A DNA stretch of 41,931 nucleotides from Ignavibacteriota bacterium (GTDB lineage: Bacteria > Bacteroidota > Ignavibacteria > UBA10030 > UBA6906), in the NCBI GenBank assembly GCA_003162635.1, contig PMNE01000030.1:86757-128687 (forward strand), in the 5' to 3' direction. Each line of letters begins with the position of its first letter. Position 1 is the first letter of the stretch. A program made the position numbers and the translations under genes. Positions 1-41,931 of this stretch are shown piece after piece. The notes under the pieces are model-generated. The model was not told the DNA's origin. It worked only from the letters and a program-made list of their open reading frames with translations, and searched no databases.

Positions 1-356
1 GGAGGAGTCTCGTCCCAGAATGCCTTTGTGACAGACCAGGGGCGATAGGCGTCGAAAATCAAGAGACCCAGTCCCTTGCGGCGCAGTCCCCTGTGGACGC
101 GCACAAGCGCCTCCGCGGCCGGACGCTGGAGGAATGCCCGCGCCTCGGTGTACATCGGGCGTTTCATGAAATTCCCGGACGTGGCGTAGCGGATATCGAG
201 ATGGATGGTGCTGTCAAGGAGGGAGAGTTCGACGAGGTCGGCCGCGTTGAATGGACCCCGCTCCTGCGGTTGGGCAGAAAGACCCCCAGCCGCGAGGCAG
301 AGAAGGACGGCACAAGCGATGGACGAAAAAGAGCGGAGGAGCATCCTCTGGCACAT
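1..356 (-). CDS. D-alanyl-D-alanine dipeptidase, VanX/DdpX family (partial, cut by left edge)
   Basis: This gene is absent from the ORF track because its 3' end lies outside the window; I translated the minus strand by hand. The product starts with a signal peptide (MCQRMLLRSFSSIACAVLLC, cleavage probably near LSA-QP), so it is exported to the periplasm. The mature part carries VanX/DdpX family signatures: DIRYATSGNF near residue 50 and FDAYRPWSVTKAFWD close to the cut end, the latter including the conserved Arg. The zinc ligands and catalytic Glu lie beyond the edge. Family members cleave D-Ala-D-Ala during peptidoglycan turnover. The start at 356 is the first ATG with a purine-rich AGGAAAAAG upstream; an in-frame ATG at 344 is the alternative. 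It lies 96 bases downstream of the cyclase gene on the same strand and may be co-transcribed with it. Confidence 0.85.
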   Translation of the reverse strand, partial: MCQRMLLRSFSSIACAVLLCLAAGGLSAQPQERGPFNAADLVELSLLDSTIHLDIRYATSGNFMKRPMYTEARAFLQRPAAEALVRVHRGLRRKGLGLLIFDAYRPWSVTKAFWDETP

Positions 357-452
357 AGTCACTTTTTCCTGCACCCGGAGAGCGGAGCGAGAGATACCTG
401 GGGATCGACCGGTCATCGAACGCGTCGATGCCATCTTTCCCCGCGACAGCCA

Positions 453-3269
453 TCAAGCAGGCTTGACTTTGCTCTCCTTTGGCGGTCGCTGCACTTTCTG
501 CTGCTGCTGCCACTTCTTGAATGCCACATCGAGCTGCGCGAAGAACTCCCGCGCATCATTTGGCGCGATGCTCAGATCCTTGCTTCTGATGGGTGTGTTC
601 CACCATGGAATCACGACCCGCATTGCCCGGTATCCCTGGACGAGGCGAATTCTGATCTCCCCCTGGGCGGAGCCGAACGTGAAGGAGTAGGGGGGAAGAA
701 GATTAAGAACCACCTCTCGAAACCACATCGCGAACGTCAATGCCCCGTAGTCCGAGATGCGGCCGAACGGATCGAACAGTTTGTAGCGGAACGGCCGAAG
801 TGAAGTCGTACGGTTGTTGACGAAACTCATCCCTTTGATCTCGGAAAAGTCGATGGACAGGGTTGTCCCGTCCTTGTAGATGACCCGGACCTGCTCTTCC
901 GTCAGATCGTACAGTTTCGGCCTCCCCCTGAGGAATGGCACCACGCCCAGGTACCAGAGAGAGAATGCGTACCATATGCACAGCATGCTCGCGAGGATGC
1001 CGAAGAACAATTCCTGCATAACATCGACGTTGCGCGTCCTGCCGAGAATGCGGATGTACGCGAAGATAGGGAGAATCGGAATAAGCATCCCTATGAGGGG
1101 CGGGGTGATCGCCTTCAATGTCGCGCCGAGGCTCCCCTTGGCGCTCGCCGACTGGTAGAGCTTTTTGACGGCAACGTTCTTCCGCTCGAAGAAATCCTTC
1201 GATTCTTCCTGCGAGTACATCTGCCTGACCTTGTGTCCCGATTTGCTCAGGTACTCAGCGGCTTTATCCCATTGTTCCGCCTTCTCGTAGTGGAAGGCAA
1301 GCAGTTCATAGAACTCCACAAGGCGGTCCGCATAGAGCTCCTCGATTGCCCGGGCGATGGCGCCGTGCAGTTCCTTCCGCTTGTTGAGAAGAATCGTGTT
1401 ATAAGCGACTTCCTGGATCAGATAGTGCTTGAAGAGATACTCCGCTTCATGCGCCTCGCTGTTCTCCAGAATGAGCTCCAGCGCCTTGAGTTCAGTAAGG
1501 TTGGTCGACACGTCGTTCTTCCGCTCCATCACCTGCTCCAGCAGGGGACGAGAGAACTCGCGGCCGATGACTGAGGCACTAAAGAGAACATCTTTGATGC
1601 TGTCCTGTATCCGGTCGATCCGGGCCATAATGATCCCCTGGATCGTCTCCGGCACCACCGCTTCGATATTGTCGGTAAGGATCTCGACCCTGCGCCGCCG
1701 GACGGCGATGTTCCGTTTGTCGAGCAGGGTCTTGACGATCTCCTGGATGAAAAACGGATTTCCTTCCGACCTTTTGAAGATGAGATCCTCCAGGACCTGC
1801 GGCACGGCATCCACATCCATTCGCAGTTTTATCAACTTCAGCGCTTCGGTCCGTGTCAGCCGGTTCAGATCGAGCAGTTCCGCCCCCTCCGACATCTTCT
1901 TGGAGTGCTCATACTCGTCCCGGTAGAGAAGGACAAACATGGAGAGAACCACGTTGGTGGTGCGGGAAAAAATGTATTCCAGCAGTTCCTGGGAGAACCG
2001 GTCGATCCAGTGCAGGTCCTCCAGGATAAACGCGATCGGTCTCCGCGCACCGATCGCGCTCAGGAGCGTCCGGGTCGCCTGGAAGACCCGTTGTTTCCGC
2101 AGCGTCTCATCGACCATCAGGATCTCCTCATAGCGGAGCGAGAGGAGCGTCCCGAGATACGGCTCGTGTTCATCGAGCGCGAGCGTGTGCGTGATCTGGT
2201 GGAGCCGTTTCCGCACATCCGCCTCGGGGACGTCGGGGCCCACTTTCAAGAGACTCCGCATCAGCGTCGTCCAGAGGTAGTACGGCGTATTGACCTCAAA
2301 GCTCGAGCACGACCCCTCGTACGAGGCGATGCCGGATTTGTAGGCAATCCTGATCAGTTCGGCCTTCAGCCGCGATTTGCCGACGCCGGCCTCTCCCTGA
2401 ATACAGACGGTGATCTGGTTCTTATCGAGGACCGCTTCGAATGCCTTCTGGAGGACTCCAATCTCCTTTTCGCGGCCGACGAATTCGTCCTTCCCAAGAA
2501 CTTCATACCGGTGGTCCCCTTCGGTCTTCAACGAGCGGAGCTTATAGACAGGGACGGGGGCCGTTTTCCCCTTCACCATCATCCGGAAGGGACCCTCGGC
2601 GACGGCGATGCCGCTGATAAGCTTGAATGTTTCGCCCGTCAGGTACACCTCCCCGCTCGGGGCGACCTCCACAAGTCGTGCCGCGAGATTGACGGTATCG
2701 CCGATGACCGAATAATTCATGCGCAGGTCGCTTCCGACATTCCCGGCGATCACCATGCCGGAATGAAGCCCAACGTGGAGACCGAGACGGGCGGGAAGCT
2801 GGATCGCCGTCGAATTATTGAACCGCTCGATATCGGCGATCAGCTCGAGGGCGCACCGGGCGGCCCGCTCCGGGTCATTTTCATGGGCCAGCGGTGCTCC
2901 GAAGATCGCCATGATGCCGTCACCGATGAACTTGTCGATCGTCCCCTCGTACTTCAGGATGCTCGTGATAAGATCGCGGAAGCAGTCGTTCAGGATGGTC
3001 GAAACCAGTTCGACATCCATCTTCTCCGAAAGGGCAGTAAAGCCGGTGACATCCGCAAAGAGGACGGTAACGTGGCGGCGTTCGCTTTCGATCTGCTTGC
3101 CGGCCTCGAGGATCTTGCGGGCGAGCTCGGGCGGAATGTAATTCTTGATGAGGGCGTAGCCGTCAACGATGGGACGGGCGGGCAGGGCCGTGCCGGATAA
3201 CGTTGCACCGCAACTCGGGCAAAACCGGGAACCTTCAGGAACTTGGACTGAGCAGATTCTGCAGTTCAT
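453..3269 (-). CDS. Class III adenylate cyclase fused to AAA ATPase, with two membrane segments and a C-terminal cytoplasmic domain
   Basis: Predicted to make cAMP from ATP as a multidomain signalling protein of 938 aa. Order seen: zinc ribbon (C3, C6, C17, C20); class III cyclase domain at about 65-245 with metal-binding D73 (FADVTGF) and D117 (IGDGIMAIFG), K113 and S187 at the purine-specificity positions, and transition-state N194 and R198; AAA/NACHT-like ATPase with Walker A GEAGVGKS at 292-299 and a Walker B-like FILEDLHW; a helical region; two hydrophobic segments at about 722-742 and 757-782; and a soluble C-terminal domain of about 150 aa, possibly PH-like. K at position 113 favours adenylate over guanylate; Ser187, where known cyclases have Asp or Thr, is unusual. 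The ORF track starts at 3359, but ATG 3269 places the CxxC zinc ribbon at the N-terminus and follows GAGAG. The promoter at 3399-3427 fits either start. Confidence 0.85.
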   Translation of the reverse strand: MNCRICSVQVPEGSRFCPSCGATLSGTALPARPIVDGYALIKNYIPPELARKILEAGKQIESERRHVTVLFADVTGFTALSEKMDVELVSTILNDCFRDLITSILKYEGTIDKFIGDGIMAIFGAPLAHENDPERAARCALELIADIERFNNSTAIQLPARLGLHVGLHSGMVIAGNVGSDLRMNYSVIGDTVNLAARLVEVAPSGEVYLTGETFKLISGIAVAEGPFRMMVKGKTAPVPVYKLRSLKTEGDHRYEVLGKDEFVGREKEIGVLQKAFEAVLDKNQITVCIQGEAGVGKSRLKAELIRIAYKSGIASYEGSCSSFEVNTPYYLWTTLMRSLLKVGPDVPEADVRKRLHQITHTLALDEHEPYLGTLLSLRYEEILMVDETLRKQRVFQATRTLLSAIGARRPIAFILEDLHWIDRFSQELLEYIFSRTTNVVLSMFVLLYRDEYEHSKKMSEGAELLDLNRLTRTEALKLIKLRMDVDAVPQVLEDLIFKRSEGNPFFIQEIVKTLLDKRNIAVRRRRVEILTDNIEAVVPETIQGIIMARIDRIQDSIKDVLFSASVIGREFSRPLLEQVMERKNDVSTNLTELKALELILENSEAHEAEYLFKHYLIQEVAYNTILLNKRKELHGAIARAIEELYADRLVEFYELLAFHYEKAEQWDKAAEYLSKSGHKVRQMYSQEESKDFFERKNVAVKKLYQSASAKGSLGATLKAITPPLIGMLIPILPIFAYIRILGRTRNVDVMQELFFGILASMLCIWYAFSLWYLGVVPFLRGRPKLYDLTEEQVRVIYKDGTTLSIDFSEIKGMSFVNNRTTSLRPFRYKLFDPFGRISDYGALTFAMWFREVVLNLLPPYSFTFGSAQGEIRIRLVQGYRAMRVVIPWWNTPIRSKDLSIAPNDAREFFAQLDVAFKKWQQQQKVQRPPKESKVKPA

Positions 3270-3398
3270 GCCACTCTCATTGTAAGAAACTGAGCCGTCT
3301 TGGCATCCCTGCATTCCAAACTCCCTCGACGGCCCCGGACCCCCTCGCAGGCGGGACACGCGGGGAACGCGGCTGGAACAGACTCATTCATCAGGAAC

Positions 3399-3427
3399 AA
3401 TATATCGGTACGGCGGTTCAGAAGCAA
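3399..3427 (-). promoter_or_regulatory. Sigma-70-type promoter for the cyclase gene
   Basis: On the minus strand, TTGCTT (3422-3427) and TATATT (3399-3404) are separated by exactly 17 bases. Transcription would start near 3392, giving an untranslated leader of about 120 bases to the ATG at 3269. The prediction is by eye. Confidence 0.55.
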
Positions 3428-3453
3428 GCAACCGACTGATCGGTAGGGAAATG

Positions 3454-3465
3454 CGGACGCGTCCG
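3454..3465. repeat. Perfect 12-bp palindrome between STAS gene and cyclase promoter
   Basis: CGGACGCGTCCG reads the same on both strands. It lies 26 bases upstream of the cyclase -35 element and just past the STAS stop codon. It could be a dimeric regulator site for the cyclase promoter. It has no loop, so it is not a convincing terminator. Confidence 0.3.
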
Positions 3466-3479
3466 TGAAGGGCGAATCG

Positions 3480-3821
3480 TCAGGCGAAGCTCTTCAGCGC
3501 TTCCTGACGACTGTCATGAACATCGAACACCAGCGAGAGCTTGGTAATGACGAACACGTTGTTGATGTTTTTGTTGATCCCGCAGAGCTTGATCTTCCAT
3601 CCCTTGCGCGAGTAGGTCGTGTGCGCCGCCACGAGGACGCCGATCGCCGTGCTGTTCACGTACGTGACACCACTCATGTCAATCAGCAGCTTTGCATAGT
3701 TCCGCTCGACAAAGCCCGCCACCGCCTGCCGCAGCTCCACTGTTTCGTCTCCTCCGGTGAGCGAGCCCCTGGCTTCGATCAGTCCGACCCCATTGTCCAG
3801 CGTGCTTGATTTGATTGCCAT
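3480..3821 (-). CDS. STAS-domain protein, anti-sigma factor antagonist-like
   Basis: A single STAS domain of 113 aa, the usual length of SpoIIAA/RsbV-type anti-anti-sigma factors, which bind an anti-sigma kinase unless phosphorylated on a conserved Ser. The core LLIDMSGVTYVNSTAIGVLV has the family pattern, with the Ser of NSTAIG at the phosphorylatable position. It is cytoplasmic. ATG 3821 was chosen over the longer track ORF (3950) because AGAGGAG lies 6 bases upstream and a strong promoter (3862-3890) would start transcription downstream of the track start. No partner kinase or phosphatase is adjacent. The cyclase gene downstream has its own promoter, so co-regulation is only a guess. Confidence 0.85.
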   Translation of the reverse strand: MAIKSSTLDNGVGLIEARGSLTGGDETVELRQAVAGFVERNYAKLLIDMSGVTYVNSTAIGVLVAAHTTYSRKGWKIKLCGINKNINNVFVITKLSLVFDVHDSRQEALKSFA

Positions 3822-3861
3822 GCTTGCTCCTCTGTGGTGTGGTAGGCGGGTGAACCTGTGC

Positions 3862-3890
3862 AAAGTACGCGGTTTCGCGGGGAATGTCAA
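3862..3890 (-). promoter_or_regulatory. Strong sigma-70-type promoter for the STAS gene
   Basis: TTGACA (3885-3890), 17-base spacer, TACTTT (3862-3867) on the minus strand. Predicted start is near 3855, 34 bases before the ATG. This rules out the longer N-terminus given in the ORF track. Confidence 0.65.
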
Positions 3891-3909
3891 GATTTCATGA
3901 TTTGGTAAT

Positions 3910-3937
3910 TTGTTTTTCAACCCGAACTTTTCATATT
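3910..3937 (+). promoter_or_regulatory. Possible promoter for polyphosphate kinase gene
   Basis: TTGTTT (3910-3915), 16-base spacer, CATATT (3932-3937). It is weaker than the other sites in this window. It lies correctly 28 bases before the chosen start at 3966 and is divergent from the STAS promoter. Confidence 0.35.
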
Positions 3938-3965
3938 GGAACGACGCCATGCAGAGAAGAATTCC

Positions 3966-6179
3966 ATGATCGATCCGACAGACCAGAATGCCAGGCCTGC
4001 GCGCAGCGATGGGGCGCGAAAGGAACGCCCTTCACGCACACGCGGGAGAAAGAAGGCCGCCGCGCACGCCGATATGGACCCCCCATCGGCGCATGGTCGC
4101 CTCGACGCCGCCCTGTACATCAACCGCGAACTCAGCTGGCTGGAGTTCAATGAGCGCGTGCTCGACGAGGCCCGAGACACACGTCACCCCCTGCTCGAGC
4201 GGGTGAAGTTCCTTGCCATCACCAGCTCAAATCTGGACGAGTTCTTCATGATCCGGGTGGCCGCCATCAAGGAACAGATCCTGGCAGACGTCTACGAGGT
4301 GTCACCGGATGCCCGGACACCCATGCAGCAGATCCAGGCGATCCACGAGCAGGTCGAATTCATGCTGGCCGCAATGTCGGCCTGCTTTTGGGACGACCTG
4401 CATCCGAAGCTTATGGAGGCAGGGATCCACCTCCTCCGAATGAACGAGATCACCGCACAGGAACGTCGGGCACTCGCCGACGCGTTCGCCAGGGAGATCT
4501 TCCCCGTCCTCACCCCCCTGGCGTTCGATCCGGGGCATCCCTTCCCGTATATCTCGAATCTGAGCCTCAGTCTTGCCGTCGTCGTCCATACCCCCGAGGG
4601 GGCCGTCCGTTTCGCCCGTGTGAAGGTCCCCGACGTCCTCCCGCGGCTCGTGCAGGTGCCGGGAACGGATGGGACGCCGTACCGGTATGTTTGGCTGGAG
4701 GATCTTATCGCGGCAAACCTCGGCATGCTCTTTCCCGGCATGACGGTGGCGGAATCCTATGCATTCCGCGTCACAAGAAACGCCGACATCGAGATTCAGG
4801 AGGACGAAGCGGAAGATTTGATCCGCACCATCGAGGAGTCCATCCGGATGCGCCGTTTCGGGTCCGTGGTCCGTGTCGGCGTTCAGCGAACGATGCCCGA
4901 CCGGATCAAGGAGATCCTCATCGAGAATCTCGAGGTGAACAGGGACGACGTCTACACCATCGTCCCCCCGTTCGGGCTGAGCCACCTCATGGCGCTGCTG
5001 CGCATCCCGCGTCCCGACCTGAAGGACATCCCGTTTGTTCCCGCTTCACCGTTTGCGGAGGAAGAGACCGAGGATATGTTCGCGGCCATCCGTCGCAACG
5101 ATATTCTTCTTCATCATCCGTACGATTCGTTCGGGCCTGTCGTCCAGTTCATCCGGGCCGCAGTGCGGGATCCGAACGTCCTCGCAATCAAGCAGACCCT
5201 CTATCGCATTGGCAAGGAATCCCCTCTTGTCCCTTTGTTCATCGAAGCGGCGGAGAACGGGAAGCAGGTTGCCGTTCTGGTTGAATTGAAGGCGCGCTTC
5301 GATGAGGAGAACAACATCGGCTGGGCGAAACAGCTCGAGCGGGCGGGGATTCACGTCGTGTACGGTCTCGTTGGATTGAAGACGCACGCCAAGATGGCGC
5401 TCGTGGTCCGGCGCGAACCGGATGGCATCAGGCGGTACGTCCATCTCGGGACCGGGAATTACAATCCGGTCACGGCCCGGATCTATACCGACGTAAGTTT
5501 CTTCACCTGCCGGGAAAAGATCACGGAGGATGCGACAGAGGTTTTCAACTATCTGACGGGGTATTCCAACAAGGACGCATTCCGGAAACTCCTTGTGGCG
5601 CCGGTCAATTTGCGCGAACGCTTGGGAGAACTGATCGAGAGGGAGATCGCGCATGCCAAGGAGGGACGACCGGCACGGCTCTTCTTCAAAATGAACGCGC
5701 TGACAGACACGGGGATGATCGAGAAGCTTTATGCGGCGTCGGCGGCCGGCGTGATGATCGACCTCGTCATCCGGGGAATCTGCTGCCTCCGGCCCGGACT
5801 GCCGGGAATCAGCGAGACGATCCGGGTCTTCAGCATCGTCGGACGCTTTCTCGAGCACAGCCGCGTCTTCTATTTCGAGAACGGGGGGAAGTCGGAGGTC
5901 TATCTCGGCAGCGCCGATCTGATGGGACGAAACCTTGACAGGCGCGTGGAGCTGGTCTTCCCCGTCGAAGATCCCGCACTGGCGGCGTTCGTTCGCCGGG
6001 AGATACTGGAGACCGCGCTGACGGATGCCGTGCGCGCGCGGCGGCTGCAGAGCGATGGGACCTACCTTCAACCCGGGAAGACGGTGGAAGGACTCGACAG
6101 CCAGCAGACCATCCTCCAATCGCGCGTCAAGGCCTCCGCGCAAAAGCCGCCTCTCCTGCGCGAACCGCCGGTGGGATGA
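3966..6179 (+). CDS. ppk1: Polyphosphate kinase 1
   Basis: PPK1 reversibly polymerises the gamma-phosphate of ATP into polyphosphate. The protein is 737 aa, close to the usual 690-740. After a basic, low-complexity N-terminal extension of about 45 residues, the family N-terminal motif INRELSWLEFNERVL begins. The phosphohistidine is expected at H492 in VHLGTGNYNP, and the second conserved His at H631 in LEHSRVFYFEN. Other PLD-fold motifs (KQTLYR, VELKARFDEENNI) are present, so the enzyme looks intact. The track start at 3936 is a TTG; ATG 3966 follows AGAGAAG and is preferred. No exopolyphosphatase gene is adjacent. The gene is divergent from the STAS gene. Confidence 0.95.
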   Translation: MIDPTDQNARPARSDGARKERPSRTRGRKKAAAHADMDPPSAHGRLDAALYINRELSWLEFNERVLDEARDTRHPLLERVKFLAITSSNLDEFFMIRVAAIKEQILADVYEVSPDARTPMQQIQAIHEQVEFMLAAMSACFWDDLHPKLMEAGIHLLRMNEITAQERRALADAFAREIFPVLTPLAFDPGHPFPYISNLSLSLAVVVHTPEGAVRFARVKVPDVLPRLVQVPGTDGTPYRYVWLEDLIAANLGMLFPGMTVAESYAFRVTRNADIEIQEDEAEDLIRTIEESIRMRRFGSVVRVGVQRTMPDRIKEILIENLEVNRDDVYTIVPPFGLSHLMALLRIPRPDLKDIPFVPASPFAEEETEDMFAAIRRNDILLHHPYDSFGPVVQFIRAAVRDPNVLAIKQTLYRIGKESPLVPLFIEAAENGKQVAVLVELKARFDEENNIGWAKQLERAGIHVVYGLVGLKTHAKMALVVRREPDGIRRYVHLGTGNYNPVTARIYTDVSFFTCREKITEDATEVFNYLTGYSNKDAFRKLLVAPVNLRERLGELIEREIAHAKEGRPARLFFKMNALTDTGMIEKLYAASAAGVMIDLVIRGICCLRPGLPGISETIRVFSIVGRFLEHSRVFYFENGGKSEVYLGSADLMGRNLDRRVELVFPVEDPALAAFVRREILETALTDAVRARRLQSDGTYLQPGKTVEGLDSQQTILQSRVKASAQKPPLLREPPVG

Positions 6180-6278
6180 CGACGAGTCTTCCATCCCCTC
6201 CCCCTTCATTGTTTCACTGAAATCCCGTACATTGCTGAAGTATCTTTCCCTTCATTCTGCTCACTGCCAGAGGCCGCT

Positions 6279-7355
6279 ATGCACAAAAAACTGTTCATCC
6301 CCGGACCAACTGAAGTCGCACCGGATGTCCTCGCAAAGATGGCCACGCCGATGATCGGTCATCGCTCCAAGGAAGCTTCGACGCTGCAGCACGAGATCAG
6401 CGACAAGCTCAGGAGGGTCATGCACACGCAGAACCCGGTCATCCTCTCCACCAGTTCCGGCTCCGGTTTGATGGAGGGATCCATTCGCTCTCTCACCGCG
6501 AAGCGGGCCATCGTTTTCTCCGTCGGAGCCTTCGGCAACCGGTGGTTCAAGATGGCCGAGGCCAACAACGTCCCCGCCGACAAGCATGAAGCGGAGTGGG
6601 GTCACCCGACAACCCCCGAGATCGTCGATAAGTACCTCGCCACCGGCAAATACGATGTCATGACGATCACCCATAACGAAACGAGCACCGGCATCATGAA
6701 CCCGGTCGAGGAAATCGCCGAGGTGAAGAAGAAATACCCCGATGTCCTCTGGTTGCTCGACGCGGTGAGCTCCATGGCAGGCGCAAAGATCGAGGTGGAC
6801 AAGCTCGGCGTCGATGTGTGCATCACCTCCACGCAGAAGGCGCTTGCCCTCCCTCCCGGCATGGCCATCGCATCGGTCAGCCCGCGCGCGCTCGAACACG
6901 GCAAGCAGGTGAAATTCAGAGGATGGTATCTCGACCTCCTCGAGATCTACAAGTACGTCGAGACGAAGGACTACCAGTACTCTGCCACGCCGTCCCTTTC
7001 CCACATGTTCGCCATGAACTACCAGCTCGACCGGATCCTGGCGGAAGGACTCGAGAACAGGTACGAACGACACCTCGCGATGGCCCGGTACACGCGGGAG
7101 TGGGCGAAACAACACTTCGCCCTCTTCCCGGAAGAGAAGCACGCCTCCGTGACGCTCACCACCATCACCAACACCAAGGGGATTTCCATCAAGGGACTGA
7201 ACGACGCCCTCGGAAAGCTGTGGATGCAAATCTCCAACGGGTACGGCGATCTCAAGGAGAAGACCTTCCGCATTGCTCATATGGGTGAACTGACCATGGA
7301 GGATGTGAAAGAAGTCACCGCCGCGATCGAGAAGATTCTTCCGACGTTGAAGTAG
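6279..7355 (+). CDS. Class V aminotransferase (alanine-glyoxylate / serine-pyruvate / phosphoserine type)
   Basis: A PLP enzyme of 358 aa, the usual length for the alanine-glyoxylate aminotransferase branch of class V. Seen: FIPGPTEV at the N-terminus, GSGLMEGS in the cofactor phosphate region, the conserved aspartate in LLDAVSSMAG, and the Schiff-base lysine K187 in STQKALALPPG. The TQK-A-xPPG form is typical of this group rather than of SerC. Enzymes of this branch interconvert serine or alanine with pyruvate or glyoxylate, and in some bacteria serve as phosphoserine aminotransferase. The DUF1015 gene downstream is a recurrent neighbour of serine-pathway genes in my recollection, which favours a serine role; the substrate cannot be settled from sequence. 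Confidence 0.88.
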   Translation: MHKKLFIPGPTEVAPDVLAKMATPMIGHRSKEASTLQHEISDKLRRVMHTQNPVILSTSSGSGLMEGSIRSLTAKRAIVFSVGAFGNRWFKMAEANNVPADKHEAEWGHPTTPEIVDKYLATGKYDVMTITHNETSTGIMNPVEEIAEVKKKYPDVLWLLDAVSSMAGAKIEVDKLGVDVCITSTQKALALPPGMAIASVSPRALEHGKQVKFRGWYLDLLEIYKYVETKDYQYSATPSLSHMFAMNYQLDRILAEGLENRYERHLAMARYTREWAKQHFALFPEEKHASVTLTTITNTKGISIKGLNDALGKLWMQISNGYGDLKEKTFRIAHMGELTMEDVKEVTAAIEKILPTLK

Positions 7356-7367
7356 CATGGTCCTGTG

Positions 7368-7398
7368 ATCCTCCCTCGCAGAGGCTGCGCGGGAGGAT
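7368..7398 (+). terminator. Strong stem-loop between aminotransferase and DUF1015 genes
   Basis: ATCCTCCCTCGCAG (7368-7381), loop AGG, CTGCGCGGGAGGAT (7385-7398): 14-base arms with one mismatch. No T-tract follows, so it is not a classical intrinsic terminator. It may stabilise the upstream transcript 3' end, or partly terminate transcription and so set the ratio of the two genes. Confidence 0.5.
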
Positions 7399-7439
7399 GC
7401 ATATCGACCCCCTTCGCGTTCCATTCGCACGAGAGAACC

Positions 7440-8681
7440 ATGGCTACCATCCATCCCTTTAAGGGATTCCGTCCGCTCACCGAGCTCGCCGCCAGGGTCG
7501 CGGCCCGTCCGTATGATGTGCTGAACTCGGAGGAAGCGCGCGCCGAAGCGGCCGGGAATCCGCTCTCCTTCCTCCATGTCGGCAAGCCGGAGATCGATCT
7601 CCCGCCGGAAACCAATCTCTACGATGAACAGGTGTACCAGAAGGGGAAGCAAAATCTCGATCGGCTTGTCAGGGACGGAATTTTGAAAGCGGATTTGCAA
7701 CCGAGTCTCTATGTGTATGCCCAGACGATGGGAGAGCACACGCAGTACGGAATCATGGGGTGCGCTTCCGTGCAGGAGTATCTCAACGATACGATCAGGA
7801 AGCACGAGCTGACACGGAAGGACAAGGAGGACGACCGGACGAAGCATGTGGAGGTGACGCAGGCGCATACGGGCCCGATCTTCCTGACATACCGCGCCCG
7901 TCCGTCGATCGATGCCCTCGTGACGGCGATCTGTAACACAAGAGCGGCGTTCGACTTCACCACCAATGACGGAATCAGGCATCAGCTCTGGGTGATTGCA
8001 GCGCAGGAGACGATCGGAAAGCTCACGACGGAATTTGCGCAGGTGGCAAACCTCTACGTGGCCGACGGCCACCATCGGTCGGCGGCAGCGGCACGCGTCG
8101 GAAAGGCAATGGCCGACAAGAATCCGCATCATCGCGGAGACGAGGAGTACAACTTCTTCCTCGCAGTCCTCTTCCCCCACAATCAGCTCCGCATCATGGA
8201 TTACAATAGAGTCGTGAAGGATCTGAAGGGGATGACGGCGGAGCAATTCCTTGCCGCGGTCGCAACAACGTTCACCGTCCGGAAAGCGCGGGGACAGGTT
8301 CGGCCGTCACGGAAGGGGGAGTATGGCATGTACCTGAAGGGGGAATGGTATGCGCTCCAGACGCCGGCATCGCTGACAGCGAACGCTGATCCGGTCGAGC
8401 GGCTCGATGTCTCAATCCTCCAGCGCCATCTTCTGAGCCCCGTGTTGGGGATCGGCGACGTGCGGACCGACAAGCGGATCGATTTCGTAGGGGGGATCCG
8501 AGGATTGGAAGAGCTTGAGCGGCGGGTGAATTCGGGAGAGATGGCGGTGGCGTTTGCACTCTACCCGACCTCCATCGAAGAACTGCTGGCGATTGCCGAT
8601 GCTGGAAAAATCATGCCGCCGAAGTCGACCTGGTTTGAGCCGAAGCTTCGCGACGGGGTGGTGGTTCACTTCCTTCGTTGA
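7440..8681 (+). CDS. DUF1015 family protein (COG4198), possible serine-metabolism enzyme
   Basis: A 413-aa protein of the DUF1015 family. Recognisable landmarks are FKGFRPL and ARPYDVL at the N-terminus and VADGHHRSAAA near residues 207-215, the most conserved family motif. The reaction has not been proven to my knowledge. The DGHHR element resembles that of the ParB/sulfiredoxin-fold free-serine kinases (SerK, SbnI). Together with the aminotransferase upstream, this suggests a role in serine or phosphoserine conversion; that is inference. ATG 7440 follows GAGAG and gives the usual family N-terminus; the track's 25 extra residues cover the intergenic stem-loop. Cytoplasmic, with no signal peptide or membrane segment. 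Probably co-transcribed with the aminotransferase through the stem-loop. Confidence 0.85.
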   Translation: MATIHPFKGFRPLTELAARVAARPYDVLNSEEARAEAAGNPLSFLHVGKPEIDLPPETNLYDEQVYQKGKQNLDRLVRDGILKADLQPSLYVYAQTMGEHTQYGIMGCASVQEYLNDTIRKHELTRKDKEDDRTKHVEVTQAHTGPIFLTYRARPSIDALVTAICNTRAAFDFTTNDGIRHQLWVIAAQETIGKLTTEFAQVANLYVADGHHRSAAAARVGKAMADKNPHHRGDEEYNFFLAVLFPHNQLRIMDYNRVVKDLKGMTAEQFLAAVATTFTVRKARGQVRPSRKGEYGMYLKGEWYALQTPASLTANADPVERLDVSILQRHLLSPVLGIGDVRTDKRIDFVGGIRGLEELERRVNSGEMAVAFALYPTSIEELLAIADAGKIMPPKSTWFEPKLRDGVVVHFLR

Positions 8682-8807
8682 CGGCAATCTACTGGAGGTC
8701 TTCCATGAAGCCCACGTCGTTCCCGCCATTGTAAACACCGCAGGAACGGACGGAGAACTTTCCCCCACTCTGCTCGTCGTCGGCGGCTTCCTCGCCACCC
8801 GGCGGGG

Positions 8808-9461
8808 TCAGAGCTCCTTGATCAGCTTGACCACCTTCCAGATGAAGTTGACGTCCCGCTTCCTTACCGTCACCGGATCGAACTCCGGGTTCAGCGGAAT
8901 GAGATGAATATAGTTCCCCTCGAGCTTCACCTTCTTCAGCGTATCCTCGTCGTTCACACGAATAACGCAGATATCGCCGCTTCTCGCTTCCGCCTGGGGA
9001 CTGACCACGACGATATCCCCGTCTTCGATCCGCGGCGCCATGCTGTTCCCCTTCACTTTCAGGGCGAACGCTCCCGAATCCTTCACATCGTCGACTGTTA
9101 CATAATCGTCAACGTAGTCGGGGTGAAACATTGTCGCCACCTTGCCCGCGGGAACGGAGGAGATCACGGGAAGCTCTGCGCGACGCATGTTCCGGCGGCG
9201 ATGCGACGGGGATAGTTCGTACATGTTCGCAGGACGGGCCGGAGACGGGTACATTTCACCATCCCCCGTGAGAAGCCACGTGGGTTGGACGTTGGTCACC
9301 CGGGCGATCGTCGTGATCGCAACTCCGTCAGGTACCTGGTCTCCCCGTTCCCATCGCTGCAGCGTGCGGGTCACCACGCCGATCTTCGCGGCGAGTGTCG
9401 CCTGGTCCATTTCCTTCCTTTCCCTTGCACTCCGGAGCCGGTCGCCAATCGTTTCTTTCAT
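8808..9461 (-). CDS. XRE-family repressor with S24 self-cleaving peptidase domain (CI/LexA-like)
   Basis: A 217-aa repressor. Residues 1-62 form a lambda-repressor-type helix-turn-helix (LAAKIGVVTRTLQRWERG), so it is not LexA, which has a winged HTH. Residues 95-217 form an S24 peptidase: cleavage site A105-G106 (SSVPAGKV), nucleophile S140 (VKGNSMAPRI) and general base K176 (TLKKVKLEGN, which aligns with the LexA lysine). All parts needed for autoproteolysis are present, so inactivation by RecA filaments after DNA damage is plausible. Start 9461 was chosen because the track's 35 extra residues are encoded by the operator/promoter region. It is divergent from the DUF72 gene. Two palindromes between them are the likely binding sites, one abutting this gene's own start, suggesting autorepression. 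Confidence 0.88.
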   Translation of the reverse strand: MKETIGDRLRSARERKEMDQATLAAKIGVVTRTLQRWERGDQVPDGVAITTIARVTNVQPTWLLTGDGEMYPSPARPANMYELSPSHRRRNMRRAELPVISSVPAGKVATMFHPDYVDDYVTVDDVKDSGAFALKVKGNSMAPRIEDGDIVVVSPQAEARSGDICVIRVNDEDTLKKVKLEGNYIHLIPLNPEFDPVTVRKRDVNFIWKVVKLIKEL

Positions 9462-9471
9462 GATTACCCCG

Positions 9472-9487
9472 TCGACAATTATGTCCA
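9472..9487. promoter_or_regulatory. Operator-like palindrome 1 (repressor-proximal)
   Basis: TCGACA-ATTA-TGTCCA. The inner GACA/TGTC arms are perfect, and 12 of 16 positions match operator 2. It lies 11-26 bases upstream of the repressor start codon, where binding should block the repressor's own transcription. Likely bound by the XRE/S24 protein. Confidence 0.5.
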
Positions 9488-9495
9488 CTTTGCAC

Positions 9496-9524
9496 TTGAC
9501 AAGACGACAAATATGTCGTATTTT
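9496..9524 (+). promoter_or_regulatory. Sigma-70 promoter of the DUF72 gene with operator in the spacer
   Basis: TTGACA (9496-9501), 17-base spacer, TATTTT (9519-9524). Operator 2 fills the spacer, so repressor binding would exclude RNA polymerase directly. Predicted start is near 9531, 52 bases before the ATG at 9583. Confidence 0.6.
9504..9519. promoter_or_regulatory. Operator-like palindrome 2 (inside the DUF72 promoter)
   Basis: ACGACA-AATA-TGTCGT, perfect 6-base arms around a 4-base spacer. Its centre is 32 bp from that of operator 1, about three helical turns, so both sites face the same side of the helix. Shared core: CGACAANTATGTC. Confidence 0.6.
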
Positions 9525-9582
9525 CTCGGAGGCAATGTACGGAAATTCAGAGCGTCTGTCAAGCACTTTTTACGGAGGAAGT

Positions 9583-10497
9583 ATGGAGCGTGAGGGGACG
9601 GTTTTCGCCATCGGGACGGGAGGCTGGGAGCACGAAGTGTTCGATCACTGCTTTTATCCGCGGCCCGGAATGAGTTCGGCAGAGAAATTAGAATTCTACT
9701 CCCGCTATTTCTCGGCGACGGAAGTGCGGGCGACGTTCTGGGACGACCGGTTGACGGCAAAGGATGCGCGCGAGTGGGCTGAAGCCGTCCGTGGCAGGAG
9801 CGGCTTTGAGTTCAACCTGAAACTCCACTCCTCGTTTACGCACACACGGACGATCCGCCCCGAGGCCTCGCGGGGCGTGAGGGGCATGCTGCAGGAACTT
9901 TCGCGTCACAGCCGGCTCGGTTCGCTGTTGATCCAGTTTCCATACTCGTTCACCAACACGGGCGGAAATCGTTACCATCTCGTCCGCCTTGCGGAATCGT
10001 TTGCGGGATTTCCGCTCCACGTAGAATTCCGGCATGAATCATGGCACTTCAGCGGCCTGATGAATTTCCTGAAGGAAAACGGACTCGATATCGTCAGTGC
10101 CGACATCCCCCGGATCAGACGATACATGCCATTCATGGCAGGCACGGCAGGAGATGCGGCATACCTTCGGCTCCACGGGAGGAATGAAAAGGGATGGCTC
10201 CTGAACGGCTACGATGCGCGTTACGACTATCTTTACAATACGCGGGAGATACGTGAGCTCGGCAAGCGTCTCGACGCACTCACGCCGCGTTGCCGGAAGG
10301 CGACAGTCATCGCCAATAACAGCACGGGAGGGAAATCGATCCCTCTTGCCTTTCAATTGCAGGCGATTGTCAGAGAGGGGAAGCCGGTTCCCGTGCCGGC
10401 AGAATCGCTGAACGCCTTTCCCTTTCTTCGCCAGGTCGCGCAGCCGGAAACGGCGGAACCGCTCCTCTTGGATACAAACATCCGCAGCGCTGTGTAG
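9583..10497 (+). CDS. DUF72 (YecE-like) TIM-barrel protein
   Basis: A 304-aa cytoplasmic protein of the DUF72/YecE family, of unknown function and predicted TIM-barrel fold. Family landmarks seen: AIGTGGWEHEVF at the N-terminus, EFYSRYFSATEVRATFW, LLIQFPYSF, HVEFRHESW and YLRLHGRN. The start is fixed by GGAGGAA three bases before ATG 9583; the ORF-track version (9142) runs through the divergent repressor gene and cannot be right. It is the only gene on the plus side of the operator region, so it is the expected target of the S24 repressor. If that repressor responds to DNA damage, this would be an inducible DUF72 protein. A stem-loop follows the gene. Confidence 0.85.
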   Translation: MEREGTVFAIGTGGWEHEVFDHCFYPRPGMSSAEKLEFYSRYFSATEVRATFWDDRLTAKDAREWAEAVRGRSGFEFNLKLHSSFTHTRTIRPEASRGVRGMLQELSRHSRLGSLLIQFPYSFTNTGGNRYHLVRLAESFAGFPLHVEFRHESWHFSGLMNFLKENGLDIVSADIPRIRRYMPFMAGTAGDAAYLRLHGRNEKGWLLNGYDARYDYLYNTREIRELGKRLDALTPRCRKATVIANNSTGGKSIPLAFQLQAIVREGKPVPVPAESLNAFPFLRQVAQPETAEPLLLDTNIRSAV

Positions 10498-10519
10498 CGC
10501 CGCCGCCTCACAAACTTCC

Positions 10520-10545
10520 TCCGTTTCCTAATAGTGGGAAACGGA
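10520..10545 (+). terminator. Stem-loop after the DUF72 gene
   Basis: TCCGTTTCC (10520-10528), 8-base loop, GGAAACGGA (10537-10545): perfect 9-base arms 22 bases after the DUF72 stop codon. No T-tract follows, so it may be a transcript-end structure rather than an efficient intrinsic terminator. Confidence 0.4.
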
Positions 10546-10668
10546 AGATGGGCGACAGGCAAAAAGGGCCTTTTCCTCCCTCTGCCCCGCAGCTTCGCGC
10601 TGGACCAGCATGGCACGCCTGTTGCATCTCTCCGGGATTGATTCCCCTTGTGCGTGAAAGCTTCCCTT

Positions 10669-13600
10669 ATGCCTGACAGTCCTTCAGCTTCTGTCCCGAG
10701 CGAGAGCACTATCCCTTCCCTGCCGGCGCAGCTTGCCGAGCTGACCCAACAGCTTGAGGATGCCCGGGCGATCATCCGGCGCCTCATGAGCACGGAGCCG
10801 AGATCCCAGCGAGAACCTATCACCTTCGGACCGCTTCTCACAGAGTCCGAGAAGACGCTCCATGGAACGCTCCGTTCCTCGACCGTTTTGGTCTTCACGC
10901 TGGATGACCGCCTCCGGTACACGTGGTTCTTCAATCCACGCGATCCAAATGTGAAGAGGGGGATCGGGTTCGTCGGAAAAACCGATGACGACCTCTTTTC
11001 CCCCGAGAACGCCCACAAAATCACCACCCTGAAGCGGCAAGTCCTCCAATCAGGCGTTGGATCCCGCAACGACATTGTCGTTCGATCGCCAGACGGCGAA
11101 TGGGTCTACGAACTTGCCCTTGAACCCCTCAAGAATGCGGAAGGAACAGTCGAAGGGTTGAGCGGTTCCCTCCTCGATGTCACCGAACGTTCGCTGGCCG
11201 ACCGTGAGCTCCGCCTGCTTGCGCAGACGGTGGCGTCGACGCGCGACATGGTGGTCCTGACCGATCTGAGCGGGACGGTCCTCTTCGTCAACGACGCATT
11301 TCTCCAGGCACTCGGGTTCACATTCGATGAAGCGATCGGCAAAGATTTTTCCTTCGCATCGCCCCTTGGAAAGGATAAGGAGCTCCGTCACGAGATTCGC
11401 GAGGCGGCGCTTCATGACGGATGGCACGGAGAGTCAGTGGGGCTTTGCAAGGATGGCTCCACCGTTCCCGTTGATGTCTGGATTTCACAGGTGGAGAACG
11501 ACTCCGGGAAGCCGGTCGCGATGGTCGCGGTCGCGCGCGACATCACCGACGCCAAGAAGGCCCAGCGAATCCAGACCTCGATCTACAGGATCGCCGGCGC
11601 CGTCAACACCACAAAAGATCTGCAGGAACTTTACCGCGCGATCCATGAGATCGTGGGCGAACTGATGCACGCGGAGAACCTGTACATTGCCGTCAAGTCT
11701 GAAACAACGGGTCTGCTCAGTTTCCCTTATTTCGTCGACGAGGTGGATCCGCAGCCGCCCCCCCGCCTGCCTCACAAGGGTCTCACGGAGTACGTCATCC
11801 GTACCGGCAAACCCCTTCTTGCGTCCCCGGACGTGTTTAACGATCTCCTGAGCAGGGGCGAGGTGGAAAATCTCGGGACTCCCTCGCTCGACTGGCTCGG
11901 CGTTCCGCTGATCGCAGGCGGAAAGACGCTCGGCGCGCTCGTCGTCCAGACCTATGCCGGAGGAACCCGATTCCGCGACGAGGACCTGCGGATCCTGACG
12001 TTCGTGTCCACCCAGGTGGCGCTGGCCATCGACCGGAAGACGGCTGAGGAATCCCTACAGGAAAGTGAGCACCGCTACAGGAGTCTGTTCGAAGATGCGG
12101 GCATTTCGCTCTGGGAGGAGGATGCCTCCGCGCTGAAGCTCGAGCTCGACCGCCTCCGCCAGACGGGCGTGAGGGACTTCAGATCCTATCTCCTCGATCG
12201 CCCCGACGAGGCCATCCGGTGCATGCGTTTGATCAAGTGCCTCGACGTCAACCGGGCGACCGTGGCTCTCTATGGAGCCAGAGACAAGGATGAAATCCGG
12301 TCGCGCATGGGGGAAATTTTTCTACCCGAGGGGATCCCGCAATTCAGCGCCATTATTGCGTCCATTGCGGAATCTAACCTGCTCACGGCCATTGAGGCGG
12401 TCAACAGGACATTCGACGGCAGACTGCTCCATGTGGCGATCCACTTCTCCATTATGCCCGGACACGAGAACGACCTTTCCAAGATCATCGTGTCCATCGC
12501 CGACATCACAACGCTGAAGAATGCGGAGGAGGCGCTACGGGAGAGTGAAGCGCGCCTGCAGACGGTCTTCGAGAGTCTGCCGTTCGATCTCTGGGTGTGC
12601 GACGTCAACGGGCGGTATCTGATGCAGAACCCGGTTTCCATCGCCCACTGGGGAGACCACATCGGCAAGTATCCCCGGGACACCGGGCTGGATCCTGCCA
12701 TTGTCAAGGTGTGGGAGGAAAACAACGGCCGGGCGATAGCAGGAGAACTTGTCACCGGCGAACATCACTACGAACACGACGGCAAGACGATAGACGTGTA
12801 CAACATCGTCACGCCTGTCAAACGGGACGGCGCGGTGCTGGGAATCCTGGGACTCAACGTCGATATCTCGGAGAGGAAGGAATTACAGCAACAACTTCTC
12901 CAGGCGCAGAAACTCGAGTCCATCGGCACGCTTGCCGGCGGGATTGCGCACGACTTCAACAACATCCTCAGCATCATCATGGGCCACGCCTCGCTCCTGT
13001 CCGAGGTGGCCGGCAATCCTGCCAAACTTTCCCGCAGCGCCGCCGCAATTCAGAAAGCGGCGAAGCGCGGCGCCGCCCTGGTGCGCCAGATCCTCACATT
13101 CGCGCGCAAAGCTGATGCGACGTTCGAATCGGTCAACATCAACGAGATCGCAACGGAACTCGGGAAGATGCTCGAAGAGACTTTCCCTCGGACGATGAAC
13201 ATCGTTCTTGATCTTGCCGTCGATCTCCCCAGCATCGATGCCGACCGGACCCAGATGCACCAGACTCTTCTCAACCTCTGCGTCAATGCGCGCGATGCGA
13301 TGCCCCAGGGCGGGGTCCTGACCATCTCCTCCCGTCTCGCGTTTCCCCATGAGATCGCAGGCAAAACTTCTTCTTCGTTCATCTGCGTGACCGTTGCGGA
13401 CGACGGCAGCGGCATGGATGAGGCGACGCAGCGGCGGATCTTTGAACCGTTCTTTACGACGAAGGAATCAGGAAAGGGGACCGGATTGGGTCTCGCCGTG
13501 GTGTACGGCATCATGGAGAGCCATCACGGCTTCATCACCGTCGACTCCGTCTCCGGGCGAGGCACCGCCTTTCATCTCTTCTTCCCTGTTCCAGCCACAC

Positions 13601-14025
13601 ACATTGTCGAGCAACAAGCGGCAATAACGATGGAAGGAAAGGCGCAGGGGGGGACGGAAACGCTCTTGGTGGTGGAGGATGAGGAAATGTTGTGCGAACT
13701 CCTCCGGAACACCCTGGAAGCGGCGGGGTACACCGTCCTGAGCGCGAGCGACGGCGAACAGGCGGTCAGCATGTACGAATCTCTTGCGGATGACATCGCG
13801 TTGGTCATCACCGACATCGGGCTTCCGCGCATGAGCGGGCACGAAGTATTTCGCCGGCTCAGGGCAATGAAGCCGCAGGCGCGCGTGATTATCGCCACCG
13901 GCTACATCGAACCGGATGCGAAATCCAACCTCCTTGCGTTGGGAGCAAAGCACATCCTGCAGAAGCCCTATCTCCCGGAGGAGGTTCTCCGTTCGGTCCG
14001 GGAAGCTCTCACATCGAAGGGTTGA
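10669..14025 (+). CDS. PAS/GAF hybrid sensor histidine kinase with C-terminal receiver
   Basis: A 1118-aa two-component hybrid kinase. Order: short coiled coil (about 15-45), PAS (69-178), PAS (182-300), GAF (300-453), two further PAS-like regions (about 465-630 and 630-745), HisKA with phospho-acceptor near H760 ([11 protein letters not shown]), HATPase_c (N-box [11 protein letters not shown]1 [24 protein letters not shown]) and a receiver domain with phospho-acceptor near D1049 ([12 protein letters not shown]). There is no signal peptide or membrane helix, so it is a soluble sensor. The HDFNN-type H-box is typical of PAS-rich hybrid kinases. The track start (10648) is a TTG; ATG 10669 is preferred. 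No response regulator with an output domain is adjacent, so it is an orphan. Its stop codon directly abuts that of the convergent Y1-transposase-like gene. Confidence 0.92.
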
Positions 14026-14601
14026 TCAGCGCCGGGGGTGCCGGGGGCGCCGCGCCGTTTTGCCGAAGGATCTGCGGGGCGATTCTCCCCTCTTGCGGAA
14101 GTCCTTCCGTGGCTTCTCCGGTTTTTCCACGGAGGGATACACGAACGATCCCTGGAATTCATAGGCAGACGGACGCGCCGCCAATCCCGCCTTGACCGGC
14201 ATGTGGAAAACCTCATCTGCCACGACTCTGGTCTCCTCGGTCTTTCGCAGCACACGCTCCTGATATCTTCGTGCGAACATCGAAGCCGCAGGCGCAACAG
14301 CCGACTTTTCCCTCCCCCGGAAGCCCGAGAGGAAGTTTTTCATATCCGATGCTTCCGTTTTTCCCCTCACGACCATGACGAGGCGCTCGGGCAGAAAGCA
14401 GTACGCAATGACATCAAACTCATGCTCCTGCGCCGATTCCCGAAGCGCTCCCAGCGTCACAAGCGTCGATTCGCGCCGGCAGAGAGAAACCGCTTTGTGC
14501 CGGGGCAGAAGAGTAATCAAATACCGGTGCATCCCCTTGTAGTTGAATCTCTCCTTCTCCGGTGCCTCCTCGCGGAGGTGCATTTCCGTCACCATGCCCA
14601 T
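14026..14601 (-). CDS. Y1/RAYT transposase-fold protein with lost catalytic residues (probably domesticated)
   Basis: The 191-aa protein follows the layout of REP-associated tyrosine (Y1, IS200-like) transposases: YKGMHRYLITLLPRH at about 22-36, IAYCFLPERLVMVV where the family has AYxxMPxHxHLLV, YQERVLRKTEE, and MPVKAGLAARPSAYEFQGS where it has NPVRAGLV..P.DYP.GS. The HUH pair is replaced (PERLVMV), and the tyrosine expected just before NPV is missing (ADEVFHMPV). The protein should therefore not cut DNA, although the fold appears kept. The C-terminus is strongly basic (RKDFRKRG ... RRPRHPRR), suggesting nucleic-acid binding. Start: ATG 14601 is 9 bases after GGAGGG; the track's GTG 14604 is equally possible. 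I saw no terminal repeats of a mobile element. Confidence 0.7.
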   Translation of the reverse strand: MGMVTEMHLREEAPEKERFNYKGMHRYLITLLPRHKAVSLCRRESTLVTLGALRESAQEHEFDVIAYCFLPERLVMVVRGKTEASDMKNFLSGFRGREKSAVAPAASMFARRYQERVLRKTEETRVVADEVFHMPVKAGLAARPSAYEFQGSFVYPSVEKPEKPRKDFRKRGESPRRSFGKTARRPRHPRR

Positions 14602-14769
14602 CACATCAATCCCTCCAAGAGTCCCCCATCAACGCTGGCCGTCGCACCACTCACGTCGTTTGCCCGTTCCACGGGTATCCCTTCCTCTTCGTCGGTCCGG
14701 GATGCCGGCGTCTCTTACGGCACCGCAGGAGCGCGGAGTATCCCCCCCAATTGTTTCCCTGTCAACGGT

Positions 14770-15033
14770 TTATTCCGTGATCCCTTTATCCTGAAGATGT
14801 TTCCGAACCGCCGCAACGGCCTGCTCCTCGCTAACGAGCAGCCTGGCCCCGGCGCTTCGTACGCACATTTCCAGCGGGTCCTTTTTTGAGGTCAGCCAGC
14901 GCCACACGTTATATCCGAGTCGGTCGCGGTCGTGCGGTTCAACCACCGGGATATCGCGTACGCTGGCATAGGCAATCGCCTCCAGCGTCGTTGCATCGGC
15001 GGCGGTTACCGCTGCGGGTTTTTTGGTCGACAT
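14770..15033 (-). CDS. Small conserved-looking protein of unknown function (87 aa)
   Basis: I do not recognise this protein. It is 87 aa, mixed alpha/beta in appearance, with VRDIPVVEPHDRDRLGYNVW in the middle and a helical, charged C-terminus (EEQAVAAVRKHLQDKGI). There is no signal peptide or membrane helix. The track ORF is longer (start 15336) because the frame stays open through the upstream gene. ATG 15033 with AAGGAG five bases upstream is a clear start, 31 bases after the stop of the patatin-BamA gene on the same strand, so the two are probably one transcript. Base composition and codon use match its neighbours. Confidence 0.7.
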   Translation of the reverse strand: MSTKKPAAVTAADATTLEAIAYASVRDIPVVEPHDRDRLGYNVWRWLTSKKDPLEMCVRSAGARLLVSEEQAVAAVRKHLQDKGITE

Positions 15034-15064
15034 GCGTCTCCTTCCCCTCTCGTGAGTTGCTCGC

Positions 15065-17809
15065 CTACAATGGATAGCCGATAACAAATGTAAACTCCAG
15101 CGGACCCTGTTGCAACGGGTTTTCCGGGAGACTTCCGCTGAAGAAGAAGCTCTTCCCCAGCCCGAAGGCCGCCTGTCCCACCGGGGTGTCAAACGCCAGC
15201 TCCAGGCCCAGCCCATGCCGGAGCGCGTCGAACTTGAACTCCTCGGGGACGGAGGAGATAGTCCCGATGTCGTAACGCATCCGCACATACGTATCAAAGA
15301 GAATGCGGACCGGAAGGAAATATCGCCATTCGACATTCACGAGAACGAGCTCCCGCCCTCGCCGGTCGTCCTCCCTTACCCCGAAGAAGTTCTCCCGTCC
15401 CCCAAGCCGAAATTGCTGGGCGAATGGCATGGTCTTGTCCGCAAAGCCCATGGTCAATCGCGGATGAAATGTGAAGCGCTCGCTCCAGGTCGAGTATGTT
15501 TCATACACAAACCGCACAGCGTTATACCCAACCGTGCTCCCGAACCCTTCGAAGGCGAATTCATACTGGAGGTTGACACCTACGCCCTTCATCGGGAAAG
15601 GATACTGATCCTTTGTATCCACGAGTGTCCCGAGCCGCACGATGGCCAGTCGGTTGTGCTCCTCGAGGGCGTCGGCGCCACTCAAGTTCTTGGTTCGGAC
15701 ATCCTCGAGGAGGAACTCCGCTGTCGCGTCTCCCAGCCGCTCGAGTTGTGTTCCAAAAGTGACAGAAATCCCGTACCTGATGTCCCGGTATTCGCCGACC
15801 CTCTGGCGCAGCCAATGGTTTGCCTCGGGTTGCGGAGCGTCGGCATACAGATAACTGTCCATGTCCCTGAAGAAGCCGCCGACACCAAGCGCCAGATACC
15901 AACTGAAGAGGCGCCGTGCCTTGTACTCAATGGTGGCGTCCACATTCCTTTCTCCCCCCGCAATCGTCATCCCCAGATCCATTCCCGATCCCTGGAAATT
16001 CTCGTCGCGGACGTCGATGAGTCCCTGCAGCTGCCGCTCATTGTCCGCCCGGATTCCGAATCGCACAAGTTGCGTGGGCCGGTCTTTGAGACGGATAGTC
16101 AGGATGGGGTGGCGGTCGCTGAACGCAACCTCGAGATAGACATAGTCGAAGAGCGTCGTGCTGCCGATGTTCGTCAATCCCTGGCGGGCTTTGTCGATCT
16201 GAAACACATCGCCCGGAGAAAGCGGAAACTCGCGCAGGACGAAGCTGTCCCGGGTGCGGAGACTTCCTTCCACGCGGATGCCGCCGATGATCCCTTCGTT
16301 GATCCGGACAAGGAGGGCGCCCGTCCGTTCTTCGAAATGCATGGTGTCGATCCTGGCAAGGGAGTATCCCCGGCTGCGGTAAAGTCGCAGAACCCGTTCG
16401 AGTGCTTTGCGCGTCCCCTCCGCGTTGACGGGCCTCCCCATGATCGGTGCGAAGACGGAGGTAACGTCGGCAACGGGGACCAGCTTCACCCCTTCGAAAA
16501 CGACCGAGACAAGCGGAGGATTCGGAGTGGCGGTAAACGTCACTGTTGCACTGCTGCTGTCCGTGACAACGGCGGCCCGCACATCGCGGTAGTCCCCCAG
16601 CGCATAGAGATCATCCACGGATCTCCTGATCTTTCCTACGGGAAGATCCCGTTTCCGAAGCGCCGCTTCGATCCGGTACTTCAGCGAATCCGGAATGTTC
16701 TCGTCGTTGAAGAGAACATGCGCGACATTCAGCCTTTGTGGGAGATTTTCAGATTCCTTTTCCAGCACCGCTTGCTTCTCCTCATAGAGGGCTTTGATCG
16801 CAGGCAGGTTTTCTTCCGCCGCCCTTTCCCCCGCCTGGATGAGACTATCCATATTGGTGAAGTCCGAGGAGAGGTGTCTTCCAATTTCAGGCGTCAGAAC
16901 AACGTCTGCCTCCTGCAGCTGCCGCTCATTCACCACCTTTATCATGATGCTCATGATCTGGTCGGCGGTCTGCCATGGGGCCTTCATTTCGTCCTGGGTC
17001 CGGAGCCCGCTCGTTGAATTCACTACCAACACAAGGTCGGCCCCCCAATCCCAGGCGAGATCCACCGGAATGTTCGACACAAGCCCGCCGTCCACCAATT
17101 CCATGCCGTCTTTTTCGATGGGACTGAACAGAAGAGGAACCGTGGAACTGCCACGGAGCGCCTCCGCCAGAGAGCCCTCCGAGAGAATGACCCGGTTTCC
17201 CGAGACAAGATCGGTGGCAACTACCCGGAAGGGGATCTTCAGGTCGTCGAAACTTGGATGAGGATGGTAGGGTGCCTGGAGCGTCTGAGCACTGAGGAAG
17301 TCGGTCAGGCGCTGACCGGACGAAACAGCCGGAGGAAGAACCGGCTCAAAACCCTGGAATCGCAGGGCGAAGAAGCTCCTGTCTCCTGCGATCTTCTGAT
17401 CGACAAAGAGCTCGGATCTTTTCGTGTCACCCGTCAGAGAGAGAAGGTCATCCCAGGGGGTGTTGCGGGCCAGCGAGTCGATTTCTGCGACCGTGTATCC
17501 CGACGCATACAATCCCCCCACAATGGCTCCCATACTCGTTGCTGCGATGAAATCCACGGGGATACCATTCTTCTCCAAAACGCGCAACACGCCTATTTGT
17601 GCCATCCCCCGTGCTCCTCCTCCGCTCAGCACGAGGGCGACGTGAGGGCGTTTCAGCTCACGGTGGAAAGTGTACGGCATGCCGGAAGGGACCGAATCCT
17701 CCAGAAGGGGATGGATGGAAAAAGCCGCCCGCAGATCAGGCGGCTCCGCATGAGCAGCCATCACTGCGCCGGAAAACAGTATGATCAGGAGTGTGAGCCG
17801 GTACGGCAT
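15065..17809 (-). CDS. Patatin phospholipase fused to POTRA/BamA-type outer-membrane barrel (type Vd-like)
   Basis: A 914-aa protein with signal peptide 1-21 (cleavage AHA-EP). The patatin domain at about 55-330 has the oxyanion loop LSGGGARG, nucleophile S92 in ATSMGAIVGG (Ala instead of the first Gly of GxSxG) and the catalytic Asp in VDGGLVSN near 242. POTRA-like repeats follow at about 350-575, and then a BamA/Omp85-type barrel to the C-terminus, with FRLGGRENFFGVRE near the end. This is the PlpD-like type Vd layout, in which the barrel carries the lipase to the surface. The start 17809 gives a clean signal peptide, and the promoter at 17873-17901 starts transcription downstream of the track's start (17884). 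There is no obvious ribosome site. Followed by the 87-aa gene; divergent from the batA-like gene. Confidence 0.9.
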   Translation of the reverse strand: MPYRLTLLIILFSGAVMAAHAEPPDLRAAFSIHPLLEDSVPSGMPYTFHRELKRPHVALVLSGGGARGMAQIGVLRVLEKNGIPVDFIAATSMGAIVGGLYASGYTVAEIDSLARNTPWDDLLSLTGDTKRSELFVDQKIAGDRSFFALRFQGFEPVLPPAVSSGQRLTDFLSAQTLQAPYHPHPSFDDLKIPFRVVATDLVSGNRVILSEGSLAEALRGSSTVPLLFSPIEKDGMELVDGGLVSNIPVDLAWDWGADLVLVVNSTSGLRTQDEMKAPWQTADQIMSIMIKVVNERQLQEADVVLTPEIGRHLSSDFTNMDSLIQAGERAAEENLPAIKALYEEKQAVLEKESENLPQRLNVAHVLFNDENIPDSLKYRIEAALRKRDLPVGKIRRSVDDLYALGDYRDVRAAVVTDSSSATVTFTATPNPPLVSVVFEGVKLVPVADVTSVFAPIMGRPVNAEGTRKALERVLRLYRSRGYSLARIDTMHFEERTGALLVRINEGIIGGIRVEGSLRTRDSFVLREFPLSPGDVFQIDKARQGLTNIGSTTLFDYVYLEVAFSDRHPILTIRLKDRPTQLVRFGIRADNERQLQGLIDVRDENFQGSGMDLGMTIAGGERNVDATIEYKARRLFSWYLALGVGGFFRDMDSYLYADAPQPEANHWLRQRVGEYRDIRYGISVTFGTQLERLGDATAEFLLEDVRTKNLSGADALEEHNRLAIVRLGTLVDTKDQYPFPMKGVGVNLQYEFAFEGFGSTVGYNAVRFVYETYSTWSERFTFHPRLTMGFADKTMPFAQQFRLGGRENFFGVREDDRRGRELVLVNVEWRYFLPVRILFDTYVRMRYDIGTISSVPEEFKFDALRHGLGLELAFDTPVGQAAFGLGKSFFFSGSLPENPLQQGPLEFTFVIGYPL

Positions 17810-17872
17810 GGAATTGACAACACACGAGGGGTGTGAGAGATGGGCCTTCTCGAATCGAGTCTTTCCCATATA

Positions 17873-17901
17873 AATATATCCCACAGTGAGGGGAGAGTCA
17901 A
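17873..17901 (-). promoter_or_regulatory. Sigma-70-type promoter for the patatin-BamA gene
   Basis: TTGACT (17896-17901), 17-base spacer, TATATT (17873-17878) on the minus strand. Predicted start near 17866 gives a leader of about 57 bases to ATG 17809. Confidence 0.6.
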
Positions 17902-17937
17902 GTTGCTTTTCGGTCGATTTTTACCCTTCTTTTTTCA

Positions 17938-20226
17938 ATGACGTTCCTGAATCCCATTCTCCTTTTCGGTCTCGCCGCTGCTCTCGTCCCTCTTGTGCTG
18001 CATCTTCTTACCCTGCGCAGACTGCGGACAATCGATTTCAGCTCTCTTCGGTTTCTCAAGGAGCTGCAGAAGTCCTCCATCCGGCGGATCCGCTTCCAGC
18101 AGATTCTCCTTTTGATTCTCCGGACACTGCTGATGGTCTTTCTTGTTCTGGCATTTGCACGCCCGGCATTGCGCGGCTCGTTCGCCGCCATCGGCGGAGG
18201 CGAAGCCGCCAGCACAACGGTGATTCTCCTCGATGATTCACCAAGCATGGAAGTCCGTGATGAGCGGGGAACGTCGTTCTCCCGCGCGCTGCAAAGCGCT
18301 CAGAGGATCGTCGACCTGGCACGCGACAACGACCATCTCTCTCTTGTTCCGCTTTCGACGACCGCCGGCAGCGCAGCACTGCCTGGACGCCACACTCGCA
18401 CTTCGGCACACGCCTTCCTTGCCGATGCGCATCCCTCCTCTGTCAGCGTACCGTTTCGTCACGCCCTCATGCGTGTGAACGAACTCCTCGCAGCATCGAC
18501 GGACGCAAACCACGAGGTGGTCATCATCACCGACGGACAGGCGACGCAGTTCGGGGGAACCGTTGCCGGAGAGCATGCGGATACCCGGGGGCCTCTCCCG
18601 GGAGAACGTGTGATACAGCAGGGAGGAACTCCACGCAACGACACGACAGGAAGATTTGATCCTCTCGCCCGCCTGTTTGTTCTCATGTCTCCCCCCTCAC
18701 ACCACGGAAATGCCGGCATTCTCGATGCCGAAATCCTCACCCGTATCGTCGCTGGCAACAGACCTGTTCGCCTCTCCGCACAAGTGGGAAATTTCGACCA
18801 GGGAGCTTTGCACGGGGCAGTGACAAGCGTCTATCTCGGTTCCGACAGAGTCGCCCAGCGAAGCGTTGATCTCCCACCCGAGGGAGTCACCGCGCAGGAG
18901 TACGAGTTTTCCCCGCGCCGGCGAGGCATTGTCGGTGGATACGTGGAAATACAGGAAGATCTGTTCGAGCCGGATAACCGGAGGTACTTCACGCTGGATA
19001 TTCCGCGCACCATTTCCGTTCTTCTCGCCGGCCCCGTTCAGGCTTCCACAACCCTCCCGCACCTGGCGCTCTCGCTTGCCGGCGATTCGATCCTCGCCGG
19101 GTATCTCGCAACGCAACAGATGACGACAGCCGAAATCCCCTCGGTCGATCTGGGTACATTCGACGTCCTGATCCTGTGCGGGGTCAAGAGTCTCTCACGG
19201 GCCGCCGTGCAGAACATCAGCGCATTTGTAAGGGGGGGAGGGGGCCTGATTCTCTTCCCGGGACCCGATGATCCTCCTGATGCCTACAACAACGAGCTGC
19301 TTCCCGCCCTCGGCCTCCCGCCTGTCGCCGGATCTCCCACAATCCAATCCGGAGAGAGCTTCCTGTCGATCAGCACGATCGATTATGCCCATCCTCTTCT
19401 GGAGGGCATGTTTGGCGAACGGCCGGGGATACGGAAGAGGGCACCCGCCATCGAATCGCCCCGCATCCGGACGTCGCTTCCGCTGACCACAGGGTCCAGT
19501 GGCAGCGCCATCATCACACTTTCCAACGGCCGTCCCTTCCTTTCCGAAACTCCCGTCCGAAGCGGACGGGTTCTTTTTTTTGCGGTCGAGGCGGGTCTCG
19601 GATGGTCCGATTTCCCGGTCAAGGGTCTCTTCGCGCCGTTACTTCATCGCGCCGTCCTTTACTTGAGCATGCGTTCCACCGCCGGTCAGCCACTCCTGAC
19701 GGGCGAGCAGCTGCGTATCGCGTCGCGTCTCCGCGAATTCACGGAACGCGATGTTTTCTTCCTTGTCCGTCCCGATGGATCACGTCGTCGCGTCGTTCCC
19801 GCTGTGACGGCGGGGACGGGCATGGCGATCTTTGACGGTGGCATTGCGGACGAACCGGGCGTGTATGCCGTTCTCCAGGATTCGTCGGGACAAAAGGGAG
19901 CGGTGGAACGCATCCTCGCCGCGGCCGCGGTGAACATTCCACGGGAAGAATCCGATCTCCGTCCGGCTGCGGACTCGGACTCGATTCCCCTCTGGAAGAG
20001 CGTCGGCATTGACCCCTCATCGGTCCGCTTTGTCGCCACGGGGGAGGCAGCGGCGGAAAGTATCCGCCTCTCAAGATACGGAGTGGAGTTGTGGCAATGG
20101 TGCCTGATACTCGCCCTGCTCTGCGCGCTTGCCGAAATGGTGGTCGGACGGGTTGCAGGGAAGAACGTCCGGAGGGCTTTGCAGAGCAGCGGTTTTCGCG
20201 GAGAAACGGAAGGGAGCGCATCATGA
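17938..20226 (+). CDS. BatA-domain membrane protein with vWA domain
   Basis: A 762-aa inner-membrane protein. The N-terminus MTFLNPILLFGLAAALVPLV is the BatA-domain signature common in Bacteroidota and relatives. A second membrane segment follows at about 55-75, then a vWA domain with the MIDAS motif DDSPS, a beta-rich middle, a flavodoxin/GATase-like stretch (DVLILCGVKSL, GGGGLILFPG) and a C-terminal membrane helix (CLILALLCALAEMV). Relatives lie in MoxR/BatABCDE loci, but no MoxR, BatB or BatD is next to it here, so its role (envelope stress or metal-dependent assembly) is open. The start has no clear ribosome site, as is common in the group. Its last four bases overlap the hflX start (ATGA). 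A terminator-like hairpin lies inside the gene. Confidence 0.85.
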   Translation: MTFLNPILLFGLAAALVPLVLHLLTLRRLRTIDFSSLRFLKELQKSSIRRIRFQQILLLILRTLLMVFLVLAFARPALRGSFAAIGGGEAASTTVILLDDSPSMEVRDERGTSFSRALQSAQRIVDLARDNDHLSLVPLSTTAGSAALPGRHTRTSAHAFLADAHPSSVSVPFRHALMRVNELLAASTDANHEVVIITDGQATQFGGTVAGEHADTRGPLPGERVIQQGGTPRNDTTGRFDPLARLFVLMSPPSHHGNAGILDAEILTRIVAGNRPVRLSAQVGNFDQGALHGAVTSVYLGSDRVAQRSVDLPPEGVTAQEYEFSPRRRGIVGGYVEIQEDLFEPDNRRYFTLDIPRTISVLLAGPVQASTTLPHLALSLAGDSILAGYLATQQMTTAEIPSVDLGTFDVLILCGVKSLSRAAVQNISAFVRGGGGLILFPGPDDPPDAYNNELLPALGLPPVAGSPTIQSGESFLSISTIDYAHPLLEGMFGERPGIRKRAPAIESPRIRTSLPLTTGSSGSAIITLSNGRPFLSETPVRSGRVLFFAVEAGLGWSDFPVKGLFAPLLHRAVLYLSMRSTAGQPLLTGEQLRIASRLREFTERDVFFLVRPDGSRRRVVPAVTAGTGMAIFDGGIADEPGVYAVLQDSSGQKGAVERILAAAAVNIPREESDLRPAADSDSIPLWKSVGIDPSSVRFVATGEAAAESIRLSRYGVELWQWCLILALLCALAEMVVGRVAGKNVRRALQSSGFRGETEGSAS
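19552..19581 (+). terminator. Intrinsic-terminator-like hairpin plus T-tract inside the batA-like gene
   Basis: CCCGTCCG, loop AAG, CGGACGGG (19552-19570), followed at once by TTCTTTTTTTT (19571-19581). This is the most terminator-like structure in the window, yet it sits in sense orientation inside the open frame, encoding VRSGRVLFFAV. It could attenuate read-through into hflX. Confidence 0.5.
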
Positions 20227-21503
20227 TGCAGGACACGAAACGCAGTGAACGGGCCCTCCTCGTCGGCGTGGTGACGCGCGACCAGAGACGCGCGAAGGTG
20301 GAAGACTACCTGAAAGAACTGGCGCTCCTGGCCGATTCAGCGGGGGCGGAAGTCGTTCACACCATCGTCCAGGAACGAAAATCGATCGACGCGGCGTTCT
20401 ACATCGGCAAGGGAAAAGCAGAAGAGCTTGTGTGGCTCGCGGGGGAAAAGAAAATCGATATCGTCATCTTCGACGACGACCTGTCGCCGGTACAGGTTCG
20501 CAACCTCGAGTCCCTCATCCCGTGCAAGATTATTGACCGGAGCGGCATCATCCTTGACATTTTCGCATCGCGGGCGCGCACGAGTGAGGCAAAAACCCAG
20601 GTCGAGCTCGCGCAGCTTCAATACATGCTCCCCCGCCTCACCCGCCAGTGGACCCACTTGTCGAAACAGTTCGGCGGCATCGGGACCAAGGGACCCGGGG
20701 AGACCCAGATCGAAACGGACCGGCGCACAATCCGGACGAAGATCACACGGCTCAAGGCCCGGCTTCAGGAAATCAGCACAGAACGGGACGTCCAGCGGAA
20801 AGGACGCGAGAACCTTCCCCGGGCATCGCTGGTCGGCTACACCAACTCCGGGAAGTCAACCCTCCTGAAGAGACTCTCGGGGGCCGACGTCTTCATTCAG
20901 GACCGGCTGTTCGCGACGCTCGACCCGACGGTCCGGCTGGTTGCATTCACTCCGGCCCACCGCGTGCTTCTCTCCGACACCGTCGGTTTCATCCGGAAGC
21001 TCCCCCACCATCTGGTCGCCTCGTTCAAGAGCACGCTCGATGAGGTCCGCGACGCCGATCTGCTCCTCCACGTCATTGACCTCAGCCATCCGCTCTTTGA
21101 AGAGCAAATAGCCATCGTCAATGAGACTTTGGAAGAGATCGGCACCCAGGGAAAACCGACCATCCATGTCTTCAACAAAGTGGACAGGGTCGAGAACAGG
21201 AGTTTGATCACCTCTGTCCTGTCCCGTTTCGGCAATGCGGTCTGCATTTCTGCGGAGCGGGGAATCAACATGAACGGACTTGTCAGCGCCGTCGCGGAGC
21301 TGCTCGAAGGGACGATCGTCGAAGAGACCATACGGTTCAAGCAGGACGATTACGAGCTCATGTCGCAGGTACATGACGAGGGAGAAGTGTTGGAGAAACG
21401 TTACGATGGCACCAGCGTGTTCGTCCGATTTCGCATGGACCGTGCGCGGGCCGAACGGATCAAAGACGCCCTCGCCCGCAAGCGCTCGCGCCGTCGTCAC
21501 TGA
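20223..21503 (+). CDS. hflX: GTPase HflX
   Basis: HflX is a ribosome-associated GTPase that splits or rescues stalled 70S ribosomes under stress. The 426-aa protein has the N-terminal HflX domain with FYIGKGKAEEL, the family hallmark GGIGTKGPGETQIETDRR, a coiled-coil linker, then the G domain: G1 GYTNSGKST, G3 DTVGFIRKLPHHLV, G4 NKVD and G5 SAERG. ATG 20223 overlaps the TGA of the batA-like gene (ATGA) and is preceded by GGAAGGGAG, so translation is probably coupled. The track's longer N-terminus lies inside the upstream gene. Its stop codon overlaps the convergent GH133-like gene by 7 bases. Confidence 0.95.
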   Translation: MMQDTKRSERALLVGVVTRDQRRAKVEDYLKELALLADSAGAEVVHTIVQERKSIDAAFYIGKGKAEELVWLAGEKKIDIVIFDDDLSPVQVRNLESLIPCKIIDRSGIILDIFASRARTSEAKTQVELAQLQYMLPRLTRQWTHLSKQFGGIGTKGPGETQIETDRRTIRTKITRLKARLQEISTERDVQRKGRENLPRASLVGYTNSGKSTLLKRLSGADVFIQDRLFATLDPTVRLVAFTPAHRVLLSDTVGFIRKLPHHLVASFKSTLDEVRDADLLLHVIDLSHPLFEEQIAIVNETLEEIGTQGKPTIHVFNKVDRVENRSLITSVLSRFGNAVCISAERGINMNGLVSAVAELLEGTIVEETIRFKQDDYELMSQVHDEGEVLEKRYDGTSVFVRFRMDRARAERIKDALARKRSRRRH

Positions 21504-23653
21504 CCCAGATCCGAGGACGACTCCCTTTGGGAGAATTTCTTCAAGTGCCGTGCCCCCGTCATCTTTGCTTCCTTCGCGTCGAGGAACATCATCGCGGCGT
21601 CATCCGTGAAGATGAGAGTGAGGTCTTTCCCCGCAGTGAGGGAAACGGCCCCGCGCCAGGCATCACCGTTTTCCAGTATCCAGAGGAAACTCACCTTCAT
21701 CGGTTCGGGAAGATCCTGTGCGCGCAGGATGATCCGGCCCTCGCCGTGCGTGCGCCGAAGGGTGCCGTCGATCGGGTGGGAGCCCGCGTACACAGTGAAC
21801 TCCGCCTCCGTCATATCGTCCGGAAGCTTGGGCTGGATCGTCAGGGTCTTGGTCGTAAAATCGACCCGAAGACCGAGATAGTCCTGATAGATACTTCGCA
21901 TAAACTCAGCCATCCCGGTCAACGAGGCATCGCTGCCTCCCGAGCCGGGAGGAAGGATTTCCGGCAATGTCCCGGCCATCCCTTCGTTCAGGACGCAACG
22001 TGCCATGGACCTCGCCATCCGGTAGCTAAGGTCCTGCCTGTCGTACCGGGTGAGGGCGTAGGTCACCGGGCCCGCAAGCCAGCTCCAAACCTTTCCATCA
22101 AAGAGCGTCGCTCCGTCCGCCGCCGCGGGGGAGAGCGTCGCCACGCCCATCGGTGACATGAGAGTCCGTGCGGCCTGACGCACCACACCGAACCTCATTG
22201 ACTCCTGTTCCAGAATCTCAAGGCACATGACGCCATTCGGCCGGATCTCCGTACTTCGTTTCCCTCCCGATTCGAGATGGTCCACCAGCGTGTGCGATAC
22301 TGTGTCGCTAAATTCTTTTGCGAAGTTGCCGGCCGTTGCCGCCGAGGCGGCCCACCATGCCTCCTCGTGCGTGGAGTCACCCAGGAATGCCGCCACATAC
22401 GAACTGATCATTTGCTGGAAATACCAGAGAAGCTGCAATTCCACCGCCCTGTTCCCCCTCGCTTTCTGCGTCATCCATGTTTCGTAGGGACCGTGCGTGA
22501 GAAAGTTTTCCTTGTCGGTGTGACTCGCATACGTTCCCTCCAGACTTCTCTCGATGACCGGAAAGAGCGATCGGACGAGGGACGTGTCGTTCGCGTACAC
22601 AACATGTTCGTACAATTCCCTGACGAACCAAGGGGAGACATCCGCCCCACCGTAGGTGCTTTTTCCGCCAATGATCCTGTCGGGAATGCGCCCAAACGTC
22701 CGGCTTCCCGCACGCGTATCCTGGTACCGTGCCAGCGTCCGGATGATTGCCCCCGTACGTCCGTAATCGCCCGTGGCGAGCCCAATACCGGCGATCGATT
22801 GTGCGTTCCCTCTCGCGTCAATCGAACCATCCCACGGCACATTTCCGACTGCAAAAGTGTCACGTCCTTCAACGACGAACCCATCCAGTGACAGCTTGAT
22901 CCATTGGATGGCCATGGTCAGCGTGTCATCCGATGTCCGTAGGTACGATGCGTTCAGGAAGCGCTCCATCCGTCCCCTGCGCATCGCTGCCGCCGTATCG
23001 AGCGCTGCGAGAAGCAGCTCCGCCGTCGCCGGGTCTCTCCCCCTGGGAAGGTCGACAACAAGAAAACGTGCCGGCCGCCCGTGCAGCGTCACGACATCTT
23101 TTTCCCCCTCCGCCGACGGCCCTCCGGTCAACACCACAGTCCTCCCCTCCGATGTCTTCCAGATCGCCCGCCCCCTTCCCCCTCCGTCCCCCCCAAAGAC
23201 AAGCCCGCTCCCGGTGATCGGACGCACGGAGACAGGGCCATCCGATCCCCCATCGACCACCAGCGCCATCGCGTGGACGTCCCCGACGGCATCCAGAGAC
23301 GCAAGCGTGACCGTCGTCCCGCCGGCGTACGACCTGCGGACCTCGAACGGCCGGATGATTCCCGAATCGAGCCGATCGGGCATCAGGGCCTTCCCATCGA
23401 TCTCAATGTTCAGCCCGTCAAGGATGACGGTGCCGTTCACCGACCAGCGATCGCGATCCATGCTTCCCCTCGCAATCGTCCCGACGAGAAATCCCCCCTC
23501 CTTGTCGGACTGCATGTACGATCGTGGATGGTCCAGGACAGTGATGGCAATGTTTTCGATGCGGATCGCATCGCGAGCGTGTTGCGAGTAATCTGTTTTC
23601 TGACATCCCAGGAAGGAGATGGCACAGAGAAACAATGCAGCAGCGGTTCGCAT
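21497..23653 (-). CDS. Putative lipoprotein glycosidase, GH133-like (amylo-alpha-1,6-glucosidase fold)
   Basis: A 718-aa protein with signal sequence MRTAAALFLCAISFLGC; the Cys fits a lipobox, so it is probably lipid-anchored. From about residue 240 the sequence resembles the (alpha/alpha)6 barrel of glycogen-debranching amylo-alpha-1,6-glucosidases (GH133): GIGLATGDYGRTGAIIRTL, GRIPDRI, GGADVSPWFVRELYEHV, THGPYETWM and NRAVELQLLWY, ending with a beta-rich C-terminus. Family members hydrolyse alpha-1,6 branches of glycogen-like glucans; an exported lipoprotein form would act on external glucan. Assignment rests on motif spacing and is moderate. ATG 23653 follows GAGG and gives the signal peptide; the track's 54 extra residues do not fit. 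Divergent from the inositol monophosphatase gene; possible promoter TTGGAA-N17-TAGGTT upstream. Confidence 0.65.
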   Translation of the reverse strand: MRTAAALFLCAISFLGCQKTDYSQHARDAIRIENIAITVLDHPRSYMQSDKEGGFLVGTIARGSMDRDRWSVNGTVILDGLNIEIDGKALMPDRLDSGIIRPFEVRRSYAGGTTVTLASLDAVGDVHAMALVVDGGSDGPVSVRPITGSGLVFGGDGGGRGRAIWKTSEGRTVVLTGGPSAEGEKDVVTLHGRPARFLVVDLPRGRDPATAELLLAALDTAAAMRRGRMERFLNASYLRTSDDTLTMAIQWIKLSLDGFVVEGRDTFAVGNVPWDGSIDARGNAQSIAGIGLATGDYGRTGAIIRTLARYQDTRAGSRTFGRIPDRIIGGKSTYGGADVSPWFVRELYEHVVYANDTSLVRSLFPVIERSLEGTYASHTDKENFLTHGPYETWMTQKARGNRAVELQLLWYFQQMISSYVAAFLGDSTHEEAWWAASAATAGNFAKEFSDTVSHTLVDHLESGGKRSTEIRPNGVMCLEILEQESMRFGVVRQAARTLMSPMGVATLSPAAADGATLFDGKVWSWLAGPVTYALTRYDRQDLSYRMARSMARCVLNEGMAGTLPEILPPGSGGSDASLTGMAEFMRSIYQDYLGLRVDFTTKTLTIQPKLPDDMTEAEFTVYAGSHPIDGTLRRTHGEGRIILRAQDLPEPMKVSFLWILENGDAWRGAVSLTAGKDLTLIFTDDAAMMFLDAKEAKMTGARHLKKFSQRESSSDLGQ

Positions 23654-23783
23654 GGAGGCCTCTGGTGGATGAATTGGAAAACAACCTACGGAAAACGACG
23701 CGGATTTCCAACAGGCACGGTGGCATCCGCGATGCGATTGTGGTATCTTGATGAGATCAACCATCACACAGCGGACAGAGAAG

Positions 23784-24572
23784 ATGCTCAACACTGCCAT
23801 GGAAGCGGCGCGCACGGCGGGTCAATTCCTCCGTGAAAACGTCGGTCGAGTTCGCTCCATTGAAGTGAAACAGGGACAGGAGCGCAACCTGGTGTCGGAA
23901 ATCGACAAGGGATCGGAACGGAAGATCATCCAGATGATCAAAACCCGTTATCCGGACCACGCCATCCTCGCCGAAGAGAGCGGGAAGAGCGGTGCCGGAA
24001 CCGATTGCACGTGGATTATCGATCCGCTCGATGGGACAACGAATTTTCTTCATGGTCTTCCGATCTTCAGCGTGTCGATCGCGGTGGAACAAAAGGGGGA
24101 GATCGTGGCGGGCGTCGTGTACGATCCGAACCGCGACGAAATGTTCACGGCGGAAAGAGGGAGCGGGGCATTCCTGAACGGACAACGCCTTGCCGTGTCC
24201 CAGGCAATTGCACTCATCGACGGTCTTCTCGTCACGGGTTTCCCCTATGACCTGTCGACAAATCCATGGCCGACAATCGATTACTTTACCGACTTTCTGA
24301 TCGAGGCAGGGGCGGTCAGGCGCCTCGGCTCAGCGGCGCTGGACCTCGCGTATGTCGCGGCGGGAAGATTTGACGGGTATTGGGAGGTGAGTCTCGCTCC
24401 CTGGGATATGGCAGCAGGAATACTGCTGGTACAGGAGGCGGGAGGAAGACTGAGCAACCTGACGGGCGAACCGCAGAGCATCTACGAGAAGAGTGTTCTC
24501 GCATCGAACGGCAGGATCCATGACGCGATGCTGGCAGTCCTGAACGCCTCTCCTCGGAACATCCGGCGCTAA
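23784..24572 (+). CDS. Inositol monophosphatase family protein (SuhB-like)
   Basis: A 262-aa Mg2+-dependent phosphatase of the inositol monophosphatase/FBPase superfamily. Metal-binding residues are all present: E64 in LAEESG, D80 and D83 in WIIDPLDGTTNFLHG, and D208 in SLAPWDMAAG. Substrates in this family include inositol-1-phosphate, histidinol phosphate, PAP and fructose-1,6-bisphosphate; the sequence does not decide, though the SuhB-like form is the closest in feel. ATG 23784 after AGAGAAG gives the standard family N-terminus; the track adds 12 residues. Cytoplasmic. Convergent with the ferredoxin gene. Confidence 0.88.
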   Translation: MLNTAMEAARTAGQFLRENVGRVRSIEVKQGQERNLVSEIDKGSERKIIQMIKTRYPDHAILAEESGKSGAGTDCTWIIDPLDGTTNFLHGLPIFSVSIAVEQKGEIVAGVVYDPNRDEMFTAERGSGAFLNGQRLAVSQAIALIDGLLVTGFPYDLSTNPWPTIDYFTDFLIEAGAVRRLGSAALDLAYVAAGRFDGYWEVSLAPWDMAAGILLVQEAGGRLSNLTGEPQSIYEKSVLASNGRIHDAMLAVLNASPRNIRR

Positions 24573-24599
24573 GATGCCCGCACAGCCCGGAACGGCATC
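24573..24599. terminator. Possible bidirectional stem-loop between convergent genes
   Basis: GATGCC (24573-24578) and GGCATC (24594-24599) can pair around a 15-base loop in the 30-base gap between two convergent genes. The arms are short and there is no T-tract. Confidence 0.25.
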
Positions 24600-24602
24600 G
24601 GG

Positions 24603-25040
24603 TCAGAACTTCTTGATCATGTCGAGAAAGATGTAGCCGAACGTCCCGAGGAACGCCACTCCAAAGAAGAGCGCCACTGCCGCAAAGGCGATGCGTTGTT
24701 TCGTCTCAACGGCATCGAGCGGACGAACCGGGTGGGACTTCACTGTGATGTCGCCCGTCACCTTCATTTGACATGCAAGTCGCACGTTCTTGGCGACGAC
24801 ACGCGCGACAACGAGGCTCCCTCCCAGTGTCGTCTCCTCCTCCTGTGTCCGGGGCGAAGCTCCTTTCCCCTCCACGATTTCCACCGCACACGTTCCACAG
24901 AAATTGTGCCCCCGGCAATTGATCAGCCGATCAAGTCCCTGGTAGGGAGACACCCCAACGCGCAGCATCACCAGGCGCAGATTGGACCCCGCATCCACTT
25001 CGATTGCACGGTGTTCCTCAGCAAACGTCACGGTCGGCAT
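24603..25040 (-). CDS. 2Fe-2S ferredoxin with C-terminal membrane anchor
   Basis: A 145-aa protein. Residues 1-105 form a 2Fe-2S ferredoxin domain with cluster ligands C42, C48, C51 and C90 (INCRGHNFCGTC and RLACQ), the spacing of plant-type-like ferredoxins. Residues 117-139 form a single hydrophobic helix (IAFAAVALFFGVAFLGTFGY) followed by DMIKKF, so the cluster domain is probably held on the cytoplasmic face by a tail anchor. This could feed electrons to a membrane oxidoreductase; no partner is adjacent. The start is supported by AAGGAGAGGA directly upstream. The gene lies 76 bases downstream of the nucleoside phosphorylase on the same strand. Confidence 0.82.
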   Translation of the reverse strand: MPTVTFAEEHRAIEVDAGSNLRLVMLRVGVSPYQGLDRLINCRGHNFCGTCAVEIVEGKGASPRTQEEETTLGGSLVVARVVAKNVRLACQMKVTGDITVKSHPVRPLDAVETKQRIAFAAVALFFGVAFLGTFGYIFLDMIKKF

Positions 25041-25087
25041 TCCTCTCCTTTTCGCGCTTATGATAAAGAACAGTTGCCCACCCCATG

Positions 25088-25113
25088 CCGGAGAAGAGCG
25101 GCTCTTTCGCCGG
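25088..25113 (-). terminator. Imperfect stem-loop between nucleoside phosphorylase and ferredoxin genes
   Basis: CCGGAGAAGAGC and GCTCTTTCGCCGG form an imperfect hairpin 4 bases past the phosphorylase stop. No T-tract follows on the minus strand, so termination would be partial at best. Confidence 0.35.
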
Positions 25114-25116
25114 TTG

Positions 25117-26460
25117 TCAATATGTTGGGGGGGTTGTCCACGGTGTCACCCCATCTTTGCTGACGTACGCATAAATGAACGGGCGTTGGTCGACCGGTGA
25201 AGGGCTGATGGTGAGGCAAGATCGCAGCTCGTGTGCAGCATCTCTTGCGGCCTTTTCCCGGTCAGTGGAGATCCGTGCGAGAAGATCGTTGACGGCCACC
25301 CGGTCGCCGATTTTCTTTGCCAGAACGATCCCTGCTTTCGGATCGACCGCATCGTCCACCCGGACGCGCCCGGCGCCAAGCTCGAGCGCAAGAAGGCCGA
25401 CCTGCATCGTCGCGAAGCCCGTCACATACCCGGAAACGGTCGACCGGACATCGATAACGAAGCGAGACGGCGGGTACTTTGAAGCGTCCTGGACAAAAGA
25501 GATGTCTCCCCCCTGCCTTTCGACCACCTGAAGGAATTTTTCATACGCTTTCCCCGACCAGATGGCGGACCTGCACTGTGTGATCCCGTCGGCGATGTCT
25601 GTCACCTTCCCGCCAAGGAAGAGCATTGCGCCCCCCAGGACGTAGGTGACTTCCATCAGGTCCGGCACGTTTTTTCCGCGAAGACATTCCACCGACTCCA
25701 CAACCTCGCACCAATTTCCGATCGAGAGTCCGAGCGGTTGGTTCATGTCGGTAATGAAGCCCACGGTTTCCTTCCCATGAGCAGTACCGATCCCGACCAG
25801 GGCACGCGCAAGAGCGACGGCATCATCATACGACTGCATAAATGCACCGTTGCCGGTCTTGATATCCAGGACAAGCGCATCGATCCCTTCGGCAAGTTTC
25901 TTGCTCATGATGCTGCCCGCAATCAACGGAACGGACTCCACCGTGCCTGTCACATCGCGCAGCGCGTACATCCTTCTGTCGGCCGGCACAATCTCCGCCG
26001 TCTGCCCGGCAAGGACGAGACCGGTGTCCCGTATGACCCGCACGTATTCCTCGATGTCAAGGGCAGTGGTGAAACCGGGGATTGATTCGAGTTTATCGAG
26101 CGTCCCCCCCGTGTGTCCCAGTCCACGTCCCGAGATCATGGGAACAGGGACGCCGCACGCAGCAACCATGGGGGCGAGAATCAGCGACACTTTGTCGCCC
26201 ACGCCCCCCGTCGAGTGCTTGTCCACCTTCCGCCCGGGGAGCGACGAAAGATCCACGGTCGTCCCCGATCGAAGCATGACATCCGTCAACGCGGCGGTCT
26301 CTTCAGGTTCCATCCCCCTGATAGTGACGGCCATCAGGAACGCGGACATCTGGTACTCAGGGATCGCCCCTGCAACGTAGCCGCCGATAAACGATTCAAT
26401 CTCCTGCTGCGTCAGGACGCCGCCGGACCGTTTCTTCCGGATGATTTGCACCGGGTTCAT
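25117..26460 (-). CDS. Pyrimidine-nucleoside / thymidine phosphorylase
   Basis: A 447-aa cytoplasmic enzyme that splits thymidine, deoxyuridine or uridine with phosphate into base and (deoxy)ribose-1-phosphate. Seen: N-terminal helical domain (IIRKKRSGGVLTQQEI), the phosphate-binding DKHSTGGVGDKVSL, the family signature SGRGLGHTGGTLDKLESIPG, and DIKTGNGAFM. Length fits DeoA/Pdp (430-450 aa). The substrate range (Pdp against DeoA) cannot be settled by eye. ATG 26460 starts one base after the stop of the HAD gene, so translation is coupled; the track's first 13 residues lie in the overlap. It is the last gene of the pyrE-Nudix-HAD cluster, which suggests pyrimidine salvage. Confidence 0.92.
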   Translation of the reverse strand: MNPVQIIRKKRSGGVLTQQEIESFIGGYVAGAIPEYQMSAFLMAVTIRGMEPEETAALTDVMLRSGTTVDLSSLPGRKVDKHSTGGVGDKVSLILAPMVAACGVPVPMISGRGLGHTGGTLDKLESIPGFTTALDIEEYVRVIRDTGLVLAGQTAEIVPADRRMYALRDVTGTVESVPLIAGSIMSKKLAEGIDALVLDIKTGNGAFMQSYDDAVALARALVGIGTAHGKETVGFITDMNQPLGLSIGNWCEVVESVECLRGKNVPDLMEVTYVLGGAMLFLGGKVTDIADGITQCRSAIWSGKAYEKFLQVVERQGGDISFVQDASKYPPSRFVIDVRSTVSGYVTGFATMQVGLLALELGAGRVRVDDAVDPKAGIVLAKKIGDRVAVNDLLARISTDREKAARDAAHELRSCLTISPSPVDQRPFIYAYVSKDGVTPWTTPPTY

Positions 26461-26461
26461 A

Positions 26462-27106
26462 TTATTCCACCACGCCGAGTAGAGCGGGAAAACCATCAAT
26501 CACGTAATCGGGGCGCCACGCCTGCAGATCTTCCCTCCGCAACGCGCCGTACGTAACGGCACAAGTTGCCAGCCCCGCATTCTTGCCGGCAAGCACATCC
26601 CGGTCGGTATCCCCCACCATGAGCGTTCTCCGGATATCCCATCTCTGATCTTCCATGATCTTTCGCAGAATGGATGGGTCGGGTTTGAAGGGGAGCCCGT
26701 CGCTCCCCTGAAGCTGCACAAACAGATCGGTGACGCCAAAATGGTCGGTCGCCCGTTTGATCCCCGATCCCCGTTTCGTCGATGCAATCGCCATCGCCGC
26801 ACCTCGTGCAGAGAGGATCTCCAGCGTTTCGCGGACTCCCGGGAACAATCTCGTGGTTGCAAGCGAACGCGAGGGATAGTATTCCGCATACATCTGTGCC
26901 GCCTCGGGGACGCGCCATCGCATTGAGAGCGGGAGGAACTGTTCAAAGGTTTCGTCGAGGGGTTTGCCGATATGGGGGTAGAGGTCTTCCTCCCTGACAC
27001 CTTCCAGCCCGAGCTGCTGCATGACCCACAACTGGGCTCCCGCGATGTCCTGCCGCGAGTCGGCCAGCGTGCCGTCAAAATCGAAGATGATGCTCGTAAA
27101 CCTCAC
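26462..27106 (-). CDS. HAD-superfamily phosphatase (phosphoglycolate phosphatase / PpaX-like)
   Basis: A 214-aa HAD hydrolase with nucleophile D9 and acid D11 in IIFDFDGTLADS, motif II Ser in AIASTKRG, a lysine further on, and motif IV MVGDTDRDVLAG. The all-helical cap between motifs I and II is of the phosphoglycolate phosphatase/PpaX type. Likely substrates are small phospho-compounds (2-phosphoglycolate, nucleoside monophosphate or pyrophosphate). The start is a GTG whose GTGA overlaps the TGA of the Nudix gene, and the following gene begins one base after its stop: an operon with coupled translation. A role as nucleotidase in pyrimidine salvage is suggested by context only. Confidence 0.85.
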   Translation of the reverse strand: MRFTSIIFDFDGTLADSRQDIAGAQLWVMQQLGLEGVREEDLYPHIGKPLDETFEQFLPLSMRWRVPEAAQMYAEYYPSRSLATTRLFPGVRETLEILSARGAAMAIASTKRGSGIKRATDHFGVTDLFVQLQGSDGLPFKPDPSILRKIMEDQRWDIRRTLMVGDTDRDVLAGKNAGLATCAVTYGALRREDLQAWRPDYVIDGFPALLGVVE

Positions 27107-27669
27107 GCTTTCCTTTCCTCATCCATCCTTTGACGGGCAAAGATGAGCCCGATGATTGTCTTCGCGTCGGGATATTCCCCCCGCAGGGCACGCCGGACCG
27201 CCTCTTCGAACGGGACAGTTTCCAGCGTCATCGACATTTCTCCCTCCTCCCTCCTGGGACCGTCGGGGTGAAGGAGCAGGTCGCGGGCAAGATAGACATG
27301 GAGCGCTTCGTTGCAGAAACCCGGCGTTGTGAAGAACGTAAGAAGGTGATCGAGCCGGCCCGCCACATATCCTGTTTCTTCGGTCAATTCTCTCGCTGCT
27401 GCGGCCTTCGGATCCTCTCCCGGCGAGAGCTTCCCTGCCGGCAGCTCGGTGATCCGGCGTCCAAGCGGATAACGAAGCTGGTTGACAAAGACGACGCTCC
27501 CGTCATCCAACAGGGGAACGGCGACCGCTCCTCCGGGATGCTGCGCGATTTCCCGCACCCCCCGCTTGCCGGAGGGATACTCCACCGTGTCGACAATGAG
27601 ATCAAAGACGCGCCCCGTGTGAACGATTCGACGCGACACCTGCTTGAGTTCCATGATCAGTTCTCCCAT
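27103..27669 (-). CDS. Nudix hydrolase, ADP-ribose pyrophosphatase type
   Basis: A 188-aa Nudix protein. The Nudix box runs from G79 to Y101 and matches GX5EX7REUXEEXGU completely (E85, R93-E94, E97-E98). The N-terminal strand region and the proline-containing stretch after the box (FTTPGFCNEALHVYLARDL) resemble ADP-ribose pyrophosphatases, which cleave ADP-ribose to AMP and ribose-5-phosphate. ATG 27669 lies 12 bases after the pyrE stop; an in-frame ATG at 27654 is an alternative. The 3' end overlaps the HAD gene by four bases. Confidence 0.9.
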   Translation of the reverse strand: MGELIMELKQVSRRIVHTGRVFDLIVDTVEYPSGKRGVREIAQHPGGAVAVPLLDDGSVVFVNQLRYPLGRRITELPAGKLSPGEDPKAAAARELTEETGYVAGRLDHLLTFFTTPGFCNEALHVYLARDLLLHPDGPRREEGEMSMTLETVPFEEAVRRALRGEYPDAKTIIGLIFARQRMDEERKA

Positions 27670-27681
27670 GAAGTCGTTCTC

Positions 27682-28263
27682 TCAGGCGTTTCCCCGGCTC
27701 CCGGGTTTCATGACAGGAATTCCCTTCGCACACAGCGGACACAACGGGGGATCGTAGGCGACGACATCCAGGCGCATCAACGAAAACGGCTTTCCTCCGG
27801 GAGAGAATTCCACTGCGCCGCCGCTCCGGTCGACGATGCAAGCAGTCCCTGCGAGTTTTCCCCCCATCCGTGTCACGATCTCGATCACTTCCCGCACCGA
27901 CCCCCCCGTGGTCACGACGTCCTCACAGACAAGGATCTTTTCACCTTCGGCGATGTGGAAGCCGCGGCGGAGCTGCATGACACCCTCTTTCCTTTCCGCG
28001 AACAACGTGCGAATGCGGAGCTGTCTCCCCACCTCCTGTCCGACAACAATCCCTCCCAGTGCGGGAGCAATCACGACGTCGAGGAAGCTCGCGCGGAAAT
28101 GATGCGCGATCACGCCGCAGAGCAGCTCTGCATACTTCGGATACTGCAGCACCTTTGCGCACTGGAAGTAGCGATCGCTGTGCAATCCCGAGCTCAGTTG
28201 GAAGTGCCCTTCAAGGAGGGCTTGGGAATCGCGGAAGATGGCGAGGATTTCTTGTGTATCCAT
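27682..28263 (-). CDS. pyrE: Orotate phosphoribosyltransferase
   Basis: A 193-aa enzyme joining orotate and PRPP to orotidine-5'-phosphate in de novo UMP synthesis. Seen: FQLSSGLHSDRYFQC near the N-terminus, APALGGIVVG, and the PRPP-binding motif ILVCEDVVTTGGSV. The C-terminus carries CPLCAKGIPVMKPGSR, a Cys pair seen in one branch of PyrE. Length is normal. There is no clear ribosome site before ATG 28263. It heads a run of four tightly spaced genes (pyrE, Nudix, HAD, nucleoside phosphorylase); the outer-membrane protein gene is 37 bases upstream on the same strand. Confidence 0.93.
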   Translation of the reverse strand: MDTQEILAIFRDSQALLEGHFQLSSGLHSDRYFQCAKVLQYPKYAELLCGVIAHHFRASFLDVVIAPALGGIVVGQEVGRQLRIRTLFAERKEGVMQLRRGFHIAEGEKILVCEDVVTTGGSVREVIEIVTRMGGKLAGTACIVDRSGGAVEFSPGGKPFSLMRLDVVAYDPPLCPLCAKGIPVMKPGSRGNA

Positions 28264-28300
28264 TTGTGTTGTGGGGATATGATTCGTTGAGACTGTATGG

Positions 28301-28930
28301 TTAGAAGGTGAATCTGACCCCGCACCGCATTGTCAGTGTTGTGCTGATGGCCTGGTCGTTCGCAACACCGAGCAGCCGCGCTTCCCCGTCGATAGATGTC
28401 TTCTTATTCACCACGTACTCAAGCCCGGCGGTGAGTCCCCCCGCCAGGCGTGTTCGTCCGGGAACGGCAAAGTACGTGGTCCGGACAGAATCGACAATTT
28501 CCCTGTAGACAGCATCGCTGGCCTTGGCCACGCCGAGCGAGAGGCCCGCGTACGGTCCGAGCCGTTTCCCCCGCATCAGATCAAATCGTCCGACGATCAT
28601 GATGGTCGTGTGGGCGATGGGAAGATTCCGCACGGAAACTCCGGGGTACACGTCGGCAAAATGCGATGCGCGGAACCAGTATGCTGCGACGCCCACCTCA
28701 AGACCCAGCGATGCCCTGCGAGAGACAGGGACGGAAAACCCGACGGCTGCGGCAGGTCCCGATCGCCAAAATTCGGTCAACCCGGGCTTTGCCAGCGGCC
28801 ATGACATCCCGCCGAAGACCTGGAGAGAGGGGATCCGCAACGGTTCGACAGCGCGGGAGGCGGCGGTCTGCGCCCATGCGCCCGCGGCACACATGCCAAG
28901 CACTGCAGCGATACAAACCCGATGGCCCAT
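28301..28930 (-). CDS. Small outer-membrane beta-barrel protein, function unknown
   Basis: A 209-aa protein with a signal peptide (MGHRVCIAAVLGMCAAGAWAQ, cleavage after AWA). The mature part has alternating hydrophobic/polar strands (AAVGFSVPV, SLGLEVGVAAYWF, TIMIVGRFDL, GPYAGLSLGVA, LAGGLTAGLEYVV) and ends in the aromatic GVRFTF, the pattern of an 8-stranded OmpA/OmpX-like barrel. No specific family is recognised. It may share a transcript with pyrE downstream, but no functional link is evident. Confidence 0.75.
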   Translation of the reverse strand: MGHRVCIAAVLGMCAAGAWAQTAASRAVEPLRIPSLQVFGGMSWPLAKPGLTEFWRSGPAAAVGFSVPVSRRASLGLEVGVAAYWFRASHFADVYPGVSVRNLPIAHTTIMIVGRFDLMRGKRLGPYAGLSLGVAKASDAVYREIVDSVRTTYFAVPGRTRLAGGLTAGLEYVVNKKTSIDGEARLLGVANDQAISTTLTMRCGVRFTF

Positions 28931-28986
28931 CGACGGCCTGTGGGAATGGAATTAATTATTGTTGTGGAAGCGACATGAAAAAGGCA

Positions 28987-29463
28987 CTACCAGCCCTTGG
29001 CGTTGCGCAGCCCCATGATATGTCCGACATGTTTGTCGCCGTGTCCCGCATACGTCTGCAACTGGCTTTCCAGCGTAATGCTCCCTCGTTCCGGATGGCT
29101 TGCTGTCCGCACCCACCCACCATCCGCGACGCCCCTGAGCAGGTGGTACCACCGGTCGTGGAGTCCGCGGAGGATCTCAAGTGAAACACCGATCGGCATG
29201 CCGGCGGCGTCGGGCATTGTTGCCCAGACGTCCTGGTCATACGGTTTCAGGTGAGGGTTCTCTTCCGCAAGGGTGAGTTTCATGCGGATGAATGCATTCA
29301 TATGCGAATCAGCCAGGTGGTGCACCACCTGCCGCACCGTCCATCCCCCTTCACGATAGGGCGTATCAAGCTGTTTGTCGTTCAGTCCCCGCACCGCCTC
29401 CTCCAGCGCCGCCGGCAGATCACGGATCCGCTCGATTTTCCTGTCACGTTCCTCCGGTGTCAT
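28987..29463 (-). CDS. DinB/YfiT-like metal-dependent protein (BstA, bacillithiol transferase-like)
   Basis: A 158-aa four-helix DinB-superfamily protein. VRQVVHHLADSHMNAFIRMK and NPHLKPYDQDVWA match the YfiT branch closely, and the metal-binding histidines are present (H48/H49 and H141, H145 in GHGDKHVGH). B. subtilis YfiT (BstA) transfers bacillithiol to electrophiles, and relatives of this organism group are known to make bacillithiol-type thiols, so a detoxifying thiol transferase is a reasonable inference. ATG 29463 has AGAGGAGGA upstream; the track's 64 extra residues overlap the preceding gene. It lies 25 bases after the radical SAM gene, same strand, probably one transcript. Confidence 0.82.
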   Translation of the reverse strand: MTPEERDRKIERIRDLPAALEEAVRGLNDKQLDTPYREGGWTVRQVVHHLADSHMNAFIRMKLTLAEENPHLKPYDQDVWATMPDAAGMPIGVSLEILRGLHDRWYHLLRGVADGGWVRTASHPERGSITLESQLQTYAGHGDKHVGHIMGLRNAKGW

Positions 29464-29488
29464 TCCGATTCCTCCTCTTTGGTCCATG

Positions 29489-30493
29489 TCAAATGCGGTT
29501 ATCGCTCTCTCCTTTGAACGGCCTCTCCCTGTCGTCAAACTCCGGCTTATAGCACTCTGACGCTTCGAAGTCTTGTATCCATCCACGATCGAGGCCGAGA
29601 CGCTCCAGAGAGGCCAGGACGCGGTGATACTCGCCCTCGCGGATCTTCCGGTCAAGGAGAGGCATCGTCACGGCTGCATGCGTGGGGAAGTACTGCGACA
29701 TCACGCTCAGTGTCGTGTGCGCCCCCAAAGTCGATGCCACCCATCCCAACGATTGCTTGCTCCCCGCGATATCGTTGGGAAGAACGAGGTGACGGATGAT
29801 CATGCCTCGTTTGACGAAGCTATCCTCGCCAAGAAGGAGATCGCTCCCCACCTGGCGGTGCATCTCGACAAGCGCCGCACGCGCGTGGCGTGTGTACTCC
29901 TTGATCTTCGAGTACTGCTCCCCCATGTCGTCGTCCGCGTATTTCAGGTCGGGGAGATAGACGTCAATCACCCCATCGAGGAGACGGAGAACCTCCACGG
30001 AATCATACGCATTCGTGTTGTACACGATGGGACGGTCAAGCCCCCGCCCTGCAGCGATGTCCAGGGCTCTGACGATTTGCGGGACGAAGTGAGTCGGCGA
30101 GACCAACCCGATGGCATGGCATCCACGCCCCTGCAGTTCCAGCATGATGCCTGCAAGTCGGTCGATGGTGACTTCATTCTTCCGTTCCTCGCGGTGGTTC
30201 TGACTGATCAGATAATTCTGACAATAGACACACCGGAGGTTGCAGTTGCCAAAGAAGATGTTCCCGACCCCGTTCGTCCCCACCAGCGAGGGTTCTTCCC
30301 CGAAATGGGGCGTGTATGCCGAGACAACAGGGAGAGCCCCCGAAGAGCAGCGGGCCAGCTCTCCGAGAAGGCGGTTATTGCCGCAGAGGTGCGGACAGAT
30401 CGAGCAGGAGGCAAGCATGGCCTCGAGCGCGTCGGCCCGGCGGCCCAGCTCGCCGGTGCGGGAGAGAACTCTATACGAAGGAACAAAGGGCAT
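29489..30493 (-). CDS. Radical SAM protein, PflA/PflX-like (COG1313)
   Basis: A 334-aa radical SAM protein. The SAM cluster motif CNLRCVYCQ follows GNIFFGN, and an extra N-terminal Cys set (CSICPHLCGNNR) matches COG1313 proteins annotated as PflX-like or putative pyruvate formate-lyase-activating enzymes. The actual substrate is unknown and no glycyl-radical enzyme is adjacent. Start 30493 gives the usual family N-terminus (MPFVPSYRVLSRTGEL) and lies 17 bases after the predicted transcription start; the track's 55 extra residues would begin beyond that start and inside the divergent gene. Followed by the YfiT-like gene. Confidence 0.85.
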   Translation of the reverse strand: MPFVPSYRVLSRTGELGRRADALEAMLASCSICPHLCGNNRLLGELARCSSGALPVVSAYTPHFGEEPSLVGTNGVGNIFFGNCNLRCVYCQNYLISQNHREERKNEVTIDRLAGIMLELQGRGCHAIGLVSPTHFVPQIVRALDIAAGRGLDRPIVYNTNAYDSVEVLRLLDGVIDVYLPDLKYADDDMGEQYSKIKEYTRHARAALVEMHRQVGSDLLLGEDSFVKRGMIIRHLVLPNDIAGSKQSLGWVASTLGAHTTLSVMSQYFPTHAAVTMPLLDRKIREGEYHRVLASLERLGLDRGWIQDFEASECYKPEFDDRERPFKGESDNRI

Positions 30494-30512
30494 GGAGGCG
30501 CTTTTCCGTTGC

Positions 30513-30532
30513 GAAAAATATACGGATTTTTC
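30513..30532. repeat. Inverted repeat in the radical SAM/SDR divergent region
   Basis: GAAAAAT (30513-30519), spacer ATACGG, ATTTTTC (30526-30532), overlapping the -10 element of the radical SAM promoter. A possible regulator site. Confidence 0.3.
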
Positions 30533-30546
30533 CGGGCTGAATCCAA
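30517..30546 (-). promoter_or_regulatory. Promoter for the radical SAM gene
   Basis: TTGGAT (30541-30546), 18-base spacer, TATATT (30517-30522) on the minus strand; predicted start near 30510, consistent with ATG 30493. Confidence 0.5.
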
Positions 30547-30547
30547 T

Positions 30548-30576
30548 TTGCGCCCGGGGTGTTTTCCCCGTATCTT
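30548..30576 (+). promoter_or_regulatory. Promoter for the SDR gene
   Basis: TTGCGC (30548-30553), 17-base spacer, TATCTT (30571-30576), 44 bases before ATG 30621. The spacer contains the inverted repeat CGGGG-TGTTTT-CCCCG. Confidence 0.45.
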
Positions 30577-30620
30577 TTTCTTTTTCATCCATATTCTCTT
30601 GCTGCGGGACGCTTCCTCTG

Positions 30621-31751
30621 ATGCCCGAACACTTTTTCATCACCGGCGGGACAGGCAATGTCGGCCTGCAGCTCCTCCCGCGAATTCTCAGGAAGTTCCC
30701 CGGTTCCTCGATTACCCTTCTCGTCCGCGGCGCAAACGAGACCGAGGCCGCCGACCGAATTCACAACATCGCGGAAACCGTCATACGGGACGAAGGGATT
30801 TCCGACGCGGCCTCCCGCATTCGGGGGGTACATGGTGACGTGTTGCGGGAGCATTGCGGCCTTTCCTCCTCCCTTCTCGCACAGGTGATCCAGGAAACGA
30901 CCTACATTGTCCATGGCGCTGCAACGATCCGCTTCGACCACCCCCTGAAAGAAGCACGAGAGATCAACTGCGGCGGCACTCGGCATATGCTTGCCGTTGC
31001 CGAACAGTGTGTGACGAAGGGACGCTTGAAAAGGTTCGTGTACATCGGTACCTCTTCCGTCTCCGGCCAGCGCGAGGGAATCATCAGGGAGGATGAACTT
31101 GAGATGGGGCAGACGTTCTTCAATACGTACGAACATTCGAAATGCGAATCAGAACGAATTGTGCGTGACCACTTCCCCCGCATCCCCGCCGTCATCTTCC
31201 GGCCGAGCATCATCATCGGGGACTCACGGACGGGAAGGACCAGGTCTTTCAACGTGATCTACATCCCGCTCCGGCTTCTTTCCCGCGGGCTCCTGCGCTT
31301 CATACCCGGCACGCGGGAGACGCGCCTCGATCTGGTGCCGATCGACTGGGTGGACGACGTGATGGTTCACATCATGGCTCTTGAGCGATCGGTGGGAAAA
31401 GTCTGCCACGTGACAGCGGGACCGGACAGGGCCGCGCGTCTGGGTGATGTTGTGGAGGGTGCAGTCGCATATTTTGCAGCGCATGCGCCGTCCCGGCGTT
31501 CGGTCGAAGTCCGGTTCGTGACGAGCGGGGAATTCGACCGAAGGAGAACCGCGGCACGGGGAATGGAGGAAGCGCTCCTCGCACAACTCGATACGCTTCT
31601 GCCTTACGTCGGCATCGAGCGCTTGTTCATCTCCGGGACAACCGACGCATTACTGGAGGGGAGCGGGATCGTCTTCCCCCGGTATGCGGAGTATGACGAG
31701 AAGATCCTCTCGTACTGCCTCAGAACCAACTGGGGGAAAAAACCCGCTTGA
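30621..31751 (+). CDS. Extended SDR / thioester reductase-like NAD(P)-dependent protein
   Basis: A 376-aa extended short-chain dehydrogenase of the NAD-binding_4/thioester reductase group. The N-terminal Rossmann motif is TGGTGNVG (residues 8-15), followed by a basic LLVRGAN suggesting NADPH. The catalytic region has IGTSSVSGQREG and the YxxxK motif YEHSK near 170-174, with a following RPSIIIGDS. Such proteins reduce acyl-CoA or acyl-carrier thioesters, or act on lipid-like substrates, but here no carrier or ligase domain is attached, so the substrate is unknown. Cytoplasmic. ATG 30621 is chosen over the track's longer frame, which crosses the divergent promoter. It ends 2 bases before the convergent def-like gene. 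Confidence 0.78.
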   Translation: MPEHFFITGGTGNVGLQLLPRILRKFPGSSITLLVRGANETEAADRIHNIAETVIRDEGISDAASRIRGVHGDVLREHCGLSSSLLAQVIQETTYIVHGAATIRFDHPLKEAREINCGGTRHMLAVAEQCVTKGRLKRFVYIGTSSVSGQREGIIREDELEMGQTFFNTYEHSKCESERIVRDHFPRIPAVIFRPSIIIGDSRTGRTRSFNVIYIPLRLLSRGLLRFIPGTRETRLDLVPIDWVDDVMVHIMALERSVGKVCHVTAGPDRAARLGDVVEGAVAYFAAHAPSRRSVEVRFVTSGEFDRRRTAARGMEEALLAQLDTLLPYVGIERLFISGTTDALLEGSGIVFPRYAEYDEKILSYCLRTNWGKKPA

Positions 31752-31753
31752 GA

Positions 31754-32278
31754 TCACATCGCCCGGCGGCTGTTTCCGACTCTCTCCGCTACGATTTCCG
31801 ACCGGTACACGATATGCCGGATATCGATCGCGCGGTCGAGAGCAAGGATGCCGTTGATGTGGTCGATTTCATGCTGGAGGAGCTCCGACATCGCACCGGT
31901 TGCTTTCAGGATGCGGCGTTTCCCCTCAAGATCCTGGTAACGAACCTCAATGGTCAGATGGCGCTTCACCTTGACGGCGAGTTCCGGGAAACTGAAGCAG
32001 TCATCCCACAGTGTCATCGTCGTCCTGCTGTGGCGCACAATAAGGGGGTTGATAAGGACGGTCGGCACGTCCACGTTCGTGACGATCACCCGTTGCGCCA
32101 CGCCGATTTGCGGCGCCGCGATGCCCCGGCCAAACCCGCAGCGGAAGCGGAAATCCTCCAGTGTGTCACGGAGGTTTGCCACCAGCGCAGCAAGTGCAGG
32201 TTCATCAAACTTCTTCACGCGCGCGCAGTTTGTTCTGAGAACCGGATTGCCGAGCAGCATGATGGATTGAACACCCAT
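31754..32278 (-). CDS. Peptide deformylase family protein with variant motif II
   Basis: A 174-aa protein of the usual PDF length, which removes N-formyl groups from new proteins. Motif I GRGIAAPQIG and motif III QHEIDHINGIL are intact, including both His metal ligands and the catalytic Glu. Motif II, normally EGCLS, is DDCFS: the Cys metal ligand and Ser remain but Glu-Gly is replaced by Asp-Asp. It may be an active but divergent deformylase or a paralogue with another role; no fmt gene is adjacent. AAGGAGGAT precedes the ATG, and the promoter at 32321-32349 fits. Convergent with the SDR gene. Confidence 0.82.
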   Translation of the reverse strand: MGVQSIMLLGNPVLRTNCARVKKFDEPALAALVANLRDTLEDFRFRCGFGRGIAAPQIGVAQRVIVTNVDVPTVLINPLIVRHSRTTMTLWDDCFSFPELAVKVKRHLTIEVRYQDLEGKRRILKATGAMSELLQHEIDHINGILALDRAIDIRHIVYRSEIVAERVGNSRRAM

Positions 32279-32320
32279 GTGGATCCTCCTTGAAGGAGAA
32301 GGAACGCAAGACCTGCCGTG

Positions 32321-32349
32321 AAAGTACGACCATTCGACGCCAAGCGCAA
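32321..32349 (-). promoter_or_regulatory. Promoter for the peptide deformylase-like gene
   Basis: TTGCGC (32344-32349), 17-base spacer, TACTTT (32321-32326) on the minus strand, in the 123-base gap after murI. It gives the gene its own transcript. Confidence 0.5.
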
Positions 32350-32401
32350 GGAAACCCGCGGGATCGTGCGGCTGCTCACCGCCGCGGGAAGAAGAGGGAT
32401 T

Positions 32402-33199
32402 TCAGAGGGGGACCCGTCGGACTCTCCCCATCTTCTGCCCGAGAAAGCGCTCTCCGATCTCGCTGAACTTCGCCGGGAGGTCGCTGACAAAAAACTGCAG
32501 GTTCGGCTTTTGTTTGCTCGGATTGCGAATGTCTTGCTCATCGAGCACCCTTTCCACTTCCAGCGCCGCCGCAGCGCCGGAGTCGATCAACGTCATCCGC
32601 GGGTCGAGAACCGCCGCGATGGAGGAGCGAAGGACTGGATAGTGCGTGCAACCGAGGATCAGTGTGTCCACCTTCTCGAGCGTCAGAGGGAACAGATACT
32701 CCTTCGCCACGAGCATCGTCACCTGATGGTCGATCCATCCCTCCTCGGCCAGGGGCACGAAAAGCGGGCACGCACGCGCAAAGACCTGCACTTCCTCGTC
32801 GATCTGGCGCACCGCATTCGTATACGCACCGCTGTTGACCGTCGCACTGGTGCCGATGATGCCGACCCGTTTCTTCCGCGTCGCGCTGACCGCTGCCCGG
32901 GCACCGGGAATGATCACTCCGACGACCGGCACCCGTGCCCGCTTCTGCACAATGTCCAGCGCCACTGCCGAGACAGTATTGCAGGCGACCACGAGCATCT
33001 TGATTCCCTGCGACACCAGGAAGTCTGCATCCTGCGCCGCATATTCCCGGATCACCTGCGGCGATTTCGTCCCATAGGGAACCCGCGCCGTGTCCCCGTA
33101 GTACACGATGTTCTCGTGCGGCAACTGTTTCATCAGTGCCCGCACGACGGTCAATCCGCCGATGCCGCTGTCAAACACTCCGATCGGCTCCGCTGTCAT
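32402..33199 (-). CDS. murI: Glutamate racemase
   Basis: A 265-aa cofactor-free racemase that makes D-glutamate for peptidoglycan. Seen: GVFDSGIGGLTVVRAL at the N-terminus, YYGDTARVPYG, and the two catalytic cysteines C73 (VACNTVSA) and C184 (LGCTHYP). Length and motifs are standard. The usual ACNTAS is ACNTVS here, a mild change. The start ATGA overlaps the glnD stop by four bases, so the two are translated from one mRNA. Confidence 0.95.
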   Translation of the reverse strand: MTAEPIGVFDSGIGGLTVVRALMKQLPHENIVYYGDTARVPYGTKSPQVIREYAAQDADFLVSQGIKMLVVACNTVSAVALDIVQKRARVPVVGVIIPGARAAVSATRKKRVGIIGTSATVNSGAYTNAVRQIDEEVQVFARACPLFVPLAEEGWIDHQVTMLVAKEYLFPLTLEKVDTLILGCTHYPVLRSSIAAVLDPRMTLIDSGAAAALEVERVLDEQDIRNPSKQKPNLQFFVSDLPAKFSEIGERFLGQKMGRVRRVPL

Positions 33200-35844
33200 G
33201 TGTGTTCCTCCAGGCCCCTGTCCGATACTTCACGGATCGTTTCGAGGATCTTCTCCTTGATGATCCCCCGCTTTCCCCTGTCGGTGATCGCCTGTCCCGT
33301 CCGGTCGAGAACGTAGAAGGCGTCGACGATCCCGTCAAGACGCGTCGCGATTTTGGCAAAATAAATATCCAGGCCAAGAAGCGATATCGTTTCCGTCACA
33401 CGGTAGAGGAACCCAACGCTGTCCGGCGCGTACACATCGATAATGGTGTAGCGGGGATTGTCCTCGAATCTCACTTCCATGCTGGTTCCGGGGTTGACCG
33501 GAAGTTTCGTCCGCCGCTTCCATTTCTTCCGGTGTTCCCGGAAGAGATGTTCGACATCGACTTCCCCCTGCATGACCTGCCGGAGATCGGAAGAGATCTT
33601 CTCGCACGTTCTCGGCTCCAGGGGTTGTTTCGTCGCCGCATCGGTGACGCGAAATCTGTCGATGATCAACCCGTCGCTTCGCGTGAAAATATTCGCATCG
33701 AAGATGTTCGCATCATTTGCCGAAAGGACGGCGCAGAACCGCGAAAGAGCGAACGGGGCGTCGCGGGCGATGACCGTTACATCCGTTGCTCCCGCGGATT
33801 CCGCAAAGAACGTCGACACGGGTTTGTTTTCCGCCCCCACAAGAATGTGCTGCGCGATCTGGTCCTCATCGAAGACCGCAAGATACGAGGCATTATCGAT
33901 CCCCTGCACGTGCCGTTCCACTTCCTCACGAGGGAGTGTCGCACTCAGCGCATCCACAAGCACACCGGCCGCTTCGATATGTTTCTCCTGCTGGTACTCA
34001 TCGATCTGATCCCCGGTCAGGTTCCGGCGCAGGATTTCCGCTGTCCTCTGGTACAAGTCCTGCAGCATGGCGGCCTTCCATTCCGTCCAGACGGAGGTAT
34101 TAAGCGCGGAAAGATCTGCATACGTGAGGATGTACAGATAATCGAGCAATTCAGGCCGCTGAAACCGGGCTGCGAATTCCTTCAACGTGTCGGCGTCATC
34201 GATATTCCGGCGAAAAGCCGTCTGCTCCATCACGAGATGGTTGCGGACGAGGAAGCCGACGGCAGGGTACGCGTCATCCATGCCGATCCGGTGCAGTATC
34301 ACGCGCGACATCTCGACACCGTTGATCTCGTGATCGGCGACCCCGCGGGGCTTGGCGATATCATGGAGGAGTATTGCCGCGTAGAGTATGTCCTTTCGCC
34401 GGAGGTTCCGGAAGACTTCGTGCATCACCCCCTGCTTTTCGCGGAGCCCCTCCGCGTTCGCCACTGCAATCAGCGTGTGTTCGTCCGCCGTATAATAGTG
34501 GTACACGTTATGCTGGAAGAAGGCCACGAGATCCCCGAATTCCGGTATATAGCGGGGAAGGATGTCGAGTTCGTTCATCGCATGGAGGGTCTTTGCCACG
34601 CGTTTCGATCCAAGGATGCGGCGGAAGCAGGCGGCAAGCTCGGCCGACTGCGCGTGTTCGGGGCGGAGAACACCCATGCTTCGTTCGATGGTTCCACGGA
34701 GGCGGAGGTCGATGTCCACCTCGTGTTCCGCAGCGCATGCAAACGCCTCGAAGATCTTCCCCGGGTCGGTGAATTCACGCACGGTCGGGACGATGGTCAG
34801 GACATCGTCGAACAGGAGGAATGTCGAGCCGATCTTCTCCCCCCGATGGCTTGGCTGCGCAGGTTCGATTGCCTCCTGGAAGCGCTGCCCCAGTTGTTGA
34901 AGCACCCGGTGGATCATCCGCGCATGGATATAGTACTCACGCATAAAAACTTCCACGGAGCGAAGACCCGTCGCCGACCCGAATCCAAGACCCTCGGCCA
35001 CAAGGATCTGCAGCGAGTAGTCAAGGGTATCGTGCAGAGATTCCCGCTGATAGTGCATTTCCTGGCGGACACGCAACAGAAATTCCAACGCACGGACAGC
35101 CCGCTCGTGCTCGTCAGGGGCAAGGATCCCCAGGCGGAGGAGATCGTCGAGAAACACCTTCAGAGCTGTCGTTCCGGGCTCGAGGGGAGCGAAGAATCTG
35201 GAATCCGTGCCGCGGTGGAGCCAGAACGCCGCCTGCAAGTCGCGCATTCCCCCTGCGCTCTTCTTGATATTCGGTTCCAGCAGTTTAACGGAACTCCCGT
35301 ACCGTTCATGCCGGTCGCCGACATCGGCAAAGACCCCTTTGATGAACCACACGGAGGAGGTCACCGACATGAGCTCGCGCATGGCATCATACAACCGCAC
35401 GGCAAGTTCCTCGTTCCCCTCGACACGACGGCTCTCGATCATCGAAGTCCAAGAGTCGAACGTTGTTCCATAGAGTGCCAGCGCTTCGTCGATCGTTCGG
35501 ACGCTGTGGCCGATGTCGAGCCCGGCATCCCAGAGAATATGAAGGATCGTCTTCGCCGCCTCCGATGCTGCCGCGCGATCGCTTCCGGAAGCGCAGAGAA
35601 TCATGATGTCGATATCGGAATAGGGGCAGAGCTCTGCACGACCGTAGCCGCCGAGAGCCAGAACCGCAATATGATCCATCGTCCCCGGGGGGAGAGTCTG
35701 GAGAGCGGAGCGGATTGCTCCGTCCATAAGGGAGGTGAGAGCCGCGCAGGTTTCGAACCCTCCGGCACCCGCTTTGTGTGCGGCGGCGATCTCTCGCTTC
35801 TGGGCCTCAATGAAGGTCGCCAGCGACCGGGGGTCTGTTGACAT
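33196..35844 (-). CDS. glnD: [Protein-PII] uridylyltransferase/uridylyl-removing enzyme
   Basis: An 882-aa nitrogen-sensing enzyme that adds UMP to PII proteins under nitrogen limitation and removes it when glutamine is high. Order: nucleotidyltransferase domain with GGYGRAELCPYSDIDI at 65-80 (catalytic D77 and D79), GlnD helical domain, HD hydrolase domain around 455-590 (LLHDIAKP, DHEINGVEMS) and two C-terminal ACT domains (about 690-760 and 805-875) that bind glutamine. All active-site motifs are intact. Start 35844 is supported by a promoter at 35873-35901; the track's 60 extra residues would begin upstream of the transcription start. No glnB or glnA is in the window. Overlaps murI by four bases. 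Confidence 0.93.
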   Translation of the reverse strand: MSTDPRSLATFIEAQKREIAAAHKAGAGGFETCAALTSLMDGAIRSALQTLPPGTMDHIAVLALGGYGRAELCPYSDIDIMILCASGSDRAAASEAAKTILHILWDAGLDIGHSVRTIDEALALYGTTFDSWTSMIESRRVEGNEELAVRLYDAMRELMSVTSSVWFIKGVFADVGDRHERYGSSVKLLEPNIKKSAGGMRDLQAAFWLHRGTDSRFFAPLEPGTTALKVFLDDLLRLGILAPDEHERAVRALEFLLRVRQEMHYQRESLHDTLDYSLQILVAEGLGFGSATGLRSVEVFMREYYIHARMIHRVLQQLGQRFQEAIEPAQPSHRGEKIGSTFLLFDDVLTIVPTVREFTDPGKIFEAFACAAEHEVDIDLRLRGTIERSMGVLRPEHAQSAELAACFRRILGSKRVAKTLHAMNELDILPRYIPEFGDLVAFFQHNVYHYYTADEHTLIAVANAEGLREKQGVMHEVFRNLRRKDILYAAILLHDIAKPRGVADHEINGVEMSRVILHRIGMDDAYPAVGFLVRNHLVMEQTAFRRNIDDADTLKEFAARFQRPELLDYLYILTYADLSALNTSVWTEWKAAMLQDLYQRTAEILRRNLTGDQIDEYQQEKHIEAAGVLVDALSATLPREEVERHVQGIDNASYLAVFDEDQIAQHILVGAENKPVSTFFAESAGATDVTVIARDAPFALSRFCAVLSANDANIFDANIFTRSDGLIIDRFRVTDAATKQPLEPRTCEKISSDLRQVMQGEVDVEHLFREHRKKWKRRTKLPVNPGTSMEVRFEDNPRYTIIDVYAPDSVGFLYRVTETISLLGLDIYFAKIATRLDGIVDAFYVLDRTGQAITDRGKRGIIKEKILETIREVSDRGLEEHT

Positions 35845-35872
35845 GGGAGAGTGGGCGGTTTCTCGTTCGTTT

Positions 35873-35901
35873 AATATACCTATTGAGCGAGGGAGTTTCA
35901 A
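35873..35901 (-). promoter_or_regulatory. Sigma-70-type promoter for glnD-murI
   Basis: TTGAAA (35896-35901), 17-base spacer, TATATT (35873-35878) on the minus strand; predicted start near 35866, a leader of about 22 bases. The remaining intergenic stretch up to 36107 (262 bases in all) shows only a weak CATAAT (36059-36064) as a possible -10 for the marR-like gene. Confidence 0.6.
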
Positions 35902-36106
35902 CTGGACGAAACGGTCTGTTTTGCCTTCTGAGAGGCCTTCGAGCGATCCTCCTTCGTTGAAAAAATGTACAGTCCGCATCAAAGACTCAACGGTTTGGTC
36001 GCGGTCTCCTGATCGGTTCCTCATGGCAATGATTCATTTAGGGGAAGTTTTTCTTAGGCATAATAGTTGCCCATAAGTACGGAGGATTTTCATTTTGGAG
36101 ACGAGC

Positions 36107-36529
36107 ATGGCGCAACCTACTGCTGAGTCTCTGGCAGACTTTCTGCTTGCACGCCGCAAAATCGATAAGCAGCTTGAAGCGGCGACGGGGTTGTCTGCCC
36201 ACGCCCTCCTAGTCCTCCTCGTCCTCCACTCCAGACATCCCGCCAGCGTGAAAGAGCTGACACATCATCTTGAAGTGAGCGGGAGTCGCACTTCGAAGCT
36301 TCTTGCCTATCTTGAGAAGAGAGACTGCATCACACGCCGTCTCAGTCCGGCGGATCACCGTACCGAAGATGTCTTCCTGACCCCGCATGGTGAGTACGTC
36401 ATCACGCGGGCCTTGACTCTTACGACGCAGCCCCCGGCGCTCGCCGCGGCCGGACGGACGGACTCTTCGGGATGGCCGGCCGGTGTGCTCGGGCTGCTTC
36501 TCCTGTGCATGCACACGATCGTCTGTTGA
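36107..36529 (+). CDS. MarR-family transcriptional regulator with short hydrophobic C-terminus
   Basis: A 140-aa regulator. Residues about 25-100 form a MarR winged helix: recognition region SVKELTHHLEVSGSRTSKLLAYLEKRDCITRRLSP, and wing DHRTEDVFLTPHG. Usual MarR proteins continue with long dimerisation helices. Here the domain is followed by a proline/serine-rich linker and a short hydrophobic tail (AGVLGLLLLCMHTIVC) with two Cys, which could be a changed dimer interface or a membrane/redox-responsive element. ATG 36107 follows TTGGAG; the track's TTG start is less likely. It lies 60 bases upstream of hdrC on the same strand with no promoter seen between, so it may regulate and be co-transcribed with the hdr-mvh operon (inference). 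Confidence 0.75.
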   Translation: MAQPTAESLADFLLARRKIDKQLEAATGLSAHALLVLLVLHSRHPASVKELTHHLEVSGSRTSKLLAYLEKRDCITRRLSPADHRTEDVFLTPHGEYVITRALTLTTQPPALAAAGRTDSSGWPAGVLGLLLLCMHTIVC

Positions 36530-36589
36530 GATCCATCAACGGGCGATAGGTTTCATCTCATCACCGTTCTGTCAGAGAGGACGGACAGC

Positions 36590-37240
36590 ATGATGCTCCC
36601 TGTACCCCCTGCCATGCGGGCTTCGGCCGCGAAGTCTCCCCCGCCGATGAAGACCGTCGTCAGAAGAATCAAGTTCGAATCGGAACTTGATCTTGCCTTC
36701 GGCGAGCGCGTCGCCGAGCGGGCCTACGGCCAGAAACTCCTCAGTTGCATCCAGTGCGGCACCTGCAGCGCCACATGCCCGCTGAGCCATTACATGGACT
36801 ACACCCCCCGCAAGATCATCGCGATGACCAGGGAGGGTTTCAAGGATGAAGTTCTGAATAGTCTCACGATCTGGCTCTGCGCGTCGTGCTACTCCTGTCA
36901 GGTACAGTGTCCCCGGCAGATTCATATCACCGACGTGATGTATGCTTTGAAGCGGGAAGCAATCGCACGCGGTTTCTACCCGGCTCATCATCCGATTCCC
37001 GTCCTTGCGCGGTCGTTCTATGAACGTGTGTTCGCCCAGGGCCGCAATACGGAAAGCCGCCTCCTCATCACTCTCTATCTGAGGACCAATCCTCTGGTCA
37101 TGCTCCGGGAGGCGTTTCTCGGTTTCCATCTCTGGCGCAAAGGCCGATTGTCGCTCAAGAAGGAATCGATCGCAGGAAGGAAGGACTTGCGGAAAATGCT
37201 GAACGCGGTCGAACACGGGAAGAAGGAGGAACCGCTATGA
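36590..37240 (+). CDS. hdrC: Heterodisulfide reductase subunit C-like iron-sulfur protein
   Basis: A 216-aa subunit with two [4Fe-4S] motifs: C53, C56, C59 and C63 (CIQCGTCSATCP) and C97, C100, C103 and C107 (CASCYSCQVQCP). HdrC carries electrons between HdrA and the catalytic HdrB. There are no membrane helices, so it is the soluble HdrABC type rather than membrane HdrDE. The N-terminal 20 residues are proline/alanine-rich; GAGAGGA before ATG 36590 supports this start. The stop overlaps the hdrB start (ATGA). First structural gene of the operon. Confidence 0.9.
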   Translation: MMLPVPPAMRASAAKSPPPMKTVVRRIKFESELDLAFGERVAERAYGQKLLSCIQCGTCSATCPLSHYMDYTPRKIIAMTREGFKDEVLNSLTIWLCASCYSCQVQCPRQIHITDVMYALKREAIARGFYPAHHPIPVLARSFYERVFAQGRNTESRLLITLYLRTNPLVMLREAFLGFHLWRKGRLSLKKESIAGRKDLRKMLNAVEHGKKEEPL

Positions 37241-38142
37241 CCTATCTCTATTTTCCGGGATGTTCACTCCGGAGCACAGGCCGTGCATACGAAGAATCGC
37301 TCCTGGCCGTGTGCAGAAAGCTCGAAATCCCCCTTCACGAACTCGACGACTGGAACTGCTGCGGGGCAACTGCGTATGTCTCGATCGACGAGACGCGCGC
37401 CTTCACACTGGCTGCGCGAAATCTGGCCATCGCCGACCACCTGCCCCAGCCCGACGGCTCCGATCCACAGATCCTTGCGCCGTGCAACGCATGCTATATG
37501 GTCCTGGCCAAGACTCACCACTTCATGGAGTCGAACGCGGAAGTCCGCGCCCACGTGAGCACCGCCCTCCACGCCGGAGGGATGACGTACACCGGCCAGA
37601 CGCGCGTGCGGCATCCCCTCGATGTTTTTGTGAACGACTTCGGAATCGACCGGATCGCAAAGAAGGTCGTGCATCCGCTCAAGGGGTTCAGAGTCGCCTG
37701 CTACTATGGATGCCAGGTCGTCCGCCCGTTCAGCGAATTTGATCACCCCGTGTATCCCATGACGATGGATCGGCTCGTCACGGCGCTCGGCGCGGAATCC
37801 GTGGACTGGCCCATGAAGACCCGCTGCTGCGGAGGAAGTCTCACAGGGACGATCCAGGAGGCCGGCTTCCGGCTGAACCGAGCTCTCCTGAAGGAAGCGA
37901 CAAAGCGGAAAGCAAACATCATCTTGACATGCTGCCCCCTGTGCCAGCACAACCTCGAGTGCTACCAGCAGAGGATCAACCGGAGATACGGCGAGACGAT
38001 CAACTTGCCGGTGGCATACTTCACGCAATTCATGGGGCTGGCACTCGGTATCCCGGCGAAGGAGTTGGCGATCCAGCGGCTTTTCAAACCCCCGTTGTCG
38101 CCGGCTCCCGCAGGAAAACAGGAGATCCACGCCCATGCCTGA
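37237..38142 (+). CDS. hdrB: Heterodisulfide reductase subunit B-like protein (two CCG domains)
   Basis: A 301-aa protein with both CCG domains complete: C..WNCCGATA..APCNACY in the first half and C..TRCCGGS..TCCPLCQ in the second. In methanogen HdrB these bind the two noncubane [4Fe-4S] clusters that reduce the CoM-S-S-CoB disulfide. This bacterium is not expected to have that disulfide, so the natural acceptor is unknown (a protein disulfide, or a low-molecular-weight or sulfur compound). Glycolate oxidase GlcF also has CCG domains, but the HdrC/HdrA/Mvh context decides for HdrB. Overlaps hdrC by 4 and hdrA by 8 bases. Confidence 0.9.
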   Translation: MTYLYFPGCSLRSTGRAYEESLLAVCRKLEIPLHELDDWNCCGATAYVSIDETRAFTLAARNLAIADHLPQPDGSDPQILAPCNACYMVLAKTHHFMESNAEVRAHVSTALHAGGMTYTGQTRVRHPLDVFVNDFGIDRIAKKVVHPLKGFRVACYYGCQVVRPFSEFDHPVYPMTMDRLVTALGAESVDWPMKTRCCGGSLTGTIQEAGFRLNRALLKEATKRKANIILTCCPLCQHNLECYQQRINRRYGETINLPVAYFTQFMGLALGIPAKELAIQRLFKPPLSPAPAGKQEIHAHA

Positions 38143-40159
38143 CACCGACAGCTCTCATCCCCTGCGCATCGGGTTCTACATCTGCCATTGCGGCCACAAC
38201 ATTGCAGGCACAATCGACGTCGCCTCCGTGGCACACTATGCCGCGGCCCTCCCACACGTGAGCGTGGCGCGGGAATACAAGTACATGTGTTCCGACCCGG
38301 GGCAGGAGCTTATCCAAAAGGACATTCGGGACCTGGAGCTCAACCGGATCGTCGTGGCATCATGCTCTCCTCTTCTTCACGAACACACATTCCGTCAGGC
38401 CGTGGAGAAGGGAGGACTGAACCCGTTTTTCTTCCAGATGGTCAACATCCGTGAAGATGTTTCATGGGTGAACGACAATCCGGCCGCGGCAACCGTGAAG
38501 GCGAAGGACCTCGCACGGGCGGCGATCTTCCGGGTGAGCCATCACCGCGCTCTCGACAAGAAGCATGTCAGTATTCATCCCGATGCGCTTGTCGTTGGGG
38601 CAGGCATTGCGGGAATCCACGCCGCGCTGACACTTGCCAACGCCGGCAAGAAAGTGACACTCGTGGAGAGGGAACCCACCATCGGCGGTCACATGGCAAT
38701 GTTTGACAAAACGTTCCCGACCCTCGACTGCGCTGCTTGTATCCTCACTCCGAAAATGTCGGCGGTCAGGAACCATCCCAACATCCGTCTTCTTTCGTAT
38801 TCCGAAGTGAAGGTGGTCGGCGGGTACGTCGGCAACTACAAGGTGACCATCAGGCGGAAACCACGCTACATCAAGGAGGAACTCTGCGTCGGTTGCATGG
38901 AGTGTATTGAGGCCTGCGTGTACAAGGAGGGGAAGACTCCCGACGAGTTCAACCAGGGGCTCAGCAAACGAAAGCCGATCTATATTCCGTTCCCGCAGGC
39001 GACACCCCAGGTGGTCGTTATCGATCCCGCAACGTGCATTGAATTCAAGTCGGGTCACTGCAAGAAGACGTGCGTTTCGGTATGCGATCGGGGCGCCGTG
39101 GACTTCTCGCAGAAGGAGGAGACGATCGACATCGATGTCGGGACGATCATCCTTGCCACGGGCTACGCGACGTTCGATCCCAAGCGGTTGCCCTACTACG
39201 GATACGGGAAATACCCCAACGTGTACAGTTCCCTCGAAGTCGAGCGCCTCGTCAACGCGTCAGGGCCAACGGCGGGCGAGCTGATTCTCCGCGACGGCCG
39301 GCACCCTAAGACCGTCGGGATCATCCACTGCGTCGGATCGCGCGACAGGAACACGAATCGATGGTGTTCCCGCACCTGCTGCATGTATTCGCTCAAGCTT
39401 GCGCATCTCCTCAAAGAGCATACGGAAGCCGAGGTATATAACTTCTACATCGACATACGTGCCGCAGGAAAATCATACGAGGAGTTCTACGACAAACTGT
39501 TGGAGGAGAATATCCACTTCGTCCGCGGGCGGGTGGCTGAGGTGACCGATTGGGCGGCCAGGCCTTCAGAGGAGGGGAAGCTGGTCATCCGGGTCGAGGA
39601 TACCTTGATCGGGGTGGTCCGCCGGGTGCCGGTCGATATGGTTGTCCTTGCCGTGGGGATGGAGCCCAGCGCGGATGCGCAGGACGTTCGGAGAATGTTC
39701 AACATTTCCTGCTCCACAGAGGGTTTCTTCCTCGAACGCCATCCCAAGCTCGCCCCTGTCGATACCTTTACCGACGGCATTTTCATTGCCGGTGCGTGCC
39801 AGGGGCCGAAAGACATTCCCGACAGCGTGGCGCAGGCGGGCGCAGCGGCAGCCCAGGCGCTGACGCTGATCGACACGGGCGAAGTGGAACTCGAGCCAAA
39901 CACGGCATACATCGCGGAAGAATTTTGCTCGGGGTGTAAGTCATGCCTTGGGATATGTCCCTACACAGCCATCACGCGGGACGAGATCAAGGGGAAGGCC
40001 TTTATCAATGAGGCGCTTTGCAAGGGGTGCGGCACATGCGTCGCCGCCTGCCCCTCGGGTGCCATCCGACAGCATCTTTTCGAGGACGACCAGATTTTCA
40101 GCGAGATCGACGGGATCCTCGCCGATGACAACCTCACAACCGCGGGGGTTGAACGATGA
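38135..40159 (+). CDS. hdrA: Heterodisulfide reductase subunit A-like FAD protein (electron-bifurcating)
   Basis: A 674-aa flavoprotein close in length to methanogen HdrA (about 650-660). N-terminal domain with C17 and C19 (YICHCGHNIAG); FAD/thioredoxin-reductase-like domain with GAGIAG near 155-160; the HdrA hallmark FPTLDCAACILTPKM (C199, C202); an inserted ferredoxin with C251, C254, C257 and C261 and a further cluster (CIEF..GHCKKTCVSVCDRGAVDF); and two C-terminal [4Fe-4S] motifs, CSGCKSCLGICP and CKGCGTCVAACP. All parts used for flavin-based bifurcation are present. It should receive electrons through MvhD and send them to ferredoxin and to HdrBC. The 3' end overlaps the next gene (ATGA). 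Confidence 0.93.
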   Translation: MPDTDSSHPLRIGFYICHCGHNIAGTIDVASVAHYAAALPHVSVAREYKYMCSDPGQELIQKDIRDLELNRIVVASCSPLLHEHTFRQAVEKGGLNPFFFQMVNIREDVSWVNDNPAAATVKAKDLARAAIFRVSHHRALDKKHVSIHPDALVVGAGIAGIHAALTLANAGKKVTLVEREPTIGGHMAMFDKTFPTLDCAACILTPKMSAVRNHPNIRLLSYSEVKVVGGYVGNYKVTIRRKPRYIKEELCVGCMECIEACVYKEGKTPDEFNQGLSKRKPIYIPFPQATPQVVVIDPATCIEFKSGHCKKTCVSVCDRGAVDFSQKEETIDIDVGTIILATGYATFDPKRLPYYGYGKYPNVYSSLEVERLVNASGPTAGELILRDGRHPKTVGIIHCVGSRDRNTNRWCSRTCCMYSLKLAHLLKEHTEAEVYNFYIDIRAAGKSYEEFYDKLLEENIHFVRGRVAEVTDWAARPSEEGKLVIRVEDTLIGVVRRVPVDMVVLAVGMEPSADAQDVRRMFNISCSTEGFFLERHPKLAPVDTFTDGIFIAGACQGPKDIPDSVAQAGAAAAQALTLIDTGEVELEPNTAYIAEEFCSGCKSCLGICPYTAITRDEIKGKAFINEALCKGCGTCVAACPSGAIRQHLFEDDQIFSEIDGILADDNLTTAGVER

Positions 40160-41733
40160 ACGACAAGGAAATCCTGGAAGAGAAGAAGTGGGAGCCGCGC
40201 ATTGTCGCATTCTTTTGTACCTGGTGCACCTACACAGCCGCGGATTTGGCGGGCGTCTCGCGGTTGCGTCACGCGCCCAATGCCCGGATTATCCGGGTCA
40301 TGTGCTCGGGGCGCATCGATCCCCAGTTCGTGCTTGACGCTTTCGCGCGCGGCGCCGACGGCGTCCTCATCGGAGGATGCCATCCCGGCGATTGCCATTA
40401 CATGGAGGGAAATACCAAGGCTCTCCGGCGTGTGCGTGCGTTGCAGCGTCTCCTGCGCGACATGGGGGTCCATGAAGACCGGTTCCGCCTCGAATGGATT
40501 TCGGCATCCGAAGGCGAAAAAGTCAAGACCGTCATCAACGATATGGTCGAACGGATCCGCGTTCTCGGTCCCCTCTCGCTCCCCGCGCACTGCGCCCAGT
40601 GGGACGCGGAGGTGGGATCGCTGGAGAGAGCCATCGCTGCGGAACAGAAGCAGGCCGACGGAGACGCAGGAGTTCAGATCCCATCGAGCCCGCCGGCTGC
40701 CGTGGGGGCGGATCAGACTCAGGAGAGTTCATCGCTCCCGCAGCATCACAGCGGCGCAAAGCCGAAGATCGCCCTCTATTGGTGCGCTTCGTGCGGCGGC
40801 TGCGAAGAATCGGTCGTCGATCTGGCCGAAGGAATCATTGGCCTCCTCGCCACAATCGATATCGTGTTCTGGCCGGTCGCGATGGACTTCAAAAAGTCTG
40901 ATGTGGAAAAACTCGGCGATGGCGAGATCTTTGCATCCCTCATCAATGGAGCGGTCCGCACGTCGGAGCAGGAGGAGATGGCACACCTTCTCAGGCGGAA
41001 AAGCAGAATTGTCCTCGCATACGGCTCCTGCGCACATCTCGGCGGGATACCCGGTCTGGCAAACCAGTTCAACCGGGACGATATCCTCCGATACGTGTAC
41101 GAAGGATCCCCGTCGACTGTCAACGAGGAGAAAACCCGCCCGCTCGTGACGACCCAGCGTGACACGCACACACTCACCATTCCGGCATTCCATTCGCAAG
41201 TGCGAACACTGAACCAGGTCATTCCCGTCGACTACTATCTGCCGGGCTGCCCCCCGGTTCCGCGTTTGCTGGCGGCCGGACTTGCGCAATTACTTTCGGA
41301 CAATCCTCCGCCCCGCGGGTCGGTCCTCGCTCCGGATACCGCACTGTGCGATACATGTCCGCGGAAGGATACCAAACCTGCCGATCTGCAATTCACCTCA
41401 TTCTCGCGGCCGCACCAGATCAACATTGATCCGGCAATGTGCTTTCTTGCGCAGGGAGTGGTCTGCATGGGACCGGGAACGCGCGGCGGCTGTGAGGCAC
41501 AATGCATCAACGGCAACATGCCCTGCTCTGGATGCTTCGGTCCCCCCTCCAACGTCAAGGACCAGGGAGCAAAAATTCTTGCAGCCATTTTCTCCTCGCT
41601 GAAGGCGAAGGATGAAAAAGGAATCGACGAGGCTGCCGGCACCGTACCGGATCCGATCGGAACGTTTTACCGGTACGGACTCCCGGGGTCCCTCCTGCGG
41701 CGCAAAACGATGGAAACCCACACCAAAGGATAG
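40156..41733 (+). CDS. Fusion of MvhD-like electron-transfer protein and MvhG-like [NiFe] hydrogenase small subunit
   Basis: One open frame of 525 aa joins two proteins that are usually separate. Residues 1 to about 165 are MvhD-like, with all family cysteines (C21, C24, C50, C75, C80; GGCHPGDCHY). Residues about 165-202 are an Ala/Pro/Ser/Gln-rich flexible linker. Residues 203-525 are the hydrogenase small subunit with proximal-cluster ligands (WCASCGGCEES, YGSCAHLGG, PGCPP) and the C-terminal two-cluster region (CDTCPRK, GGCEAQC, PCSGCFGPP). In methanogens MvhD links the MvhAG hydrogenase to HdrA, so the fusion ties the hydrogenase permanently to the Hdr complex. It overlaps hdrA by 4 bases and is followed 4 bases later by the large subunit. 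There is no Tat signal, so it is cytoplasmic. Confidence 0.9.
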   Translation: MNDKEILEEKKWEPRIVAFFCTWCTYTAADLAGVSRLRHAPNARIIRVMCSGRIDPQFVLDAFARGADGVLIGGCHPGDCHYMEGNTKALRRVRALQRLLRDMGVHEDRFRLEWISASEGEKVKTVINDMVERIRVLGPLSLPAHCAQWDAEVGSLERAIAAEQKQADGDAGVQIPSSPPAAVGADQTQESSSLPQHHSGAKPKIALYWCASCGGCEESVVDLAEGIIGLLATIDIVFWPVAMDFKKSDVEKLGDGEIFASLINGAVRTSEQEEMAHLLRRKSRIVLAYGSCAHLGGIPGLANQFNRDDILRYVYEGSPSTVNEEKTRPLVTTQRDTHTLTIPAFHSQVRTLNQVIPVDYYLPGCPPVPRLLAAGLAQLLSDNPPPRGSVLAPDTALCDTCPRKDTKPADLQFTSFSRPHQINIDPAMCFLAQGVVCMGPGTRGGCEAQCINGNMPCSGCFGPPSNVKDQGAKILAAIFSSLKAKDEKGIDEAAGTVPDPIGTFYRYGLPGSLLRRKTMETHTKG

Positions 41734-41737
41734 CATC

Positions 41738-41931
41738 ATGGCACCCTCCACCGGGCAAACACGCAGGATCACGATCGATCCGATCACGCGGCTCGAAGGT
41801 CACGGGAAAATCGAGATATTCCTCGATGACCGGGGGGAAGTGGAGAGGGCTTACTACCAAATCCCTGAACTCCGGGGATTTGAGTCCTTCGTGGTGGGAC
41901 GACCCGCCGAAGAAATGCCGCAGATCACCAG
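41738..41931 (+). CDS. mvhA: [NiFe] hydrogenase large subunit, MvhA-like (partial, cut by right edge)
   Basis: The first 64 codons of a group 3-type hydrogenase large subunit, absent from the ORF track because it runs off the window. The start MAPSTGQTRRITIDPITRLE is followed by GHGKIEIFLDDRGEV and GFESFVVGRPAEEMPQIT, the conserved approach to the first Ni-ligand motif (RxCGxC), which falls just outside. ATG 41738 lies 4 bases after the previous stop, with AAAGGA upstream. Together with the preceding four genes it gives an HdrCBA-MvhDG-MvhA operon. Confidence 0.92.
   Translation, partial: MAPSTGQTRRITIDPITRLEGHGKIEIFLDDRGEVERAYYQIPELRGFESFVVGRPAEEMPQIT

Follow-up and report, generated by a model that had tools for sequence, protein, structure and literature searches.

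What becomes of a chromosomal Y1 transposase that has lost the residues with which it cuts, and is such a gene the remnant of a decaying element or a host gene in its own right? To our knowledge, RAYTs are often termed domesticated, and the known ones retain their catalytic residues. The locus studied here lies in a stretch of 41,931 nucleotides from an Ignavibacteriota bacterium (contig PMNE01000030.1; hereafter the window), in which a first-pass annotation made from the sequence alone had proposed a catalytically dead, domesticated RAYT rather than a decaying element. Losses shared by its orthologues, a low dN/dS and a predicted Y1 fold all support this proposal, and we consider it very probable that the protein is both dead and domesticated.

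The gene runs on the minus strand from an ATG at 14601 to a TGA at 14028-14026, directly adjoining the stop of a convergent kinase gene at 14025 (Table 1). Its open frame, good ribosome site, neighbour-like codon use and highly basic tail had all been pointed out before and were recovered in our analysis: The frame is intact and preceded by a well-placed GGAGGG, its GC3 is 0.712 compared to 0.667-0.744 across four neighbouring genes, and its last 37 residues include 15 K+R and 4 D+E. The protein has a pI of 10.3, with a range of 9.1-11.2 among orthologues across the clade.

Table 1. Features at and around the RAYT-derived gene, in positions of the window.
Feature	Position	Strand	Basis or remark
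Convergent PAS/GAF hybrid histidine kinase, syntenic neighbour	10648..14025	+	Stop abuts RAYT stop
RAYT-derived gene without catalytic residues, 191 aa	14026..14601	-	ORF, NF047646 match, alignment, AF2 and Foldseek
Basic tail, residues 155-191, disordered by low model confidence	14029..14139	-	AF2, composition
Catalytic-tyrosine position, now E130	14212..14214	-	Aligned to YIYINPV tyrosine of 4er8
Former HUH motif PERLV, residues 71-75 (canonical PDHLH)	14377..14391	-	Alignments; histidines now R73 and V75
Fossil C-terminus of short-chain dehydrogenase (SDR), ERANDVSGATASVDGGLLEGLM followed by the stop	14601..14669	-	tblastn
Ribosome-binding site GGAGGG	14611..14616	-	Sequence; 9 nt 5' of the ATG of the RAYT-derived gene
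c6, 87-aa conserved protein, next gene upstream in the window	14770..15033	-	Same strand at all 14 orthologous loci
Patatin-Omp85 protein, syntenic neighbour upstream of c6	15065..17884	-	

The Y1 layout that had been recognised along the protein is also that of its predicted structure. AlphaFold (AF2), working from an alignment of only 13 sequences, modelled a core of pLDDT >90 in the order strand-helix-strand-strand-helix-strand-helix and a disordered tail, and Foldseek returned as the best PDB match TnpA-REP in complex with a REP hairpin (4er8; E 2.8e-9), followed by TnpA structures of IS200/IS605 (2f4f, 2xm3, 2a6m). Among solved structures, the single sequence found only a weak match (0.17) and the orthologue profile found 4er8 (E 8e-5). 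The NCBIfam model NF047646 (REP_Tyr_transpos) matched with E 3e-12 and 46.6 bits, under its cut-off of 80 bits, and a Pfam search of the window protein matched no family, PF01797 included. The protein and its orthologues (the dead clade) share with RAYT/TnpA-REP proteins (NF047646, 4er8) the overall fold and order of elements, a chromosomal location in low copy number, and the signature positions R, Y, G, W, LRKxE, PV..GL, and GS, but they differ in lacking the HUH motif, the catalytic tyrosine, the asparagine before PV and the IREKxHRL signature, in having new invariant basic residues, and in that no REP-like repeats were found. IS200/IS605 TnpA proteins (PF01797) have the Y1 fold in common with the window protein, which differs from them in having no PF01797 match, no signs of mobility and no catalytic residues; searches of plasmids, phages and viral contigs for the RAYT-derived protein gave no match.

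Alignment with canonical relatives sets FLPERLVMV of the window protein against FMPDHLHL and ADEVFHMPV against IRYILNNPV, and in the alignment of the orthologue profile to 4er8, LPEHMHCIW and VDYIYINPV correspond to LPdrlvll and aeevfrlPV of the clade. The residues missing from the clade are therefore the two HUH histidines and the catalytic tyrosine, just as the first-pass annotation had read them from PERLVMV and ADEVFHMPV. It had also suggested a search for orthologues with identical losses, and both histidines and the tyrosine are indeed absent from 14/14 of them, the tyrosine column being occupied by E, D, T, Q, A, or S. Because these losses are common to orthologues at 42-53% identity, they are not due to chance. 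Every relative found elsewhere in the order, the class and the phylum that the motif scan could read retains both HUH and Y..NPV (a few matches to very long or partial frames were unreadable). Also gone from the dead clade are the N-terminal IREKxHRL and the DH pair preceding the last strand, and recognition of GTAG in the style of REP processing has therefore probably been lost.

In the 12 nearest canonical sequences, the H, H, and Y motif columns never vary and 33 core columns are invariant. Within the dead clade, the variability of the corresponding H1, H2, Y, and N columns ranks at the 65th-85th percentile, and 35 core columns are invariant, all of them outside these four positions. Five of the columns that are invariant in canonical proteins carry another, likewise invariant, residue in the dead clade. 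H25, R26, Y27, K88, R95, and R116 are among the residues invariant only there, with R79 nearly so, while R18, R119, and E122 are common to the dead clade and active relatives. Judging from these columns, constraint has departed from the catalytic centre and has persisted or been rebuilt in other positions.

Of 21 genomes from the family-level lineage of Ignavibacteria to which the window belongs, 13 carry an orthologue, each in single copy, and a fourteenth was found beyond this set in the MAG FeB_22; most of the named records are MAGs of Ignavibacteria, recovered from environments that include fen and groundwater. The record of FeB_22 (L044) is titled Bradyrhizobiaceae bacterium and carries a locus of Ignavibacteria type, so that the title is probably wrong. 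In the RAYT tree, the dead clade is monophyletic (support 100/99), and its stem is 1.3 changes per column long. A species tree of rpoB, with members of other families in the order as outgroup, places the empty-site genomes G003, G010, and G012, which have variants of the same gene order minus the RAYT, at the base and unites all 12 carriers that it includes and 3 genomes with contig breaks at the locus in one clade with moderate support (87/91); it omits G008 for its extreme long branch and G006 as too partial. Since the empty-site genomes are basal, the carriers form one clade, and the two trees agree in their main splits, the gene was gained once and inherited vertically, with no loss in any resolvable descendant. 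An apparent loss in G002, G016, and G019 was rejected, as their contigs end inside c6 or the SDR, and presence of the gene was left undecided for G006 and G008, which are 67-70% complete. Two rpoB matches in G008 (L163, L183), one of them on an extreme branch, suggest contamination of this MAG.

Across the family, a common order of genes can be recognised: patatin-Omp85, c6, MarC, SDR, [RAYT], PAS kinase and/or DUF72, and an HTH-S24 protein. An intact SDR precedes the RAYT in G013, G017, G011, and FeB_22, its stop overlapping or abutting the RAYT start. All that the window retains of this SDR is a fossil of the last 22 codons (14604-14669), which matches the intact SDR of G017 by tblastn with E 7e-5 and shares one base of its stop with the RAYT ATG; a full SDR is absent from the window's genome, where the best remaining paralogue has 33% identity (the first few residues of the query were slightly altered, which did not affect the result). 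Longer C-terminal stubs of the SDR remain in G005 and G020 and a broken copy in G001, and the RAYT frame is intact in each. Erosion of the SDR up to the start region of a RAYT that was itself kept argues strongly against slow decay.

The idea that the gene is simply a transposase remnant whose stop codons are yet to come could appeal to the loss of its catalytic residues and of any match to the Pfam profile, but it is hard to reconcile with frames that are intact in 13 genomes (one more is cut by a contig end) despite dS saturating in distant pairs, with the many invariant core columns, and with the contrast to the eroding SDR next to it. Pairwise Nei-Gojobori estimates, a simple method usable for close pairs only, gave a dN/dS of 0.08-0.22 among close orthologue pairs instead of a value near 1, similar to the 0.06-0.27 of the neighbouring core gene c6. 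By this measure the gene is under purifying selection, and we regard decay as extremely improbable. Another reading is that the protein is still an enzyme, with an active site rebuilt from invariant residues such as H25, Y21/Y27/Y67/Y113, E115, and E122. The clade does have several invariant histidines, tyrosines and acidic residues, and the five switched columns would fit such a rebuilding, but the metal-binding HUH and the Y/N of the catalytic helix have all become variable, while canonical enzymes also have Y21, Y67, and E122, which are hence not new. A rebuilt enzyme therefore seems very unlikely.

Two further possibilities place the protein in the service of a partner. It might act in trans on active RAYT/IS200 transposases of the same cell, either inhibiting them or pairing with them in a hetero-dimer; those IS200/IS605 Y1 transposases whose structures are known work as dimers, and canonical Y1 genes co-occur with the gene in six of the 13 carrier genomes. 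However, no canonical Y1 gene (PF01797, E<=0.001) is present in the remaining 7/13, among them the genome of the window itself, and the palindromic REP-like repeats that the first-pass annotation had proposed to look for were found neither in the window nor in 383 kb (~12%) of the genome, where no 14-mer exceeded 3 copies. High-copy repeats are likewise missing from the window, and an Rfam scan of it gave no match. The lack of REP-like repeats in this part of the genome is in keeping with a protein released from REP processing, an activity that is unlikely for the dead RAYT because the canonical N-terminal signature is gone as well, and inhibition of active transposases seems quite unlikely to us. 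A structural or scaffold protein working with c6 through protein contacts rather than nucleic acid is also unlikely, if a little less so. It is true that at 14/14 loci c6 is located upstream in the same orientation and that in genus g10 (L031-L033) the two genes have remained together at a different site, a neighbourhood resembling polysaccharide biosynthesis away from the ancestral patatin/PAS-kinase locus. Yet physical closeness alone would be enough for the two to move together, c6 is found class-wide and mostly without a RAYT, and the strongly basic character of the RAYT-derived protein points to nucleic acid. In some relatives, the SDR and/or MarC stand between the two genes. We do not claim c6 as a functional partner, given its class-wide and mostly RAYT-free distribution and its lack of a recognisable fold. 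It occurs in single copy in 129/245 sampled genomes of the class, has no match in Pfam or NCBIfam, and is predicted to form a four-helix fold without significant PDB match, which makes it a widespread orphan that deserves a study of its own.

We therefore favour, as the likely course of events, a single capture followed by catalytic loss and vertical retention of the protein as a non-catalytic binder of nucleic acids. A gene of RAYT/TnpA-REP type would have arrived, in an ancestor belonging to a single family-level lineage of Ignavibacteria, at one chromosomal position immediately following the SDR of the c6-MarC-SDR row. Along the stem of the dead clade it would have shed both HUH histidines and the tyrosine, and purifying selection has since kept it in single copy as a vertically inherited host gene. 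Its product would no longer be able to cut and rejoin single-stranded DNA and would have kept the part of the Y1 fold that grips hairpins, equipped with a basic and aromatic set of its own that is invariant or nearly so (R18, H25, R26, Y27, R79, K88, R95, R116, R119, K120), and it would bind structured single-stranded nucleic acid, i.e., RNA or ssDNA hairpins, as a binder or regulator without catalysis. A non-catalytic binder is the best reading because the Y1 fold recognises DNA hairpins (as in 4er8) and because of the basic core residues, the pI and the tail, from which binding of nucleic acid appears reasonably probable; if so, RNA and DNA would be about equally plausible as the ligand.

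The basic disordered tail would be part of the proposed binder, and it varies between lineages. Most have a basic Pro/Gly/Arg tail, which is RGG-like in FeB_22, and the G011 orthologue (L036, 8836-10044, minus strand; same gene in L013 and L048) carries a 245-aa Gly/Arg/Pro-rich tail with GRPDFRKSGP-like repeats. In the basal genus g10, the tail measures only 7-18 aa, so that it is not a universal part of the clade. More tentatively, the lineage-specific RAYT might be a dedicated non-catalytic regulator that binds RNA or ssDNA hairpins, a counterpart on the TnpA/Y1 side of nuclease-dead TnpB repressors to which part of the clade later added an RGG-type tail.

These repressors, the TldR proteins (PMC13418256), are the nearest analogy to the dead RAYT clade. 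They resemble it, by analogy, as a transposon-encoded nucleic-acid enzyme that lost its catalytic centre and was kept by the host. They differ in that TldR is a TnpB and RNA-guided, whereas the fold here is that of a Y1 transposase and no guide RNA is known. Our literature search, whose scope did not extend to the domesticated RAYTs of Bertels et al. 2017, found no paper on a conserved RAYT clade without the motifs, and the novelty of such a clade is not certain.

In a census of the HuH Y1 superfamily published in 2018 (PMC6006769), missing core motifs were taken to suggest non-functional proteins, and 722/924 sequences were kept; the dead clade suggests a second look at the motif-less members that it discarded. 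In this clade, the residues that define catalysis are gone from every member while selection is ongoing, and the insertion point, the empty sites and the species tree can all be read. It is a clean case for asking of what use a Y1 transposase may be that no longer cuts.
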